From an uncultured Maribacter sp. (lineage in GTDB: Bacteria; Bacteroidota; Bacteroidia; Flavobacteriales; Flavobacteriaceae), in assembly GCF_947500985.1 (NCBI RefSeq), contig NZ_CANMTX010000007.1, positions 62,001 through 126,000 of the forward strand: a DNA stretch of 64,000 nt. Direction: 5' to 3'. Shown here piece by piece: positions 1 to 64,000 of this stretch. A model generated the notes under the pieces. It was not told the DNA's origin. It worked only from the letters and a program-made list of their open reading frames with translations, and made no database searches. Every line of letters starts with the position of its first letter. Within the stretch, counting starts at the first letter, position 1. The position numbers and the translations under genes are program-made.

Positions 1-528
1 ATGGCAGCAGCAAAAGGCTTAACCTTTGATGTTTTAATAGAGATTCCGAAAGGAAGCAGAAACAAATACGAATACGATTTTGATTTACATAAAATTCGTT
101 TTGACCGTATGTTGTTTTCTTCAATGATGTATCCTGGTGATTATGGATTCATACCTGAAACTTTAGCGTTAGATAAAGATCCATTAGACGTTTTAGTAAT
201 GGGAACAGAACCTACATATCCAATGACGGTGATGGAAGTAAAACCTATAGGTGTATTTCACATGACAGATGAGAAAGGTCCAGATGAGAAAATTATCTGT
301 GTACCAGTTTCAGATCCAATCTGGAGCAATAACAATGATATTAGTGATTTGAATCCGCATAGATTAAAAGAAATCGAACATTTCTTTCAAGTATATAAAG
401 ATTTAGAAGAGAAAAAAGTTGATACAGGCGGGTGGAGCGATGCTGCTAAAGCAATCGAAATATACCACGAATGTGTTAAGAGATATGATGATAGTGAGCA
501 CAAAGCAAAGCGCACTTTTGTGATATAA
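1..528 (+). CDS. ppa: Inorganic pyrophosphatase, soluble family I
   Basis: Hydrolyses cytosolic pyrophosphate to two phosphates, pulling biosynthetic reactions forward. The 175-residue protein has the normal family I length and carries the metal-binding signature DKDPLDV with Asp58, Asp60 and Asp63, as well as the N-terminal IEIPKGSRNKYEYD segment and the FPGDYGF-like stretch MYPGDYGFIPET. The ATG lies on the first base of the window, so an upstream start cannot be excluded, but the length fits the family. It is followed by a strong terminator and then by the membrane-bound pyrophosphatase, so two mechanistically unrelated pyrophosphatases sit in tandem. Identification is very secure. Confidence 0.96.
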   Translation: MAAAKGLTFDVLIEIPKGSRNKYEYDFDLHKIRFDRMLFSSMMYPGDYGFIPETLALDKDPLDVLVMGTEPTYPMTVMEVKPIGVFHMTDEKGPDEKIICVPVSDPIWSNNNDISDLNPHRLKEIEHFFQVYKDLEEKKVDTGGWSDAAKAIEIYHECVKRYDDSEHKAKRTFVI

Positions 529-548
529 ATAATATTTTACATCATTTG

Positions 549-585
549 AGCCACTTTTTTTAATAAAAAGTGGCTTTTTTTATTC
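549..585 (+). terminator. Intrinsic terminator after ppa
   Basis: An 11-bp stem (AGCCACTTTTT at 549-559 pairs with AAAAAGTGGCT at 565-575) is followed by a run of T. It separates ppa from the membrane pyrophosphatase gene. Confidence 0.9.
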
Positions 586-634
586 TATTCTAATTTACTA
601 CATTAGTCGAACTAACAACTAACAAATAGATTAA

Positions 635-3061
635 ATGGAGTCAATGATGATTTACATGCCAATTCTTATGGCAGTATTAGGCCTAATTTACATGGGCATT
701 AAAAGATCTTGGGTGATGAAACAACACGCCGGAGATGGAAAAATGAAAGAAATATCAGATCACATTTATGAAGGCGCCCTAGCCTTTTTAAGTGCGGAAT
801 ATAGACTTCTGGCTATATTCGTGGTCGTTGTAAGTATTCTGCTTGCAATCGTTTCTTTCGTAGTGCCAACAACACATTGGCTAATTGTAATAGCATTTAT
901 TTTTGGTGCTGTATTTTCTGCCTACGCAGGTAATATAGGTATGAAAATAGCAACTAAGACCAATGTAAGAACTACACAGGCAGCACGTACAAGTTTGCCT
1001 AATGCATTAAAAATATCTTTTGGTGGTGGTACTGTTATGGGACTTGGTGTTGCTGGTTTAGCAGTATTAGGACTTACGATATTCTTTATAGTATTCTTTC
1101 AGTTTTTTATGGGCGGTGTTTGGACATCGACTATGGATATGACAATAGTTTTAGAAACCCTTGCAGGTTTCTCTTTAGGTGCAGAGTCTATTGCGTTATT
1201 TGCTCGTGTAGGTGGCGGTATTTATACCAAAGCAGCCGATGTAGGTGCAGATTTAGTAGGTAAGGTAGAAGCTGGTATACCAGAAGATGATCCTCGAAAC
1301 CCAGCTACAATTGCCGATAATGTTGGTGATAACGTAGGTGACGTTGCTGGTATGGGTGCAGATTTATTTGGGTCATATGTAGCAACTGTTTTGGCAGCTA
1401 TGGTTTTGGGTAACTATGTAATTAAAGATATGGGTGGTAATATTACCGATGCCTTTGGTGGTATCGGACCGATATTATTGCCAATGGCAATTGCAGGTGC
1501 AGGTATTATTATATCTATCATCGGTACCATGTTGGTAAAAATAAAAAGCAACGATGCCAAAGAAGCTGAGGTAATGGGTGCTTTGAATATTGGTAACTGG
1601 ACATCAATTGTTCTGGTTGCAATCTCATGTTTTGGTTTGGTTACTTGGATGTTGCCTGAAACCATGAAAATGGAATTCTTTGGTGAAGGACTTTTAGAAA
1701 TATCTTCAATGCGTGTATTCTATGCCACTTTGGTAGGTTTAGTAGTAGGTGCAGTGATTTCTTCAGTAACAGAATATTATACAGGATTAGGGAAGTCTCC
1801 TATCCTAAAAATTGTACAGCAATCTTCAACAGGTGCGGGTACGAATATTATCGCAGGTTTGGCAACGGGTATGATTTCTACATTCCCATCAGTTTTATTG
1901 TTTGCAGGTGCTATTTGGGCATCTTATGCATTTGCAGGTTTTTACGGTGTTGCTTTGGCCGCCTCTGCAATGATGGCAACTACAGCTATGCAATTGGCGA
2001 TTGATGCCTTCGGGCCAATTTCTGATAACGCAGGTGGTATTGCCGAAATGAGTGAGCAAGAACCTATCGTAAGAGAAAGAACGGATATATTAGATTCTGT
2101 AGGTAATACAACTGCGGCTACAGGTAAAGGTTTCGCTATTGCTTCTGCAGCATTAACATCTTTGGCATTATTTGCAGCCTATGTGACTTTCACGGGTATT
2201 GATGGTATCAACATATTTAAAGCTCCGGTGTTGGCAATGTTATTTGTTGGTGGTATGGTGCCGGTAGTATTCTCTGCATTGGCAATGAATGCTGTTGGTA
2301 AAGCGGCGATGGAAATGGTACAAGAAGTTAGACGTCAGTTTAAAGATATACCTGGTATTATGGAAGGTACAGGTAAGCCTGAATATGATAAATGTGTGGC
2401 TATCTCTACAAAAGCTTCTTTGAAAGAAATGATGTTACCTGGTTTATTAACTATCGGTTTTCCGTTGGTCATTGCATTCGTTCCTATGTTATTCGGAATG
2501 AACAAATTGGCGATTGCAGAAATGTTAGGTGGTTATATGGCTGGTGTTACCGTATCTGGTGTATTATGGGCAATCTTTCAAAACAATGCCGGTGGTGCTT
2601 GGGATAATGCCAAGAAATCATTTGAAGCAGGGGTTGAGATCAATGGTGAAATGACGTATAAAGGTTCAGAAGCGCATAAAGCAGCTGTAACTGGTGATAC
2701 TGTTGGTGATCCTTTTAAAGATACTTCAGGTCCTTCAATGAACATATTAATTAAATTGACTTGCTTAATAGGGTTGGTAATTGCACCAATATTAGGTGGT
2801 CATGCAGAAGAAGGTGTTGCATCGCTAAGTGATACAAAAGAGGTTGCTATAGAAATGAATGTAGAAAGTGCAGATTTGGCAGAAGCTATTGTTACCTATT
2901 CTACTACGGTAAATGGTGAGTCAATTACTGAAGAGGTAGTTTATAACGGTACCAAAGCTGAGGTTGAGGCACAATTGCAAGCATTTGAAAATGCAACAAT
3001 TAAAAAGAAAGGAACCGCTACAGAAATTACTATAGAAAAAGTGGAGATTAATAAACAGTAA
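635..3061 (+). CDS. hppA: Membrane-bound ion-pumping pyrophosphatase
   Basis: Integral membrane enzyme that couples pyrophosphate hydrolysis to H+ (or Na+) export. It is hydrophobic throughout and carries the catalytic signature [11 protein letters not shown] (residues 202-212) and the DNVGDNVGD motif near 228-236. The segment [11 protein letters not shown] near residue 490 has the Ala found in K+-dependent enzymes rather than the Lys of K+-independent ones. The usual helix-6 gate glutamate is absent (DLFGSYVAT near 243-251), while a Glu is present in the preceding helix (GAESIAL, Glu184), the arrangement I recall for Flavobacterium johnsoniae-type H+ pumps. The last ~85 residues after the final membrane segment are a hydrophilic Glu/Thr-rich extension that most relatives lack. 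Family certain; transported ion inferred. Confidence 0.96.
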
Positions 3062-3080
3062 TTTCATATTTAGAATATAA

Positions 3081-3109
3081 AAAACCATCAGCATTGCTGA
3101 TGGTTTTTT
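3081..3109. terminator. Bidirectional terminator between hppA and tonB-like gene
   Basis: A nearly perfect stem (AAAACCATCAGC pairing with GCTGATGGTTTT, loop ATT) is flanked by A on one side and T on the other, so it can stop transcription from both convergent genes. Confidence 0.88.
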
Positions 3110-3115
3110 GTTTTT

Positions 3116-3823
3116 CTAGTTCTGTAGTTTGAATGTGATTGGAATAGCAAAAGAAACTTTTACAGCAGAACCTCTTTGTTTACCCGGAGTCATTTTTGGT
3201 AATTTAGATAAAATTCTTACGGCTTCTTTTTCTAGTATATCATGCGGACCTCTTTTTCGAATAGCTCCAATAGTACCATCATTGTTAATCATAAATGTAG
3301 TATTTACTCTACCTTGAATGTTCATTTCTTGAGCCATTTCTGGGTAACGAAAGTTTTTACGAATATGCTTTTGCATCATGTCATTAAAGCAAGCTCTTTT
3401 GTCTTTTTCATTTTCACAACCTGGGAAAACAGGAACTTCTTCAATGGTAATCCAATTTACTTTTACTTCTTCCTCTTCTTCTATAACCTCGAAATCTGAT
3501 GCGTCTACAACCTCGGTTTCAGTGTTTACTTCAATAGAAATAACTTTAGTTTCTTCAATAGGGTCATCATCCTCGACGATTTCTATTTCAGTTGGTAAAG
3601 CTGGTGGTTTAGGTGGTGGGGTAGCTTCTAGTTCGAAAACCGGAATTTCTTCATCTATCGATTCGTCAGTTATGTTAAAAGCTACTTCGTATTCTTTAAG
3701 TGGGTCAAATGATTTCCATTCTAAGGCGGTGTATACCATACCTAATACTAATAGTAGTCCGATTACAAAGAACATTCCGCTCTTTTTGTTCAGGTCTTTC
3801 TGTGGATTCTTTTTTGGTCTCAT
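3116..3823 (-). CDS. TonB family energy transducer
   Basis: Inner-membrane-anchored periplasmic protein that passes proton-motive-force energy to outer-membrane TonB-dependent receptors. The 235 residues show a short basic cytoplasmic N-terminus, one membrane helix (about 17-36), an acidic and proline-rich spacer with PPPKPPALP (about 69-77), and a C-terminal TonB domain from about 150 (PGCEN, FRYPEMAQEMNIQGRV, VKVSFAIPITF). It stands alone without exbB or exbD nearby and converges on hppA. Many flavobacteria have several TonB paralogues, so the receptor it serves is not known; the receptor at 8.4 kb is one candidate only by proximity. Confidence 0.9.
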   Translation of the reverse strand: MRPKKNPQKDLNKKSGMFFVIGLLLVLGMVYTALEWKSFDPLKEYEVAFNITDESIDEEIPVFELEATPPPKPPALPTEIEIVEDDDPIEETKVISIEVNTETEVVDASDFEVIEEEEEVKVNWITIEEVPVFPGCENEKDKRACFNDMMQKHIRKNFRYPEMAQEMNIQGRVNTTFMINNDGTIGAIRKRGPHDILEKEAVRILSKLPKMTPGKQRGSAVKVSFAIPITFKLQN

Positions 3824-4061
3824 AATGTTTGAATTTTAGACTTGCATAAACAAGTAGAGTTATTATTTATTTACTTACTTGTCTAAAACTATAGTAAACC
3901 TAAAGGCTGTGAAACGAGTAATGAGTTAACGCTGCTTTTGGGTGAGTGAAAGAGACATTCATTTGAAACAGACGCACAGAATAATTGCTTGTAGGTGGTA
4001 AAATCAATAATTCTTGAAATAAAAATTTTAAAGGTTGTTGAAAGACCGTAATTTTAACGTC

Positions 4062-5063
4062 ATGGGTATTTTTAAAAAAGATAAACTTCAAATCATTAAT
4101 TTTCAGTCCTACGGTAGTGCTAATCGTTTGTATGTAAGGGGTAGGGCAATTGAAGATGAAAATATCGATTTAGATCAAAAAGGTTTTTTCAATTTGATTA
4201 AAAATACATGGAAGCGTTTTGAAACCGATGAAATTAAAAATGCTCCTTTAAAAATTACATTTTCTAACGGTGAAACAGTAGAAGGTACTACTGATGGTGA
4301 TGGTTATTATCTAATTGATGAGAATATAGAGGGGCTTCAAGATTTGGCAAATGATGAAGGTTGGGTAAAATTTGAGCTATCGTTTGGCAATACAAATTTA
4401 AAAAGGGAGATACTTCTGCAAAATCGTTTTCCCGGTGAAATGCTAATACCATGTAAGCAAGCCAAATTTGGGGTTATCAGTGATATTGATGATACAATTT
4501 TACATACGGGAGTAGTGTCTTCTTTAAAATGGAAGGTCATTATAAACACAATGTTTAAAAGAGCTACTAAGCGGGCTCAGTTAGAAGGAGCATCGGATTT
4601 TTATACAAAACTACATCAGGGTAAAACAGGAAACGACGCAAATCCTATTTTTTATGTGAGTCATAGTCCTTGGAATTTGTATAGATATCTTGAACTTTTC
4701 TTGAAGACTAATAATTTTCCTAAAGGTCCGGTTTTGTTGCGTAGTATGGCAAGTTTCAAAAGAAGAAAAAAGAGTGATGAAAAGCCGCAGAAGCAAAAAG
4801 AAATCAGTAATTTATTAAAATCCTATCCAGAATTACCTTTTATATTAATTGGTGATAGCGGTGAAAAAGATGGTGATATTTATCAAGAGATATCTATGCT
4901 TTTTCCGGGTAGAATAAAAGCTATTTATTTACGTAGTGTCAACCACAGCAAACGTATGGCACGTATTGAAAATCTATTTGCAGACTTTAAAGACATACCC
5001 TTTCTAATGGTCAATAAAACAGCTGAAGCTATTGATCACGCAAAGAAAAACGGTTTTATATGA
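4062..5063 (+). CDS. App1-like phosphatase (DUF2183)
   Basis: Predicted HAD-like phosphatase of the App1 family, whose yeast member dephosphorylates phosphatidic acid. The motif SDIDDTILHTGV near residue 140 gives the DxDxT nucleophile signature, and later segments (VSHSPWNLYRYLELFL, LIGDSGEKDGDIYQEI) match the conserved DUF2183 blocks. I place the start at the ATG at 4062 (MGIFKKDKLQIINFQSYG), because the longer reading frame would need a TTG at 4035 and adds nine atypical residues. No membrane segment or signal peptide is visible, so it is probably cytosolic or peripheral. It is monocistronic and ends 2 bp before the convergent pabC. The natural substrate in bacteria is unknown. Confidence 0.85.
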   Translation: MGIFKKDKLQIINFQSYGSANRLYVRGRAIEDENIDLDQKGFFNLIKNTWKRFETDEIKNAPLKITFSNGETVEGTTDGDGYYLIDENIEGLQDLANDEGWVKFELSFGNTNLKREILLQNRFPGEMLIPCKQAKFGVISDIDDTILHTGVVSSLKWKVIINTMFKRATKRAQLEGASDFYTKLHQGKTGNDANPIFYVSHSPWNLYRYLELFLKTNNFPKGPVLLRSMASFKRRKKSDEKPQKQKEISNLLKSYPELPFILIGDSGEKDGDIYQEISMLFPGRIKAIYLRSVNHSKRMARIENLFADFKDIPFLMVNKTAEAIDHAKKNGFI

Positions 5064-5065
5064 TT

Positions 5066-5668
5066 TTATCCCTTACTAATATTTGTAATAGGTACCCATC
5101 TGGTTTTATCAAAATCATTTAGGGCATTGATCAATTGAAAGCTTTCAAAATTTTGTAGGTCATCTACAGAAATTCTTTTTTCCGTAATCTTATTTTCATT
5201 CAATAATCTGGCTCTACACGTGCCTTCAAGTAGTGGAGTTGATGGAGTTACAATCTGTTTACTATCCTTAAGTAGAATGTTGGCATAAGAAGTGTCTGTA
5301 ACAAGTCCGTTTTTAATAATTAAAACATCATCAAAGTCTCCTTTTTGCTTATAGAGGTTGTTCAATTTTTTACGGTTGTTCCTTTTTACGTTGTAAGATA
5401 TGGTGTCATCGCTTACTAGTTTGAGCGAGGAAGGTATGCTGTTTTCATATTTAGAAAAGGAAAATCGCGTACCATGTTGTTTGTAGCCAATTCGCAATTT
5501 GTATTTTAAAGTAGGGTCTAAATTGGTCAAATGTATGCCATCGAACAAAGAATAGGTAGGGTGGGTTTTATACTGCTGCATATAAGACCTATTGAATCTA
5601 GCCTCATGGTATGCTGCATTCTTGATTTGGCTATTCTCAATACAAACAGATTCAAATAATGGGTACAT
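5066..5668 (-). CDS. pabC: Class IV aminotransferase, probable aminodeoxychorismate lyase
   Basis: PLP enzyme that probably converts 4-amino-4-deoxychorismate to p-aminobenzoate and pyruvate for folate synthesis. At 200 residues it is short for the family. It shows the fold-type IV core: a basic stretch with candidate PLP lysines near 94-101, the block DDVLIIKNGLVTDTSYANI where relatives usually read a Glu before the Asn, and TPLLEGTCRARLL near the end. Its start overlaps the end of the upstream pabB by 17 bp, so the two are translationally coupled, which is the main reason for preferring aminodeoxychorismate lyase over branched-chain or D-amino acid aminotransferase. Confidence 0.83.
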   Translation of the reverse strand: MYPLFESVCIENSQIKNAAYHEARFNRSYMQQYKTHPTYSLFDGIHLTNLDPTLKYKLRIGYKQHGTRFSFSKYENSIPSSLKLVSDDTISYNVKRNNRKKLNNLYKQKGDFDDVLIIKNGLVTDTSYANILLKDSKQIVTPSTPLLEGTCRARLLNENKITEKRISVDDLQNFESFQLINALNDFDKTRWVPITNISKG

Positions 5669-6626
5669 ATATTTTTTCTAAAAGTTCTTGGTATTCCTCT
5701 TCCATCTCGCTCAAGTGAGTAATGCCACCGCCACTTTTGTAAAAAAGCTTTTTATTAATTTTTTCAATAAATCGAATGCTAACTGCACTGTCAATTTGGT
5801 GTCCGTCAAATACGCCAAAGATTCCGGTATAGAAACCACGTGGTTCAATTTCCGCTTTAGAAATAATTTCTAAAGTTTTCTTTTTTGGCGCTCCGCTTAT
5901 CGATCCTGCCGGTAATGTTTTTAATAATAAAGAGGCGAAGTTATCTTTCCAGTTCTCAGGTAATTCTCCTTGAATTTCGGTACTGGTCTGTAATAGTTCT
6001 TGATCTCCTTTTTTAATTTTATCTACGAATCTAAATTTATTGACCCTTACTTTTTTGGCAATCATAGAAAGATCGTTTCGTATAAGGTCAACGATAGTAT
6101 TATGCTCGTAAAGTTCTTTTTTATTCGACAATAATAGTTCTTCAGCATTTGGCACATCACTGTTGATAGTACCTTTCATTGGGTACGAGAAAATACTTCC
6201 GTTCTTTATTTTGAGATAGCATTCTGGTGAGAAAACAACGAATTTCTCTTTGTAAAGAAGCCTATATGGGGCATGGGCTTTTTGATAAATCTCATTTAAA
6301 TCTACCGCTGTATTGAGGGCAGTAGGGAACGTAAGATTTAGCAAAAAGCTATTGCCATTATTCAATTCTTGTTTGACGGTGTTGAAAGCTCTTTCGTAAA
6401 TTTCTTTAGAAACCAATTTTGGTTTTAAATCAAAATCTACACCATCAAGATTAGTTTTAGCAAGATTTTTATCATTACCATTGCCTTTGATGTTGAAGAA
6501 GATATTTTCTTTTGCAGCTTCTTCAAAAGTAAAAACCTGTTTTATTGAATTTTCAAAATCAATAATGAATAAAAACGGAATTCTATCTTGAAGAAAGCGA
6601 GTAGCTTTTTTTTCAAAATTTTCCAT
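5652..6626 (-). CDS. pabB: Aminodeoxychorismate synthase component I
   Basis: Chorismate-binding enzyme that, with ammonia from a PabA amidotransferase, makes 4-amino-4-deoxychorismate for folate synthesis. The motif YPMKGT (Lys151) carries the nucleophilic lysine typical of PabB, where anthranilate synthase has Ala; GSISGAPKKKT near residue 235 and GGGITHLSEMEEEYQE near the C-terminus complete the family signature. At 324 residues it lacks much of the N-terminal domain of enterobacterial PabB, as other Bacteroidota versions do. No pabA is in the window. It lies 26 bp downstream of the deoxynucleoside kinase and overlaps pabC. Confidence 0.93.
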   Translation of the reverse strand: MENFEKKATRFLQDRIPFLFIIDFENSIKQVFTFEEAAKENIFFNIKGNGNDKNLAKTNLDGVDFDLKPKLVSKEIYERAFNTVKQELNNGNSFLLNLTFPTALNTAVDLNEIYQKAHAPYRLLYKEKFVVFSPECYLKIKNGSIFSYPMKGTINSDVPNAEELLLSNKKELYEHNTIVDLIRNDLSMIAKKVRVNKFRFVDKIKKGDQELLQTSTEIQGELPENWKDNFASLLLKTLPAGSISGAPKKKTLEIISKAEIEPRGFYTGIFGVFDGHQIDSAVSIRFIEKINKKLFYKSGGGITHLSEMEEEYQELLEKIYVPII

Positions 6627-6652
6627 TGGTTTCGAGCTTTGCGAAAGTGAAC

Positions 6653-7267
6653 TTAAAATAGACCGTTAATTTGAGCGTCAATTTTGTTAAGTATGCTACC
6701 TAAATCTTCAGGGTTGTCAACAAAATCTAAATCGTCTACATCGATAATCAATAAGTTTCCTTTTTCATATCCATGAATCCAAGCTTCGTAACGTTCGTTC
6801 AATCGACTTAAATAGTCAATTGAAATTGTGTTTTCATATTCTCTACCTCTCTTATGAATTTGCTTCACCAAGTTAGGGATTGAACTACGCAGGTAAATTA
6901 AAAGATCTGGCGGGTCCACTAAGGTCTCCATCAAATCAAATAAACTAGAATAGTTCTGAAAATCTCTATTAGTCATTAGACCCATAGCATGTAGGTTGGG
7001 TGCAAAAATATGTGCATCCTCATAAATAGTTCTATCCTGAATTATTTCTTTACCACTTTCTTTAATTTGAAGAATTTGGCGGTACCTACTGTTTAAAAAG
7101 TATATCTGAAGATTAAAACTCCAGCGTTCCATCTGATTGTAAAAATCATCTAAATACGGGTTCTCAACAACATCTTCATAATGAGCTTCCCATTTATAAT
7201 GTTTTGAAAGTAATCTAGTTAGGGTTGTTTTTCCGGCACCGATATTTCCGGCAACTGCTATGTGCAT
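6653..7267 (-). CDS. Deoxynucleoside kinase
   Basis: Phosphorylates a deoxynucleoside (probably deoxyadenosine, deoxycytidine or deoxyguanosine) in the salvage pathway. The P-loop GNIGAGKTT lies at residues 7-15, the catalytic DR pair is in IIQDRTIYEDAHIF, and the LID arginines are in KRGREYENTI, all typical of the dCK/dGK family; 204 residues is the normal bacterial length. Base specificity cannot be read from sequence alone. It is first in a minus-strand block with pabB and pabC. The 194-bp spacer to the divergent GLPGLI gene holds short heptad-like words (7318-7347). Confidence 0.92.
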   Translation of the reverse strand: MHIAVAGNIGAGKTTLTRLLSKHYKWEAHYEDVVENPYLDDFYNQMERWSFNLQIYFLNSRYRQILQIKESGKEIIQDRTIYEDAHIFAPNLHAMGLMTNRDFQNYSSLFDLMETLVDPPDLLIYLRSSIPNLVKQIHKRGREYENTISIDYLSRLNERYEAWIHGYEKGNLLIIDVDDLDFVDNPEDLGSILNKIDAQINGLF

Positions 7268-7317
7268 AGAATTAAATTAATTAATGGTTGTGTTCTTATT
7301 TTCAAACAATGTTCGAT

Positions 7318-7347
7318 GGTACAAGATACAAGATAACTACAGGAAGT
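7318..7347. repeat. Short heptad-word tract
   Basis: The words TACAAGA and TACAAGA follow each other in 7-nt register and run into related words. It lies between divergent genes and resembles the longer tracts at 24.6 and 58.9 kb. Confidence 0.45.
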
Positions 7348-7449
7348 AAAAACATATTTGTTGTATGGCATAAAAATAATTACCTCAATTCATTTATTAA
7401 CAGAAAATGATTAAACCAAAACCAAAAAATGGTGTCATACTACGGAATT

Positions 7450-7457
7450 TAATTTTG
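7450..7457 (+). promoter_or_regulatory. Possible -7 promoter element of the GLPGLI gene
   Basis: TAATTTTG matches the Bacteroidota TAnnTTTG element but ends only 4 nt before the ATG at 7462, so a transcript from it would be leaderless or nearly so. No convincing -33 element is seen, hence the modest confidence. Confidence 0.4.
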
Positions 7458-7461
7458 GAAC

Positions 7462-8319
7462 ATGATAAAATATAAGTGGTTAATAGGTTTTATAATGGTT
7501 TTTATGGGCGTTACCATTCAAGCGCAAGATTTTCAAGGTAAAGCGGTATATCAGAGTAAAACACAGGTAAATTTCGATTTTGGGAACAGAAATATTCCTG
7601 AGGATAGAAAAAAAGAAATGATGGAGCGTATTAAAAAGGCAAATGAAAAAACCTTTGTACTCAATTTCAATCAAACAGCATCAATTTACGAAGAAGAAGA
7701 AAAATTAGAACAACCAGGTGAAAGAGGTGGAGGTCGAGGTCCAAGATTTGGTGCAATGGCAGGTACTGATGGAGATTTATATAAAAATATAAAAGATCAG
7801 CGGTACTTGATAAAGAATGAGCTTCTAGGTAAAATTTTCTTGATTGATGATGAATTAGAGGCGCTAGAGTGGAAAATGGGTACCGAATCTAAGAAGATAG
7901 GTAATTATACTGCGTCTAAAGCTACTGCTACAAAAACGATAAAGCGACCGAATATGAGTGCGATTTTCAGAAGACCAGGTAGGGAAGACGAAAATAAGGA
8001 TGAGGCGAAAAAAGAAGATGAATTTACTATAAAAGAGGTAGAGATTGTAGCGTGGTATACGCCTGAAGTTCCAATAAATCAAGGTCCGGGATTATACTGG
8101 GGATTACCTGGTTTAATATTAGCGGTAAACGATGATATCACAACGATTGTATGTTCTGAGATTACCATGAATCCTTCTGAGAAAATTGAAATAAAAGCAC
8201 CAAGTAAAGGTAAAAAGGTAACTCAATCTGAGTATGATGAAATCTCTCAAGAAAAGATGAAAGAGATGCGTGAGAATTTTAGAAACCGTGGCGGTCGTGG
8301 TGGCGGTAGACCAAACTAA
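7462..8319 (+). CDS. GLPGLI family secreted protein
   Basis: Periplasmic protein of a Bacteroidota-specific family of unknown function. Residues 1-21 form a Sec signal peptide (cleavage near IQAQ). The name-giving motif is seen as YWGLPGLILAV around residues 211-221. The C-terminus is rich in Gly and Arg (GGRGGGR), and a similar Gly/Arg patch (GERGGGRGPR) occurs near residue 88; such stretches are often disordered. It lies 39 bp upstream of a TonB-dependent receptor, a pairing common in flavobacteria, which suggests a shared process at the envelope. The ligand or role is not known. Confidence 0.9.
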   Translation: MIKYKWLIGFIMVFMGVTIQAQDFQGKAVYQSKTQVNFDFGNRNIPEDRKKEMMERIKKANEKTFVLNFNQTASIYEEEEKLEQPGERGGGRGPRFGAMAGTDGDLYKNIKDQRYLIKNELLGKIFLIDDELEALEWKMGTESKKIGNYTASKATATKTIKRPNMSAIFRRPGREDENKDEAKKEDEFTIKEVEIVAWYTPEVPINQGPGLYWGLPGLILAVNDDITTIVCSEITMNPSEKIEIKAPSKGKKVTQSEYDEISQEKMKEMRENFRNRGGRGGGRPN

Positions 8320-8358
8320 ATAAGTACTTCATAATTCATTCTTTTTTATAGCTTTCAC

Positions 8359-11037
8359 ATGAAAAATAAAGTGCTTTTTATACTATTACTACTAGTGGCA
8401 ACAATTGGTTCATCTCAAGAAATATCGTTGTCAGGTTCCGTAAAAGATAGCTTGGGAGTTGGTGTAGATATGGCAAATGTAATTGCTATAAATACAGCGA
8501 CACAAGGATTGGAATCTTACGGAATTACCAACCATGCGGGACTCTTTAAATTGAAATTGAAAACAGGGGAACAGTATACGGTAAAAGTGACTTACTTAGG
8601 CTTTAAACCAGAATCGTTCACATTTACTGCTGGTGAGCAAGATGCTGTCAAAGATATTGTAATGCAAGAGCAAGCGGCACAATTAGATGAGGTAGATGTT
8701 ACTTATGAGATGCCGGTTTCGGTTAAGGGGGATACCATTGTGTATGATACAGATGCCTTTGTTTCCGGTACAGAAAAGAAGTTGAAAGATGTTTTAGAAA
8801 ACCTTCCGGGAATTGAAATAAACGATGATGGCCAAATAGAGGTAGAAGGTAAGACCGTGAGTAAGATCATGGTAGAAGGTAAAGATTTTTTCGATGGTGA
8901 TACGAAGTTGGCGGTAGAGAATATTCCGGCGAATGCTTTAAGTAAAGTAGAGGTATTGCGAAATTTTAATGAAGTTTCCCAAATGAAAGGGCTTACCAAT
9001 GATGACGATAATGTGGCTTTAAATATAAAGTTGAAAGAGGGGAAAAAGAATTTTTGGTTCGGAGAAATAACGGCAGGCTATGGACCTGATGATCGATATT
9101 TAGCATATCCTAAGTTATTCTACTACAGTCCTAAATACAGCATAAATATCATAACAGATTTAAACAATATAGGTGAAGTGCCATTTACCCGTAACGATTA
9201 TCGAAATTTTACAGGCGGATTCAGAAATTTGAATTCAAGAGGAGGAAGTTCCATTTCTACCGGTGCGGATGCATTAGGACTTTCTTCAGCACAGAACAAT
9301 AGAGCTAATGATATTGATACCAAATTTGCAGCAGCTAATTTTAGTTATGCGCCAATGGATGGTTTGGATTTAAGCGGATTTGGAATATACTCGTACACTG
9401 GTACACTCATGAAATCTGAAGGAACTACTTCTTATATTGCCAGTAACGATATTGAAAGTACAACTACGAATACAGACCAGACCATACATTTAGGTTTGGC
9501 AAAGTTGAGCGCTAAATACAAACCTAATGAAGATTTTCAGTTAGATTATGATGCATTGCTAAAACAGTCAGACGATACAGAGGAAGTCAATGTACTTTCC
9601 ATTTCCTCTATTACCGATGAAATTGACGAAGTAAAAAAGCAAAAACCCTTATCTGTAAATCAGAATTTAAATATCTACTACACTTTAAACGAAAAAAATA
9701 TATTTGCGATAGAGGCGCAATATTTATATGCCGATGAAGATCCTTTTTATGAAGCAATACGAAACGAATTTGCCTTTGTTGATATTTTTCCGGTAGATGA
9801 AACGCAAGACTTATATAATATCAATCAAGCAAAAACCGTAGTAACCAATAAGGTCGATGCCAAGGTAGATTATTATAGGGTTCTAGGTACAAAGAGTAAC
9901 ATCAATCTAACATTAGGTACTACACAAAGCAATCAGAACTTTAATTCTAACATTTTTCAGATATTAGATAATGAAGATGTGTTAAATATGAGCGGAGATG
10001 AATTTGTTAATAAAGTAGCGTTTCATGTTTCTGATATTTATGCGGGTCTACATTATAAAGTTATTTCGGGCATATTTACTTTTAATCCCGGTATAACCTT
10101 GCATCAGTTCAATGTTAAGAATGAACAATTAGGTACTGTGGTAGAAGATAATTTAACGTCTTTGTTGCCTGATTTGTATATTAATGCGCAACTGAAGAAA
10201 TCAGAAAACCTTCGCTTTAATTATCGTGTAACCCGTTCGTTTACAGATGTCAGTAATTTTGCACAAGGTTATGTGCTCAACAATTACAATTCGTTGTATA
10301 GCGGTAATCGAGATTTAGAAAGTGCGTTGAACCATAATGTATCGCTTAATTTTTTTAGCTTTAATATGTTCAATTTCACTAATATTTTTGCTAACGTAGC
10401 ATATACCAAAAGAATAGATGCCTTAAAAAGTGGAGTGAATATTATAGGTATTAATAGGGTGAGTAGTACTATTAATTCAAATTTTGACGATGAGTCTTTA
10501 ACCGCAAGCGGAAAGTATGAACGTATCTTTGGTAAAATAAAAGCATCTGTTCAAGGTAATTTGGGTTGGTCAACTACTAATAATCTGGTTGATGATACGC
10601 AACGTACCTCAAACTCATTGACGCAGAATTATAATGCAGCTCTTTCTACTAATTTTAAAGACGCTCCTAATTTAGAATTAGGCTATAGGTACACTGTAAA
10701 TAATTATGAGAATGGAGATTTAGAAACCACATTTTATACGAGCAGACCCTATGCTCGTTTTGATGCCAGTTTTTTAAAGAACTTCATATTTACGGTAGAT
10801 TATGATTATTATAATTATACCGATGACGCAGATACTATTTCTAATACCTATAGTTTTTTAGAATCTGACTTAACATACCAGAAAAAAGATAGCCGCTGGG
10901 AATACGGAATAAAAGGCACTAATTTATTAAACACTACTACATTAAATAGAGATAGTACCAACGAATTATTCTTTAGTACACAAGCCTATTTTGTACAACC
11001 TAGATATCTATTAATGTCTGTGAAGTATGATCTTTAA
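8359..11037 (+). CDS. TonB-dependent receptor with carboxypeptidase-like regulatory domain
   Basis: Outer-membrane beta-barrel protein. After a signal peptide (about 1-19) comes a CarboxypepD_reg-like beta-sandwich (about 20-105), a plug-like domain (about 120-225, including the block VLENLPGIEINDDGQIEVEG), and a long barrel with alternating aromatic residues that ends in YLLMSVKYDL. At 892 residues it fits the outer membrane beta-barrel protein type typical of Flavobacteria. It is probably co-transcribed with the GLPGLI gene. No SusD-like partner is adjacent, so it is not a classical glycan-import SusCD pair. Substrate unknown. Confidence 0.9.
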   Translation: MKNKVLFILLLLVATIGSSQEISLSGSVKDSLGVGVDMANVIAINTATQGLESYGITNHAGLFKLKLKTGEQYTVKVTYLGFKPESFTFTAGEQDAVKDIVMQEQAAQLDEVDVTYEMPVSVKGDTIVYDTDAFVSGTEKKLKDVLENLPGIEINDDGQIEVEGKTVSKIMVEGKDFFDGDTKLAVENIPANALSKVEVLRNFNEVSQMKGLTNDDDNVALNIKLKEGKKNFWFGEITAGYGPDDRYLAYPKLFYYSPKYSINIITDLNNIGEVPFTRNDYRNFTGGFRNLNSRGGSSISTGADALGLSSAQNNRANDIDTKFAAANFSYAPMDGLDLSGFGIYSYTGTLMKSEGTTSYIASNDIESTTTNTDQTIHLGLAKLSAKYKPNEDFQLDYDALLKQSDDTEEVNVLSISSITDEIDEVKKQKPLSVNQNLNIYYTLNEKNIFAIEAQYLYADEDPFYEAIRNEFAFVDIFPVDETQDLYNINQAKTVVTNKVDAKVDYYRVLGTKSNINLTLGTTQSNQNFNSNIFQILDNEDVLNMSGDEFVNKVAFHVSDIYAGLHYKVISGIFTFNPGITLHQFNVKNEQLGTVVEDNLTSLLPDLYINAQLKKSENLRFNYRVTRSFTDVSNFAQGYVLNNYNSLYSGNRDLESALNHNVSLNFFSFNMFNFTNIFANVAYTKRIDALKSGVNIIGINRVSSTINSNFDDESLTASGKYERIFGKIKASVQGNLGWSTTNNLVDDTQRTSNSLTQNYNAALSTNFKDAPNLELGYRYTVNNYENGDLETTFYTSRPYARFDASFLKNFIFTVDYDYYNYTDDADTISNTYSFLESDLTYQKKDSRWEYGIKGTNLLNTTTLNRDSTNELFFSTQAYFVQPRYLLMSVKYDL

Positions 11038-11106
11038 TTCTAGCAGATTTATACTTAGAATTATCAATTCATTTAATTGAGTCAATAAATAACATCATAT
11101 TAAGAA

Positions 11107-11133
11107 TTGAACAGAACATTTTTTCTATTTTTG
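11107..11133 (+). promoter_or_regulatory. Predicted promoter of the metK leader
   Basis: TTG at 11107-11109 and TATTTTTG at 11126-11133 (TAnnTTTG) are separated by 16 nt. Transcription would start near 11140, just before the conserved leader RNA. Confidence 0.7.
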
Positions 11134-11149
11134 CATCTGAATTAAAAAA

Positions 11150-11225
11150 GTGAGGAGGGATTTGACTGATTGCAACCTCTGTTTTAGCCTTAGGGTATAA
11201 AGCGAAAAAAATGCTAAAGCAGTTG
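11150..11225 (+). ncRNA. SAM-II-class riboswitch candidate (metK leader)
   Basis: The leader has the SAM-II core: P1 GGAGG (11154-11158) with CCTCT (11176-11180); a loop that begins GATTTG and ends TTGCAA; a downstream GCTAAAG (11213-11219); and a pseudoknot in which loop bases ACTG (11165-11168) pair with CAGT (11220-11223). The linker between P1 and GCTAAAG is about 32 nt, longer than in textbook SAM-II, so it may be a long-loop (SAM-V-like) variant. TTTTAGC at 11182-11188 can pair with GCTAAAG, which would compete with the ligand pocket. Its position upstream of metK fits SAM feedback. Confidence 0.72.
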
Positions 11226-11295
11226 ATGTTGATATCACTTCACATCATACTTCTTTTCGGCATTCATTCAAATCCTTTGAAAAAAAAAGATTGTT

Positions 11296-12552
11296 ATGCC
11301 ATATTTATTTACATCAGAATCTGTTAGTGAAGGACATCCGGACAAAGTTGCGGATCAAATTAGTGACGCGTTATTAGATAATTTTCTTGCCTTTGATCCA
11401 GAAAGTAAAGTTGCTTGCGAGACATTAGTAACAACTGGTCAAGTAGTATTAGCGGGAGAAGTGAAAAGTGATACCTATTTAGATGTACAGAACATTGCCC
11501 GTGAAGTCATCAATAAAATAGGATATACAAAAGGAGAATACCAATTTAGCGGCGATTCTTGCGGAGTGATATCGTTGATACATGAGCAGTCTCAAGACAT
11601 TAACCAAGGTGTAGACCGTGGTTCAAAAGAAGAGCAAGGTGCCGGTGATCAAGGTATGATGTTTGGTTATGCAACTAGCGAGACCGAGAACTACATGCCA
11701 TTAGCTTTGGATATTTCGCACAAAATTCTACATACTTTGGCAGAAATGCGTCGCGAGAATAAAGAGATTTCTTATCTAAGGCCAGATGCAAAAGCACAGG
11801 TTACTATAGAATATTCAGATGCCAATGAGCCAATACGTATAGATACTATTGTAGTTTCTACCCAGCACGATGCTTTTGATGCAGATGATGAAAAAATGTT
11901 AGCGAAAATTAAGTCTGACATTATTTCAATTTTAATACCTAGAGTAAAAGCACAATTACCTGTAGATACTCAGAAATTGTTTGATGATCAGATCAAATAT
12001 CATATAAACCCAACAGGTAAGTTCGTTATTGGTGGTCCACATGGCGATACCGGTTTAACAGGTCGTAAGATCATTGTTGATACATACGGTGGTAAAGGAG
12101 CTCACGGTGGTGGTGCTTTTAGTGGCAAAGACCCAAGTAAAGTAGACCGTAGTGCAGCTTATGCAGCACGTCATGCAGCGAAGAATTTGGTAGCTGCAGG
12201 TGTAGCAACTGAGATTTTGGTACAAGTTAGTTATGCTATTGGTGTTGTAGAACCTACATCTATTTATGTGGATACCTACGGGACATCTAAAGTTGGGTTG
12301 AGTGATGGAGACATTGCCAAGAAAGTAGCGCAGTTGTTTGACATGAGACCCTTTGCTATTGAAGATCGATTAAAACTTAGAAACCCAATTTACCTAGAAA
12401 CCGCAGCATACGGGCACATGGGTAAACAGCCAACAACTGTTACAAAGGTTTTTGAATCGCCATATAATGGTCGTATCGAAAAAGAAGTGGAATTATTCAC
12501 TTGGGAAAAATTAGATAAAGTAGCAGAGATAAAGTCGGCATTTAATTTATAG
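11296..12552 (+). CDS. metK: S-adenosylmethionine synthetase
   Basis: Makes SAM from methionine and ATP in the cytosol. The 418-residue protein has the family signatures: [16 protein letters not shown] starting at residue 13, [12 protein letters not shown] near 115, and [20 protein letters not shown] near 247 with the P-loop-like glycine run [15 protein letters not shown] just after. It stands alone behind a promoter and a SAM-II-class riboswitch candidate, so its product probably represses it. Together with metY, metZ, metH and metF elsewhere in the window it closes the route from sulfide to SAM. Confidence 0.98.
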
Positions 12553-12686
12553 ATTTTACTGCGAGTGCAGCGAATCTATTTATTTGTAATGGAGATGAAT
12601 ACTTTGTTGTTGTTTACATTTTGATTTTCAAATTATTAAAGGGTGAAGTCAAGTTAATATGTTTTCTCAAATAAAATTAAGTATTT

Positions 12687-12719
12687 AAAAATGCCTCGTG
12701 TTTCACGGGGCATTTTTTT
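12687..12719 (+). terminator. Intrinsic terminator downstream of metK
   Basis: The stem AAAAATGCCTCGTG / CACGGGGCATTTTT (one T-G wobble, loop TTT) is followed by T. It lies about 130 bp past the metK stop; the spacer between them shows no other feature. Confidence 0.85.
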
Positions 12720-12791
12720 GTCTCAAAATTACCTCACAAGCCAATTAACACCCATTCACAACAAGTTGGCATACTTTGACCACATAATCTA

Positions 12792-12829
12792 TTTTGTAAG
12801 AAAAGGATTACATATATTTGAAATGTAAT
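12792..12829 (+). promoter_or_regulatory. Promoter with overlapping palindromic operator
   Basis: TTTTG (12792-12796) and TATATTTG (12813-12820) form a Bacteroidota-type promoter with a 16-nt spacer. The -7 element lies inside an inverted repeat, ATTACAT (12807-12813) and ATGTAAT (12823-12829), as expected for a repressor site. It would drive the small lipoprotein ORF at 13007. Nothing else is recognised between 12720 and 13006. Confidence 0.5.
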
Positions 12830-13006
12830 AATTAGAGAATCCCAAATCTCGCCACCTACAAAGATGAAATATATACTAGTTGTACAAACAAAAAACGGAC
12901 AGAAACAAGTTTAGTTGAAGCCCCAAAAGTCAGCTTAATTTTAAATCTGTTTAAGGTATTGAATCTTTGAAAACCTATTAAAGTAATAACTTAACCTACG
13001 AATGCC

Positions 13007-13204
13007 ATGTCATTACCCCACAGAATCTCTCTTGCAATTTTAGCTTGCATCATATTACAATCTTGCTCAAAAGAAACCGACCTAATTTCTGAGTATGTTG
13101 TTTTAGATGCAGACAAAACCGAATATCGTTCGGTGAAAATTTATTCGGATTTTGAAATTCAAAAATCTGAAAAAACAGTTGCATTAATTCCTTTTTCTGA
13201 TTAA
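13007..13204 (+). CDS. Small putative lipoprotein, possibly a gene remnant
   Basis: A 65-codon ORF encodes a short basic N-terminus, a hydrophobic stretch and a lipobox-like LQSC (Cys about residue 20), followed by only 45 residues (SKETDLISEYVVLD and onward). The start of the mature part resembles the beginning of larger flavobacterial surface lipoproteins, and then the frame stops. It could be a real mini-lipoprotein or the 5' remnant of a bigger gene. A plausible promoter lies at 12792-12820. I recognise no function. Confidence 0.5.
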   Translation: MSLPHRISLAILACIILQSCSKETDLISEYVVLDADKTEYRSVKIYSDFEIQKSEKTVALIPFSD

Positions 13205-13230
13205 ATTCCAACACACTAAACATTAACCAA

Positions 13231-13329
13231 ATGAAAAAACAACTACTCCAAGAAACTACTGTTCAAGAATATAAAAGCGATTTTTTTACGGGCATACTTA
13301 TGCTTGTTAGAAAGTTGTTCATGGTATAA
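13231..13329 (+). CDS. Possible 32-residue ORF
   Basis: ATG at 13231 opens a frame beginning MKKQLLQETTVQEYKSD and ending at TAA 13327-13329. It starts 26 bp after the stop of the small lipoprotein ORF and ends 10 bp before a large hairpin, so the two ORFs and the hairpin could form one short transcript. No family recognised; may be spurious. Confidence 0.3.
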   Translation: MKKQLLQETTVQEYKSDFFTGILMLVRKLFMV

Positions 13330-13339
13330 TCTTGTTTAC

Positions 13340-13388
13340 AATTGTTTCATAAATGCTATCGTCTGATAGTATTTATGAAACAATTTTT
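13340..13388 (+). terminator. Large inverted repeat, terminator-like
   Basis: A 21-bp stem (13340-13360 with 13365-13385), perfect except for one G-T wobble, closes a four-base loop GTCT and is followed by T. It is much longer than the other terminators in this window. It may end the short transcript from 12.8 kb or be the footprint of a small palindromic element. Confidence 0.65.
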
Positions 13389-13568
13389 CCTTCTAAATAA
13401 CACTGCTTGTTTTTTAAATTATATTGAGTCTGCCTAGTAATCGGTATTATGTAGTTGATAGACTATGACGTAATTTGGTATACTTCAACTTAGGTATTCA
13501 GATAAGTCAAAATTTTCCTGCGTCTACCTGTCCATAAATCTTCAAAAATCGAGTAAACTTTCTTAGCT

Positions 13569-13588
13569 TTAAGAATTCAAATTCTTAA
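13569..13588 (+). promoter_or_regulatory. Perfect hairpin next to the CocE-type hydrolase start
   Basis: TTAAGAATT (13569-13577) and AATTCTTAA (13580-13588) form a 9-bp perfect inverted repeat that ends 3 nt before the ATG at 13592. As RNA it could mask the start; as DNA it could be an operator. The spacer from 13389 shows nothing else. Confidence 0.4.
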
Positions 13589-13591
13589 GAC

Positions 13592-15535
13592 ATGCCGAAG
13601 ATTACCATCAAACACTTTTTTACCTTTATTTTACTAGCTACAGTGCTTGTTTCCTGTAGAAAAACAGCACCTAAAGTAGCAGACACAGAAGTATCTGATA
13701 CCTACGTTGCAGACAATTACACTAAAAAGGAAGTCGATATCACCATGCGTGACGGCATTAAACTGCACACTACGGTGTATTCGCCAAAAGATACTTCAAA
13801 AGAATACCCGATTATCATGCAACGAACTCCCTATAGTTCACAACCATACGGAGAAGGTGAATTCAAGACAAAAATTGCTCCGAATATTCACATGATGCAA
13901 GATGGCTATATTGTCGTTTACCAAGATGTTCGTGGGCGATGGTTAAGCGAAGGTCATTATGAAAACATGCGTGCTTTTAATCCGAATAAAAAATCAGAAA
14001 AAGATATTGATGAAAGCTCTGATACCTATGATACGATAGACTGGCTGGTAAACAATGTAGAAAATAATAATGGTAATGTGGGTATATGGGGAATTTCATA
14101 TCCTGGTTACTATTCTACGTATGCCGTTGTAGATGCACACCCGGCATTAAAAGCAGCGTCTCCACAGGCAAGTATTGCAGATTTCTTTTTCGATGATTTT
14201 CACCATAACGGAGCATATTTGTTGAGTTATTTTAGGGCAACATCATTATTCGGTACTCCTAGACCAGATGGCGATAAGCCTATTGATACGGCATGGTATA
14301 CACTACCAGATTTACCGACCGAAGATCAGTACCAATTCTTTTTAGATGAAGGTCCGTTGAAAAATTTAGATCGCTTTTTTGAATATGAAACTACAGATAC
14401 GCCACGTATGGCAAAAGAAGGTGTAACCGACGATTATTTCTGGAACGAGCTAAAGCAACATCCTAATTATGATGATATGTGGCAGAGTAAGGGCTTAATT
14501 CAGCATTTAAAGAATGTAAAACCAACGGTAGCGACTATGGTTGTTGCGGGGGAGTTTGATGCCGAAGATTTATACGGACCGTTAGAGACCTACAAGAATA
14601 TTGAAAAGTACAATGTCGATAATTACAACACTTTAGTTTTCGGACCATGGGATCATGGGGCTTGGGCACGAAGAAAAGGGCAGAATATTGTAGGTAATTA
14701 TTACTTCGGTGATGGTATTTCAGAGTTTTTTCAAGAGAATATAGAAGCCAAATTCTTTGACCATTTTTTAAAAGGAAGCGGAGATAAAAATAGCGGATTA
14801 CCGGAAGCCTACGTTTTCGATACAGGAAGAAAAGATTGGAAAACTTACGATACCTGGCCACCAGCAGATGTAGTCAAAAAAGATATGTATTTATCTCCAA
14901 ATCAAGAACTGGCCTTTGAGCCAAAAGCAGTTGAAGAAGTGAAGTTTATAAGTGATATTAAAAAACCAGTGCCTTATTCAGAAGATATTAAAACGGTATT
15001 TACCCCAAGAAAATACATGACAGACGATCAGCGTTTTGCGGCTCGCCGTGGCGATGTATTGGTTTTTGAAACGGAAGTGATGGAAAATGATTTGACTTTG
15101 GCAGGCGATATTCTTGCGAAGCTAAAAGTGGCCACCACAGGTACTGCAGCAGATTGGATTGTAAAAATCATTGACGTACACCCAGCCGATGAGCCAGCGT
15201 ATGAAGGAATGCAAGACCACTTAAAAATGAGTAACTATCATTTAATGGTTCGTAGCGAAGTATTGCGTGGGCGTTTTAGAAATAGCTTTGCGGACCCAGA
15301 GCCATTTGTAGCCAACCAAAAGACAGATGTTACTATTAAGTTGCAAGATGTATTCCATACCATCAAAAAAGGGCATAAGCTACAAGTGCAAGTACAAAGC
15401 ACCTGGTTTCCGTTGATAGATTTAAATCCGCAGACCTATGTAGATAATATTTTCAACGCAGATGAGTCAGATTTTAAAACTCAAACACATACGGTTTTTA
15501 CAGATTCTAGTATTGAGTTTTCTGTGTTGGAGTAG
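13592..15535 (+). CDS. CocE/NonD family serine hydrolase, lipoprotein
   Basis: Alpha/beta hydrolase of the X-Pro dipeptidyl-peptidase S15 / cocaine esterase / glutaryl-7-ACA acylase superfamily. The N-terminus is a lipoprotein signal with lipobox LVSC (Cys about residue 22), so the enzyme is envelope-anchored. The catalytic triad is visible: Ser169 in GIWGISYPGY, Asp in EFDAEDLYG (323 or 326) and His355 in FGPWDHGAW. The C-terminal third (from about 440) is the jelly-roll domain of the family. Length (647) is normal. It could act on peptides, esters or amides; the substrate cannot be told from sequence. It converges on the three-gene module at 15.6-17.4 kb without a clear terminator. Confidence 0.9.
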   Translation: MPKITIKHFFTFILLATVLVSCRKTAPKVADTEVSDTYVADNYTKKEVDITMRDGIKLHTTVYSPKDTSKEYPIIMQRTPYSSQPYGEGEFKTKIAPNIHMMQDGYIVVYQDVRGRWLSEGHYENMRAFNPNKKSEKDIDESSDTYDTIDWLVNNVENNNGNVGIWGISYPGYYSTYAVVDAHPALKAASPQASIADFFFDDFHHNGAYLLSYFRATSLFGTPRPDGDKPIDTAWYTLPDLPTEDQYQFFLDEGPLKNLDRFFEYETTDTPRMAKEGVTDDYFWNELKQHPNYDDMWQSKGLIQHLKNVKPTVATMVVAGEFDAEDLYGPLETYKNIEKYNVDNYNTLVFGPWDHGAWARRKGQNIVGNYYFGDGISEFFQENIEAKFFDHFLKGSGDKNSGLPEAYVFDTGRKDWKTYDTWPPADVVKKDMYLSPNQELAFEPKAVEEVKFISDIKKPVPYSEDIKTVFTPRKYMTDDQRFAARRGDVLVFETEVMENDLTLAGDILAKLKVATTGTAADWIVKIIDVHPADEPAYEGMQDHLKMSNYHLMVRSEVLRGRFRNSFADPEPFVANQKTDVTIKLQDVFHTIKKGHKLQVQVQSTWFPLIDLNPQTYVDNIFNADESDFKTQTHTVFTDSSIEFSVLE

Positions 15536-15573
15536 GGTGTAATATATAATAAAAGCATATCGATTTTAATAGT

Positions 15574-16128
15574 TTAGATTATTTGCTCAAATGGCGTATC
15601 TAAATATTCTTCTAAATCGGGATTGTCATCTATTATAAGTTTGCATTCTTTTGATAACTTTCTAGAGAATGATCTAATTGCAGTATTAGGGGACTCGTCT
15701 CCTTTTACAGCTGGATTTTTATAAATTAAATCGGAATGTGATGGGTTCCCTTTTGAGTCTACGTTGACCTCGATGTAAGGGGCAAGATATAAGTTGTTTT
15801 CGTCAAGAGGAGTTGAGAATAATTTAGCTTCGAATTCACTCCTGTCATTTAATACATAATTTTTTTTTACTTTTTCGAAAGTAGATTTTCTGAAAATGAC
15901 AAAACCAATATAAGCTCTATTTATAGCTACTTTTTTAGCAAATGATTTACATGTTTTTTCATTGCAATATAAACTTCGCTGAAGTGAAACGCCACCTTGG
16001 TTTGGTAAGAATATATCCTTCGAAATCAATTTATGTTCATTAGCTATTTTATTTTTAAAATTACGGTCAAAAATAAAATGGACTAAGATTTCATCGTCAT
16101 CAATGTTTTTTGGTATTAATATTGGCAT
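15574..16128 (-). CDS. Unknown protein, third gene of AT-rich module
   Basis: Cytosolic-looking 184-residue protein without signal peptide or membrane segment. It has a block GGVSLQRSLYCNEKTC near residues 48-63 that recalls uncharacterised bacterial proteins with an SVxR-type motif, and NPSHSDLIYKNPA near 138-150, which resembles an NPxHA-type motif of such proteins. These resemblances are from memory and weak. Its ATG directly abuts the stop codon of the 167-residue gene upstream, so the two are surely co-translated. Base composition is visibly more AT-rich than the flanking hydrolase and sulfatase genes, which suggests acquisition. Function unknown. Confidence 0.75.
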   Translation of the reverse strand: MPILIPKNIDDDEILVHFIFDRNFKNKIANEHKLISKDIFLPNQGGVSLQRSLYCNEKTCKSFAKKVAINRAYIGFVIFRKSTFEKVKKNYVLNDRSEFEAKLFSTPLDENNLYLAPYIEVNVDSKGNPSHSDLIYKNPAVKGDESPNTAIRSFSRKLSKECKLIIDDNPDLEEYLDTPFEQII

Positions 16129-16632
16129 TTAAGCAGATAAAAAACTTGATAAATCTTTCAATAATTCATTTTTTGATTCTTGGAAATTTAAGGAATCAAC
16201 TTGCTTGTTATCAGTTCCATTTACTTCAATAAAGTAACCCAATTCTTTAGCGCCAATTTCTAATGAAAATGCATTGTCAACATCTTTTTCCCAATCAAAA
16301 ACAACCGTGCCATATGGAGTGCTATAGACGTTGTCAAAATCTAATTGTTCTATAACGCTTGGGTAAAGATTATCAATGAATAAATAGCATTGAGAAAGAA
16401 CATCAGAAGATATTCTTGTTGTTTTGTCAGGGGAATTGAATAAATGAAATATTTGAATCTTTAATAAATCTGATTTATCATTTTTTTCTATTCCTGTAAA
16501 ATGATAAGTACTTTTTAAATCTATTAATTCTTCTTCGTAAAGCAAGGTTTCAACTTTAATACTGTTTTTATTTAGAGAACTGTATTTTTCTATTTCTGGA
16601 TTTAAAGCAAGTAGACTAGTTAATAATGCCAT
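16129..16632 (-). CDS. Unknown protein, second gene of AT-rich module
   Basis: 167-residue soluble protein of unknown function. Its central part reads STPYGTVVFDWEKDVDNAF then SLEIGAKELGYFIEVNG (about 103-139), a beta-rich pattern (small residues, then xxWE, then LEIG) I associate with uncharacterised proteins found beside TIGR04255-like genes; this is an impression, not a search result. It starts 2 bp after the TIGR04255-like gene and abuts the next gene, so the three form one tight operon. Composition is AT-rich like its partners. Confidence 0.75.
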   Translation of the reverse strand: MALLTSLLALNPEIEKYSSLNKNSIKVETLLYEEELIDLKSTYHFTGIEKNDKSDLLKIQIFHLFNSPDKTTRISSDVLSQCYLFIDNLYPSVIEQLDFDNVYSTPYGTVVFDWEKDVDNAFSLEIGAKELGYFIEVNGTDNKQVDSLNFQESKNELLKDLSSFLSA

Positions 16633-16634
16633 AA

Positions 16635-17423
16635 TTATTTTAATTTAATTAAATCCTGACAATCTTTGGTCAAAATATCTCTAAGGATTTTTTTGTTTTC
16701 TTGATGTGCCAAATCAAATAAGCTACTGAATTTATTATTTAATTTTAAATCACTAAACAATTTAATATCTCCAAATAAACTAGCATATTGATGATCTACA
16801 ATAATTCTTTTAATATCATTATTAAAAGATATTTCAGTTTTTTCTTCGTAAGGTATACCATTTAGGTCGTTACCTTGTGAAATTAAAACTAACGTTCCAT
16901 TTTTTGAAGCTAAAAATTTTTTATTTAAAAGTTCGGAATCAATATTGAAAATAACATCAACAGGAATTTTTTCATTTCGGTTAGTCCAAATAAACTCGTC
17001 TCTATAGTTAAGACTTATAGCTTCAACATAAAAGTCATTTGTAGTTGAGAATGCATCTAAATCCGAATCTAATGTATTTTTAAACGACTCCCAATTGATA
17101 TATTTTCTATTCTCTAAAGAAATTATGGATTGGTTTTCTTTATTGTTTTCTAGTTTAAAAATATTATTAATTGAACCTATATCATCATAATTTTCAAAAA
17201 CAAATCCTTTAATTTGTTCATTTGTAATGCCAAGACTATTATTATTTATATTAATAGTTGTAGCTTTCATTAACCCTTTTTTTGGATAATTTTCAAAACC
17301 TTTATTAATTTTTGTTTTTTCAAAAATATCTTGAGGTTTCAAAAATGCTTGAGGGATAAAAACAGATGCTACAGCTTTACTGATTGCATGGTTTTCAGAA
17401 ATAGGTTTTAAAAACTCTATCAT
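16635..17423 (-). CDS. TIGR04255-like protein, first gene of AT-rich module
   Basis: 262-residue soluble protein resembling the sporadically distributed TIGR04255 family, whose function is not known. Features that fit are the N-terminal AISKAVASVFIPQAF block, a YP pair near residue 46 (GFENYPKKG), the tyrosine-tryptophan segment RKYINWESFKNTL near 106-118, a middle EAISLNYRDEFIW, and a C-terminal FDLAHQENKKILRDILT helix region. It heads the three-gene operon. Patchy distribution of the family and the AT-rich composition fit a transferred accessory module, perhaps in defence or conflict, but no nuclease, toxin or sensor domain is visible. Confidence 0.72.
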   Translation of the reverse strand: MIEFLKPISENHAISKAVASVFIPQAFLKPQDIFEKTKINKGFENYPKKGLMKATTININNNSLGITNEQIKGFVFENYDDIGSINNIFKLENNKENQSIISLENRKYINWESFKNTLDSDLDAFSTTNDFYVEAISLNYRDEFIWTNRNEKIPVDVIFNIDSELLNKKFLASKNGTLVLISQGNDLNGIPYEEKTEISFNNDIKRIIVDHQYASLFGDIKLFSDLKLNNKFSSLFDLAHQENKKILRDILTKDCQDLIKLK

Positions 17424-17622
17424 TAATTTGGAATAAAATTGAGTGCGAATTTAACTATTTATTTAAAATTAAATAAAATTGATTAATTTTTTAAGATGAG
17501 AATAAAATTTTAAGGTATTTAACATGTTTTGATAACTTGTTTTTTTAAAGATAAGTAATAATCAAATTCCATTAATAACAATAACGAAAGTTTAGTGATT
17601 TAATTTTTTTAATTAGAGATTT

Positions 17623-17635
17623 TGGGAATTTCCCA
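17623..17635. promoter_or_regulatory. Short palindrome upstream of the sulfatase
   Basis: TGGGAA-T-TTCCCA is a perfect 13-nt palindrome in an otherwise very AT-rich 320-bp spacer between the divergent module and sulfatase genes. It may be an operator. No other feature is seen from 17424 to 17742. Confidence 0.35.
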
Positions 17636-17742
17636 GTAATTTTTTATTAGAATACTATTTGACTTCTGTGTTGATGAAATTTATAGATACAAACAATTTA
17701 AGCATTTTTAATACCATTCAATCTCACCAAACAACAACCAAA

Positions 17743-19365
17743 ATGAATAAACTAATCTTAATCATAGCAGGTGTACTTTTCCTGTTGCCAATTAGTAGCG
17801 AAGCTCAAAAAAACAAAAAGAAAAAGCCCAATATCATTTTCATTATGTCGGATGATCATGCGTATCAGGCAATTAGCGCGTATGATGATAAACTGTTGAA
17901 CACACCCAATATTGATCGTTTAGCAAAAGAAGGTATGTTGTTTACGAATGCGAGTGTTACCAACTCCATTTGTGCACCATCACGAGCAACAATATTAACA
18001 GGTAAGCATACGCATATTAATGGAAAAGTAGATAATTACTTTCCGTTCGATACCACGCAAGTCACCTTTCCGCAAATATTTAAAGAGAATGGGTACAAGA
18101 CAGCTATGTTCGGCAAACTTCACTTTGGGAACAATCCGAAAGGGGTAGATGAATTCATGATCCTGCCAGGGCAGGGACATTATATTAATCCCGATTTTAT
18201 TGTAACCAATGGCGATACCATTACCAAGCAAGGGTATGTAACCGATATTATTACAGATGTATCTTTAGATTGGTTAAAGAAAGAAGCGTCTAACGACGAA
18301 CCGTTTATGATGATGTATTTGCATAAAGCACCGCATCGCCCTTGGTGGCCAAGACCAGATAAGTTTAAGGAATTCACTAAGAAAACATTCCCCGAGCCAG
18401 AAACACTTTTTGATGATTATAGCAATAGAGGTTCTGCTGCAAAAACAGCAGAAATGAATTTGTTGACTCACATGATGTATAGTCATGATAGTAAAATAAG
18501 ACCGGAGACTTTAGCTAAAATGGAAGGCAAGGTTTTTCCTGTGGTAGAAGAATATCCGAATAGTTTTTATGGTCCGTATGACCGTGCTACGGCTGAGCAA
18601 AAAGCATTGTATGATCCAATCTTAGATTCTATCAATGACTTTTTCTATGAGAATTGGCCGAAAATGAACGATACCGAGAAAATGAAATGGAAGTACCAGA
18701 GATATATGCAAGATTACCTAGGTAGCATTTCTTCGGTAGATGATAACGTAGGTCGATTGTTAGATTATTTAGATGAAACTGGATTGGCAGAAAATACTAT
18801 TGTTATCTACACATCTGACCAAGGTTTTTACTTAGGCGAGCATGGTTGGTTCGATAAGCGATTTATTTATGACGAATCTTTTAAGACTCCGTTATTGGTG
18901 CGTTGGCCAAATGTGGTGAAGCCAGGATCTGTAGAAAATGAAATGGTACAGAATTTAGACTTTGCACAAACCATGTTAGAAGCAGTGGGTATTAAACCTC
19001 CAAGTGATATGCAGGGGGAAAGTTTAATTCCGTTATTAAAAGGTAAGAAAGACAAGTGGACACGTGATGCTGTGTATTATCAGTATTATGAATATCCGTC
19101 TGTACATATGGTAAAACGTCATTACGGATTGGTTAACAAAGAATTTAAGCTTGTGCATTTCTACTATGATGTTGACGAATGGGAATTGTACGATAGGTTA
19201 AATGATCCCAATGAAATGAACAATGTCTACCATGATCCTGCATACGCAGCTACCGTTAAAAAGTTGACAGCAGATTTAATAGAAATGAGAAAGTACTATA
19301 AAGATTCTCCTGAGCAAGATCAGAAATACATAGATATGTACAAGAGTGCTGGGATGATTGAATAG
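17743..19365 (+). CDS. Type I (formylglycine) sulfatase
   Basis: Removes sulfate from a sulfated sugar, probably in the periplasm. The start is the ATG at 17743, which gives a clean signal peptide (MNKLILIIAGVLFLLP... ending near SEAQ); the longer frame from a TTG at 17659 does not. The metal site is in MSDDHAY (Asp37, Asp38) and the maturation motif CAPSRATILTGKH has Cys77, the residue converted to formylglycine. Blocks such as HMVKRHYGLVNKEFKLVHFYY and WELYDRLNDPNEMNNVY resemble the N-acetylglucosamine-6-sulfatase-like branch. Substrate is inferred only loosely; marine algal or host sulfated glycans are likely. No sulfatase-maturing enzyme is nearby. Confidence 0.93.
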   Translation: MNKLILIIAGVLFLLPISSEAQKNKKKKPNIIFIMSDDHAYQAISAYDDKLLNTPNIDRLAKEGMLFTNASVTNSICAPSRATILTGKHTHINGKVDNYFPFDTTQVTFPQIFKENGYKTAMFGKLHFGNNPKGVDEFMILPGQGHYINPDFIVTNGDTITKQGYVTDIITDVSLDWLKKEASNDEPFMMMYLHKAPHRPWWPRPDKFKEFTKKTFPEPETLFDDYSNRGSAAKTAEMNLLTHMMYSHDSKIRPETLAKMEGKVFPVVEEYPNSFYGPYDRATAEQKALYDPILDSINDFFYENWPKMNDTEKMKWKYQRYMQDYLGSISSVDDNVGRLLDYLDETGLAENTIVIYTSDQGFYLGEHGWFDKRFIYDESFKTPLLVRWPNVVKPGSVENEMVQNLDFAQTMLEAVGIKPPSDMQGESLIPLLKGKKDKWTRDAVYYQYYEYPSVHMVKRHYGLVNKEFKLVHFYYDVDEWELYDRLNDPNEMNNVYHDPAYAATVKKLTADLIEMRKYYKDSPEQDQKYIDMYKSAGMIE

Positions 19366-19393
19366 TTGTTGGTTGTTAGTTGTCGGTTGTTGG
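19363..19393. repeat. Heptad tract starting at the sulfatase stop codon
   Basis: Immediately after the TAG stop come four 7-nt words in register: TTGTTGG, TTGTTAG, TTGTCGG, TTGTTGG. The same 31-nt length and the same words, in another order, lie directly after the first metH piece at 35994-36024. Confidence 0.8.
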
Positions 19394-19400
19394 AAAAAAT

Positions 19401-19457
19401 GTCAGTTCGAGTGCTTTTGACCTAATTTTTCATTAGGACAAAAGTGTATCGAGAACC
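19401..19457. repeat. REP-like imperfect palindrome
   Basis: The arms GTTCGAGTG..CTTTTG..CCTAAT and ATTAGG..CAAAAG..ATCGAGAAC fold into a hairpin. A related palindrome, in the opposite orientation, is at 40339-40415. Similar TCGAG-flanked intergenic palindromes are common in flavobacterial genomes. Confidence 0.6.
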
Positions 19458-19566
19458 AGGTAGTTGATAAGTTTGCTAGTTGCCTTGAAGCCCACAGAAA
19501 ACTAACAACAAAACCTCAAATTATATATTTTTCATAAAATACTAGGTTTTTAAAATCTTCTGCCCT

Positions 19567-19574
19567 TATATTTG
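19567..19574 (+). promoter_or_regulatory. -7 promoter element of the metY leader
   Basis: TATATTTG matches TAnnTTTG and lies about 30 nt upstream of the SAM-I riboswitch. A clear -33 element is not seen. Confidence 0.55.
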
Positions 19575-19604
19575 CTAATTCAAAGTTCAAACACTTATTG
19601 AATA

Positions 19605-19703
19605 GTTATCAAGAAAGGTGGAGGGATTAGACCCTTTGAAACCTTAGCAACCCTTTGTTCGCACAAAGAAGGTGCTACATTCTACCCTTAGGGGATGGAT
19701 AAC
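19605..19703 (+). ncRNA. SAM-I riboswitch (S-box) upstream of metY
   Basis: P1 is GTTATC (19605-19610) with GATAAC (19698-19703). Between them are the S-box hallmarks AAGAAAGGTGGAGGGA, the GAAACCTTAGCAACC block and AAGGTGCTACATTC. It senses SAM and should switch off metY and probably the downstream genes. An imperfect hairpin at 19704-19733 (AGTAATCGAA ... TTCGATATTACT) may be the expression platform. Confidence 0.95.
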
Positions 19704-19740
19704 AGTAATCGAATTTTCTTCGATATTACTTTCTTATAAC
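19704..19740 (+). terminator. Possible expression-platform hairpin of the metY riboswitch
   Basis: AGTAATCGAA pairs with TTCGATATTACT (two bulged bases) directly after P1 and is followed by a T-rich stretch. It overlaps no coding sequence. The T tract is poor, so termination efficiency is uncertain. Confidence 0.5.
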
Positions 19741-19824
19741 TTTTTGATTTTACCTACCCGCAATTTTTGCAGGTCGAGGTTGAGCTTTTTAATTATTTAA
19801 ACAATTTTTAAAAACAACAAAATC

Positions 19825-21099
19825 ATGAGTAATTACAAATTAGCAACAAACGCATTACACGCAGGTCACGACACAACTACCAATGGTGGTACAAGAGCGG
19901 TGCCTATTTATCAGACATCATCGTATGTATTTAATAATACAGACCATGCATCAAACTTATTTTCTTTAAAAGAACTTGGTTTCATATACACACGTTTAAA
20001 CAACCCAACCAATCAAATTTTACAAGATAGATTAGCTGCTGTAGAAGGTGGTATTGGTGCGGTAGTATTTGCATCGGGTACAGCTGCAATTTCTACAGGA
20101 TTATTAACTTTATTGAAAGCTGGTGATCACATTGTAGCATCTAGCAGTTTATATGGTGGTACGTTTAACTTATTGAACGTAACCTTACCAAGATTCGGAA
20201 TCACAACAACATTCGTTGATGCATCAGATTCTGAAAATTTTGGAAAAGCTGTACAGGACAATACAAGAGCATTCTTTGTGGAGTCTTTAGGGAATCCGAA
20301 GTTAGATGTGTTGGATCTGAAAGGAATTTCAAAAGAATCAAAAGCAGCAGGTGTTCCATTTATAGTAGATAATACTGTGGCTACTCCGTCATTATTGAAT
20401 CCTATTGAACACGGAGCTAACCTAGTAATACATTCACTGACAAAATATATCGGCGGACAAGGAACTTCGTTAGGTGGAGCAATTATTGATGCTGGTACTT
20501 TTGACTGGACCAACGGAAAATTCCCAGAGTTTACTGAGCCATCTGCCGGGTATCATGGTTTGGTATATAGCAAAGCATTAGGTGCAGCAGCATTTACCTT
20601 TAAATTAATATTAGAAGGCTTACGCGATTTTGGTGGAGCATTGAGTCCGTTTAACGCATTCCAAATTATTCAAGGTTTAGAAACATTACCGGTACGTATC
20701 AAGCAGCATAGTGCAAATGCATTAGAACTTGCTACATGGTTAGAAGGTAGGTCAGAAGTGGAATGGGTGAATTACCCAGGACTTAAAAGCAATGAATACA
20801 ACGAGTTGGCAAAAGAATACTTGCCAAAAGGACAGAGTGGATTAGTTACCTTTGGCGTTAAAGGCGGATTTGAAGCTGCTAAAAAAGTGACCGATGCGAC
20901 TAAGATATTTTCGTTGTTAGCGAATATTGGTGATACCAAATCATTAATAATTCACCCAGCAAGTACCACACACCAACAATTAACTGCAGAGCAGCAAGAA
21001 AGCGCTGGTGTAGGTCAAGATTTAATTCGTTTGTCTGTTGGTCTAGAAGATATTGAAGATTTAAAAGCCGATTTAGAACAGGCATTTGCAAGTCTTTAA
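19825..21099 (+). CDS. metY: O-acetylhomoserine sulfhydrylase
   Basis: PLP enzyme that joins sulfide with O-acetylhomoserine to give homocysteine. The PLP lysine is Lys207 in VIHSLTKYIGGQG; other Cys/Met-metabolism signatures are YTRLNNPTNQILQDRLAAVEGG, SSLYGGTFNLL and FVESLGNPKLDVLDL. At 424 residues it matches MetY rather than the shorter cystathionine enzymes. The gene follows a SAM-I riboswitch and precedes the MetX-ThrA fusion, whose product it uses, together with sulfide from the cys operon at 27-34 kb. Confidence 0.95.
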   Translation: MSNYKLATNALHAGHDTTTNGGTRAVPIYQTSSYVFNNTDHASNLFSLKELGFIYTRLNNPTNQILQDRLAAVEGGIGAVVFASGTAAISTGLLTLLKAGDHIVASSSLYGGTFNLLNVTLPRFGITTTFVDASDSENFGKAVQDNTRAFFVESLGNPKLDVLDLKGISKESKAAGVPFIVDNTVATPSLLNPIEHGANLVIHSLTKYIGGQGTSLGGAIIDAGTFDWTNGKFPEFTEPSAGYHGLVYSKALGAAAFTFKLILEGLRDFGGALSPFNAFQIIQGLETLPVRIKQHSANALELATWLEGRSEVEWVNYPGLKSNEYNELAKEYLPKGQSGLVTFGVKGGFEAAKKVTDATKIFSLLANIGDTKSLIIHPASTTHQQLTAEQQESAGVGQDLIRLSVGLEDIEDLKADLEQAFASL

Positions 21100-21135
21100 T
21101 CTCGGTTGCCGATATAAAGCAAAATTGAAATAATT

Positions 21136-21161
21136 GGTCATTGAGCTAAAACTAAGTGACC
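21136..21161 (+). promoter_or_regulatory. Hairpin in the metY-thrA spacer
   Basis: GGTCATT (21136-21142) pairs with AGTGACC (21155-21161). It is not followed by a T run, so it may be a processing or attenuation site rather than a terminator. Confidence 0.35.
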
Positions 21162-21228
21162 GGTTATTTAAAATAGGAAAATAGTACTGGCTGAGTGAAG
21201 TTGAAGCCATAAATTGATTTTGAAATAG

Positions 21229-24200
21229 ATGCTACATCAATTACAGATTAAAAAATACAAGACCTTAAGTGGTGCCTCTCAAGATATTCAATTGTCTTAT
21301 CAGGTGTTTGGTAAAGAGCTACATACAGCGCCTATTATTTTGGTGAACCATGCTTTGACCGGAAACTCTAATGTTACTGGAGAAGATGGCTGGTGGTCGG
21401 CACTTATCGGTGATGAAAAATGTATCGATACCCAAAAGTATACCATTCTGGCATTCAATATTCCGGGTAACGGACATGATAAATTCGTGATTGAAAACTA
21501 TAAGGATTTTGTAGCTGGCGATGTAGCTAGAATGTTTTTATTGGGTTTGCAGCAGTTGAAAGTAAACCGTTTATTTGCTTTGATCGGCGGTTCTTTAGGT
21601 GGTGGTATTGCTTGGGAAATGGCAGCATTGCAACCAGATTTAACCGAGCATTTAATACCTGTAGCATCCGACTGGAAATCGACCGACTGGTTAATTGCCA
21701 ATTGTCAAATTCAAGAGCAGTTTTTGGTGAATTCTAAGCAACCTGTTCACGATGCACGTATGCATGCAATGTTGTGTTATAGAACTCCGGCTTCCTTTAA
21801 AGAGCGCTTCAAAAGAAGTACAAATGAAGAGCTAAAGGTTTTTAATGTAGAAAGTTGGTTAATGCATCATGGCGATAAGTTGCAAGAGCGTTTTCAATTA
21901 TCTGCCTATAAATTGATGAATCAGTTATTGAAAACGATTGATGTCACTAGAGGTGGAGATGAGAATTTCATCAGACTGCAAAATAGTGATACCAATATTC
22001 ATATTATAGGTGTAGATTCTGATATGTTCTTTACCGCTCAAGAAAATAAAGATACGTTTAAGCAGTTGGCGCAAGCGAAGAGTAATGTTACTTATGGTGA
22101 AGTACAGTCGCTACATGGGCATGATGCCTTTTTGATCGAGTTTGATCAAATGGAGAAATTGCTTGATGGTATTTTTAATACCAACGGTAATATCAAGAAA
22201 ATAAAGATTCTGAAGTTTGGTGGTAAGTCCCTGAGCAATGGAGAAGGACTAGAGCGTGTTTTAGATATCGTTGCTAATAAGGTAAAGAACGATGAGAACA
22301 TTGCTATTGTTTTATCCGCTAGGGAAAGAGCTACGGATCAGCTAGATGAGATGCTGGAGAAAGCCGCAAAAGGTAAAGACTATAAATCTCAGTTTGAGGC
22401 TTTAGAAAAATATCAAAAGCATACCTATAAGAATATCAATTTATCCGCGGAGTTTAAAGGCTTGGCAAAGTTGTACGAAGGTGTTTCTTTGTTGGGAGAT
22501 TATAGTGCTAAAATTAAAGATGAGGTACTGGCTTATGGTGAATTAATTTCTGCCAAGTTGGTTACCAAATTATTGATAGGTAAAGGCATCAATGCAGCGC
22601 TAGTGGATACGCGAAAGGTGATAAAGACCGATAATACATTTGGTGATGCCAAAGTATTAGAGGCAGTGTCAAAAGAGCAGGTATTACTAAAGTTTGCAGA
22701 TATACCCAAAGATACTGTCGCTGTAGTTACCGGTTTTATTTCATCGACTCTAGATGGAGAAACAACAACATTGGGTAGAAACGGCAGTAATTATTCCGCA
22801 GCGCTTTTAGCCAACTTTTTAGATGCTGAAGAATTGCAGAATTATACACATGTGGACGGAATATATACTGCAAACCCTGATTATGTACCGGAAGCTAAAA
22901 AGCTAGAGAATCTCTCGTATGAAGAGGCAAATGAGTTGGCTAATTTCGGAGCAACAATTTTACATGCGAAAACGATAATACCATTAATTGAAAAGAACAT
23001 TCCGCTGCGTATTTTAAATACGTATAATGATGATAGTGAAGGAACATTGATCAGTGCAAAATCAAGTGAAGAAGGAATAAAATCACTTTCTGTTATTGAA
23101 GATGTAGCGATGATTAATATTGAAGGTCGCGGTTTGTTAGGTAAAGTAGGTGTAGATGCACGAATATTTAAGGCTTTAGAAGCAAGTAATATTAGTGTTA
23201 GTATAATATCTCAAGGTTCTTCAGAGAGAGGTATTGGTCTTGTAGTGAAGAAAGACAAGGCTAAAAGAGCAAAATTGGCTTTAGAGAATGAATTTAGTAA
23301 TGATTTTGAATCTAAAGATGTGAATATGATTACAGTGATAGATGATGTTTCGATCATATCTATTGTAGGTCAAGATTTAAGCACATTCCATAATCCCTTT
23401 AACGCACTGATCAAAAACCAGATTGTACCACTATTATTCAATAATACGGTGTCGGGTAAGAATGTGAGTTTGGTGGTGAAGAAAGCAGATTTACACAAGG
23501 CGGTAAACGTCATGCACGGACAAGTATTTGGTATCAGTAAAAGAATAAATATTTTTGTCTTCGGACACGGGAATGTAGGAGGAACGCTGATCGATCAAAT
23601 TCTAAAATCTGCCAAAACAATTAAGGATCGTAAGAAATTAGATTTGCGAGTATTTGGTATCGCGAATTCTAAGAAGATTTTGTTGAATGAAAAGGGAATT
23701 ACTAAAAGCTGGAAAACGAATTTAAAACAAAAAGGCAAGGCGTATAAAGTAGAAGATGTTTTTGATTTTGCAAAACGTCATCATTTAGAGAACCTAATTG
23801 TTATTGATAATACGGCAAGTAAAGACTTTGTAGCAAACTATTTTGAATTCGTAGAACATGGTTTCGATATTGTGTCTTCAAATAAAATAGCCAATACATT
23901 ACGTTACGATTTTTATCAGTTGCTACGAGAAGAGCTACAAAAGAATCAAAAGCAATATTTGTATGAAACCAATGTAGGTGCGGGATTACCATTAATAGAT
24001 ACAATTAAGTTATTGCATTTATCCGGTGAGAATATAACCAGAATTAAAGGAGTGTTCTCTGGTTCATTAAGTTATATTTTCAATACTTTTTCAGAAAGCG
24101 ATGTACCATTCTCATCTATTTTAAAAGATGCGATGCAACAAGGGTTTACAGAACCAGATCCTCGTGAAGATTTATCAGGAAATGATGTAGGTAGAAAGTT

Positions 24201-24615
24201 GTTGATTTTAGCACGTGAACTAGATTTGCATAATGAGTTTGCAGATATAAATATTGATAACCTTATCCCGAAGAAATTACAAGACGGAGAAGTGGCTTTC
24301 TTTTTAGAGAATTTAGATGTATTGGATGCTAAATTCAGTGAAATTAAAAAGAATCAGAAGCCAAATCATGTATTGCGATATGTTGGTGATTTACATGGAA
24401 ACCTTCAAAAGGAAAAAGGAGTATTAGATGTGAAGTTGATATCCGTTCCAAAAGAAAGTGCCTTGGGACAGGTAAAGGGGTCAGATTCTATCATAGAAAT
24501 ATACACAGAATCTTACGGGGAAAATCCGTTAGTAATTCAAGGTGCAGGTGCTGGCGCAGCAGTTACGGCAAGAGGTGTTTTTGGAGATATATTGAGGATT
24601 GCGGAGAAAGGATAA
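21229..24615 (+). CDS. thrA: Trifunctional fusion: homoserine O-acetyltransferase-like / aspartokinase / homoserine dehydrogenase
   Basis: Single 1128-residue polypeptide with three enzymes of the aspartate-methionine route. Residues 1 to ~320 are a MetX-type alpha/beta hydrolase with nucleophile elbow GGSLGG (Ser122), acidic GVDSDMFF and His in SLHGHDAF. From ~324 (KILKFGGKSL) comes aspartokinase with TLGRNGSNYSAALL and THVDGIYTANPD, then two ACT-type regulatory repeats (~620-765). From ~773 (FVFGHGNVGG) lies homoserine dehydrogenase with SSNKIANT, GAGLPLIDTIKLL and FTEPDPREDLSGNDVGRK. ThrA alone is usually ~820 residues, so the MetX part is an N-terminal fusion, which I recall as a flavobacterial arrangement. 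It sits between metY and metZ. Confidence 0.93.
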   Translation: MLHQLQIKKYKTLSGASQDIQLSYQVFGKELHTAPIILVNHALTGNSNVTGEDGWWSALIGDEKCIDTQKYTILAFNIPGNGHDKFVIENYKDFVAGDVARMFLLGLQQLKVNRLFALIGGSLGGGIAWEMAALQPDLTEHLIPVASDWKSTDWLIANCQIQEQFLVNSKQPVHDARMHAMLCYRTPASFKERFKRSTNEELKVFNVESWLMHHGDKLQERFQLSAYKLMNQLLKTIDVTRGGDENFIRLQNSDTNIHIIGVDSDMFFTAQENKDTFKQLAQAKSNVTYGEVQSLHGHDAFLIEFDQMEKLLDGIFNTNGNIKKIKILKFGGKSLSNGEGLERVLDIVANKVKNDENIAIVLSARERATDQLDEMLEKAAKGKDYKSQFEALEKYQKHTYKNINLSAEFKGLAKLYEGVSLLGDYSAKIKDEVLAYGELISAKLVTKLLIGKGINAALVDTRKVIKTDNTFGDAKVLEAVSKEQVLLKFADIPKDTVAVVTGFISSTLDGETTTLGRNGSNYSAALLANFLDAEELQNYTHVDGIYTANPDYVPEAKKLENLSYEEANELANFGATILHAKTIIPLIEKNIPLRILNTYNDDSEGTLISAKSSEEGIKSLSVIEDVAMINIEGRGLLGKVGVDARIFKALEASNISVSIISQGSSERGIGLVVKKDKAKRAKLALENEFSNDFESKDVNMITVIDDVSIISIVGQDLSTFHNPFNALIKNQIVPLLFNNTVSGKNVSLVVKKADLHKAVNVMHGQVFGISKRINIFVFGHGNVGGTLIDQILKSAKTIKDRKKLDLRVFGIANSKKILLNEKGITKSWKTNLKQKGKAYKVEDVFDFAKRHHLENLIVIDNTASKDFVANYFEFVEHGFDIVSSNKIANTLRYDFYQLLREELQKNQKQYLYETNVGAGLPLIDTIKLLHLSGENITRIKGVFSGSLSYIFNTFSESDVPFSSILKDAMQQGFTEPDPREDLSGNDVGRKLLILARELDLHNEFADINIDNLIPKKLQDGEVAFFLENLDVLDAKFSEIKKNQKPNHVLRYVGDLHGNLQKEKGVLDVKLISVPKESALGQVKGSDSIIEIYTESYGENPLVIQGAGAGAAVTARGVFGDILRIAEKG

Positions 24616-24657
24616 TGCTAGGTACAAGGGTAAAAGTACAAGGTAATAGAAAAGTGA
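24616..24657. repeat. Heptad tract starting after the thrA stop codon
   Basis: From the first base after the TAA stop, words run in 7-nt register: TGCTAGG, TACAAGG, GTAAAAG, TACAAGG, TAATAGA, AAAGTGA. TACAAGG recurs exactly 14 nt apart. It fills most of the 62-bp spacer to metZ. Confidence 0.6.
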
Positions 24658-24677
24658 ATTTAGAATTGATTTAAAAA

Positions 24678-25850
24678 ATGAACGAGAACAACAATAAATT
24701 TGAAACGAACGCGATTCGTACGCAACTAAAAAGAAGTGAAAACTTGGAGCATTCGGTACCGTTGTACTTGACTTCAAGTTTTGTGTTTGAAGATGCAGAA
24801 GATATGCGTGCATCGTTTGCGGAGGAGAAAGAGCGGAATATATATTCTAGATATTCGAACCCAAATTCATCTGAGTTTATAGATAAAGTATGCCAGATGG
24901 AAGGCGCAGAGAGTGGCTTTGCATTTGCATCGGGTATGGCGGCAGTCTTTTCTACTTTAGCGGCATTATTAGATAGTGGTGATCATGTACTTTCGGCAAG
25001 AAGCATATTTGGTTCAACGCATTCGTTGTTTACGAACTTCTTCCCGAAGTGGAATATTGACCATACCTATTTCAAGATAGATGCATTAGAAGAAATAGAA
25101 AGTTTGATCACTCCGAAAACAAAAATTATTTATGCAGAGACTCCGACGAATCCTGGTGTTGATGTATTAGATTTAGAGGAGTTGGGTAAGATTGCGAAAA
25201 AGAATAATTTGATCCTTGTAATCGATAATTGTTTTGCATCGCCTTATTTACAGCAACCAATAAAGTTTGGTGCAGATTTGGTAATTCATTCAGGTACGAA
25301 ACTGATGGATGGTCAAGGTAGAGTATTAGCAGGTATTACAGTGGGTAGTGCGGAGTTGATGGATAAGGTATATCGTTTTTCAAGAATTACAGGTCCCGCT
25401 TTATCACCATTTAATGCATGGGTGTTGTCTAAAAGTTTAGAGACATTGGCAATACGAGTAGATAGGCATTGTGAAAACGCATTGAAATTAGCGGAGTATC
25501 TAGAGGGGAACGATAAAGTGAATTGGGTGAAGTATCCGTTCTTAAAATCGCATCCAAAATATGAGATAGCCATTAAGCAAATGAAAGCGGGTGGCTGTGT
25601 AGTAGCTTTTGAAGTTAAAGGAGGATTAGATGCAGGTAGAGAGTTTTTCGATTCCATTAAGCTGTTGTCTCTTTCTGCCAATTTAGGAGATTCAAGAACT
25701 ATAGTTACGCACCCAGCATCTACAACGCATAGTAAGTTGAGTGTAGAAGAACGTGCTGCAGTAGGTATCTCTGATGGCACAGTTCGTATTTCTGTAGGGT
25801 TAGAACATATAGATGATATTATCGCAGATATTGCTCAGGCATTAGGATAG
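24678..25850 (+). CDS. metZ: O-succinylhomoserine sulfhydrylase-type transsulfuration enzyme
   Basis: PLP enzyme of the Cys/Met metabolism family. It probably makes homocysteine directly from an O-acylhomoserine and sulfide. Lys208 in SGTKLMDGQGR binds PLP; other marks are YSRYSNPNSSEF, SGMAAVFSTLAALLDSGDHV and YAETPTNPGVDVLDL. At 390 residues and by overall look it fits MetZ, but cystathionine gamma-synthase or beta-lyase activity cannot be excluded. It is the last gene of the riboswitch-led cluster and is followed by a strong terminator. Having both metY and metZ in one cluster may provide different acyl preferences. Confidence 0.88.
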   Translation: MNENNNKFETNAIRTQLKRSENLEHSVPLYLTSSFVFEDAEDMRASFAEEKERNIYSRYSNPNSSEFIDKVCQMEGAESGFAFASGMAAVFSTLAALLDSGDHVLSARSIFGSTHSLFTNFFPKWNIDHTYFKIDALEEIESLITPKTKIIYAETPTNPGVDVLDLEELGKIAKKNNLILVIDNCFASPYLQQPIKFGADLVIHSGTKLMDGQGRVLAGITVGSAELMDKVYRFSRITGPALSPFNAWVLSKSLETLAIRVDRHCENALKLAEYLEGNDKVNWVKYPFLKSHPKYEIAIKQMKAGGCVVAFEVKGGLDAGREFFDSIKLLSLSANLGDSRTIVTHPASTTHSKLSVEERAAVGISDGTVRISVGLEHIDDIIADIAQALG

Positions 25851-25868
25851 TCGAATAATAGTAGAAAC

Positions 25869-25900
25869 AAAAAAAGCCCGGTATGTACCGGGCTTTTTTT
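25869..25900. terminator. Strong terminator after metZ
   Basis: The stem AAGCCCGGTA / TACCGGGCTT (loop TG), extended by flanking A and T runs, ends the met cluster and could also serve the convergent lipoprotein gene. Confidence 0.92.
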
Positions 25901-25921
25901 TTATACGATAAATTAAAGTGT

Positions 25922-26452
25922 TTATTTACTTAAAGTCATATTGTAGGTCGCGCTAACACTAGTTTCAAACCCTAAAAAATCTACAGTTTCATCTAACTCA
26001 TATCGTAATGACATTTGAGAATCTGTTAATTCTGTAATCGTAAAACCAATTTCTTCTTCGCCAGAGCCAAAATAAAGGATGCTTCCATCCAATCTCCATT
26101 CATTACTTTCGAAAAAGTCTTCGCCGGTTTCTTCTTCTGTTGAGGTTTCACCCATAACTGTAGTGGTTACCACGGTTGTATATGATCCTTCACTCGTTAC
26201 TATTTGTGGGTCTTCAGAAAAAATAACAATAGTATCAAAATCTTCACCAACAGCCGTAAACGTAGTGGGTATTGATGTTCCGTCAAAATTAGTGTCAGAC
26301 TTTCCATCTCTTGTTTCAAGAGCGGTAAGGTTCCATGTACCGATAATTTGTGATTCACTTGCGTTGGAAACGCCGACGCTGTCGTCATCTGAACAAGAGA
26401 TAAAAACTAGCGTAAATACGCTAATAAGCGAAAATAAAAATACTTTTTTCAT
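25922..26452 (-). CDS. Lipocalin-like lipoprotein
   Basis: Envelope lipoprotein with lipobox FISC (Cys about residue 20) followed by SDDD, an acidic start usual for Bacteroidota surface lipoproteins. The mature part begins IIGTWNLTALE, the opening of lipocalin-like domains, and shows alternating beta strands to the end (ISY-type FTITELTDSQMSLRYEL). I choose the ATG at 26450-26452 because it begins directly at the signal peptide MKKVFLFSLISVF; the longer frame from 26503 adds 17 residues that do not fit a signal. It is divergent from the Rrf2 gene. Function unknown. Confidence 0.8.
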   Translation of the reverse strand: MKKVFLFSLISVFTLVFISCSDDDSVGVSNASESQIIGTWNLTALETRDGKSDTNFDGTSIPTTFTAVGEDFDTIVIFSEDPQIVTSEGSYTTVVTTTVMGETSTEEETGEDFFESNEWRLDGSILYFGSGEEEIGFTITELTDSQMSLRYELDETVDFLGFETSVSATYNMTLSK

Positions 26453-26544
26453 AAATAGGTAGAATTGATTTGGAACCCTATAACGTAAAAAAGGTCTATT
26501 CAAGTATTTTGCTTATATTTTTATTATTTGGCTATCTTAGCAAC

Positions 26545-26955
26545 ATGCTCTCGAAAAAGACAAAATACGGTTTAAAAGCGCTAGCCTACTTGGCGGCACA
26601 ACCCGATAAAAAACCTGTTCAAATATCAGAAATAGCTGAAAAGGAGAACATCTCCCAAAAATTCTTGGAGAGTATACTTCTTAGTTTAAGAAAAACAGGA
26701 TTCTTAGGTTCTAAAAAAGGTAAAGGTGGCGGTTACTATTTGTTAAGAACACCTGAAGAGATTTCGATGACCGATGTTATGAGAGTTTTAGAAGGTCCAA
26801 TTGCCATGGTGCCTTGTGTAAGTCTAAATTTTTATGAAACCTGTGATGATTGTCCCGATGAAAACACCTGTTCTGTTCATAAGCTAATGCTGCAAGTGCG
26901 TGATAGTGCGTTAGATGTATACCGTAATAATACACTGAAGGATATCATTTCGTAA
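26545..26955 (+). CDS. Rrf2 family transcriptional regulator
   Basis: Winged-helix regulator of 136 residues starting at the ATG at 26545 (MLSKKTKYGLKALAYLA); the longer frame from a TTG adds an unlikely hydrophobic tail. The helix-turn-helix is QISEIAEKENISQKFLESIL, followed by the wing SKKGKGGGYYLL. Four cysteines, in MVPCVSLNFYETCDDCPDENTC, match the Rrf2 cysteine cluster, which binds an Fe-S centre in IscR/NsrR-type members, although cysteine-metabolism regulators such as CymR lack it. It lies directly upstream of the sulfate assimilation genes, so it is the likely regulator of the CTAnnAAATnnnTAG sites found there. Confidence 0.9.
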   Translation: MLSKKTKYGLKALAYLAAQPDKKPVQISEIAEKENISQKFLESILLSLRKTGFLGSKKGKGGGYYLLRTPEEISMTDVMRVLEGPIAMVPCVSLNFYETCDDCPDENTCSVHKLMLQVRDSALDVYRNNTLKDIIS

Positions 26956-27039
26956 ATCCCTTTATTTTAACAAATCTTCATTTTGCAGTAATCCACTACA
27001 TTGCGAAATATTAATTTTTCACGCCCTTTTGTTAATAAT

Positions 27040-27054
27040 CTACTAAATCTATAG
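27040..27054. promoter_or_regulatory. Predicted Rrf2 operator, site 1
   Basis: CTACTAAATCTATAG, an imperfect palindrome with ends CTA and TAG and a central AAAT, lies about 65 bp upstream of the -7 element. The pattern recurs at 27119 and 30451. Confidence 0.55.
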
Positions 27055-27104
27055 GGTAAATGAAATTTATCTGAAATTAGGGCGACTACTTTGGAAAATA
27101 ATAC

Positions 27105-27112
27105 TATTTTTG
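27105..27112 (+). promoter_or_regulatory. -7 promoter element of the cys operon
   Basis: TATTTTTG fits TAnnTTTG. Transcription would start at about 27118-27120, right at the second operator copy. Confidence 0.6.
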
Positions 27113-27118
27113 AAAACT

Positions 27119-27133
27119 CTATTAAATTAGTAG
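27119..27133. promoter_or_regulatory. Predicted Rrf2 operator, site 2
   Basis: CTATTAAATTAGTAG has the same CTA-N9-TAG layout and AAAT centre as site 1. It overlaps the expected transcription start, a position suited to repression. Confidence 0.6.
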
Positions 27134-27155
27134 GGTAATAAAAATTGAGTAAAAG

Positions 27156-27419
27156 ATGATTGCAGATCAACTTATTTTAAATAAAAAAGAGTCTAAAACG
27201 ACCTATAAAGAAGATAAAACTTCTGAAAAGCCAATGCGTAGTATTGCAAAAGCTTTTAGCTGGAGGGTAATAGGTACGTTAGATACTTTAATTATTTCAT
27301 ACTTACTTACAGGCAAAATATCACTTGCTGCCTCAATTGCATCTATAGATTTTGTAACGAAGATGGTGTTGTACTTTTTTCACGAAAGAATCTGGAATTT
27401 AGTAAAGTGGGGTAAATAA
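27156..27419 (+). CDS. DUF2061 small membrane protein
   Basis: 87-residue protein with two hydrophobic segments and the DUF2061 pattern: AKAFSWRVIGTLDTLIISYLLTG-type block (about 31-53), then AASIASIDFVTKMVLYFFHERIW. It is first in the sulfate assimilation operon, 14 bp before cysH. Genes of this family are repeatedly found with cys genes in Bacteroidota, so a role in sulfate or sulfite handling at the membrane is plausible, but no activity is established. The Trp-Arg and HERIW motifs are its best-conserved parts. Confidence 0.88.
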   Translation: MIADQLILNKKESKTTYKEDKTSEKPMRSIAKAFSWRVIGTLDTLIISYLLTGKISLAASIASIDFVTKMVLYFFHERIWNLVKWGK

Positions 27420-27433
27420 TAAAGAATAGGATT

Positions 27434-28057
27434 ATGGCATTGACAGAAGCACAAGTTCAGAAGTTAAACATACAATTTAAAGGTATACCGCCAGAAGAAA
27501 TTATTTCTTGGGCTGTAAAGCATGCAGTAACTCCAGTAGTAACTACAAACTTCAGACCATATGAAGTAGCTATTTTACATGCGGTATCTGGGGTAAGAAA
27601 AGATATTCCTGTGGTTTGGTGCGATACGGGTTATAACACCCCGAAAACATACAAACATGCAGATGAAATAATCAGCAAGTTGAATTTGAACGTAAAGTTA
27701 TTTGTGCCAAAGCAGACTACTGCGCATAGAGATGCTGTAATGGGTATTCCACAAATCGATGATCCAAGACATGCATTATTTACCGAGCAAGTAAAGTTGG
27801 AGCCTTTTAAAAGGGCAATGGCAGAATTTAAACCAGATGTTTGGTTTACGAACCTAAGAAAAGGGCAGACTGCACACCGCGATAGTCTAGATATTTTAAG
27901 TCTAAGCAAAGACGGTGTTTTAAAGGTGAGTCCGTTTTACCACTGGAACGACACACAGCTAGACACGTATTTAAAGAAATATAATCTGCCTAATGAGCAT
28001 AACTATTTCGACCCAACTAAGGTATTAGAAAATAGAGAATGCGGGTTACATAGTTAA
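27434..28057 (+). CDS. cysH: Phosphoadenylylsulfate reductase family protein
   Basis: Reduces activated sulfate to sulfite with thioredoxin. The catalytic cysteine is Cys203 in the C-terminal ECGLH motif; WFTNLRKGQTAHRDSLD is the substrate-binding block. The paired cysteines that hold the 4Fe-4S cluster of APS reductases are missing, so PAPS rather than APS is the predicted substrate. That requires an APS kinase, yet cysN here has no fused kinase domain and no cysC is in the window. 207 residues is slightly short for the family. Second gene of the operon. Confidence 0.93.
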   Translation: MALTEAQVQKLNIQFKGIPPEEIISWAVKHAVTPVVTTNFRPYEVAILHAVSGVRKDIPVVWCDTGYNTPKTYKHADEIISKLNLNVKLFVPKQTTAHRDAVMGIPQIDDPRHALFTEQVKLEPFKRAMAEFKPDVWFTNLRKGQTAHRDSLDILSLSKDGVLKVSPFYHWNDTQLDTYLKKYNLPNEHNYFDPTKVLENRECGLHS

Positions 28058-28105
28058 TCTAAGAGCGTAGAAAAGAATAAGATAATTTATCTAAGAAAAT
28101 ATAGA

Positions 28106-29056
28106 ATGAGTAATAGCAGTACGGAATTGGAAGTAACCCCATCCATAGAACTTTTAAAAGATACCTCTCACATAAATGCACTTGAAAATGAGGCAATTTA
28201 TATCATTAGAGAAGTAGCAGCTCAGTTCGAGAAGCCAGTTCTTTTATTCTCAGGAGGAAAAGATTCGATTACATTGGTTCGTTTGGCTCAAAAAGCATTT
28301 TGGCCATCGAAAATTCCTTTCCCTTTAATGCATATTGATACAGGGCATAACTTCCCAGAGACTATCGAATTTAGAGATAGGTTGGTAGAAGAATTAGGTT
28401 TAGAGTTGATTGTGCGTAATGTGCAAGATTCAATCGATCAAGGTAAAGTAAAAGAAGAGTCAGGTAGATATTCTAGTAGAAATAGCTTGCAGACAACAAC
28501 ATTGTTAGATGCAATCGAAGAATTTAAGTTTGATGCCTGTATAGGTGGAGCGCGAAGAGATGAAGAAAAGGCTCGTGCTAAAGAACGTATTTTCTCAGTT
28601 CGTGATGATTTTGGACAGTGGGATGAGCGTAACCAACGCCCAGAGTTGTTTGATATGTTAAACGGACAAATAGAATTGGGTCAGAATGTAAGAGTTTTTC
28701 CTATTTCTAACTGGACAGAATTAGATGTGTGGTCTTATATCAAAGAAGAGCAAATTGAAATTCCGTCAATATACTTCGCACACAAACGTAAGACATTCTT
28801 AAGAGATGGTATGATATGGTCTGCAGAAGACGGTATCGTGTTTAGAGAAGAAGATGAGGTGGTAGAAGAAAGATTAGTTCGTTTTCGTACAGTAGGCGAT
28901 ATGTCTTGTACGGCAGCAGTACTTTCAGATGCAGAGTCAATTGATAAAGTAGTAGAAGAAATTAGAGATTCATCTATTTCAGAGCGTGGTGCGCGTATAG
29001 ATGATAAGCGTTCAGAAGCAGCGATGGAGAAAAGAAAACAACAAGGATATTTTTAG
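28106..29056 (+). CDS. cysD: Sulfate adenylyltransferase subunit 2
   Basis: ATP-dependent AMP transfer to sulfate, giving APS together with the GTPase CysN. The PP-loop SGGKDSITLVRLAQKAF lies near residues 49-65, and the family blocks HIDTGHNFPETIEFRD, GGARRDEEKARAKERIFSVRD and FPISNWTELDVW are intact. The 316 residues match the family. It follows cysH by 48 bp and precedes cysN; the spacer to cysN carries a hairpin and heptad words. Confidence 0.96.
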   Translation: MSNSSTELEVTPSIELLKDTSHINALENEAIYIIREVAAQFEKPVLLFSGGKDSITLVRLAQKAFWPSKIPFPLMHIDTGHNFPETIEFRDRLVEELGLELIVRNVQDSIDQGKVKEESGRYSSRNSLQTTTLLDAIEEFKFDACIGGARRDEEKARAKERIFSVRDDFGQWDERNQRPELFDMLNGQIELGQNVRVFPISNWTELDVWSYIKEEQIEIPSIYFAHKRKTFLRDGMIWSAEDGIVFREEDEVVEERLVRFRTVGDMSCTAAVLSDAESIDKVVEEIRDSSISERGARIDDKRSEAAMEKRKQQGYF

Positions 29057-29076
29057 AATTTTCTTTTGAAAATTCT
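29055..29076 (+). promoter_or_regulatory. Perfect hairpin overlapping the cysD stop codon
   Basis: AGAATTTTC (29055-29063) and GAAAATTCT (29068-29076) form a 9-bp perfect stem with a TTTT loop. Without a following T run it looks more like an mRNA processing or stability element than a terminator. Confidence 0.5.
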
Positions 29077-29083
29077 GCCTTTA

Positions 29084-29156
29084 GCTTTTGGCTATCGGCA
29101 ACAAGCAATAACAATAATATTAAAAGCCAATAGCGAATAGCGAAGGGCTAATAGCT
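29084..29156. repeat. Two opposed heptad tracts between cysD and cysN
   Basis: One arm holds GCTTTTG, GCTATCG, GCAACAA, GCAATAA in register (29084-29111); the other AAAAGCC, AATAGCG, AATAGCG, AAGGGCT, AATAGCT (29122-29156). Words of the two arms are partly complementary, so the spacer can fold back on itself. Confidence 0.6.
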
Positions 29157-29161
29157 TTAAA

Positions 29162-30409
29162 ATGGAAGTACTAAAAATAGCAACGGCAGGTAGTGTAGAT
29201 GATGGTAAAAGTACCTTGATAGGGAGAATGCTTTACGATACAAAATCTTTGACCAGCGATAAGTTAGAAGCGATTGAAAAGACCAGTAAGCAAAAGGGAT
29301 ACGATTATTTAGATTTCTCTTTGGCAACAGATGGTTTGGTAGCAGAACGCGAGCAGGGTATAACTATAGATGTTGCCCATATCTATTTCTCTACGGCAAA
29401 GAAAAGTTACATTATTGCAGATACTCCCGGTCACGTAGAATATACCCGTAACATGGTTACCGGAGCATCTACTTCACAAGCAGCGATTATATTGATCGAT
29501 GCACGTAAGGGTGTAATCGAACAAACGAACAGACATTTTTTTATTAATAATTTACTACGCATTAAAGATGTTGTAGTAGCCATTAATAAAATGGATTTGG
29601 TAGATTATTCTGAGGAAACTTACAATGCTATCAAAGCAGACTTTGAAGAGTTGATGGCGAAAAGAGACTACCAAGATCAGAAAATAACTTTTATTCCTGT
29701 TAGCGCTTTGAAAGGAGATAACGTGGTAAATAAAACAGATAAGACACCTTGGTATACCGGTCCTACTTTGTTAGAACATTTTGAAGCCTTAGATAGAAAA
29801 GATATTTTCAATGCAGGTACACCACGTTTCCCGGTACAGTATGTTATTCGTCCAAAAACAGATGAACACCATGATTTTAGAGGATTTGCTGGTAAGGTTT
29901 ACGGTGGTGAGCTAAGTGTTGGTGATGAGGTTGTAGCGCTTCCATCGCAAACACGTTCAAAAATAAAAGAAATTTATTTCCACGATAAAAAGTACAAAAC
30001 AGCATCAAGACGTTCTTCGGTAACGATTACGTTAGACGATGAAATAAACTTGAGTCGTGGCGACATGTTAGTTAGAGCTAATGATTTACCAACAGTTGAT
30101 AAGCAATTTACTGCTACAATCTCTTGGATGGATTCATTACCGTTGGCTGCAGGAAACAAATATATAGTACAACACGGTGTCAATAAAGTATTGGCAAAAG
30201 TGGAGCAGGTACATCATAAAATTGCTCCTGATTATTCGGGTATCGATACAGAAACAGATTCGTTGGGTATGAATGATATTGCCCAGGTAAGTTTACGTTT
30301 AAATAAACCAATTTTCTACGATCAATTTAAAGATCATAGAACTAACGGTTCATTTATCTTAATAGACACCAAATCTAATAGTACCGTAGGAGCGGGATTC
30401 ATTAGTTAA
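29162..30409 (+). CDS. cysN: Sulfate adenylyltransferase subunit 1 (GTPase)
   Basis: EF-Tu-like GTPase that drives APS formation with CysD. G1 GSVDDGKSTLIG, G3 DTPGHVEYTRNM and G4 NKMD are all present, followed by the beta-barrel domains. At 415 residues it is CysN only; the C-terminal APS kinase domain of CysNC fusions is absent. It continues the cys operon, but the 106-bp spacer after it contains an operator-like site, so the next gene may also have its own promoter. Confidence 0.95.
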   Translation: MEVLKIATAGSVDDGKSTLIGRMLYDTKSLTSDKLEAIEKTSKQKGYDYLDFSLATDGLVAEREQGITIDVAHIYFSTAKKSYIIADTPGHVEYTRNMVTGASTSQAAIILIDARKGVIEQTNRHFFINNLLRIKDVVVAINKMDLVDYSEETYNAIKADFEELMAKRDYQDQKITFIPVSALKGDNVVNKTDKTPWYTGPTLLEHFEALDRKDIFNAGTPRFPVQYVIRPKTDEHHDFRGFAGKVYGGELSVGDEVVALPSQTRSKIKEIYFHDKKYKTASRRSSVTITLDDEINLSRGDMLVRANDLPTVDKQFTATISWMDSLPLAAGNKYIVQHGVNKVLAKVEQVHHKIAPDYSGIDTETDSLGMNDIAQVSLRLNKPIFYDQFKDHRTNGSFILIDTKSNSTVGAGFIS

Positions 30410-30450
30410 ATAGAAAAAGTCAATTTTAATATTGGCTGTTTTAATTAAGT

Positions 30451-30465
30451 CTATAAAATCTATAG
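30451..30465. promoter_or_regulatory. Predicted Rrf2 operator, site 3
   Basis: CTATAAAATCTATAG is the most symmetric of three CTA-N9-TAG sites, here 51 bp upstream of the sulfite reductase gene. It suggests joint control of the two halves of the sulfate pathway. Confidence 0.6.
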
Positions 30466-30515
30466 GCAAAATAGAGTAAAAGTTAATTTTAGTACTGAAT
30501 ATTTAATACCGAACG

Positions 30516-32606
30516 ATGCAGAGTTTTAGAACAGAAATAGAGAATCAAGTAGTTGCGAATGATATTTTAGAATTGGAACGCAAGATTCATGAGTTCCATG
30601 GCGGCAATTTAGATGAAGAGAAATTTAGAAGCCTTCGTTTGGCTCGTGGCGTATACGGTCAGCGTCAAGAAGGCGTTCAAATGATCCGTATAAAATTGCC
30701 GTATGGTAAGGTGACTTCTCAGCAATTGCTGCGTATTTGCGATGTGTCTGACGAGTATTCTACTGGTAGATTGCACATAACTACACGTCAAGATATTCAG
30801 ATTCACTATGTAGATTTGAACAGGACTCCTGAGTTATGGTCAGAACTTGAGAAAGACGATATCACATTAAGAGAAGCTTGTGGTAACACGGTACGTAATG
30901 TTACCGCTAGTGAAACAGCGGGTGTTGATATAGATGAACCTTTTGATGTTTCGCCTTATGCACATGCATTATTTCAGTATTTCCTTAGAAATCCTGTGAG
31001 TCAAGAAATGGGGCGTAAATTCAAAGTTTCTTTCTCGGCAAGTGATGCAGATACTGGTTTATCATACATGCACGATTTAGGTTTTATCGCCAAAATAGAA
31101 AATGGAGAAGTAGGTTTTAAAGTGATGTTGGGTGGTGGTTTAGGTTCTCAACCAAGACATGCAGATGAGTTATATAGCTTTTTGCCAGCGGACCAGATTA
31201 TTCCTTTAATGGAAACAGTTATACGTGTTTTTGACCGTTACGGTGAGCGTAAAAGTAGAGCTAAAGCTAGAATGAAATTCTTGTTGAAAGATTTAGGTCT
31301 TGATGGATTCAAAGAGTTATTGGCTGCTGAGAAAACGGCTGTGCCTTTTGATACTTTTCCTATTGATCCAGAAGACTATCCGAAAACCAAAGTATCAGAT
31401 TTAAAAGTTCCTGCAGTTGAAATAGCAGATTCAAAGGAATTTGAAAAGTGGAAAGTAACGAACGTTGTTCCTCAGAAACAACCTGGTTATGTTGCTTTGG
31501 GTATTAAAGTATTGTTAGGCGATTTCTATACCGACAAGGCACGTTTATTAGCCAACTTGGTGCAGAAGTATGCAGCAGGTGAGCTTCGTTTATCACTTCG
31601 TCAAAACATTTTGATTCCGTTTGTAAAAGAAGAAAGCATTGAATTTTTCTATACGGAATTGAAAAAATTAGGATTTGCCGAAGCAGGATATAATAAAGCA
31701 TTAGATATTACAGCTTGCCCAGGTACAGATACTTGTAATTTAGGTATTGCAAGTAGTACAGGTATTGCAGAAGAATTAGAAAGAGTTATAAAAACAGAAT
31801 ATCCTGATTATATCAATAACGAAGATGTTGTAATAAAAATCAGTGGTTGTATGAACGCATGTGGTCAACACAATATGGCAAATATTGGTTTCCAGGGCAT
31901 GTCTGTTCGTACAAAAGATAAATTGGTAGCACCTGCATTACAAGTATTATTAGGTGGTAGCACAGATGGTAACGGTCAAGGTCGTTTTGCAGATAAAGTG
32001 GTAAAAGTTCCAAGTAAAAGAGGTCCTGAAGCATTACGCTTAATCTTAAATGATTACGATGCTAATGGTGGGGATTTATCATTTCCGGATTACTATGCTG
32101 AAAAAGGGCAAATGTATTTCTATGATTTTCTAACGCCATTATCATCTGTAGATGATTTAACGCCAGAAGATTTCATTGACTGGGGAAATACAGAACGTTA
32201 TGAAAAAGCAATTGGTGTAGGTGAGTGTGCAGGTGTGGTTATCGACTTAATTGCTACGCTTCTTTTCGAGAGTGAAGAGAAGATACAGAATGCACAAAAT
32301 ATGTTCGATGCAGAGAAATGGTCTGCAAGTATCTATCACGCATATTCTTCAATGGTGAATTCAGCGAAAGCGATGTTAACCTCAGAGAATACGAAAGTAA
32401 ATACACATGTAAGTATCATTAAAGATTTTGATGAGAAGTTTGTTGCCGATGGAAGAATTGCTGTTGCAGGCGGATTCGAAAAATTGGTACTTCAATTGAA
32501 TCAGAATGAACCAACAAAAGAATTTGCCGAGTCTTATATAAAGGATGCTAAAGTATTCTTAGAGACGGTTGCAAAGTTTAGAGAACAAGAATTAGCAGAA
32601 GCATAA
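30516..32606 (+). CDS. Siroheme sulfite reductase with C-terminal HEPN-like domain
   Basis: Reduces sulfite to sulfide with six electrons, probably from ferredoxin. The 696-residue protein has two ferrodoxin-like/sulfite-reductase repeats and the 4Fe-4S/siroheme ligands CPGTDTC (Cys401, Cys407) and CMNACG (Cys445, Cys449). After about residue 560 comes an extra ~130-residue all-helical segment (ATLLFESEEKIQNAQNMF, WSASIYHAYSSMVNSAKAML) that looks like a HEPN domain, without an RxxxxH nuclease motif. Bacteroidota homologues carry the same extension. It is followed after 1 bp by cobA, which starts siroheme synthesis. Confidence 0.92.
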   Translation: MQSFRTEIENQVVANDILELERKIHEFHGGNLDEEKFRSLRLARGVYGQRQEGVQMIRIKLPYGKVTSQQLLRICDVSDEYSTGRLHITTRQDIQIHYVDLNRTPELWSELEKDDITLREACGNTVRNVTASETAGVDIDEPFDVSPYAHALFQYFLRNPVSQEMGRKFKVSFSASDADTGLSYMHDLGFIAKIENGEVGFKVMLGGGLGSQPRHADELYSFLPADQIIPLMETVIRVFDRYGERKSRAKARMKFLLKDLGLDGFKELLAAEKTAVPFDTFPIDPEDYPKTKVSDLKVPAVEIADSKEFEKWKVTNVVPQKQPGYVALGIKVLLGDFYTDKARLLANLVQKYAAGELRLSLRQNILIPFVKEESIEFFYTELKKLGFAEAGYNKALDITACPGTDTCNLGIASSTGIAEELERVIKTEYPDYINNEDVVIKISGCMNACGQHNMANIGFQGMSVRTKDKLVAPALQVLLGGSTDGNGQGRFADKVVKVPSKRGPEALRLILNDYDANGGDLSFPDYYAEKGQMYFYDFLTPLSSVDDLTPEDFIDWGNTERYEKAIGVGECAGVVIDLIATLLFESEEKIQNAQNMFDAEKWSASIYHAYSSMVNSAKAMLTSENTKVNTHVSIIKDFDEKFVADGRIAVAGGFEKLVLQLNQNEPTKEFAESYIKDAKVFLETVAKFREQELAEA

Positions 32607-32607
32607 C

Positions 32608-33450
32608 ATGCATACTAATAATCTATCCAATCAAAAAACAATCAATTCAATAGTTGATACTCCCTCGCAGAGTCAAGGGAGGTTGACTGTTGTTGGTGCA
32701 GGCCCTGGCGATATAGGGCTCATCACTTTAAAAGCAATTAAAACTCTTGAAAATGCCGATGTGGTTTTGTATGATGCTTTGGTTAACGAAGAGTTGCTGA
32801 AGTATGCCAATAATGCAGAGTTGATTTTTGTGGGTAAGCGCAAAGGATGCTATGCATATCAGCAGGAACAAATAAATGAGTTGATTGTTAGCAGGGCAAA
32901 ATCTGACGGACACGTGGTAAGATTAAAAGGCGGAGATCCTTTTGTATTTGGTCGTGGTTCAGAAGAGATGGAATATGCAGCGTCACATGGTTTAGAAGTG
33001 GCCATGGTGCCAGGTATTTCTTCAAGTTTAAGTGTGCCGGCTTATCAGAATATTCCAGTAACAAAAAGAGGGGCATCAGAAAGTTTTTGGGTAATAACAG
33101 GCACTACCAAAGAACATAGGCTATCAACAGATATTGCTTTAGCGGCAAAGAGTAGTGCAACAGTGGTGATATTAATGGGAATGTCCAAATTACCCCAAAT
33201 AGTAGAGCTGTTTAAAGGTGAGGGCAAAGCAGAAATGCCAATAGCTATTATTCAAAACGGAACTCGTAAAAATGAAAAAGTAGGTATAGCGACTATTGAA
33301 ACTATAGCTGAGGTTGTAGAAAAAGAAGAATTATCGAACCCTGCAATCATTATTATAGGTGAAGTGATAAAACATCGCGAAGCATTAGTAGCAGCGAAAA
33401 ATCAGTATTCAAAAGAGAATGTTAGTTTGAGCGAAGTCAAAACCTCATAA
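32608..33450 (+). CDS. cobA: Uroporphyrinogen-III C-methyltransferase
   Basis: SAM-dependent double methylation of uroporphyrinogen III to precorrin-2, the first step to siroheme for the adjacent sulfite reductase. Motifs are VVGAGPGDIGLITLKA near residue 28, VRLKGGDPFVFGRGSEE near 104, and MVPGISSSLSVPAY near 133. The first ~25 residues are an unconserved extension. It is the methyltransferase part only: the dehydrogenase/ferrochelatase needed to finish siroheme is not in the window. Confidence 0.95.
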   Translation: MHTNNLSNQKTINSIVDTPSQSQGRLTVVGAGPGDIGLITLKAIKTLENADVVLYDALVNEELLKYANNAELIFVGKRKGCYAYQQEQINELIVSRAKSDGHVVRLKGGDPFVFGRGSEEMEYAASHGLEVAMVPGISSSLSVPAYQNIPVTKRGASESFWVITGTTKEHRLSTDIALAAKSSATVVILMGMSKLPQIVELFKGEGKAEMPIAIIQNGTRKNEKVGIATIETIAEVVEKEELSNPAIIIIGEVIKHREALVAAKNQYSKENVSLSEVKTS

Positions 33451-33519
33451 TAATAAGTATATAGTACATAAACTAAGTGAAATAAAAGAAGCTAAAAAGT
33501 AGTGTGTAGTATGATGTCA

Positions 33520-33547
33520 ACTTTGTACTAATTACTTTTTACTAAAA
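33520..33547. repeat. Heptad tract upstream of the ferredoxin-NADP reductase
   Basis: Four words in exact register: ACTTTGT, ACTAATT, ACTTTTT, ACTAAAA. The tract ends 8 bp before the ATG at 33556. The words resemble those at 40451-40492. Confidence 0.6.
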
Positions 33548-33555
33548 AGAAGATT

Positions 33556-34617
33556 ATGATTAAAACAGATATGCTCATTATAGGAGCGGGACCAACCGGT
33601 TTATTTACGGTGTTTGAAGCAGGATTATTAAAGTTAAAAACGCATTTAATAGATGCATTGCCACAACCAGGTGGTCAGTGTTCAGAGATATATCCTAAGA
33701 AGCCTATCTACGATATTCCTGCATTTCCAGAAATTTTGGCGGGTACTTTGGTAGATAATTTAATGGAGCAGATCAAACCTTTTGAACCCGGGTTTACATT
33801 GGGTGAAAGAGCTGAAACCTTAGATAAGTTAGAAGATGGTTCTTTTGTAGTAACTACAAATAAAGGAACTCAGCACAATGCGCCAGTTGTTGTTATAGCA
33901 GGCGGGTTAGGTTCTTTTGAACCAAGAAAACCACCTATCTCAAATATTGTAAATTTTGAAGATACCGGTGTTTCTTATATGATTAAGGATCCAGAAGTAT
34001 ATCGAAATAAAAAAGTGGTGATTGCCGGTGGTGGAGATTCAGCTTTAGACTGGGCTATATTTTTAACCGATGTAGCTTCAGAAGTAACTTTGGTGCATAG
34101 AAGAGATGAATTTAGAGGAGCTTTAGATTCTGTTGAAAAAGCTGCTGAGTTAGCCAAGTTGGGTAAAATCAAATTGATTACGAAAGCTGAGGTTAAAGAA
34201 TTGCATGGCAAAGATCATCTTGAGGCTGTTGTTATCAAACATACAGATAAAGAGAAAGATGATACCTATTTAGAAGTTGATAATTTTATTCCGTTGTTTG
34301 GTTTATCACCTAAATTAGGTCCGATAGGTGATTGGGGCTTAGATATTCATAAAAATGCGATTAAGGTAAACAATGCAAAAGATTATCAAACAAACATACC
34401 TGGTGTATATGCAATTGGCGATGTAAATACATACGAAGGTAAATTGAAATTGATATTATCAGGTTTTCATGAAGCTGCGGTAATGTGTCAGTTTGCATAC
34501 CAACAAATTAATCCAGGTAAGCGATATGTAATGAAGTATACTACTGTTGGTGGTGTCGAAGGATTTGATGGTTCTAAGAAAGAAGCTAAGAAAGAAGTAG
34601 TACAGAGTATAGCATAA
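33556..34617 (+). CDS. Ferredoxin-NADP reductase, thioredoxin-reductase type
   Basis: FAD- and NAD(P)-binding oxidoreductase; it likely supplies reduced ferredoxin to sulfite reductase. The FAD motif is IIGAGPTGLF near residue 8, the NADPH motif VIAGGGDSALDW near 157, and the FAD closing motif GVYAIGDVNTYEGKLKLILSG near 280. The CxxC pair of thioredoxin reductases is missing, which points to the ferredoxin-NADP reductase type 2 group. 353 residues is typical. It ends the sulfate assimilation cluster and is followed by a terminator. Confidence 0.9.
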   Translation: MIKTDMLIIGAGPTGLFTVFEAGLLKLKTHLIDALPQPGGQCSEIYPKKPIYDIPAFPEILAGTLVDNLMEQIKPFEPGFTLGERAETLDKLEDGSFVVTTNKGTQHNAPVVVIAGGLGSFEPRKPPISNIVNFEDTGVSYMIKDPEVYRNKKVVIAGGGDSALDWAIFLTDVASEVTLVHRRDEFRGALDSVEKAAELAKLGKIKLITKAEVKELHGKDHLEAVVIKHTDKEKDDTYLEVDNFIPLFGLSPKLGPIGDWGLDIHKNAIKVNNAKDYQTNIPGVYAIGDVNTYEGKLKLILSGFHEAAVMCQFAYQQINPGKRYVMKYTTVGGVEGFDGSKKEAKKEVVQSIA

Positions 34618-34638
34618 AATACTTAAGTAATATGGCAG

Positions 34639-34674
34639 AAACCTCTGGTTCTTTAATGATTCAGAGGTTTTTTT
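34639..34674 (+). terminator. Terminator after the sulfate assimilation cluster
   Basis: AAACCTCTG (34639-34647) pairs with CAGAGGTTT (34662-34670) and is followed by T. The loop is 14 nt. Confidence 0.85.
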
Positions 34675-34718
34675 ATGACAATTCCCCAGAATTTCGTTAA
34701 CTAAATAACCTATTGAAG

Positions 34719-34751
34719 TTTTGGATAAGAGCATACTGTGCCGTTACTTTG
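34719..34751 (+). promoter_or_regulatory. Predicted promoter of the metH leader
   Basis: TTTTG (34719-34723) and TACTTTG (34745-34751) have an approximately 21-nt spacing; the -7 element is one base short of TAnnTTTG. It lies 26 nt before the riboswitch. Confidence 0.5.
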
Positions 34752-34777
34752 CAATTAGTTCATAAATATATTGAAAC

Positions 34778-34922
34778 GTTATCAAGAAAGGTGGAGGGAC
34801 TAGACCCATTGAAACCTTGGCAACCCTTTCCAATATGGAAAAGAAGGTGCTACATTCTATCTTTATTCTGCCTACTTCTGCAGAATGTGTTATTCTAAAT
34901 AACATTTCCAAAGACAGATAAC
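34778..34922 (+). ncRNA. SAM-I riboswitch (S-box) upstream of metH
   Basis: P1 is GTTATC (34778-34783) with GATAAC (34917-34922). The core repeats the metY copy nearly word for word: AAGAAAGGTGGAGGGAC, GAAACCTTGGCAACCC, AAGGTGCTACATTC. The later stems are longer than in the metY copy (total 145 nt versus 99). An AGGC/GCCT hairpin follows near 34931-34944. It should shut off metH when SAM is plentiful. Confidence 0.95.
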
Positions 34923-35006
34923 TTAAGAAAAGGCATCTAGCCTAACTTTCCTTACTTGATTTCGAATTAATTTTTTATTGGACGTAGAATCTTTTTACAA
35001 CGTAAA

Positions 35007-35996
35007 ATGAAGGATATAAAAGAAATTTTAAAAGAGCGAATTCTCATATTAGATGGTGCCATGGGTACGATGCTACAACGCTATAAATTTACTGAGGAAG
35101 ATTTTAGGGGAGAACGTTTTAAAGAATGGGAACACCCTTTACAAGGCAATAATGATTTATTGTCTCTAACTCAGCCTGAAGCAATTGCTGAGGTTCATCG
35201 TAAATATTTCGCTGCAGGTGCCGATATCGTAGAGACCAATACATTTTCAGGTACTACTATTGCTATGGCAGATTATTACATGGAAGACCTGGTGTACGAG
35301 CTAAATTATGAGTCTGCACGTATCGCTAAAATGGTAGCAGATGAATTCACAGCTAAAGAACCGCATAAGCCAAGATTCGTAGCCGGTAGTATAGGACCTA
35401 CGAACAAAACGGCAAGTATGTCTCCTGATGTAAACGATCCGGGATATAGAGCAGTTTCTTTTGATGAGTTACGTGTAGCATATAAACAACAAGTGGAAGC
35501 CTTGTTAGATGGTGGTTCAGATTTACTTTTGGTAGAAACTATTTTTGACACGTTAAATGCAAAAGCGGCATTGTTCGCTATTGAAGAGGTCAAGGAAGAA
35601 AGAAATATAGATGTGCCAATCATGGTGAGTGGCACCATTACCGATGCGTCAGGTAGAACGTTATCTGGTCAAACGGCAGAAGCATTTCTAATATCGATAT
35701 CTCATATTCCGATTTTATCAGTCGGGTTTAATTGTGCTTTAGGTGCGAATCAATTGGTTCCGCATCTAGAGGTACTGTCAACCAAAAGTGAGCATGCGGT
35801 TTCGGCACACCCCAATGCAGGACTACCAAATGCATTCGGAGAGTACGATGAGACTCCTGATCAAATGGCAGAACAAATTAAAGAATACGCAGAAAAAGGA
35901 TTAGTTAATATAGTAGGTGGTTGTTGTGGAACAACCCCTGAGCATATTACGGCGATAGCGAAGATTGTGGAAAATTTTGCTCCGCGTCAATTTTAG
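35007..35996 (+). CDS. metH: Methionine synthase, homocysteine-binding half (MetH N-terminal module)
   Basis: Homocysteine S-methyltransferase module of cobalamin-dependent methionine synthase. It shows [11 protein letters not shown] at residue ~17, [12 protein letters not shown] near 75, VGFNCALG (zinc-ligand Cys) near 240 and the zinc pair [10 protein letters not shown] near 307. The frame stops after APRQF, exactly where full-length MetH enters the linker to the folate domain. The TAG stop is the first codon of a heptad inverted repeat. The remaining domains are in the gene at 36408, with a foreign gene between. The two products presumably act together as one enzyme. Confidence 0.93.
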
Positions 35997-36024
35997 TTGT
36001 TGGTTGTCGGTTGTTAGTTGTTGG
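35994..36024. repeat. Left inverted heptad repeat of the metH element
   Basis: After the TAG stop come TTGTTGG, TTGTCGG, TTGTTAG, TTGTTGG in exact 7-nt register. The same words follow the sulfatase stop at 19363. Confidence 0.85.
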
Positions 36025-36043
36025 ATAAAAAAATAGTAATACT

Positions 36044-36397
36044 ATGAAAGTCTATACAGAATTGGATGTTTGGAAGGAGTCAAGAATTCTTGTGAAGGAT
36101 ATTTATACTTTGACCAAGTCGTTTCCAAAAGAAGAGACTTATGGACTTACTAATCAACTTAGACGATGTGCTGTATCTATTCCTTCTAACATAGCAGAAG
36201 GATGCGGAAGAAGGACAGCTGCTGACACGATACAGTTTTTACATATTTCAAGAGGTTCATTGTATGAGTTGGAAACTCAAATTTATATAGCCCTTGATTT
36301 GAATTATATTGAGAATGATGATTTTGAAGCTATTAATAAGAGAATTATTAGCTGTAAGAAATTGGTAAATGGATTTATCAATTATTTTAAAAAGTGA
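36044..36397 (+). CDS. Four-helix-bundle protein (23S rRNA intervening-sequence type)
   Basis: 117-residue all-helical protein of the TIGR02436/S23 family, first known from genes inside 23S rRNA intervening sequences. Typical blocks are LDVWKESRILVKDIYTLTK, LTNQLRRCAVSIPSNIAEGCGR, and FLHISRGSLYELETQIYIALDL. Relatives include the Avd accessory protein of diversity-generating retroelements, a nucleic-acid-binding bundle. It lies between the metH halves in the same orientation; its stop is 10 nt before the ATG of the second half, so reinitiation may couple them. No link to methionine metabolism is expected. It is best seen as the cargo of an inserted element. Confidence 0.93.
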   Translation: MKVYTELDVWKESRILVKDIYTLTKSFPKEETYGLTNQLRRCAVSIPSNIAEGCGRRTAADTIQFLHISRGSLYELETQIYIALDLNYIENDDFEAINKRIISCKKLVNGFINYFKK

Positions 36398-36407
36398 TAT
36401 AGATTAA

Positions 36408-39146
36408 ATGAGCAATAGGTCTGAAATACTAACAACCAACAATCAACAACCAACAACCAGATATCTACGGTTGAGCGGATTAGAACCCCTGATAGTCACT
36501 CCCGAAACTAACTTTATCAACGTTGGTGAACGGACAAACGTTGCTGGTTCAAAAAAGTTTCTACGTCTTGTAAAAGAAGAGAAGTTTGAAGAGGCATTAG
36601 CTGTTGCTAGAGAGCAGGTAGAGAATGGAGCCCAAGTTATTGATATTAATATGGATGATGGTTTGATCGATGGTAAGGAAGCCATGGTCAAATTTTTGAA
36701 TCTTGTTATTGCCGAGCCAGATATTTCTCGTGTTCCCATTATGATTGATAGCTCTAAATGGGAAATTATTGAGGCGGGTTTACAAGTAGTTCAGGGTAAG
36801 TGTGTGGTAAACTCTATCAGTTTAAAAGAAGGAGAAGAACAGTTTTTACACCATGCCAAATTGATAAAGCGATATGGTGCGGCGGTTATTGTCATGGCGT
36901 TCGATGAGGTAGGTCAAGCAGATAATTATGACCGACGTATTGAGATAGCCAAGCGTTCGTATGATGTTTTAGTGAACAAAGTAAATTTTGCGCCAGAAGA
37001 TATTATTTTCGATTTAAATATTTTCCCTGTTGCTACAGGTATGGATGAGCATAAACTGAATGCCATCGATTTTATTGAAGCAACAAGATGGGTGCGTGAA
37101 AACTTGCCACATGCCAGTGTTAGTGGTGGTGTAAGTAATGTTTCTTTCTCTTTTAGGGGTAACAACCCGGTTCGTGAGGCAATGCACTCGGTATTTTTAT
37201 ATCATGCTATAAAAGCAGGTATGAACATGGGTATCGTAAATCCTAGTATGCTTGAGGTTTATGATGATATTCCTAAAGATTTATTAGAACGTGTTGAAGA
37301 TGTTATTCTGAATAGAAGAGACGATGCAACAGAGCGTTTGCTTGATTTTGCAGAATCTGTAGTTGGGAAAACTAAGGAAAGTAAGGTAGACTTATCATGG
37401 AGAGAAGAACCATTACAAAATAGAATAACACGAGCCTTGGTAAAAGGTATAGATCAATATATAATTGAAGATATAGAAGAAGCTAGGCTTGCCGCAAGTA
37501 AGCCAATTGAGGTTATTGAAGGTAATTTAATGACCGGTATGAATGTAGTGGGTGATTTATTCGGTAGCGGAAAAATGTTCTTGCCACAGGTGGTAAAATC
37601 TGCCCGTGTAATGAAAAAAGCGGTAGCCTATTTATTACCATATATTGAAGAAGAGAAATTGCTTAATCCACAGGAAGGTGATGATAAGGGTGCAGGTAAA
37701 ATTTTAATGGCAACCGTAAAGGGCGACGTTCATGATATTGGTAAAAATATTGTAAGTGTAGTGCTTGCGTGTAATAATTATGAGATTGTTGATTTAGGGG
37801 TAATGGTACCGCCTGAAAAAATAATTGCAGCTGCTATTGAGCATAATGTAGATATAATAGGACTTAGCGGATTGATTACGCCATCTCTAGATGAAATGGT
37901 TCATTTAGCAAAAGAAATGGAGCGTAAGAAATTTAAATTTCCACTGTTAATTGGTGGTGCTACAACAAGTAAAGCGCATACAGCCGTAAAGATAGATACC
38001 CAGTACAGTGAAGCGGTAGTTCATGTAAACGATGCCTCTAGGGCGGTAACCGTTGTGGGAGATTTACTTAAAGAAGAAACATCACAAGGTTACAAAAAGA
38101 GTATTAAAGATGATTATGATGTATTTAGGGAGAAGTTCTTAAATCGTTCATCAAGCAAAACATATAAGCCTATTTCTGCGGCACGTAGAAACAAGTTTAA
38201 AATAGATTGGAAAACGTCTGAGATAGTTAAACCGAATACCTTAGGTATTCAAGTAATTGATGATTTAGATTTAAATCTTTTGCTGCCTTTTATAGATTGG
38301 ACTCCATTTTTTAGAAGTTGGGAATTACATGGTAAATACCCCGCAATATTAACTGATGATGTTGTAGGTGTTCAAGCAACTGAGTTATTTGCAGATGCTC
38401 AAGAAATGCTAAATACCATTATTTCTGAGAAGAAATTAAAGGCAAAAGGTATTTTTGGACTCTTTCCTGCAAACTCCGTCAACGATGACGATATTGATGT
38501 CACCTTGAACGCAGTCCAAGGGCGAGATAAAGAGCAGTATACTTTTAGAACCTTACGCCAACAATTAGAGCGTAGAGAAGGTGTAGCAGATTATGCTCTA
38601 GCAGATTTTATAGCACCGAAAGAATCAGGGAAACAAGATTATATGGGTTGCTTCTGTGTGTCTACAGGTTTTGGTACTGCAGAATTAGCGGCGAAATATG
38701 AAGCGGATTTAGACGATTATAATTCCATTATGGTAAAAGCTCTTGCAGATAGGTTGGCAGAAGCTTTTGCAGAATATTTACATAAGGAAGTCCGGCTGAA
38801 ACACTGGGGCTATGCTTCAAATGAGGAGTTGAGTAATGAAGATTTAATTAAGGAATCTTACAAGGGAATTCGTCCTGCACCAGGATATCCTGCTTGTCCT
38901 GATCACTTAGAGAAATTGACTATTTGGGATATTTTAAATGTGAAAGAGACTATTGGTGTTGAACTGACGGATAGTTTGGCTATGTGGCCAGCAGCATCTG
39001 TAAGTGGGTATTATTTTGGAAATCCGCAGGCACGTTATTTCGGATTAGGAAAAATAAAAGATGATCAGGTTAAAGATTTTGCCGAACGTAAGGGAATACC
39101 TTTAGAGAAAGCCGAAAGATGGTTGGCACCGAATATAGTTGACTAG
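36408..39146 (+). CDS. metH: Methionine synthase, folate-, cobalamin- and activation-domain part (MetH C-terminal)
   Basis: 912-residue part of cobalamin-dependent methionine synthase. Residues ~18-60 ([27 protein letters not shown]) open the pterin-binding domain; the cobalamin domain has the DVHDIGKN motif (lower-ligand His) near 440 and [16 protein letters not shown] near 525; the SAM-binding reactivation domain carries [12 protein letters not shown] near 823. The first 17 residues (to QQPTT) are encoded mostly by a heptad inverted repeat and have no counterpart in MetH. No other start fits. Order after the SAM-I riboswitch is N-part, four-helix-bundle gene, this gene, then metF. Confidence 0.94.
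36429..36459. repeat. Right inverted heptad repeat of the metH element
   Basis: Words CTAACAA, CCAACAA, TCAACAA, CCAACAA then CCA in register; the reverse complement of the left repeat with five mismatches. It lies inside the reading frame of the second metH part. Confidence 0.85.
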
Positions 39147-39147
39147 T

Positions 39148-39249
39148 GCGTTAGGGATTGAAGCGGCATCTTTTTCTATTTAAACTGATGTTCACCAAGA
39201 TGAATGAAATATAAATAGAAAAAATAGAGCTGAAAGCTCGCTCGAACGC
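39148..39249. repeat. Intergenic fold-back element after metH
   Basis: Outer arms GCGTT and AACGC enclose an 11-bp perfect inverted repeat (TTTTTCTATTT at 39171-39181, AAATAGAAAAA at 39213-39223). The flanks GGGATTGAAGCGGCATC and GAGCTGAAAGCTCGCTCG resemble a motif I have seen downstream of many flavobacterial genes. It may act as terminator or repeat element. The rest of the metH-metF spacer shows nothing. Confidence 0.55.
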
Positions 39250-39319
39250 CAAAATAATTAAATTATAACTAATAATGCCTCATTGAGGTCTGCTCACAAA
39301 AAGAGTAATAGTATAGCAT

Positions 39320-40273
39320 ATGAAAGTAACAGACCATATCATTAATGCAAACGGAAAGACACTTTTTTCATTTGAAATAGTGCCTCCGGTAAAGGGTAAA
39401 AATATTCAAGAATTGTATAATAATATTGACCCATTAATGGAATTTAAACCTCCGTTTATTGATGTGACCACATCTCGTGAAGAAACTATTTATATTAAAA
39501 AAGAAGGGCTTTTAGATAAGAAGACTACACGTATGAGGCCAGGTACGGTGGGTATTTGTGCCTCTATACAGCATAAATATGACGTTGATACGGTACCTCA
39601 CGTAATTTGTGGTGGTTTTACAAAAGAAGAGACCGAGTACATGTTGGTAGATTGTCATTATTTAGGTATACAAAATGTAATGGCTTTACGTGGTGATGCC
39701 CGTAGCGAGCAAAAATATTTTGAACCTACCGATGGCGGACACCCTTTTGCGATTGACTTGGTAAAACAAATTCAAGAATTAAATTGTGGTAAGTATCTGC
39801 ATGAAACCATAGAAAGCGAACACTGTAGCGATTTTTGTATAGGTGTAGCGGGCTACCCAGAAAAGCACTTAGAATCACCTTCATTACAATCAGATTTGAA
39901 ACGATTGAAAGAGAAAGTAGATGCAGGTGCCGATTATGTGGTAACACAAATGTTCTTCGATAATAAAAAGTATTTTGAGTTTGTAGAAGCTGCAAAAAGT
40001 ATGGGAATTACCGTACCAATTATTCCGGGTATAAAACCAATTGCAGTTAAAAGACATATGCAATTATTACCACAGGTATTTAGAATTGATATGCCACAAG
40101 ATTTAATAGAAGCGGTAGATGGTTGTGCAACCAATAGAGATGTGCGTAAAGTAGGTATTGAATGGGCAATTCAGCAATCTAAAGAGCTGAAAGCTGCTGG
40201 TGTGCCTGTGTTGCATTACTACTCTATGGGAAAATCTGATAATATTAAGTCGATAGCGGAGGCACTGTTTTAG
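39320..40273 (+). CDS. metF: 5,10-methylenetetrahydrofolate reductase
   Basis: FAD enzyme that makes 5-methyltetrahydrofolate, the methyl donor for MetH. The TIM-barrel blocks FSFEIVPPVKGKN (catalytic Glu), ALRGDARSE, VAGYPEKHLESP and ADYVVTQMFFDNKKY are all present. 317 residues matches the family. It follows metH after a fold-back element, so it may or may not share the riboswitch-controlled transcript. Confidence 0.96.
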   Translation: MKVTDHIINANGKTLFSFEIVPPVKGKNIQELYNNIDPLMEFKPPFIDVTTSREETIYIKKEGLLDKKTTRMRPGTVGICASIQHKYDVDTVPHVICGGFTKEETEYMLVDCHYLGIQNVMALRGDARSEQKYFEPTDGGHPFAIDLVKQIQELNCGKYLHETIESEHCSDFCIGVAGYPEKHLESPSLQSDLKRLKEKVDAGADYVVTQMFFDNKKYFEFVEAAKSMGITVPIIPGIKPIAVKRHMQLLPQVFRIDMPQDLIEAVDGCATNRDVRKVGIEWAIQQSKELKAAGVPVLHYYSMGKSDNIKSIAEALF

Positions 40274-40338
40274 TTTCCGTGAAGCTAGTTTGTAAGTTCT
40301 AGTGTTTTAATATCGTAGAGTAACGGAGATGTAAAAAT

Positions 40339-40415
40339 GTTTCGAGAACCTTTGGAACATGACAGCTTCTCGATAAAAATTTATTCGTACCTCATAAATT
40401 CACTCGAAGTGACAT
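40339..40415. repeat. REP-like palindrome after metF
   Basis: TCTCGATAAAAATTTAT and the reverse complement of ATAAATTCACTCGAAGTGAC form an imperfect palindrome with TCGAG/CTCGA cores. It is related to the element at 19401-19457 but inverted relative to it. Confidence 0.5.
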
Positions 40416-40450
40416 TGTTGCTTTTGAAATTACATAATTTGTAAGAAAGA

Positions 40451-40492
40451 ACTTTGTATTTTGTACATGGTACTTCGTACTTAGTACTTATT
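40451..40492. repeat. Heptad tract upstream of the PagL-like gene
   Basis: Six words in exact 7-nt register: ACTTTGT, ATTTTGT, ACATGGT, ACTTCGT, ACTTAGT, ACTTATT. The last word overlaps the promoter element TATTTTTG at 40489-40496. Confidence 0.75.
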
Positions 40493-40496
40493 TTTG
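40489..40496 (+). promoter_or_regulatory. -7 promoter element of the PagL-like gene
   Basis: TATTTTTG (TAnnTTTG) ends 6 nt before the ATG at 40503, which would give a leaderless or very short leader mRNA. Confidence 0.45.
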
Positions 40497-40502
40497 CCTT
40501 CA

Positions 40503-41600
40503 ATGAATTTTAAGTTTCTATCCATTTTACTGATTTCAGTAAGTTGTTGTTTCGCACAAGAATCTGGTGAGCAAAAAAAGTATACCCTTGATGCTAGTCA
40601 GTTTTACGGGTCTATAATTTTACATAATCCAGATATTTCACATTTAATCACATCTCACCCTGCGGGCGTAATTTTGAGTTACAATAGAAAAACCTATGGC
40701 TTAAATGCATGGGAGGAGTTATATAACTATCCTGATTTTGGATATTCTTTCATATATCAGAATTCTAATAATAGTACATTAGGTGATAATTACGGACTTT
40801 ACGCTCATTACAATTTTTATCTTTTTAAGCGTAACGTGCAGCTTCGCGTTGGGCAAGGGGTCTCTTATGCTACTAACCCGTATGATAAAGTAACAAATTT
40901 TAGAAATAACGCATACGGATCAGATGTATTAAGTTCTACGTATTTAATGTTCAATTATCATAAGGAGAATATTATTAAAGGACTAGGATTCAAAGCTGGT
41001 ATCTCTTTAATACATTATTCAAATGCTAATTTTAGGGCTCCAAATACCTCGACCAATACCTTGGCTTTTAATGCTGGTGTTGTCTATGATTTAGATGGTG
41101 GCAAAGAAATAGAATATATACATAGAGATAAGGAAAAGGTAACAGAGCCGTTGCGTTACAATTTTGCTTTAAGAACAGGCATAAATGAAAGTGATGTTAT
41201 TGATTCTGGTCAGTATGGTTTTGTTGTACTTTCTGCCTATGCTGATAAAAGGATAGGAAGAAAAAGCGCATTACAATTTGGGGTAGACGCTTATTTTTCG
41301 AATTTTTTAAAGGAGTTGATTCGCTATCAAAGTATTGCTTTTCCAGAAAATGGAGTCGCTGCAGATGACGATTATAAAAGAGTAGGTGTGTTTGCTGGGC
41401 ATGAGTTGTTTATCAATAAAGTATCGATGATTTCTCAATTCGGTTATTACGTATATTATCCGTTTGATTTTGAAGGGCGTACATATCTGCGTGTAGGACT
41501 AAAACGTTATTTTGGCGATAAGATATATGGTGCAGTTACCTTAAAATCTCACGGTGCAAAAGCAGAAGCGGTAGAATTCGGAATAGGAATAAGATTGTAG
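40503..41600 (+). CDS. Acyloxyacyl hydrolase / PagL-like lipid A deacylase
   Basis: Outer-membrane beta-barrel protein that probably removes an acyl chain from lipid A. It has a signal peptide (cleavage near CFAQ) and alternating hydrophobic strands. The active-site pattern His-x-Ser of PagL is seen in IHYSNANFRAPNTSTN (His171, Ser173). The C-terminus ends in an amphipathic strand (EFGIGIRL). I use the ATG at 40503; the TTG three codons upstream lies in the promoter element. At 365 residues it is larger than enterobacterial PagL, as usual for flavobacterial members. Confidence 0.85.
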   Translation: MNFKFLSILLISVSCCFAQESGEQKKYTLDASQFYGSIILHNPDISHLITSHPAGVILSYNRKTYGLNAWEELYNYPDFGYSFIYQNSNNSTLGDNYGLYAHYNFYLFKRNVQLRVGQGVSYATNPYDKVTNFRNNAYGSDVLSSTYLMFNYHKENIIKGLGFKAGISLIHYSNANFRAPNTSTNTLAFNAGVVYDLDGGKEIEYIHRDKEKVTEPLRYNFALRTGINESDVIDSGQYGFVVLSAYADKRIGRKSALQFGVDAYFSNFLKELIRYQSIAFPENGVAADDDYKRVGVFAGHELFINKVSMISQFGYYVYYPFDFEGRTYLRVGLKRYFGDKIYGAVTLKSHGAKAEAVEFGIGIRL

Positions 41601-41604
41601 AAAT

Positions 41605-42420
41605 ATGATGTTAGAAAATAGAAATCAGAAAATAGACTTTAAAGGAAGAGGTGTTAGTAGAAACCTTTTTGCCGTGTCGGCTATTCTAGTTTTGATACTA
41701 TCCTTTATTTCTTGCGATTCGGAAAATGCATCTGATTGTTTTCAAAGTGCTGGTGAGATTACGAGACAAGAAGTTTCGGTTGCCGAGTTCTCTTCAATAA
41801 CAGTTTTTGAGAATGTAGCTCTAGTTATTAAACAAGGAGATACACAAAAGGTAGAAATTGAAACCGGTGAAAATTTGCGTAATGAAGTAGCTGCAGTTGT
41901 GGAAGATGGGCGATTGCTGCTTACAGATACAAATGACTGTAATTATGTACGTGATTATGGTACCACGGTAGTTTATGTGACCACTCCAAATTTAACCAGT
42001 ATTCGTAGTAGTACCGGTTTTCCTATTCAAAGTGACGGAGTTCTGGCTTTTGAAAGTTTAAGCTTGCTATCAGAAAGTTTTACAGATCCAGAAGCAGAAA
42101 CTACAGATGGGGAATTTAATTTAGAATTAGAGGTTTCTAGTTTAAGTATGACAAGCAACGGAATATCATATTTCAAGTTAAAGGGCAGAGCAGAAAGCTT
42201 CAATATTAGCATTGCAGCAGGCGATTCTAGGGTAGAGGCAGAAGAATTGATAACCCAGCGGGTAAATTTTAACCATAGGGGTTCAAATGATATTTTAGTA
42301 AATCCGCAAGAAAGTTTAACCGGAGTTTTAAGAGGTACGGGAGACTTGCAGAGTTATAACCGACCGGCAACAGTGGATGTTGAAGAATTGTATAACGGAC
42401 GCTTGATCTTTGTGGAATGA
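41605..42420 (+). CDS. DUF2807 (head GIN domain) lipoprotein
   Basis: Putative envelope lipoprotein with a right-handed beta-solenoid-like DUF2807 domain. The lipobox is LSFISC (Cys about residue 38) after a hydrophobic stretch; the mature part shows the repetitive pattern FSSITVFENVALVIKQGD and LTSIRSSTGFPIQSDG. The first ~14 residues before the signal come from a heptad repeat tract (41611-41638), so the N-terminus is longer than normal. No other start codon lies between. It overlaps the next gene by 4 nt (ATGA). Function unknown. Confidence 0.85.
   Translation: MMLENRNQKIDFKGRGVSRNLFAVSAILVLILSFISCDSENASDCFQSAGEITRQEVSVAEFSSITVFENVALVIKQGDTQKVEIETGENLRNEVAAVVEDGRLLLTDTNDCNYVRDYGTTVVYVTTPNLTSIRSSTGFPIQSDGVLAFESLSLLSESFTDPEAETTDGEFNLELEVSSLSMTSNGISYFKLKGRAESFNISIAAGDSRVEAEELITQRVNFNHRGSNDILVNPQESLTGVLRGTGDLQSYNRPATVDVEELYNGRLIFVE
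41611..41638. repeat. Heptad tract inside the 5' end of the DUF2807 gene
   Basis: TTAGAAA, ATAGAAA, TCAGAAA, ATAGACT follow in exact register and are translated as part of the N-terminus. The same words occur near 58990-59018. Confidence 0.65.
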
Positions 42421-43556
42421 ACCCTATACTCAAATATCTAAAAAAAGTATTTGCTGCTAAACGTATTTTGGTGGATGATACAGAATTAACAGGATTGGTA
42501 AAAGCAGATTACCTACTTCAGCAATTTATAAAACAAGATAAAGTACCCGGAATTGCAATTACCGTATTAAAAGACGGGAAAACCATCTTTCAAAAAGGAT
42601 ATGGTTATGCTAATGTTGAGCGTAAACAGTTTGTACATCCTAAAAAATCTATTTTTAGAATAGCCAGTGTCTCAAAGCCTATTGCAGCAACAGCGTTAGC
42701 ACATATGGTACAAGATGGGATGATTGATTTAGAGGAGTCTTTCTATACTTATCTTCCAGATTACCCTAAGAAAGAATGGGATTTCACTATTAGACAATTA
42801 GCGAGCCATACCGCAGGTATACGAGTTTATAAAGGCAAGGAATATGGATTGAATAAACCTTTGTCCATCAAAGAAGGATTAGAGGTATTCAAGAATGATT
42901 CTTTAGTTTATGAACCAGGTACCGAATATTTGTACAATAGTTTTGATTGGGCAATGATTTCTGCTGCAATGCAAGAAGCAAGCGGAATTCCGTTTGAAGA
43001 ATATGTACAAGAGAAGGTGCTGAATACGCTAGGGATGAATTCTACTTTTTGTCCCGAATGTCATTATGAGTCAGACTCACAGAGCAGTAGTAAAAATCCT
43101 GATGCTCTTGAGGTAAATGATATTTCTACATCCAAAGAACAAAACAACGTTGCTACATTTTACACAAAGAGTATGTCAGGATTTAGAAAAGCAATTCCTG
43201 TAGATAATTTTTACAAATTAGCAGGTGGAGGTTATTTATCTACGTCAGAGAATATCGCAAAATTCGGACAAGCATTCTTAGACAAGAAAGTTAAAGTCAA
43301 AGAGGCTATTCTAGATCAATTTTTAACAGCTCAGCAAGTAGATGGTAATTCAACGTACTACGGTTTAGGTTGGCAGGTAAGCGAAGATGCAAAAGGTAGA
43401 AAGTTCTTTGGACATGTTGGTAACGGAGTAGGAGGGTATGCTAATTTCTTTGTCTACCCCAAAGAGCAGCTTGTTTTTTCAATTCTTATTAATTGTACCG
43501 ACCCTAAAATACAGGAAGATTTGGATGCAATCATTGATTGTTTTTTTTTTTTTTAA
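42417..43556 (+). CDS. Serine hydrolase, class C beta-lactamase-like
   Basis: Penicillin-binding-protein/beta-lactamase fold hydrolase (COG1680 type). The catalytic SxxK is SVSK (Ser84, Lys87), the Tyr motif is YLYNSFDW near 170, and the third motif is in HVGNGVGGYANF. No clear signal peptide is seen, so it may be cytosolic or use an unusual export signal. The reading frame ends in a 14-T homopolymer that encodes the final Phe residues before TAA. It overlaps the DUF2807 gene by 4 nt, so both are co-translated. Substrate unknown. Confidence 0.85.
   Translation: MNPILKYLKKVFAAKRILVDDTELTGLVKADYLLQQFIKQDKVPGIAITVLKDGKTIFQKGYGYANVERKQFVHPKKSIFRIASVSKPIAATALAHMVQDGMIDLEESFYTYLPDYPKKEWDFTIRQLASHTAGIRVYKGKEYGLNKPLSIKEGLEVFKNDSLVYEPGTEYLYNSFDWAMISAAMQEASGIPFEEYVQEKVLNTLGMNSTFCPECHYESDSQSSSKNPDALEVNDISTSKEQNNVATFYTKSMSGFRKAIPVDNFYKLAGGGYLSTSENIAKFGQAFLDKKVKVKEAILDQFLTAQQVDGNSTYYGLGWQVSEDAKGRKFFGHVGNGVGGYANFFVYPKEQLVFSILINCTDPKIQEDLDAIIDCFFFF
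43541..43554 (+). repeat. T14 homopolymer at the end of the serine hydrolase gene
   Basis: Fourteen consecutive T precede AA of the stop codon. A small hairpin (CAATCA / TGATTG) lies directly upstream, so it can act as a terminator inside the coding end, and its length may vary by slippage. Confidence 0.75.
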
Positions 43557-43644
43557 GGATGGTAACGCTTAATGGTCTAAACATTTTTTAAGTTTTAAAG
43601 AAAGGGTATATTAGACTCGACAACCATTGAGATTATAATAAACA

Positions 43645-44133
43645 ATGAGCTTACCACCAGAAACAACTCCCGTTTTAGAAAATAAAAAGAATATAAAATG
43701 GCTTCAACGACTAAAAGAAGAAAGTTGGGAAGCAGAATTGCTAGTTTCTGCAATTGCTATTTTTGGTACATTTCAACTTTTCGGGTTGATTGAATGGGTC
43801 ACCAATAAATACATAGATTTATTACCTATTGAGCAATATTTTTACGGATATATGATTGTTTTTTTAGGCTTGCTGGCTATTAGTATTCTGGTATCGATGT
43901 TTGTCATCCACTTTATTTTACGAGCTTATTGGATTGGTTTGGTAGGCTTGAACTCGGTCTTTCCTGATTATAGTGTTGAAGATAAGGTATACTCTAAAAT
44001 TTATACAGAAAAGATTTTATCGATACTGCCAAAGCAAGAAAATACTATTCATAAGGTAGATGAATTATGTAGTGTAATTTTTTCTTCGGCATTTACTATA
44101 CTATTGATTTACTCCTACATGTCTTTGTTTTAA
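43645..44133 (+). CDS. Membrane protein, N-terminal part of a probably split gene
   Basis: 162 residues with three hydrophobic segments (about 35-57, 69-92, 143-160). The opening WLQRLKEESWEAELLVSAIAIFG resembles a Bacteroidota family of ~430-residue membrane proteins of unknown function. The frame stops at 44131-44133 while the next frame (+2 shifted) continues with membrane helices and a globular domain that fit the rest of such a protein. So this is either one half of a frameshifted gene or the first of two coupled genes. No function is known. Confidence 0.65.
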   Translation: MSLPPETTPVLENKKNIKWLQRLKEESWEAELLVSAIAIFGTFQLFGLIEWVTNKYIDLLPIEQYFYGYMIVFLGLLAISILVSMFVIHFILRAYWIGLVGLNSVFPDYSVEDKVYSKIYTEKILSILPKQENTIHKVDELCSVIFSSAFTILLIYSYMSLF

Positions 44134-44141
44134 GTATTTAT

Positions 44142-44963
44142 ATGCTGATTTATAATTTGTTATTAGATTATGTCCCGAGTTACATACTGTTAATACCTTT
44201 ATTTATAATTTCAGGTCTTCTTGTGTTACAAATGATTTTTAGTGTCATTGGAAATTTAAAAAAGTATAAGGCGAATGTATGGGTACAAACTTGGATGTTT
44301 AAATTAGTTAAATTAACATCAATGGTCACCTATGGCCCTTTATACCGTAATTTACTTCAAGTGTCCATGGTTTTTGGATCAAACTTTAAAAAGAAAAAAT
44401 CTTTAGTATATCTCGTGCTATCGTTTTTTGCATCAGGAATATTTTTGTCCTTGATGAAAATTCAAGACACAAATATTCCTCATTTGGTTTTTCCAAAAGA
44501 TTATGATGTTAATCTGATGTACTTAAGTTATTACGGTGACCAAAACCCTGATGAATCATTTTTACTGACTCCACAAATACAGTCCGATATTATTGAGGGT
44601 GAAACAGTCAAATTATTTATTCCCGTATTTCATCATGAACGTAATTACCAAGATGCTATATGTGGAGATTATCAGGAAGATGATAGTTGGTCAAATCAAG
44701 AAGAAAGAACTAAATCAAGGAAGTTTTATCTCGATTGCTATAATAAATATCATAAGGTTACTTTAAACGGTCAATTACTGAATGTTGGTTTTCTAAAGAA
44801 GGACCATGCAGTGTCTGAGCAATTTGGTATTGTCGGTTTTATAGATAGAGAGTTCTTAAAGAAAGGAGAGAATACTTTAGTGGTAACAAAAACGCTAGGC
44901 GATGTAAAAGAGTTTAAGTGGACTATTCCCTTTTATTATCAGCCCAATACACAATTAAAATAA
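44142..44963 (+). CDS. Membrane protein, C-terminal part of a probably split gene
   Basis: 273 residues: two membrane segments near the N-terminus (about 12-36, 88-106) and then a soluble, probably periplasmic, domain from ~110 with IPVFHHERNYQDAICGDY. It starts 8 bp after the stop of the preceding ORF in another frame. Reading upstream in this frame stays open and hydrophobic for at least ten codons, which supports a recent frameshift. Combined length with its neighbour is about 435 residues. Function unknown. Confidence 0.65.
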   Translation: MLIYNLLLDYVPSYILLIPLFIISGLLVLQMIFSVIGNLKKYKANVWVQTWMFKLVKLTSMVTYGPLYRNLLQVSMVFGSNFKKKKSLVYLVLSFFASGIFLSLMKIQDTNIPHLVFPKDYDVNLMYLSYYGDQNPDESFLLTPQIQSDIIEGETVKLFIPVFHHERNYQDAICGDYQEDDSWSNQEERTKSRKFYLDCYNKYHKVTLNGQLLNVGFLKKDHAVSEQFGIVGFIDREFLKKGENTLVVTKTLGDVKEFKWTIPFYYQPNTQLK

Positions 44964-45005
44964 CTTTTAAACGCTATTAAGATTATCAAATTTAAAGTAA
45001 TTGTT

Positions 45006-45494
45006 ATGAGGGTAAAATGTTGTTTAATTATACTGTTGATAATGGCTGTAAATGTTTCAGCACAAGAGATTACTACTTTTACGGGCATATGGGGTATGGA
45101 GTATTATCAAGACGATAAGGAAATTACCAAGAAGGAAGTAAAAGATCTATTTTCTAAAAATGATCACATTTATAGCGACTGGAAGAAAGCTGATGCAAAA
45201 AAGACTATTGCGACTATTGCTGTGGTCGGAGAAATTGTTGGAGTAGCTTGGGGGTCGGCAGAATTATTTAATAATGACCCTTTTGTAAGTGATCGAGATA
45301 AAGGTAGAAAGGCAATTGGTCCTTTGTTAGGTGGTATTGGCTCTGGTATAATTGCAATTATATTTTTAAATGGCTCTTATAAGGCAAGAAAACAAGCTAT
45401 ACTTGCTTACAACAAGCAATTTGATGAAAAAACGGTTTTTAAACTAAAGCCGGTAGCTAATGAGAATGGACTAGGTATAGCACTTAGATGGTAA
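45006..45494 (+). CDS. Secreted or membrane protein of unknown function
   Basis: 162 residues with a signal peptide (MRVKCCLIILLIMAVNVSAQ), a short polar stretch with EYYQDDKEITKKEVKDLF, and a glycine-rich hydrophobic pair of segments (IATIAVVGEIVGVAWGSAE, GPLLGGIGSGIIAIIFL) that could be membrane helices. The last 30 residues include KARKQAILAYNKQFD. I recognise no named family; similar proteins occur in flavobacteria. It follows the split membrane gene by 42 bp. Confidence 0.75.
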   Translation: MRVKCCLIILLIMAVNVSAQEITTFTGIWGMEYYQDDKEITKKEVKDLFSKNDHIYSDWKKADAKKTIATIAVVGEIVGVAWGSAELFNNDPFVSDRDKGRKAIGPLLGGIGSGIIAIIFLNGSYKARKQAILAYNKQFDEKTVFKLKPVANENGLGIALRW

Positions 45495-45619
45495 GAAGTT
45501 TAAAAATTTAACACAAAACCTTCGCTTTTTGAGATAGAAATTGAATTTTTTAAAAAAATAAAACGGAAAACGACCATTTTTAAATTTAATTACTATTTTA
45601 GCCAAAGTTTACAAACACA

Positions 45620-45691
45620 ATGACAAAACAATATTTCTGGAACGGTTTTTATTTTTACTTCTTTTTTAAGAGAGGTACGGGACTGTTGTAG
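45620..45691 (+). CDS. Phe/Tyr-rich leader peptide of the pheA operon
   Basis: A 23-codon ORF (ATG 45620, TAG 45689-45691) reads MTKQYFWNGFYFYFFFKRGT then GLL. Ten of its residues are aromatic: six Phe, three Tyr and one Trp, with three Phe codons in a row at 45659-45667. It lies 120 bp before prephenate dehydratase and is followed by a terminator, the classical layout of a leader peptide for transcription attenuation: ribosomes stall at these codons when charged tRNA-Phe (or Tyr) is short. A weak -7 element, TATTTTAG, is at 45594-45601. Confidence 0.88.
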   Translation: MTKQYFWNGFYFYFFFKRGTGLL

Positions 45692-45749
45692 TATATTTTA
45701 AATATAAAATAGAATCTAAGTTCCGATATATATCGGAACTTTTTTTTTG
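45678..45749 (+). terminator. Attenuator: antiterminator and terminator of the pheA leader
   Basis: Terminator: AAGTTCCGATA (45718-45728) pairs with TATCGGAACTT (45731-45741), then a T run. Antiterminator: CGGGACT (45678-45684) can pair with AGTTCCG (45719-45725), the 5' arm of the terminator (one G-U). CGGGACT lies just before the leader stop codon, so a ribosome finishing the peptide covers it and the terminator forms; a ribosome stalled on the Phe/Tyr codons leaves it free. Confidence 0.85.
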
Positions 45750-45811
45750 TTCAAAAATTGAAATCACCTAAACGTAGTAGAAGGATTTTGCAGTAAGTTG
45801 AAATGTGAATT

Positions 45812-46639
45812 ATGAGTTTAAAAATAGCCATACAGGGAATTAAAGGAAGCAACCATCATCAGGTAGCAAAAGATTGTTTTGGTGATGATATCGAGTTGGT
45901 AGAATGCCTTTCTTTCGATGCTTTGGTAGACAAGTTAATATCTAATGAAGCGGATCAAGGTGTTATGGCTATAGAGAATAGCATCGCAGGTTCAATAATA
46001 CCGAATTATGCATTGGTCAATCATAATGACTTGCACATTATAGGTGAGTATTACTTAAATATTCATCATAATTTAATGATGTTGAAGGGGCAGAAAATTG
46101 AAGATATAACTGAGGTCAGTTCTCACCCGATGGCTTTGTTGCAGTGTAAAGAATATTTTAGACAATATCCACATATAAAACTGGTAGAAGATGTTGATAC
46201 AGCAGAGACGGCTAAACGTATTCAAGAGAAGAAATTAAAGCATGTAGCCGCTATTGCACCTCAAGTCGCGGCAGAATTATATGGGTTGGACATCGTAGCG
46301 AACGACATACAGACCATTAAAAATAATGCCACTCGTTTTATCATTGTAAAAACAAAAAATAATGTGTTGCCAGAAGCTGAAATTACAAAGGCTTCATTAC
46401 GGTTCATAACCGACCATAAACGGGGAAGTTTAGCTGCTGTGCTTAATGTCATGAGTGATTGTAGATTGAATTTGACAAAGATTCAGTCATTACCGGTAAT
46501 AGAAACTCCGTGGAAATATGCCTTTTTTGTTGATGTTACTTTTACTGAATATAAAGACTTTGTGAAAGCAAAAAGTCTATTGGACATCATGGCAGAAGAC
46601 TTTAAAGTTTTAGGTGAATATAAAAATGTAAGACAATGA
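45812..46639 (+). CDS. pheA: Prephenate dehydratase
   Basis: Converts prephenate to phenylpyruvate for phenylalanine synthesis. The catalytic dehydratase has GVMAIENSIAGSI near 54 and NNATRFIIV near 170 (Thr-Arg-Phe motif). An ACT regulatory domain follows, where the usual ESRP Phe-binding motif reads QSLP, as I recall for Bacteroidota. 275 residues; no chorismate mutase domain, which is instead fused to the DAHP synthase at the end of the operon. First gene after the attenuator; overlaps the aminotransferase by 4 nt. Confidence 0.94.
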   Translation: MSLKIAIQGIKGSNHHQVAKDCFGDDIELVECLSFDALVDKLISNEADQGVMAIENSIAGSIIPNYALVNHNDLHIIGEYYLNIHHNLMMLKGQKIEDITEVSSHPMALLQCKEYFRQYPHIKLVEDVDTAETAKRIQEKKLKHVAAIAPQVAAELYGLDIVANDIQTIKNNATRFIIVKTKNNVLPEAEITKASLRFITDHKRGSLAAVLNVMSDCRLNLTKIQSLPVIETPWKYAFFVDVTFTEYKDFVKAKSLLDIMAEDFKVLGEYKNVRQ

Positions 46640-47784
46640 TACGTACCGCTGAAAGGTTAAATACCATACAGGAATATTACTTCTCGAAAAAGTTGAGAGA
46701 GGTGCGTGGCTTAATGGCGCAAGGTAAACCAATCATAAATATGGGTATTGGTAGTCCGGATCTGACTCCGTCTCAAGAAGTATTGAATGCAATACAGAAC
46801 GCGGTATTAGAAAATGGTGCACATCAATATCAAAGTTACCAAGGGCTACCTCAGTTAAGAGGTGCAATTGCTAATTTTTATAAGAAGAGGTTTAATGTTG
46901 ACGCCAATCCTGAGTCTGAGATTTTACCATTAATGGGCTCAAAAGAAGGTATAATGCATATTAGCCTTTCTTTTTTGAACGAAGGAGATGAGGTTTTAAT
47001 TCCTAATCCGGGATACCCAACGTACACTTCAGTTACTAATTTGGTAGGCGCAGTGCCTACGTACTATGACTTGACTGAAGATAATGGCTGGTTTCCAGAT
47101 TTAGAAGCATTGGCGAAGCAAGATTTGTCTAAGGTAAAGATCATGTGGTTGAGTTACCCGCATATGCCAACAGGTGCTTCGGCAACTAAAGAGCAGTTTG
47201 TGAAAATAGTAGACTTTGCGAAGCAGCATGATATTCTGTTAGTAAACGACAATCCGTATAGTTTTGTCTTAAATGACGAACCTGCTAGTATATTGAGTAT
47301 ACCGAATGCAAAAGAGGTGTGTTTAGAATTGAATTCATTGAGCAAAACCTTTAATATGGCCGGTTGGCGTGTAGGTTTTGTATTAGGTAGCGAAGAGCAT
47401 ATCAAAGCTATTTTAAAGGTAAAGAGTAATATGGACTCTGGTATGTTTTACGGAATTCAGAAAGGAGCCATAGCAGCATTAGAAAGTACCGATGAATGGT
47501 TCGAGAACTTGAATGCCGTATATAGTGAGCGTAGAGAGTTGATTTTTGAATTGGCAGACACGCTTAAATGTACTTATGATAGAAATGCCGTTGGCTTGTT
47601 CGTATGGGCAAAATTACCAGAAGGCAGTGTGTCATCAGAAGAATTTATAGATAATGTATTGTATACAAAAGATTTGTTCATAACTCCAGGAACCATATTT
47701 GGTAGTAATGGCGAAGGTTATATTCGCTTTTCTCTTTGTATCACAAAAGACAAAATAAAAGAAGCAATTAAAAGATTTGATTAG
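46636..47784 (+). CDS. Class I/II aminotransferase, probably aromatic
   Basis: PLP-dependent transaminase, likely making phenylalanine and tyrosine from their keto acids given its place between pheA and tyrA. The PLP lysine is in LNSLSKTFNMAGWRVGF; NPGYPTYTSV and YPHMPTGA (the normal N of NPTG replaced by HMPTG) are also seen, and VNDNPYSF carries the PLP-binding Asp and Tyr. 382 residues fits the family. LL-diaminopimelate or aspartate aminotransferase activity is the main alternative. Four-nt overlap with pheA implies translational coupling. Confidence 0.88.
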   Translation: MIRTAERLNTIQEYYFSKKLREVRGLMAQGKPIINMGIGSPDLTPSQEVLNAIQNAVLENGAHQYQSYQGLPQLRGAIANFYKKRFNVDANPESEILPLMGSKEGIMHISLSFLNEGDEVLIPNPGYPTYTSVTNLVGAVPTYYDLTEDNGWFPDLEALAKQDLSKVKIMWLSYPHMPTGASATKEQFVKIVDFAKQHDILLVNDNPYSFVLNDEPASILSIPNAKEVCLELNSLSKTFNMAGWRVGFVLGSEEHIKAILKVKSNMDSGMFYGIQKGAIAALESTDEWFENLNAVYSERRELIFELADTLKCTYDRNAVGLFVWAKLPEGSVSSEEFIDNVLYTKDLFITPGTIFGSNGEGYIRFSLCITKDKIKEAIKRFD

Positions 47785-47818
47785 TTAAAAGAAAAATAAC
47801 TAAAGCGTAGCTTTAATA

Positions 47819-48685
47819 ATGAATGTATTTGTAATAGGTATCGGTTTAATAGGAGGTTCTTTAGCGAAAGACATAAAGTCGGCAGTCGACAATGTTACCG
47901 TTTATGGCATAGAATCTAATGAAGCAAATTTAGCTGAGGCATTGTCTTTGGGTATAATCGATAAGACGGCAACCTATCAAGATTTACAATTAGCAGATAT
48001 GGTCATTGTAAGTATACCTGTTGATGTTATGGTTAGCGAGCTTCCGGTAATATTAGATGCTGTTCATGAAGACTGCGTCGTTTTTGATGTGGGGTCGACC
48101 AAATCTTTAATCTGTAAGGTTTTAGAGAATCATCCTAAGAGAAGAAACTTTTTGGCATGCCATCCCATTGCAGGAACAGAATTTTCTGGTCCGTCTGCAG
48201 CAATAAATAATTTATTCAAAGACAAAACTAATATTATTTGCGAGGTAGAATTAACAGCATTTAAGCTTCAAGAAAGAGCTTTGAAAGTTTTTCAGGCAGT
48301 TGGTATGCGAATCAGGTATATGAATCCTATTGCTCATGATAAGCACATTGCTTACGTTTCTCATTTATCGCACATAAGTTCATTTATGTTAGGTAAAACA
48401 GTGATTGAAAAAGAGAAGAACGAGCGCGATATTTTTGATATGGCGGGTAGTGGATTTGAAAGTACGGTACGTTTAGCAAAGAGTTCGCCAGCCATGTGGA
48501 CTCCAATTTTTAAACAGAATAAAGAGAATGTAGTTGAGACATTAGAAGAGTACATTCAAAATCTTACGGCATTTAAAGAAATGTTGCAGAAAGATGATTA
48601 CGAGGGCATTTATAATGAAATGAATAATACGAATAAGATTAAAGGAATATTAAAAAGAAATACCGTTAAACAAGAAATAGAATAA
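47819..48685 (+). CDS. tyrA: Prephenate dehydrogenase
   Basis: NAD(P)-dependent oxidative decarboxylation of prephenate to 4-hydroxyphenylpyruvate for tyrosine. The Rossmann motif is VIGIGLIGGSLAKDI at residue ~5; the active-site His lies in CHPIAGTEFSGP near 116, and HDKHIAYVSHLSH near 172 is typical of the helical dimer domain. 288 residues; no ACT or chorismate mutase domain. Third gene of the aromatic operon. Confidence 0.95.
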   Translation: MNVFVIGIGLIGGSLAKDIKSAVDNVTVYGIESNEANLAEALSLGIIDKTATYQDLQLADMVIVSIPVDVMVSELPVILDAVHEDCVVFDVGSTKSLICKVLENHPKRRNFLACHPIAGTEFSGPSAAINNLFKDKTNIICEVELTAFKLQERALKVFQAVGMRIRYMNPIAHDKHIAYVSHLSHISSFMLGKTVIEKEKNERDIFDMAGSGFESTVRLAKSSPAMWTPIFKQNKENVVETLEEYIQNLTAFKEMLQKDDYEGIYNEMNNTNKIKGILKRNTVKQEIE

Positions 48686-48691
48686 GTAAAA

Positions 48692-49774
48692 ATGGAAAAT
48701 TCAAAACAAATGAGAACATGGTTGGATGATTTACACCTAGACCATCCACTAGTAATAGCAGGGCCATGTAGTGCGGAAACAGAGGAACAAGTGTTAGGTA
48801 TAGCACATTCTTTAAAAGATACCGATGTAAATTATTACAGAGCAGGTATTTGGAAACCTCGTACTCGCCCAGGAAATTTTGAAGGTGTAGGCGCTTTGGG
48901 TCTTAAATGGCTTCAAAAGGTAAAGGCTGAAACAGGTATGAAAACTGCGACAGAGGTTGCAAACCGTGCGCATGTTGAGTTAGCATTAGAGCATGATATT
49001 GATTTATTATGGATTGGTGCAAGATCAACTGTTAGTCCGTTTATCATGCAAGAATTAGCAGATGCTTTAAAAGGTACTGATAAGATCGTATTGGTGAAGA
49101 ATCCAGTGAATCCAGATTTAGCTTTATGGTTAGGTGGTATCGAAAGATTGCATACTGCAGGTATAAAGAAATTAGGCGCAATACACAGAGGGTTCTCAAC
49201 GTATGAGAAAACAAAGTATAGAAATATACCAGAGTGGCAAATGGCGATTGATTTCAAAAACAAATTTCCAGATTTACCATTAATCAACGATCCATCGCAT
49301 ATTACAGGTAAGCGTGATATGATTTTTGATGTATCTCAAACAGCTTTAGATTTGAATTTTGACGGATTGATGATTGAAACTCACCATGATCCAGATAACG
49401 CATGGAGTGATGCTGCACAGCAGGTTACACCAGAGAAATTGATTCAAATCATGAGAGATCTTAAAATTAGAAAAGAAAGTGATCCAGAAGCAGAATACAA
49501 TTCAGAATTAAGTAACCTAAGAGCTCAGATTGATGTTATTGACAATCAAATAATAGAGACATTAGGTAAAAGAATGAAAGTATCTGATGGTATTGGAGCA
49601 CTTAAAAAGCAAAAAAACGTTGCGGTTCTTCAGTCTAATAGATGGAATCAAATTCTAGGTGCTATGATTTTAGAAGGGGAAAGCAAAGGACTAAGTGAAG
49701 AGTTTGTTCTTCGTATGTTCAAAGCTATTCACCAAGAGTCTATTAATCACCAAGAGAAGATAGTAAACGCTTAA
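48692..49774 (+). CDS. Bifunctional DAHP synthase / chorismate mutase (type II)
   Basis: One 360-residue protein opens the shikimate pathway and also makes prephenate. Residues ~1-260 are a type I-beta (KDO8P-like) DAHP synthase: PLVIAGPCSAETEEQ, AGIWKPRTRPGNFEG, LVKNPVNPDLALWLGG, LINDPSHITGKRD. From ~268 the AroQ chorismate mutase follows (LRAQIDVIDNQIIETLGKRM). The N-terminal synthase plus C-terminal mutase order is the Bacteroidota form. It ends the operon 6 bp after tyrA and before a terminator, so chorismate mutase and prephenate-using enzymes are made together. Confidence 0.95.
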   Translation: MENSKQMRTWLDDLHLDHPLVIAGPCSAETEEQVLGIAHSLKDTDVNYYRAGIWKPRTRPGNFEGVGALGLKWLQKVKAETGMKTATEVANRAHVELALEHDIDLLWIGARSTVSPFIMQELADALKGTDKIVLVKNPVNPDLALWLGGIERLHTAGIKKLGAIHRGFSTYEKTKYRNIPEWQMAIDFKNKFPDLPLINDPSHITGKRDMIFDVSQTALDLNFDGLMIETHHDPDNAWSDAAQQVTPEKLIQIMRDLKIRKESDPEAEYNSELSNLRAQIDVIDNQIIETLGKRMKVSDGIGALKKQKNVAVLQSNRWNQILGAMILEGESKGLSEEFVLRMFKAIHQESINHQEKIVNA

Positions 49775-49798
49775 GATTCGCTTAACATTATAAAAACA

Positions 49799-49828
49799 AA
49801 ACATCCGTATTATGCGGATGTTTTTTTA
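49799..49828 (+). terminator. Terminator of the aromatic amino acid operon
   Basis: AACATCCG pairs with CGGATGTT (loop TATTATG), followed by a T run. Confidence 0.9.
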
Positions 49829-49928
49829 TGTCAAATTTTTAAACAGTAAGAAAAGTATTACTTTTTTACAATATCCTTAATTGTGTGTCGTTAGGCATGT
49901 GTAGAACCAATTTAACCAAACCTAGTGT

Positions 49929-52019
49929 ATGAAGAAAGTAGTATTATTTGCCATTATGTTCGTAGCTTCACTATCAGTAAAAGCACAATCTTATATTGGC
50001 TATTTAACCGATAATTATAGTGGGGTAAATGGGGTAATTTCTAACCCAGCGAATATTGCTGATTCCCGTTTTAAAACAGATATCAATTTAGTTGGTATAA
50101 GTGGTTTTCTTGCCAATGACTATGTTGGTGTAGGGTATTCAGATTTAATATCTAGTGATTTTGAGTATGATGATGACGCTATATTATCGCTTTCAGACAA
50201 TAACAATTTTTCGGGTAATGTAGATATATTAGGTCCTTCATTTATGTTCAACGTAGGTAGAACATCATCGATAGCGGTATTTACCAGAGCACGAAGTTTT
50301 GTTACCGGTAATGAATTTAATGGCGAAAGTATTGATAATCTAGATGATAGTATTGATGAAAGTCAAGATTTTATAGTAAATGAAGGAGATTTCTTTGCGG
50401 CTGGTCACGGCTGGGCAGAAGTAGGTATTACTTACGCTCAAGAATTAATGAATAAAGACGAGCACTTTTTAAAAGGTGGTCTTTCGTTAAAATATTTAAA
50501 AGGATTTGGTAATGCGTATGTTACCGGTAGAAATGTAACTATTGATTATGATGCAGATGGTGCAACATTGCCAAATAGCTCTACTATTGGAACATTAGAA
50601 TCTACTGGCGACTTAATTTATGGTCGTGCAGATGATTATGATAATGACAACTATGACTATGAGGTGCCAGATGCAAACGGATTTGGGTTTGATTTAGGTT
50701 TCGTTTATGAGTGGAGACCAGACTATAAAGATTATGAGGTAACTGGTGCTGACGGTGAGAAAACAGTAATGAAAGATAAGAATAAGTACAAGCTTAAATT
50801 TGGCTTGTCACTGACAGATATTGGGTCGGTAAATTACAAAGGTAGTTTGGTAGATACGTACAATATTAATAATACCATTACCCAAGATGATTATGATAAT
50901 ATTGAAGATTCTGATGATTTGCAAAATCTATATACGTTTACTCAAGCTTCTGAAGATTTAAAAGCTGGTTTGCCAACTGCACTACATTTTAATGCAGATT
51001 GGAATATCAAGAATCATTTTTATTTAAACTTCAATACCGATTTATCTATGCGTTCTGCAGGCGAGAATAACCTTAGAACTGCAAATGTATTTTCTTTGAC
51101 CCCTCGTTTTGAAAGCAAGTGGTTTAGCTTCTATTTACCGGTAAGTAGCTATCAGTATAGCGGTCTACAAGTAGGTGCAGGTTTACGAGCGGGTCCACTT
51201 TATATAGGTTCAGGTTCATTGATTTCTACATTTACAAAAAATGAAATTCAAGGTGCAGATGTATATGCAGGTTTAAAAGTGCCGGTATATTACGGTCAGC
51301 CTAAAGATTCTGATGGTGATGGAATACCAAATAAAGAAGATGGTTGTCCTAAAAAAGCAGGTCCAATAGAAAACAACGGTTGCCCTTGGGGAGATACTGA
51401 TGGAGATACTGTTTTAGATAATGAAGATCAATGTCCAGATGAAGCAGGACCAGCAGAAAACAACGGATGTCCATGGATGGATACCGACGGAGATACTTTA
51501 ATGGATAATGAAGATCAATGTCCAGACGAAGCAGGGCCGGTAGAAAACAGCGGTTGCCCTTGGGCAGATTCAGATGGTGATTCAGTTATAGATAAAGATG
51601 ATGAATGCCCTAATGAAATGGGAACTGTGGCAAATAAGGGTTGTCCTGAGCCAGTAGTTACCGCTGAGGTTCAAAAGTCATTGAACGAGTATGCCAAAAC
51701 AATTTTATTTACGACAGGTAAATCGACTCTTAAAGATGAATCTACACCTGTTTTAGTTGATATTATTAGTATTTTGAATGAATACCCAAATGCTAATTTT
51801 ACCATAGAAGGTCATACTGATAGTGTAGGTTCTGAAGCTACGAATCAAAAATTATCAGAGAAAAGAGCGAAAGCTGTTTTGCAATTCTTAGTAGATGGCG
51901 GTATCTCGGCAGCTAGATTAACATCTGTAGGATATGGAGAAAGCAAGCCTATTGCTACGAACATGTATAAAGACGGAAGACAGAAAAACAGACGCGTTGA
52001 GATTAACTTAGCGCAATAG
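49929..52019 (+). CDS. OmpA family protein with TSP3 repeats and DUF5723-like barrel
   Basis: Large outer-membrane protein that links to peptidoglycan. Signal peptide 1-19 (cleavage at VKAQ); residues ~20-455 are a beta-barrel region resembling DUF5723; ~458-575 hold calcium-binding thrombospondin type 3 repeats of the form DTDGD...DQCPDEAGP...NGCPW; ~580-696 is the OmpA C-terminal domain with [24 protein letters not shown] cut by the usual LSxxRA and [16 protein letters not shown]. The TSP3 units show strong sequence similarity among themselves, so recombination within the gene is possible. Monocistronic. Confidence 0.9.
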
Positions 52020-52038
52020 TTTTACAAATATAAATTAG

Positions 52039-52067
52039 AAAGCCTGGTGAATACCAGGCTTTTTTTT
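52039..52067. terminator. Terminator after the OmpA gene
   Basis: AGCCTGGT (52041-52048) pairs with ACCAGGCT (52053-52060), with flanking A and T runs. It can serve both converging genes. Confidence 0.9.
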
Positions 52068-52077
52068 ATGCTATTTT

Positions 52078-52518
52078 TTATCTTTTAAATATGTATCGGG
52101 TAATGAAAATACCTTGTCCGTCAGTGTTTCCAGCATCTGCTTCAACACCACTGGTGACAAAAACAAGTTCCCATCCATTCGTAGCCATATCACTTAGTTT
52201 AGAGGAGATAAGTGCATCATTGGCTGCAATATTCTGAAAACGAATACCAGCAATATTATAAAAGTTCAATAATTTGGTTTCTTCAAAATCCTTAACTCTA
52301 ATATCGCCACGTTTAGATTTGTTTCGGGTATTATCTTCCTCGGTTTGCTCAGATGTAAATTCCTTAAAATCTCTATCAGCATTTGCATCTATAATTCGAG
52401 ATCGACCTAGTCCACTAGGTACAATAGATTCTACACTCGTAATAACTTTATATTCTTGTGCGGTCAATGAAGTTATACTTATGCTAGATAAAAAGCAGAA
52501 TAAAATAATATTTTTCAT
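52078..52518 (-). CDS. Secreted protein of unknown function (DUF4177-like)
   Basis: 146 residues with a signal peptide (cleavage near LTAQ), then YKVITSVESIVPSGLGRSR and a C-terminal segment MATNGWELVFVTSGV that resembles DUF4177-like small domains. Acidic and serine-rich in the middle (FTSEQTEEDNTRNKSKRGD). Similar proteins are found in flavobacteria, always without known function. It converges on the OmpA gene. Confidence 0.75.
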   Translation of the reverse strand: MKNIILFCFLSSISITSLTAQEYKVITSVESIVPSGLGRSRIIDANADRDFKEFTSEQTEEDNTRNKSKRGDIRVKDFEETKLLNFYNIAGIRFQNIAANDALISSKLSDMATNGWELVFVTSGVEADAGNTDGQGIFITRYIFKR

Positions 52519-52654
52519 GATAATGGTTTTTTAAAATGATTGAATTTTGTGCTGTGAAAGTAGCAGGTAAAGCATAAGTAGCAAAGCAATACCCTTTATG
52601 TCATTGTAAAATGATACTTAACCATTACAAAAATCTAGTAGAAAACCAGTAGCC

Positions 52655-52688
52655 AAAAAAAAGACCCGACGCTAAAAGCATCGGGTCT
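52655..52688 (-). terminator. Terminator of the 53-kb secreted-protein gene
   Basis: Read on the minus strand, AGACCCGA (52681-52688) and TCGGGTCT (52662-52669) form the stem and a T run follows (A run on the plus strand). Confidence 0.88.
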
Positions 52689-52712
52689 AATTATATTATA
52701 TGTTTTTGTTTT

Positions 52713-53525
52713 CTATTGAACAGAAAAATCAAATACAGATTGGTTCTCTCTACCTTGAGGTACTTGACCTTGATAAATAAAGCAATATTCACCTGGCTCT
52801 AAAGAATCTGGAGTTACTTTAAATTTGTGACCTTCAATCTCCTCAATAGCAAAGTTAAGTGCATATTTAGGGTCAATACCTGTACTGCTAGTAATCCAGC
52901 TACTTTTTCCTGTAATAACTTCTCTAAGATTCTTTTTCTCTTTTACGGTAAGTTTTACCAAAACAAACTCATTTGGGTTACTTGCCATTCTAAACCACCA
53001 GTTAAAGATACCTGTATCGCCACCTTGGTTGTTTTGCATGTTATCAACTTGAGTTACACTAGGGTCAAAGATGAAAGTGAATTCAGGCTGACTTTGACGA
53101 ATAACGTTGTTAGATTGTGTTTTTGGTAATTGTGCTTTTTTCTTCGCATTGATTAAACCAGAAACTAATTTCTGTGCAACTTGGTTAGAATTAGAACCAG
53201 AGAATACACTTGGTTGTACTAATTTATCTTCACCATTAGCATCGGTATAATAAATACCAGTTTTAGACATGGTGTTTTGTTTAGACTTGTCCATGATTAA
53301 AGACAATACTTCAGAAGAAACACCGGCATTTTTCATTTGCCCAAGAGCTGTAATAGAGGCATCAAACTTAACATCAGAAGTATTTATTTTATCGATGATC
53401 ATGTAGTCGTCAAAACCAAGTTCGACCATTTGTACTACAGATTCGTTAGTGATAGTTTCTTGGGCAGCCCCAAAAGTAAATACTGATAATGTTAGCATCA
53501 GCAATGATTTTTTAATGAATTTCAT
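52713..53525 (-). CDS. Secreted protein of unknown function
   Basis: 270 residues with a signal peptide (cleavage near GAAQ). The N-terminal third (ITNESVVQMVELGFDDYMIIDKI, then FDASITALGQMKNAGVSSEV) looks like a small helical domain found in several Bacteroidota periplasmic proteins. The rest is beta-rich with FTFIFDPSV, WWFRMASNPNEFVLVKL and a C-terminal EPGEYCFIYQGQ. It is monocistronic with its own terminator and is divergent from rsgA. Function unknown. Confidence 0.78.
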   Translation of the reverse strand: MKFIKKSLLMLTLSVFTFGAAQETITNESVVQMVELGFDDYMIIDKINTSDVKFDASITALGQMKNAGVSSEVLSLIMDKSKQNTMSKTGIYYTDANGEDKLVQPSVFSGSNSNQVAQKLVSGLINAKKKAQLPKTQSNNVIRQSQPEFTFIFDPSVTQVDNMQNNQGGDTGIFNWWFRMASNPNEFVLVKLTVKEKKNLREVITGKSSWITSSTGIDPKYALNFAIEEIEGHKFKVTPDSLEPGEYCFIYQGQVPQGRENQSVFDFSVQ

Positions 53526-53632
53526 TTTCTTGTATTTGGTTATTATTTAATGCTATAGTTCTAATTTCAAATTTATGTTAATTTTTATATTTAAAGCAGT
53601 TACTTTGTATAAAAGGAAGGTATTTTGGATAA

Positions 53633-54586
53633 ATGGTAGGAATTGTTTATAAATCTACGGGAAGTTGGTACACTGTCAAGGCAGAAAATGGTGATTTCTA
53701 TGAATGTAGAATAAAAGGGAAGTTTAGAATAAAGGGAATAAAAAGTACGAATCCCGTTGCTGTTGGCGATAGCGTTCACTTTGAAGTGGAGACAATTGGC
53801 GATGATACCATCGGTATTATCAATGAAATTGAAACACGCAAGAACTATATTATTCGTAAGTCTGTAAACTTATCAAAACAGACACATATCATAGCTGCAA
53901 ATTTAGACCAGGTATTTTTATTGGTTACATTAAATAATCCGCCTACGTACCCAGTTTTTATAGATCGCTTTTTGATAACGGCAGAAGCATACGAAATACC
54001 TGCGGTTTTACTTTTTAATAAGGTAGATACTTACTCCCCAGAAGAGCTAGATGAAATTAAATTCTTGGCTGCATTATATCGTAATATCGGTTATACCTGT
54101 TTAGGTATTTCGGCAGCCACAGGTAAAAATGTAGATAAGGTCAAAGAAATGATGGTAGGTAAGACCTCTATGTTTTCTGGTCATTCTGGGGTAGGTAAAT
54201 CGACACTGGTAAATGCCATAGAGCCTAATTTAGATATTAAAACAAAACAAATTTCTCAGCAGCATGCACAAGGTCAGCATACCACTACGTTTGCAGAAAT
54301 GTTCGATTTAAGTTTTAATGCTAGAATAATAGATACACCCGGCATAAAAGGATTTGGAATTGTAGATATGGAAAAGGAGGAAATAGGGAACTATTTTCCA
54401 GAGTTCTTTAAGCTGAAACAACATTGTAAATTTAATAACTGTATTCATGTAGACGAACCAAAATGTGCTGTAAAAGATGCTTTAGAAACTGGCGATATTG
54501 CATGGAGTAGGTATAATAGTTATTTGCAGATGATAAAAGGCGAGGATGAGCATTATAGGGTAGATATACATGACGAGAAAAAATGA
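53633..54586 (+). CDS. rsgA: Ribosome biogenesis GTPase RsgA
   Basis: Circularly permuted GTPase that checks late 30S subunit maturation. An N-terminal OB-fold (1-70) is followed by G4 LLFNKVD, G1 GHSGVGKSTLVNA near 184-196, and G3 DTPGIKGFG; a C-terminal zinc knuckle has CKFNNCIHVDEPKC. 317 residues is normal. It overlaps dtd by 4 nt and heads a compact operon of quality-control genes (rsgA, dtd, MazG-like). Confidence 0.96.
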   Translation: MVGIVYKSTGSWYTVKAENGDFYECRIKGKFRIKGIKSTNPVAVGDSVHFEVETIGDDTIGIINEIETRKNYIIRKSVNLSKQTHIIAANLDQVFLLVTLNNPPTYPVFIDRFLITAEAYEIPAVLLFNKVDTYSPEELDEIKFLAALYRNIGYTCLGISAATGKNVDKVKEMMVGKTSMFSGHSGVGKSTLVNAIEPNLDIKTKQISQQHAQGQHTTTFAEMFDLSFNARIIDTPGIKGFGIVDMEKEEIGNYFPEFFKLKQHCKFNNCIHVDEPKCAVKDALETGDIAWSRYNSYLQMIKGEDEHYRVDIHDEKK

Positions 54587-55035
54587 GAGCAGTAATACAG
54601 CGCGTTTCCAAAGCTAGTGTAACGGTTAATGGAAAACAGATTAGCTCCATCGAACAAGGTGTTTTAATACTCATCGGCATTGAAAATGAAGATACACAAG
54701 ACGATATAGATTGGCTTACAAACAAAATAGTCAACCTTCGTATTTTTAATGACGACGAAGGAGTAATGAATATGTCACTTTTAGCTACAAAAGGCGATGC
54801 AATTGTGGTTAGTCAATTTACGCTACACGCAAGTACTAAAAAAGGAAATCGCCCATCTTATATAAAAGCTGCACGACCAGAAGTAGCTATTCCACTATAC
54901 GAAGCTTTTATTGCTACTATGGAATCTAAAATGGATAAGAAAGTTGGTACAGGTATCTTTGGGGCAGATATGAAGGTAGAATTGTTGAATGATGGACCTG
55001 TGACTATACTTATTGATACAAAAAATAAAGATTAA
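54583..55035 (+). CDS. dtd: D-aminoacyl-tRNA deacylase
   Basis: Removes D-amino acids (and glycine) wrongly attached to tRNA. The Dtd motif pair is intact: SQFTLHA near 78 and NDGPVTIL near 138, where GP of one subunit enters the active site of the other. 150 residues as expected. ATG overlaps the rsgA stop (ATGA), and its own stop shares one base with the next ATG (TAATG), so expression is tightly coupled. Confidence 0.96.
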   Translation: MRAVIQRVSKASVTVNGKQISSIEQGVLILIGIENEDTQDDIDWLTNKIVNLRIFNDDEGVMNMSLLATKGDAIVVSQFTLHASTKKGNRPSYIKAARPEVAIPLYEAFIATMESKMDKKVGTGIFGADMKVELLNDGPVTILIDTKNKD

Positions 55036-55361
55036 TGAATATCGAAAACGCACAACTAGAAGTAGATAACTGGATCAAAGAGCATGGCGTTCGTTACTTT
55101 AATGAGCTGACCAATATGGCGCAGTTGACAGAAGAAGTAGGCGAGGTCGCTAGAATTATTGCTAGACGGTATGGTGAGCAAAGCGAAAAGGAATCTGATA
55201 AGAACAAAGATCTGGGCGAAGAATTGGCAGATGTAATGTTTGTGGTATTATGTTTGGCAAATCAGACAGGTATCGATTTACAACAAGCTTTTGATAAAAA
55301 GTTAGATTTAAAAACAAAGCGTGATCATGACCGTCATCACAACAATAAAAAGTTGAAATAG
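55035..55361 (+). CDS. MazG-like nucleotide pyrophosphohydrolase
   Basis: Small all-alpha NTP pyrophosphatase of 108 residues, one MazG unit. Metal-binding acidic residues are seen in NMAQLTEEVGEVARII and EELADVMFVVLCLAN (pattern ExxE then ExxD). It may degrade non-canonical or damaged nucleotides. It is the third gene of the coupled rsgA-dtd set. dCTPase-like substrate choice cannot be told from sequence. Confidence 0.9.
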   Translation: MNIENAQLEVDNWIKEHGVRYFNELTNMAQLTEEVGEVARIIARRYGEQSEKESDKNKDLGEELADVMFVVLCLANQTGIDLQQAFDKKLDLKTKRDHDRHHNNKKLK

Positions 55362-55364
55362 GCG

Positions 55365-55372
55365 TATATTTG
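55365..55372 (+). promoter_or_regulatory. -7 promoter element of aroA
   Basis: TATATTTG lies just after the MazG-like gene, 26 nt before the aroA TTG. It sits inside an inverted repeat (GCGTAT at 55362-55367, ATACGC at 55392-55397). Confidence 0.55.
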
Positions 55373-55398
55373 GCGTTCTATTTTTAAAACCATACGCT

Positions 55399-56628
55399 TT
55401 GAAACTTCACTTAACTGGTCCGTCAAATCACAAATTAAAAGATACTATAACTATTACAGGTTCTAAAAGTGAATCTAACCGTAGTTTATTATTGGCGGCA
55501 TTATATCCAGATATTAAAATTGAAAATATTTCAAATTCTGATGATGCCCAGGTAATGGCAAAAGGTTTGAAAATTTCAGAGGGTACGGTAGATATTCATC
55601 ATGCTGGTACGGCAATGCGTTTCTTAACAGGGTATTTCTCTTCTCAAGAAGGTAAAGATGTAATTCTTACCGGATCTAAAAGAATGACCGAAAGACCTAT
55701 TAAAATTCTTGTGGAAGCTTTAAGGACATTAGGGGCAGAAATCTCTTATGTACAAGATGAAGGGTATCCGCCTATAAAAATTAAAGGTCAACGAATTGTA
55801 AAAGATAAAGTAAGTCTGCCTGCTAATGTGAGCAGTCAGTACATTTCTTCTTTGTTATTAATTGCACCAAGTTTAGAAAACGGACTAGAATTAGAACTGG
55901 TCGGTAAAATTACTTCGGTACCATATATTAAAATGACTTTAGCATTGCTTGAAGAAATTGGTGTAGAAACCTCTTTTGAAGGTAATATGATTAAAGTTTC
56001 ACCGAAAGCAAAAGTAGTACCTACAACTTTGGTGGTAGAATCTGACTGGAGTTCGGCATCTTACTTCTATGGTATTTGTGCACTTGCAGCATCAGGTACT
56101 GAAATTACCTTATCTGCATATAAAAAGAAAAGTTTACAAGGTGATAGCGTGCTTGCAGATATTTATACTGCATTTGGTGTAGAAACTACCTTTGGTGAGA
56201 ATAAAGTCACCTTAAAAAAGACCGATAAAAAAGTATTGGCAGCAAATGAATTCGATTTAGCCAATGCTCCGGATATTGCACAAACTATTGCAGTTACTTG
56301 TTTCGGATTAGGAGTTGGTTGTCATTTAATTGGTCTACACACTCTAAAAATCAAAGAAACTGATCGATTGGAAGCATTACATACAGAGCTTTCTAAATTA
56401 GGTGCGAATATTTCGGTAACTGATAAAACACTTACTATAGAGCCAACGACTGAAATTAACGCAGATGTAGCTATAGATACCTATAACGATCATAGAATGG
56501 CAATGGCTTTTGCACCGTTGGCAATGAAAACTACTCTTTTTGTGAATGATGCAGAAGTGGTTTCTAAGTCATATCCTGATTTTTGGAATGACCTAAAGCA
56601 ACTAGATTTCAGTATAAAAGAATTATAA
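55399..56628 (+). CDS. aroA: 3-phosphoshikimate 1-carboxyvinyltransferase (EPSP synthase)
   Basis: Sixth step of the shikimate pathway, feeding chorismate to the aromatic operon at 46-50 kb and to pabB. Motifs: TGSKSESNRSLLLAAL near residue 20, HAGTAMRFLTGYF near 73, NDHRMAMAFAPLA near 375 and SKSYPDFW near the end. The frame opens at a TTG (55399); no ATG lies between there and the first conserved residues, and no earlier start exists in frame, so TTG is the likely start. 409 residues, slightly shorter than most EPSP synthases. Confidence 0.94.
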   Translation: MKLHLTGPSNHKLKDTITITGSKSESNRSLLLAALYPDIKIENISNSDDAQVMAKGLKISEGTVDIHHAGTAMRFLTGYFSSQEGKDVILTGSKRMTERPIKILVEALRTLGAEISYVQDEGYPPIKIKGQRIVKDKVSLPANVSSQYISSLLLIAPSLENGLELELVGKITSVPYIKMTLALLEEIGVETSFEGNMIKVSPKAKVVPTTLVVESDWSSASYFYGICALAASGTEITLSAYKKKSLQGDSVLADIYTAFGVETTFGENKVTLKKTDKKVLAANEFDLANAPDIAQTIAVTCFGLGVGCHLIGLHTLKIKETDRLEALHTELSKLGANISVTDKTLTIEPTTEINADVAIDTYNDHRMAMAFAPLAMKTTLFVNDAEVVSKSYPDFWNDLKQLDFSIKEL

Positions 56629-56640
56629 TTAACGTTTTAC

Positions 56641-56672
56641 TTGACAAGGCCTATCTGCAGATTGTATATTTG
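56641..56672 (+). promoter_or_regulatory. Promoter of queA
   Basis: TTGAC (56641) and TATATTTG (56665-56672) with a 21-nt spacer form a near-ideal Bacteroidota promoter. The start would be near 56679, giving a leader of about 29 nt. Confidence 0.8.
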
Positions 56673-56707
56673 CAGCCGCAATTTGCTACAATAAATATAA
56701 CAGCTAC

Positions 56708-57757
56708 ATGAAATTATCAAATTTTAGTTTTGAGCTTCCAGACGAATTATTGGCGGAGCATCCATCTGAAAATAGAGATGAGTCTAAATTAATGGTTATC
56801 CACAGAGAGACCGGAAAAATTGAGCACAAGATGTTCAAAGACATGATCGACTATTTTGATGAAGGTGATGTTATGGTTCTTAATAACACTAAAGTTTTTC
56901 CTGCTCGTTTATACGGTAACAAGGAAAAAACTGGTGCGCGTATAGAGGTTTTTCTTTTACGTGAGTTGAACGAAGAGCAACGTCTATGGGATGTTCTTGT
57001 AGATCCTGCACGTAAAATACGTATTGGTAACAAGCTATATTTTGGTGATGATGAAACATTGGTAGCTGAGGTTATTGATAACACTACTTCTAGAGGTAGA
57101 ACATTACGTTTCTTATATGATGGTGCTTACGTAGATTTCAGAAGAAAACTAAGAGAGCTAGGGGAAACTCCGTTACCTAAGTATATTAAAAGAGATGTTG
57201 AGCCAGAAGATGAAGGTCGTTACCAAACTATTTATGCAAAGCATGAAGGTGCGGTTGCTGCTCCTACAGCTGGTCTTCACTTCTCTAAACACTTATTAAA
57301 GCGTTTAGAAATTAAAGGTGTTGATTTTGCTGAATTAACTTTACATGTTGGTTTAGGTACATTTAACCCAGTAGAAGTTGAAGATCTTTCTAAGCATAAA
57401 ATGGATAGCGAAGAGCTATTTATTGATGAGAAAGCTACAGATATTGTTAATAATGCTAAGAGAGAAAAGCGTCGTATTTGTGCTGTAGGTACAACTGCAA
57501 TGAGAGGTTTAGAAAGTGCGGTTTCATCGAAGCATACTTTGAATACTTATGAAGGTTGGACAAATAAGTTCATTTTCCCTCCATATGATTTTAGTATCGC
57601 TAATGCAATGATTACTAATTTCCACTTACCAAAATCTACATTATTGATGATGGTATCTGCATTTATGGGTCATGATTTAATGAACAAAGCATATAAAGAA
57701 GCAATACTGGAAAACTATAAGTTCTATTCTTATGGTGATGCCATGTTGATTATATAA
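56708..57757 (+). CDS. queA: tRNA preQ1(34) S-adenosylmethionine ribosyltransferase-isomerase
   Basis: Transfers the ribosyl part of SAM to preQ1 in tRNA, making epoxyqueuosine. Conserved blocks include [55 protein letters not shown] and [14 protein letters not shown]. 349 residues is typical. It is monocistronic between a clear promoter and a terminator and is a consumer of SAM made by metK. Confidence 0.97.
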
Positions 57758-57794
57758 GTTCAAAATATATCCTTTTTAAAAAGGACAAAATAAT

Positions 57795-57833
57795 AAAATC
57801 CCGCTTTATCACATATTGAGAAAGCGGGATTTT
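57795..57833 (+). terminator. Terminator after queA
   Basis: AAAATCCCGCTTT (57795-57807) pairs perfectly with AAAGCGGGATTTT (57821-57833). Confidence 0.92.
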
Positions 57834-57862
57834 TATCACTAGTAATACCTACCTTTAAAAAG

Positions 57863-58906
57863 ATGGAAGAAATAAAGAAAAAAGATATTCGGGCACTAAC
57901 GCGAGAGCAGCTTAGAGAATTCTTTGTTTCTAACGGTGACAAAGCTTTTCGTGGTAACCAGGTTTATGAATGGTTATGGCAGAAAGCAGCTTATTCTTTT
58001 GATGTGATGACTAATCTATCAAAGGAAACTAGAGAAATGCTAGAGGCTAATTTTGTAATCAACCATATTAAGGTAGATTTAATGCAGCGTAGTAGTGATG
58101 GTACCATTAAAAATGCCGTTCGTTTACATGACGATTTAATTGTAGAGTCGGTCTTGATTCCTACGAAGTCAAGAACCACTGCCTGTGTATCTAGTCAGGT
58201 AGGTTGTAGTTTAGACTGTAGGTTCTGTGCAACGTCTCGTTTAAAACGTATGCGAAATCTGAATCCTGATGAGATTTATGATCAAGTTGTTGCTATAGAC
58301 AATGAAAGTCGCTTGTATTTTGAAAGACCATTGAGCAACATTGTTTTTATGGGGATGGGAGAGCCTTTAATGAACTATAACAATGTCTTGAAGGCAATTG
58401 ATAAGATTACTTCTCCTGACGGATTGGGGATGTCTCCAAAACGAATTACGGTTTCAACTTCTGGTGTGCCTAAGTTAATTAAGAAAATGGCAGATGATGA
58501 GGTGAAATTCAAATTGGCTGTTTCATTACATTCCGCGATCGATGAAATTAGAACATCTATTATGCCGTTTAATGCCAAGTTTACATTGAGTGACTTGCGA
58601 GAGTCTTTAGTGTATTGGTATGAGAAAACAAGAAGTAGAATTACTTACGAATATGTAGTTTGGGACGGAATCAACGACGCCCAAAAAGATGTTGATGCAT
58701 TGGTAGAATTCTGCCGTTTCGCACCATCTAAAGTAAATCTAATAGAATATAACCCTATTGATGATGGCGAGTTTAAACAAGCTTCTAACGCGGCCATAGA
58801 CCGCTATGTTAATACATTAGAAAAGAATAATATAGTTGTAACCGTTCGTCGTTCTAGAGGAAAGGATATTGATGCCGCATGCGGACAGTTAGCGAATAAA
58901 AGTTAG
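57863..58906 (+). CDS. rlmN: Dual-specificity 23S rRNA/tRNA adenine-C2 methyltransferase RlmN
   Basis: Radical SAM enzyme that methylates A2503 of 23S rRNA and A37 of some tRNAs. The radical SAM cluster motif CSLDCRFCATS lies near residues 114-124; FMGMGEPLMNY near 160 and the C-terminal CGQL cysteine (the methyl-carrying Cys) are present. 347 residues is normal. A 112-bp heptad tract begins at the base right after its TAG stop. Confidence 0.97.
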   Translation: MEEIKKKDIRALTREQLREFFVSNGDKAFRGNQVYEWLWQKAAYSFDVMTNLSKETREMLEANFVINHIKVDLMQRSSDGTIKNAVRLHDDLIVESVLIPTKSRTTACVSSQVGCSLDCRFCATSRLKRMRNLNPDEIYDQVVAIDNESRLYFERPLSNIVFMGMGEPLMNYNNVLKAIDKITSPDGLGMSPKRITVSTSGVPKLIKKMADDEVKFKLAVSLHSAIDEIRTSIMPFNAKFTLSDLRESLVYWYEKTRSRITYEYVVWDGINDAQKDVDALVEFCRFAPSKVNLIEYNPIDDGEFKQASNAAIDRYVNTLEKNNIVVTVRRSRGKDIDAACGQLANKS

Positions 58907-59018
58907 AAGTACAAAGTATTAAGTGCGTGGTACGAAGTGGAAAGTACAAAGTAAAGAGTACAAAGTATTAAGTAGGAAGTCTGAAGTTAGAAAAGAGAAA
59001 ATAGAGTTTAGAAAATAG
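58907..59018. repeat. Sixteen consecutive heptads in perfect register
   Basis: From the first base after the rlmN stop, 112 bp divide into 16 seven-base words without an indel. The first twelve have the form AAGTNNN or close to it (for example AAGTACA, AAGTATT, AAGTGCG, AAGTGGA); the last four are AAAAGAG, AAAATAG, AGTTTAG, AAAATAG. The three variable bases differ widely while the frame is kept, unlike a simple expanding microsatellite. No ORF spans it. Confidence 0.85.
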
Positions 59019-59210
59019 ACTTGTTGCGAGGTGTTGTATTTGGTAAAGCTAAATGTTGTTGCTATAAGCAAAAACCAGACTTAAGAAATACGAAATGCTA
59101 TGTAAATAATACCAAGGTGAAATTGAGAAATAGAGTATTTAGAAAAATGAACTATTAGGGAAATTGCTTACATAATATCTTATTACTTAATACTAAAAAA
59201 TGCGAAGCGT

Positions 59211-59299
59211 TAAAGCCAAAAGCCAAAAGCCAAAAGCCAAAAGCATTTTTGAACTTGAACTTGAACTTGAACTTGAACTTGAATTTTGAACTTGAACTT
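59211..59299. repeat. Back-to-back heptad (AAAAGCC) and hexad (GAACTT) arrays
   Basis: TAAAGCC and three AAAAGCC copies, then AAAAGCA (59211-59245); then five GAACTT copies, GAATTTT and two more GAACTT (59251-59299). The heptads are nearly identical, so this part behaves like a simple tandem repeat. Confidence 0.9.
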
Positions 59300-59307
59300 A
59301 TTTTTTT

Positions 59308-59349
59308 CCAGCAACCAACAACCAACAACCAACAACCAACAACCAATCC
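59308..59349. repeat. CCAACAA heptad array
   Basis: CCAGCAA, then four CCAACAA copies, then CCAATCC. It is the complement of the TTGTTGG words at the sulfatase and metH repeats. It lies 50 bp before the promoter of the polyprenyl synthase. The remaining spacer 59019-59210 shows nothing recognisable. Confidence 0.9.
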
Positions 59350-59399
59350 CTTTAAACCATTATCTCCTCTCGTAGTACTGTTAACTGCTTGCTTTTGAC

Positions 59400-59407
59400 T
59401 AATTTTG
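59400..59407 (+). promoter_or_regulatory. -7 promoter element of the polyprenyl synthase
   Basis: TAATTTTG fits TAnnTTTG; transcription would start near 59413, about 14 nt before the proposed CTG start at 59427. Confidence 0.55.
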
Positions 59408-59426
59408 CCGTTCTAATAAAGAGCAA

Positions 59427-60404
59427 CTGAAAATAGTAGCACAAATAAAGGAACCTGTTTATCAGGAAATGGAGCTGTTTGAATCTAAGTTTAGAGATTC
59501 AATGACCTCTAAGGTTGCGCTACTCAATAGAATCACCCATTACATCGTAAATCGCAAAGGGAAGCAAATGCGCCCTATGTTCGTTTTTCTAACAGCAAAA
59601 CTGTTGAATGACGGAGAGGTGAACGAGCGTACCTACCGTGGTGCTTCGGTTATAGAATTGATACATACCGCAACATTGGTTCATGATGATGTGGTCGATG
59701 AAAGCAATAAACGCAGGGGATTCTTCTCAATAAATGCCCTTTGGAAAAATAAGATTGCCGTTTTGGTTGGCGATTATTTATTGTCTAAAGGTCTATTATT
59801 ATCCATAGATAATGAAGATTTTGATTTGCTCAAAATTATCTCTGTTGCCGTTCGCGAAATGAGCGAGGGCGAATTATTGCAGATAGAGAAAGCAAGGCGT
59901 CTAGATATCACCGAAGATGTCTATTACGATATTATCAGACAAAAAACTGCAACATTGATAGCAGCATGCTGTTCTCTCGGTGCTTGTTCAGTAAAGCCCG
60001 AAAGCGAAGATGTAGAAACTTTCAGGAAATTCGGAGAACTCTGCGGTATGGCATTTCAGATCAAAGATGATCTTTTTGATTATGGAACCAAACAAATAGG
60101 AAAGCCAACCGGTATTGATATTAAAGAGCAAAAAATGACTTTGCCATTAATATATGCGCTAAACCACTGTACCAAAAAAGAGAAAAGCTGGGTCATCAAT
60201 TCTATCAAAAACCATAACCAGGATAAAAAGCGCGTTAAAGAAGTTATCGCTTTTGTAAAGGATAAAGGCGGATTGGATTATGCGGTAACTAAAATGCTGC
60301 AGTATAGAGATGAGGCGTTAAATCTGCTAAGCACGTATCCTGATTCTGAGTATAAAAGTGCTTTAGAGTTGATGGTGAATTACGTGGTGGATCGTAAAAA
60401 GTAA
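59427..60404 (+). CDS. Polyprenyl diphosphate synthase
   Basis: Trans-isoprenyl chain elongation enzyme, probably making the octaprenyl or similar side chain of menaquinone. The first Asp-rich motif is HDDVVDE and the second is KDDLFDYG; YIVNRKGKQMRPMFVF binds the isopentenyl substrate. The first ATG is at 59469, but codons upstream from CTG 59427 read KIVAQIKEPVYQEM after the start, which I recall as the conserved N-terminus of flavobacterial homologues. No ATG, GTG or TTG exists between the in-frame stop at 59400 and 59469, so I favour a CTG start (325 codons). Confidence 0.85.
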   Translation: MKIVAQIKEPVYQEMELFESKFRDSMTSKVALLNRITHYIVNRKGKQMRPMFVFLTAKLLNDGEVNERTYRGASVIELIHTATLVHDDVVDESNKRRGFFSINALWKNKIAVLVGDYLLSKGLLLSIDNEDFDLLKIISVAVREMSEGELLQIEKARRLDITEDVYYDIIRQKTATLIAACCSLGACSVKPESEDVETFRKFGELCGMAFQIKDDLFDYGTKQIGKPTGIDIKEQKMTLPLIYALNHCTKKEKSWVINSIKNHNQDKKRVKEVIAFVKDKGGLDYAVTKMLQYRDEALNLLSTYPDSEYKSALELMVNYVVDRKK

Positions 60405-60433
60405 ATCCGTCAAAAAATATTTCTCTTTTTATT

Positions 60434-60468
60434 ATTTCTAAATAACTGTATGTCAGTATTTTAGAAAT
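60434..60468 (+). terminator. Long hairpin between the polyprenyl synthase and sigma factor genes
   Basis: 15-nt arms (60434-60448 and 60454-60468) pair except for a 2-nt internal mismatch, with loop TATGT and an AT-rich tail. It may be a terminator or an operator for the sigma factor gene. Confidence 0.55.
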
Positions 60469-60521
60469 TAATTTTATTTTTTGTTTATCTTCAGGCAACT
60501 ATAGCTACTTCTTCTGCGTCT

Positions 60522-61112
60522 ATGCTAATAGAAGACCAAACCAATATTTTGAAAATTATACCTTTTTATAAAAACGAGAAGCAGCTCATTAAAAAAGCAA
60601 CATCGGGTAACCGTGATGCGCAAGAGCGTTTGTATAAAAAACATGCTCCAAAAATGTTGAGTGTCTGCCGTCAGTATATAAAGGATATTCATTTTGCGGA
60701 GGATGTCATGGTACAAGGTTTTCTGAAAATGTTCAACAAGCTAAATTCATTTAAGTTCGAAGGTAGTTTTGAAGGATGGTTAAGGCGTATAATGATTCGA
60801 GAAAGTATCTCTTATTTACGAAAGCAGCAGTTTGTGGTGTATGATGATGAGGTGTACGAAAAAAATCAATCTGAAAAAATATCGCAAAGTACCGATTTAG
60901 ATACCGAGCATATTCAACAATTGATAGATGCTTTACCACAAGGCTATAAAATGGTGTTTGTATTATATACCGTAGAAGGGTATAAGCATAAAGAAATCGC
61001 AGAAATGCTTTCCATAACCGAAAGCACTTCAAAAACACAGTTATTAAAAGCCCGAAAATTGCTTCAAGAACAATTAAGGAAACAAAATATTATAGGGTAT
61101 GGAAACCGATAA
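60522..61112 (+). CDS. ECF-type RNA polymerase sigma factor
   Basis: Sigma-70 family factor without region 1 or 3. Sigma2 is at about 25-95 (AQERLYKKHAPKMLSVCRQY, FAEDVMVQGFLKMF, EGWLRRIMIRESISYLRKQ) and sigma4 at about 130-190 (IDALPQGYKMVFVLYTVEGYKHKEIAEML). It overlaps by 14 bp the membrane-anchored gene that follows, a usual pairing of an ECF factor with its antagonist. The stimulus is unknown. The order sigma, one-helix protein, outer-membrane-like protein is common in flavobacteria. Confidence 0.93.
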   Translation: MLIEDQTNILKIIPFYKNEKQLIKKATSGNRDAQERLYKKHAPKMLSVCRQYIKDIHFAEDVMVQGFLKMFNKLNSFKFEGSFEGWLRRIMIRESISYLRKQQFVVYDDEVYEKNQSEKISQSTDLDTEHIQQLIDALPQGYKMVFVLYTVEGYKHKEIAEMLSITESTSKTQLLKARKLLQEQLRKQNIIGYGNR

Positions 61113-61848
61113 ATTTGAAAAACATATTAAATCCAAGTTGCAAGAGCGAGAGATTAATCCCTCAGAAAATGCTTGGTCAAAAATATCATCAAAGTTAAAT
61201 AATGATGATACAAAAAAGAAACCAGTGTATTTGTGGTTGGGCGTTGCGGCTAGTATTGTAGTGTTGTTAGGTGTTGCTTTATTTTATTTTAATAGTGCTA
61301 ATGAGTTAAACGAATCACCAATAGAATTGGTAGATGTAGAAGACAAAAATAAGGTTGAAGATGTAATCACTAAAGACCCAGCTCAGCTTGAAGAAGAACA
61401 CGTAGTTGTTCTGCAAACAGAAACAAAACCGAAGAGTATAGCTTTAGAAGAGGTAGAAATTGAAGTACCTAAGGCAAAAGAGAATATCATTTTAGATGAT
61501 GCTATTGAAGTAGCAGTTGTAGAGAAAGTATCTGTAGACGAATTTAATTTTAGATTAAAAGTATCAGATGAAATCATTAATTCTAAAATAGCGGATATTG
61601 TGGCACAAGTAGATATATTAGAGCAAAGTAGCGCAGTTACTGATGCCGAAGTAGATTCGTTGTTGAAACGCGCACAAGATGAAATTTTAAGAGAACGAAT
61701 ATTTAGTACAGATAATACTGTCGATGCAATGGCTTTGTTGACAGAGGTTGAAGAAGAACTTGATCAATCTTTCCGAGACCAAATTTTTAATTCTTTAAAA
61801 GCCGGTTTTATAAAAGTGCGAACTGCAGTGGCAGACCGCAATAATTAA
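61099..61848 (+). CDS. Putative anti-sigma factor, single membrane helix
   Basis: 249 residues: a ~45-residue cytoplasmic N-terminus (FEKHIKSKLQEREINPSENAWSKI cut at the conserved NAW), one helix at about 44-66 (YLWLGVAASIVVLLGVALFYF), and a long, very acidic periplasmic part with predicted helices. The NAWxKI pattern and size fit the flavobacterial anti-sigma-like proteins next to ECF factors, but no ASD/zinc-anti-sigma motif is visible. Role inferred from its 14-bp overlap with the sigma gene. Confidence 0.72.
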   Translation: METDKFEKHIKSKLQEREINPSENAWSKISSKLNNDDTKKKPVYLWLGVAASIVVLLGVALFYFNSANELNESPIELVDVEDKNKVEDVITKDPAQLEEEHVVVLQTETKPKSIALEEVEIEVPKAKENIILDDAIEVAVVEKVSVDEFNFRLKVSDEIINSKIADIVAQVDILEQSSAVTDAEVDSLLKRAQDEILRERIFSTDNTVDAMALLTEVEEELDQSFRDQIFNSLKAGFIKVRTAVADRNN

Positions 61849-61936
61849 TCGAACACAAATAGTTTTATTCTACACCTCTATAAAATGCTATAGGGACAGG
61901 GAGCGGAGTTTTATTCATCAAAAAATCAAAATCGAA

Positions 61937-63010
61937 ATGAGAACAATTACAATGTATTTAATAGTGGTGTTGACACTTTTTATGGTGCAATATTCAGCAG
62001 CACAAGAAGATTATCAAAAGAAAATTGAAACTTTAAAAGAACAAAAAGCTAAAATTACCCAGCAAGAAAAGGAAGCTTTAAAATACGAAGTTGAAAACAT
62101 TAATGAACGACTCCAAAACGGAAGTATAACGGTTGACGAAGCAAATTCAAAAAAACAAGAGGCGGCTGAAAAAAGGGCTTTGAATATTGAAAATAGAATT
62201 TCAATCATAGAGAATCAAATTAATCTTTTAGAACGTAATGAAGGTAAAACACTAGTTTTAATTGAGTTTGATACGATTTCAGATAAAGGTCTTCGTTTGG
62301 GTGTAGATATTAACGGAAAACCTGCGGTATTTTTCAAATCTAAGAATTGGAAAAGTGAAATACGATATGACAGAAGAACGTATTCGGATTTTGTAATGGC
62401 CGTAGGTCTTAATAACGCAATTGTAGAAGGTCAATCTCTTAACGATTCACCTTACAAGATAGGTGGTAGTAGATTTTTTGAAATGGGATGGCAATGGCGA
62501 ACTAGGGTGTTTAAAAACACCAATTTTCTTAGATTTAATTACGGATTTTCATTTCAGTTTAACGGATTAAAACCTAAGGATAATCAGTATTTAGTTTCGC
62601 TAGAGAATGGACAGTCTGAACTTCAAGAGTTTGAATATGAGTTAAATAAATCTAAGTTTAGAATGGATAACCTGGTTTTTCCTATTCATTTTGAATTTGG
62701 ACCTTCCAAGCTAAAAACCACAGAGAAGACAATTCGCTACTCATTAAAAGATCAATTTAGGTTGGGTCTTGGAGGGTACGGTGGGTTTAATTTGGGTACA
62801 CGTCAAAAATTAAAATATAGTCTTGATGGTGATAATGTAAAAGATAAGTTGAAGCGAAGCTATAATACGAATGACCTCATTTATGGTTTAAGTGCTTATG
62901 CAGGTGTAGATGGTGTTTTACTGTATGTGAAATATGATTTAAACCCAATATTTAAAGATGCCGTTGTAGAGCAGCACAACATTTCACTAGGTCTCCGTTT
63001 CGACCTTTAA
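61937..63010 (+). CDS. Putative outer-membrane barrel protein with N-terminal coiled coil
   Basis: 357 residues with a signal peptide (cleavage near SAAQ), a charged coiled coil (about 23-115, rich in Glu/Lys/Gln, KIETLKEQKAKITQQEKEAL) and a beta-strand-rich C-terminal part (about 130-357) that ends in HNISLGLRFDL, an outer-membrane-type final strand with aromatic C-terminal region. It is the third gene of the ECF sigma set, 88 bp downstream. No named family is recognised; it may be the sensor or target of the sigma system. Confidence 0.75.
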   Translation: MRTITMYLIVVLTLFMVQYSAAQEDYQKKIETLKEQKAKITQQEKEALKYEVENINERLQNGSITVDEANSKKQEAAEKRALNIENRISIIENQINLLERNEGKTLVLIEFDTISDKGLRLGVDINGKPAVFFKSKNWKSEIRYDRRTYSDFVMAVGLNNAIVEGQSLNDSPYKIGGSRFFEMGWQWRTRVFKNTNFLRFNYGFSFQFNGLKPKDNQYLVSLENGQSELQEFEYELNKSKFRMDNLVFPIHFEFGPSKLKTTEKTIRYSLKDQFRLGLGGYGGFNLGTRQKLKYSLDGDNVKDKLKRSYNTNDLIYGLSAYAGVDGVLLYVKYDLNPIFKDAVVEQHNISLGLRFDL

Positions 63011-63028
63011 TAAAATATTCATCAATCA

Positions 63029-63074
63029 AATTAGCTGTGGTGCCGTGTGTTAAAACCGGTTACTACAGCTAATT
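63029..63074. terminator. Hairpin between convergent genes
   Basis: AATTAGCTGT (63029-63038) pairs with ACAGCTAATT (63065-63074) around a 26-nt loop. No T run follows, so its termination role is uncertain. Confidence 0.5.
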
Positions 63075-63080
63075 ATTTGT

Positions 63081-63320
63081 TTAAGAAAGTTCTCGATTCA
63101 TCTCTTCGGTAAACTCATTCTCATAATAACCACGTTTACATTGACTACATTCTATCGCAGTAGTACTAGAGATTTTAAATAGCTTTATCCAAAAGATATG
63201 AAAATAGTTCTTTTGGGTAATAGCACTTAAAGTTCCGCGTTGCTGGCAATACGAACATGTACTGTTAAAAAGTTTTTTAGTTTCTGGCTTTCCTGATCTA
63301 GTGCCAAAGAATAGAATCAT
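63081..63320 (-). CDS. Small zinc-ribbon protein
   Basis: 79 residues with two cysteine pairs, CSYC and CSQC, about 38 residues apart, forming a likely zinc ribbon, and a hydrophobic middle (NYFHIFWIKLFKISS). The start MILFFGTRSGKPETKK and the end YYENEFTEEMN match a small protein I recall in flavobacteria upstream of dnaG. It is divergent from dnaG. Function unknown; DNA or RNA binding is only a guess. Confidence 0.75.
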   Translation of the reverse strand: MILFFGTRSGKPETKKLFNSTCSYCQQRGTLSAITQKNYFHIFWIKLFKISSTTAIECSQCKRGYYENEFTEEMNRELS

Positions 63321-63389
63321 TATTACTATTTTTGATAGTTCTAATTTACCAAAATTATTTATCTCCTTCAGAGGGATTAAGGTCGAAAT

Positions 63390-64000
63390 ATGATTTCAAA
63401 AATTACCATCGATAAAGTATATGAATCTGCTCGACTAGAAGAGGTTATTGGTGATTTTGTACAGCTAAAAAAATCAGGGTCTAACTTTAAAGGACTTAGC
63501 CCTTTTTCTGATGAGAGGTCGCCAAGTTTTATGGTATCGCCGGTAAAACAGATTTGGAAAGATTTTAGTAGTGGTAAAGGCGGTAATGTGGTAGCTTTTT
63601 TAATGGAGCATGAGCATTTTACCTATCCTGAGGCTATTAAATACTTAGCAAAGAAATATAATATTGAAGTAGAGGAGACTGAGCAATCTAACGAACAAAA
63701 AGAACAGGCCAGTGAGCGCGAAAGCATGTACTTGGTGTCTGAATTTGCCCAAACGCATTTTAAAGAAATGTTGTGGGAATCTGAGTTGGGTAAGGCAATA
63801 GGACTTAGCTATTTTAAAGAACGTGGTTTTACAGATGAAACCATCAAGAAATTTGAGTTAGGGTATTGCCTAGATCAATGGGACGGATTTACAACTGCAG
63901 CACTAGATAAAGGGTATAAACTAGAATACCTTTCAAAAACGGGATTGACCATAGTAAAGGAAGATCCAAATAACCCGAATGGATCACGAAAGTTCGACCG
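63390..64000 (+). CDS. dnaG: DNA primase, N-terminal part (runs off the window)
   Basis: Start of DnaG, the replication primase: MISKITIDKVYESARLEEVIGDFVQLKKSG, cut here after DKVYESARLEEVIGDFVQL, the normal opening, followed by the N-terminal zinc-finger domain and the beginning of the linker to the catalytic core. The zinc ligands are missing: where other primases have CPFHxEKTPSF this one has SPFSDERSPSF, and the later HCFGCGKGG reads KDFSSGKGG. I recall the same loss in other Bacteroidota. The remaining ~450 codons lie beyond base 64000. Identification is secure. Confidence 0.92.
   Translation, partial: MISKITIDKVYESARLEEVIGDFVQLKKSGSNFKGLSPFSDERSPSFMVSPVKQIWKDFSSGKGGNVVAFLMEHEHFTYPEAIKYLAKKYNIEVEETEQSNEQKEQASERESMYLVSEFAQTHFKEMLWESELGKAIGLSYFKERGFTDETIKKFELGYCLDQWDGFTTAALDKGYKLEYLSKTGLTIVKEDPNNPNGSRKFD

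Follow-up and report, generated by a model that had tools for sequence, protein, structure and literature searches.

The gap between metH1 and metH2 of an uncultured Maribacter sp. is occupied by a gene of the S23/four-helix-bundle family that stands between inverted arrays of 7-nt units, and comparison of sequences suggests that this arrangement probably represents a copy of a mobile cassette resident in operons, a relative of the 23S rRNA intervening sequences that lives outside rRNA. The cassette lies in sense in the short gap of two genes that were already separate, and the reading draws on its anatomy, on sites found empty and filled, on its placement in sense in operons, on a conserved protein, and on arms that match within each copy. 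Such a cassette would rely on the transcription of its host operon, and its protein, which is oligomeric in a relative, would act on the heptamer arrays; the arms could be kept matched by copying from or pairing with each other, and cassettes could be replaced by one another through recombination within the heptamers.

The element between metH1 and metH2

The window analysed is a stretch of 64,000 nucleotides from contig NZ_CANMTX010000007.1, and the features of the locus are collected in Table 1.

Table 1. Features in and around the metH1/metH2 gap, in positions of the window.
Feature	Position	Strand	Remarks
metH1, homocysteine S-methyltransferase part of methionine synthase	35007..35996	+	329 aa; PF02574 E 1.3e-101
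Left arm, quasi-tandem GTTGTTG heptamers	35994..36024	+	begins at metH1 stop codon; inverted relative to right arm
S23/four-helix-bundle gene	36044..36397	+	117 aa; TIGR02436 135.5 bits, PF05635 E 5.1e-41
metH2, remainder of methionine synthase	36408..39146	+	912 aa as called; NF007024 1500.8 bits
Right arm, inverted heptamers CAACAAC	36429..36459	+	in frame within called metH2 ORF
Next gene in cluster, which we take to be metF-like	39320..40273	+	ORF; homologues downstream of metH2

In the TIGR02082 profile, metH1 aligns to positions 1-319 and metH2 to positions 316-1181, the conserved part of metH2 starting at 36459. The initial annotation had described a four-helix-bundle gene between 31-nt inverted repeats, and so it proved: a gene matching TIGR02436 and PF05635 fills the gap together with arms that are identical at 26/31 positions (27 nt at 89% in a separate search), the right arm ending one base past the interval 35994..36458 first annotated. 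From arm to arm the element measures 466 bp, the median across loci being 457, and its flanks are not a product of chance, since they score 39, while a score of 24 is reached by 0/51 small and 13/331 larger control genes taken from 464 kb of the same genome. With metH2 called from the ATG at 36408, the right arm would encode an N-terminal extension in front of [11 protein letters not shown], a heptamer-encoded tail that depends on this putative start. In six relatives a four-helix gene precedes the metF-like gene.

Inverted flanks and operon placement

The survey of four-helix genes gave 260 matches and, once 16 duplicates, 8 cases with short flanks and 12 short ORFs had been dropped, 224 loci. 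Inverted flanks scoring at least 24 bracket 156 of these, the remaining 68 falling below that score, and in three sets of loci the flanks exceed the 95th percentile of mispaired flanks in 87/122, 59/74 and 21/28 cases, against 4/122, 12/74 and 3/28 for flanks in direct orientation. Where the score is at least 24, the median distance between arm edge and adjacent gene is 3 nt on one side and 7.5 nt on the other. As many as 197 of the 224 loci (68/81 once relatives are thinned) are in sense between co-directional genes, a position held by 216/371 control genes. The four-helix gene and the heptamer arms co-occur with this fixed geometry in several phyla, and arms are present in 9 of 16 cyanobacterial plasmid copies (a sample of 16 from 31 records). 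No rRNA was detected at Rfam gathering scores in the 20 loci scanned among the 27 that are without the usual neighbours.

The initial annotation had gone on to propose an mRNA counterpart of the rRNA intervening sequences. In this model the arms would pair in the operon transcript, and an RNase III-like cut would free the four-helix mRNA and separate the cistrons, as in 23S rRNA. The architecture agrees with the proposal (same protein family, inverted ends, position in sense in operons), the available parts of one report (PMC4990558) describe terminal inverted repeats and cleavage by RNase III for rRNA elements with a protein of this family, and an RNA stem is possible, the arms pairing in a predicted fold of -122.9 kcal/mol with a z of -5.4. 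However, G.U mismatches between arms show no excess in sense (131 in sense vs 169 in antisense over 156 loci), and arms are also found at antisense loci, namely at three within co-directional gaps, with flank scores of 25-73, and at two of three on plasmids (L393 and L395, with none at L394). Selection for a sense RNA stem finds no support in the wobble-mismatch test, itself a weak one since neighbouring heptamers in one array are not identical, and the RNA reading as a whole must be considered doubtful.

The four-helix protein and its sites

The 117-aa protein lies well above the curated cut-offs (TIGR02436, 135.5 bits vs 24; PF05635, 139.6 vs 33.8), and matching by sequence leads to relatives with solved structures (2gsc, 2rld). 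It is under purifying selection, with dN/dS of 0.04-0.13 in 7 groups and a median of 0.11 over 11 pairs from 6 congeneric sequences. The available text of two papers (PMC4990558; PMC11270868) states that the rRNA intervening-sequence protein family has no known function. A defence role was rejected, as the 117-aa protein, the sole protein tried, matched no PADLOC model (0 families); in the comparison with phages the same protein had no match at E 1e-5.

A protein conserved in this way could also belong to the host, as a gene of the methionine operon encoding, for instance, a nucleic-acid-binding regulator with the arms as its binding sites, and 34 loci of a single protein clade do lie within the metH1/metH2/metF cluster in several genera. 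This is nevertheless unlikely, as the gene is absent at 25/29 metH1/metH2 junctions outside the genus (a count that covers the metH1/metH2 gap only), members of the met clade adjoin enoyl-CoA hydratase and fabG-like genes (names assigned by eye), and other subfamilies with the same anatomy reside in other operons. Within this clade, the cassette is favoured by L188 and L190, which are at unrelated sites with GTTG-type arms, whereas L192 and L196, which are without arms, and L212 and L261, whose repeat units are different, speak against it; among the different-site protein pairs listed with more than 60% identity, most come from a pair of neighbouring gaps in the met cluster.

Sites occur empty, filled, or occupied by different four-helix subfamilies, empty and filled states having been seen at two loci. 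The ruvC/hemW gap is occupied by two subfamilies about 25% identical, which fall on one side of the protein tree (built from 223 of the 224 loci), joined by long branches, and which may have a common origin. No movement was observed and no mobilising enzyme was identified, and both points are counted against the cassette.

Inverted ends, empty sites and gene-free hairpins would likewise be expected of a conventional DNA transposon or MITE that carries terminal inverted repeats and depends for its movement on an enzyme acting in trans. However, the three four-helix copies of this genome carry three heptamer families, with no terminal inverted repeat common to them, arm ends also differ between orthologues, and the sense bias is strong, all of which makes this explanation quite unlikely. 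The same three copies qualify the early expectation that other four-helix genes of the species would share the inverted heptamers: the hemE/hemD and ruvC/hemW copies (gene names assigned by eye) do have inverted heptamer arms, but of different repeat families.

The heptamer arms

The arms match themselves at 0.637 with a lag of 7 and at 0.645 with a lag of 14, against about 0.32 for shuffled sequence, and 7 is the best lag in 52/65 arms. The repeat units vary from copy to copy, while the two arms within one copy match. When arms were swapped within a site, own arms paired better at metH (p 1e-4, in a test that mixes types) and at ruvC/hemW MQF (p 0.009), the difference not being significant at hemE/hemD (p 0.28) or ruvC/hemW MNN (p 0.125); hybrid arms were read by eye at L038, L041 and L042. 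A sequence-specific pairing of protein and arms was also considered and is doubtful, because arms are similar only among close proteins, and between proteins 40-50% identical they are unrelated.

Intergenic DNA often contains heptamer arrays (of those in 464 kb, 17 are intergenic and 7 lie in coding sequence), and the arms could therefore be products of replication slippage that surround the gene by coincidence; but inverted heptamer pairs are rare elsewhere, with 1 clear pair in 216 gaps, and a score of 24 is reached by 0/51 small genes vs 156/224 four-helix loci, so that a coincidence of this type is very unlikely.

Returning to the cassette, a wider proposal, which we advance only tentatively from the sequences, is that the S23/four-helix proteins make or spread heptamer repeats: they would act on any array with a sufficiently regular 7-nt period, irrespective of its sequence, and move their own gene, enclosed by inverted arrays, into operon gaps, and the solo arrays of Bacteroidota, Cyanobacteria (presumably the repeats named STRR), Xanthomonas and giant sulfur bacteria would be solo arms or scars. 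In favour of the cassette, the number of arrays rises with four-helix copy number (rho 0.39 and 0.55 in 36 genomes, uncorrected for kinship); against it, heptamer arrays also exist without a four-helix gene, and several genomes that do have four-helix genes contain no array of the heptamer family sought. Two points slightly reduce confidence in both the cassette and the spreading of repeats: the ruvC/hemW subfamilies are not kept apart in the tree, and for the Nostoc genome of PMC4692102 the available text reports few inverted pairs and repeats absent from plasmids.

Methionine synthase was already divided

The first interpretation of the locus was that the element had cut metH in two. Excision of 465 bp does fuse both metH frames without a stop into 1224 aa, as had been noted, and frame agreement by itself has a one-in-three probability of arising by chance. 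Split metH without a four-helix gene was found at 10/30 congeneric junctions, at 25/29 in other genera of the family and at 14/20 in the other family, fused genes numbering 4 among these 79 junctions, all 4 in the other family. In the 10 element-free congeneric junctions 14-52 nt separate the metH1 stop from the conserved metH2 start region, and 46 strong family matches, with open frames of 331-372 aa, include no frame of fused size. These loci come from 30 of the 35 genus genomes having a MetH1 match and from 30 of 47 family genomes, and the gap counts were unchanged when repeated with an HMM.

Although the junction is in frame, yields 1224 codons and falls at the border between the two TIGR02082 model parts, the splitting of a formerly intact metH by the element is extremely improbable and is refuted for this genus, insertion into an intact gene being ruled out by split genes that lack the element. 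The proposed splitting of methionine synthase by an element is corrected accordingly, by element-free congeners that keep both genes separate, an arrangement which the initial annotation had itself set against the idea. An older insertion into metH may have existed and been lost before the family arose.

Comparison with known systems

The closest known system is the 23S rRNA intervening sequence of Coxiella with its S23p ORF, which, in the portions of PMC4990558 available, is described as an element of similar size (428 nt) with the same protein family, complementary ends, and up to three tandem heptamers ahead of the ORF. Complementary ends are found here as arms matching at 26/31 positions, with a stem in the predicted fold. 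The differences are that an rRNA intervening sequence interrupts a gene for rRNA, whereas the present element is flanked by metH1 and metH2, and that the Coxiella protein is reported there as probably not made in vivo, whereas the Maribacter protein is under purifying selection.

Heptamer repeats, TAACTGA on the one hand (PMC4679880) and GGGAATC and GGGGA(C/T)T on the other (PMC4692102), are described in the available text of these papers as mostly intergenic; they share the 7-nt unit with the arms, but the arrays here bracket a gene, unlike those described there. In the parts of PMC4692102 at hand, the repeats lie between aligned ORFs, those that follow a stop codon in sense and those that precede an ORF in antisense; they are generally without a link to mobile elements, and one Xanthomonas genome has 70 pairs of them in inverted orientation. 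A word search of the available texts of PMC4679880 and PMC4692102 returned neither "s23" nor "four helix", and a literature search, mostly without subscription papers, returned nothing joining the S23/four-helix family to heptamer arms in operons.

To Avd, the accessory protein of DGRs, the similarity is weak and below the cut-offs (NF033474, 24.1 bits vs 80; PF22296, 21.8 vs 40), and a reverse-transcriptase partner was rejected, as PF00078 has 0 matches in this genome, with matches in 20/36 genus genomes.

There is no agreement on how intergenic heptamer repeats arise, and the present comparison connects two features of bacterial genomes that lack an explanation, S23/four-helix genes and heptamer repeats, each of which can now be tested by way of the other. 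Should the protein recognise arrays by their period and not by their sequence, its mode of recognition would be an unfamiliar one, and cassettes would constitute a widespread class of mobile gene resident in operon gaps. MITEs and short palindromic elements are short, have inverted ends and are intergenic; the cassette is equally short, inverted-ended and intergenic, but it has no fixed end sequence, it encodes a protein, and it lies in sense in operons.

The metH Gap

In the genome carrying the window (4.25 Mb, 42 contigs), a gene for a 117-aa protein of the TIGR02436/PF05635 family lies between metH1 and metH2 with an inverted arm on each side, the two arms being identical at 26 of 31 positions, and when 465 bp are taken out the two metH frames become continuous over 1224 aa; the arrangement given in the initial annotation is correct. 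Its further proposal, that the element cut metH in two, does not hold, because relatives of the genus and the family without the four-helix gene also keep metH1 and metH2 separate. Within the genus, the gene is present at 19 of 30 metH1/metH2 junctions and absent from 10, the remaining one (L038) reaching a contig end with the gene present, and at the ten free junctions 14–52 nt lie between the metH1 stop and the conserved metH2 region, with the genes apart. In other genera of the family, 29 junctions comprise 3 with the gene, 25 without (gap 11–1029 nt, with another small gene in some) and 1 that is unreadable; a different family of the class contributes 20 junctions, of which 4 are fused and 14 split without the gene, while one (L376) is split and has a different kind of four-helix gene and one is unread. 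A MetH1 match was found in 47 of the 60 family genomes, one of them a 23-residue fragment, and with this fragment excluded none of the 46 best matches has a metH frame of fused size, the open frames measuring 331–372 aa. The separation of metH1 and metH2 predates the element, which occupies the gap.

In loci of other genera (L344, L349, L351, L353–L355) the metH gap contains about 300 nt resembling another small gene, and since such fillers occur in several genera, the gap tolerates insertions in general. One 98-nt gap (L361) has, by eye, an inverted AGCTTTT-type heptamer hairpin and no four-helix gene.

Features of the window, with one array of a congener
Feature	Position	Observation
metH1	35007-35996	
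metH2	36408-39146	
GTTGTTG array	19361-19395	runs from a stop codon; second arm not obvious; possible solo arm
Riboswitch-like region	19600-19720	resembles SAM riboswitch by eye
Short AGCTTTT-type heptamer hairpin	29045-29173	no four-helix gene; inverted-repeat score 21, lag-7 self-match 0.75; in gap upstream of GTP-binding sulfate adenylyltransferase-like gene (name by eye)
Successive arrays, one intergenic region	58897-59353	units AGTACAA, AAAGCCA, GAACTT, CAACCAA
Congener array	G002:C1:569393-569972	about 80 perfect GTTGTTG-type heptamers consecutively

Recurrent Sites and Their Arms

The metH gap of the genus holds at least three types of cassette, each with its own arms, and L038, L041 and L042 look by eye like hybrids that change, within the heptamers, from the left outer end of one type to the body of another. 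The ruvC/hemW junction is empty in 7 of 30 cases (11–68 nt) and filled in 23 (394–557 nt), one of these (L320) having no intact gene. The fillers belong to two subfamilies with some 25% mutual identity; both lie on the same side of a midpoint-rooted tree, on long branches, so that they may or may not share an origin. At one locus (L340), whose gene has an internal stop, both arms come from a heptamer family different from that of its relatives.

For a general view, 224 distinct four-helix loci were collected from genus, family, phylum and a cross-phylum search, and each upstream flank was scored against the reverse complement of its downstream flank, the cut being the 95th percentile of mispaired flanks. 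Inverted flanks exceeded it in 87/122 genus and family loci (73 with another random mispairing), 59/74 named loci and 21/28 of the phylum, and direct flanks in 4/122, 12/74 and 3/28. Arms are also found in records labelled Clostridia, Planctomycetales, Ignavibacteriae, Chloroflexi, Omnitrophica, Cloacimonadota and Methanophagales, labels which, being metagenomic, may err. A score of at least 24 was reached by 156 of the 224 loci (61/89 after thinning at 60% identity), against 0/51 small and 13/331 larger control genes, all from 464 kb of a single genome, the one that carries the window. The 65 arms of thinned loci match themselves at 0.637 for lag 7 and 0.645 for lag 14, about 0.32 when shuffled, the best lag being 7 in 52, 8 in 12 and 9 in 1; at either end the strand that reads inward is rich in G, with G over C in 61 of 70 left arms.

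With neighbours called by a simple ORF rule, 197 of the 224 loci occupy a gap between co-directional genes and share their orientation, the others being antisense in such a gap (3), between convergent or divergent genes (13) or unread on one side (11). Control genes are so placed in 216/371 cases overall and 25/51 small ones, and thinned loci with both sides read in 68/81 (Fisher p 7e-6). At loci scoring at least 24, the distance from the outer arm edge to the neighbouring gene has a median of 3 nt on the upstream side, measured to the stop codon (n = 143), and of 7.5 nt on the downstream side, measured to the start codon (n = 144); the cassette spans a median of 457 nt.

Of 31 plasmid records matching the family, 16 were analysed, all cyanobacterial; 9/16 lie above the 95th percentile of mispaired flanks, and their units include TAGGGAG, GGGAAAA, AGGTGAC and AGCTTTT. 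Among the 16 are a pair of copies (L391, L392) and three similar loci (L402, L404, L405), the three falling below that percentile. L390 and L401 both occupy cas6/cas4 gaps and their heptamers differ. These two and L397 (cas10/cmr3-like) are within CRISPR operons.

Evolution of Protein, Arms and Arrays

Median dN/dS is 0.04–0.13 in seven groups of 5–12 sequences each, and the protein evolves more slowly than the arms, whose similarity is close to background once protein identity drops under 50%. Pairing is better between a copy's own arms than between arms exchanged among copies of the same site at metH (p 1e-4; 28 loci of mixed types) and in the MQF group of ruvC/hemW (p 0.009; 12 loci), with no significant advantage in the MNN group (p 0.125; 7) or at hemE/hemD (p 0.28; 8). 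One protein clade (42 rows, SH-aLRT 92) comprises 34 met-operon copies and 8 others, among which two (L185, L190) sit between genes for enoyl-CoA hydratase and 3-hydroxyacyl-CoA dehydrogenase and a third, L188, downstream of a fabG-like gene (names by eye); outside the met operon, GTTG-type arms are present in L188 and L190 and a weak pair in L185. Within this clade, L191, L212 and L261 have arms of other units, and L192 and L196 none above threshold.

In 36 genomes of the genus, array count rises with four-helix copy number for the GTTG (rho 0.39, p 0.018) and CAGT families (rho 0.55, p 0.0005), kinship being ignored. Such arrays are absent from the two genomes without four-helix genes, and also from 4 and 9 genomes that have them. 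GTTG arrays are more numerous where the metH gap is filled than where it is empty (p 0.015); two genomes with an empty gap nonetheless hold 23 and 31. The CAGT pattern yields 237 arrays in all and the reversed one 56, a control that GTTG does not offer, as its reversed pattern reads nearly the same. The dinB-like/dnaE-like gap of L004 (G000:C2; names by eye) has inverted heptamers at both ends and no four-helix gene seen.

Possible RNA Stems and Known Heptamers

The main rival explanation would have the arms act as a stem in the operon transcript, cut as in 23S rRNA intervening sequences, and the predicted transcript fold does pair them (z -5.4). In a selected sense RNA stem, sense G.U mismatches would be expected to outnumber their antisense counterparts, and this excess is absent, with 131 sense to 169 antisense in 156 loci and 56 to 73 in 70 thinned loci.

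Intergenic heptamer repeats, and heptamers ahead of an S23p ORF, have each been described before, and the passages considered from PMC4692102, PMC4679880 and PMC4990558 draw no connection between these descriptions. Passages of PMC4692102 report heptamer repeats between aligned ORFs of Xanthomonas and Nostoc, in the sense direction behind stop codons and in antisense ahead of ORFs, generally without a link to mobile elements; inverted pairs number 70 in one Xanthomonas genome and are few in that of Nostoc. TAACTGA heptamers, according to part of PMC4679880, lie mostly just upstream of start codons and occur also in some Bacteroidetes and Cyanobacteria, and in Coxiella, as a passage of PMC4990558 describes, an S23p ORF is preceded by tandem heptamers.
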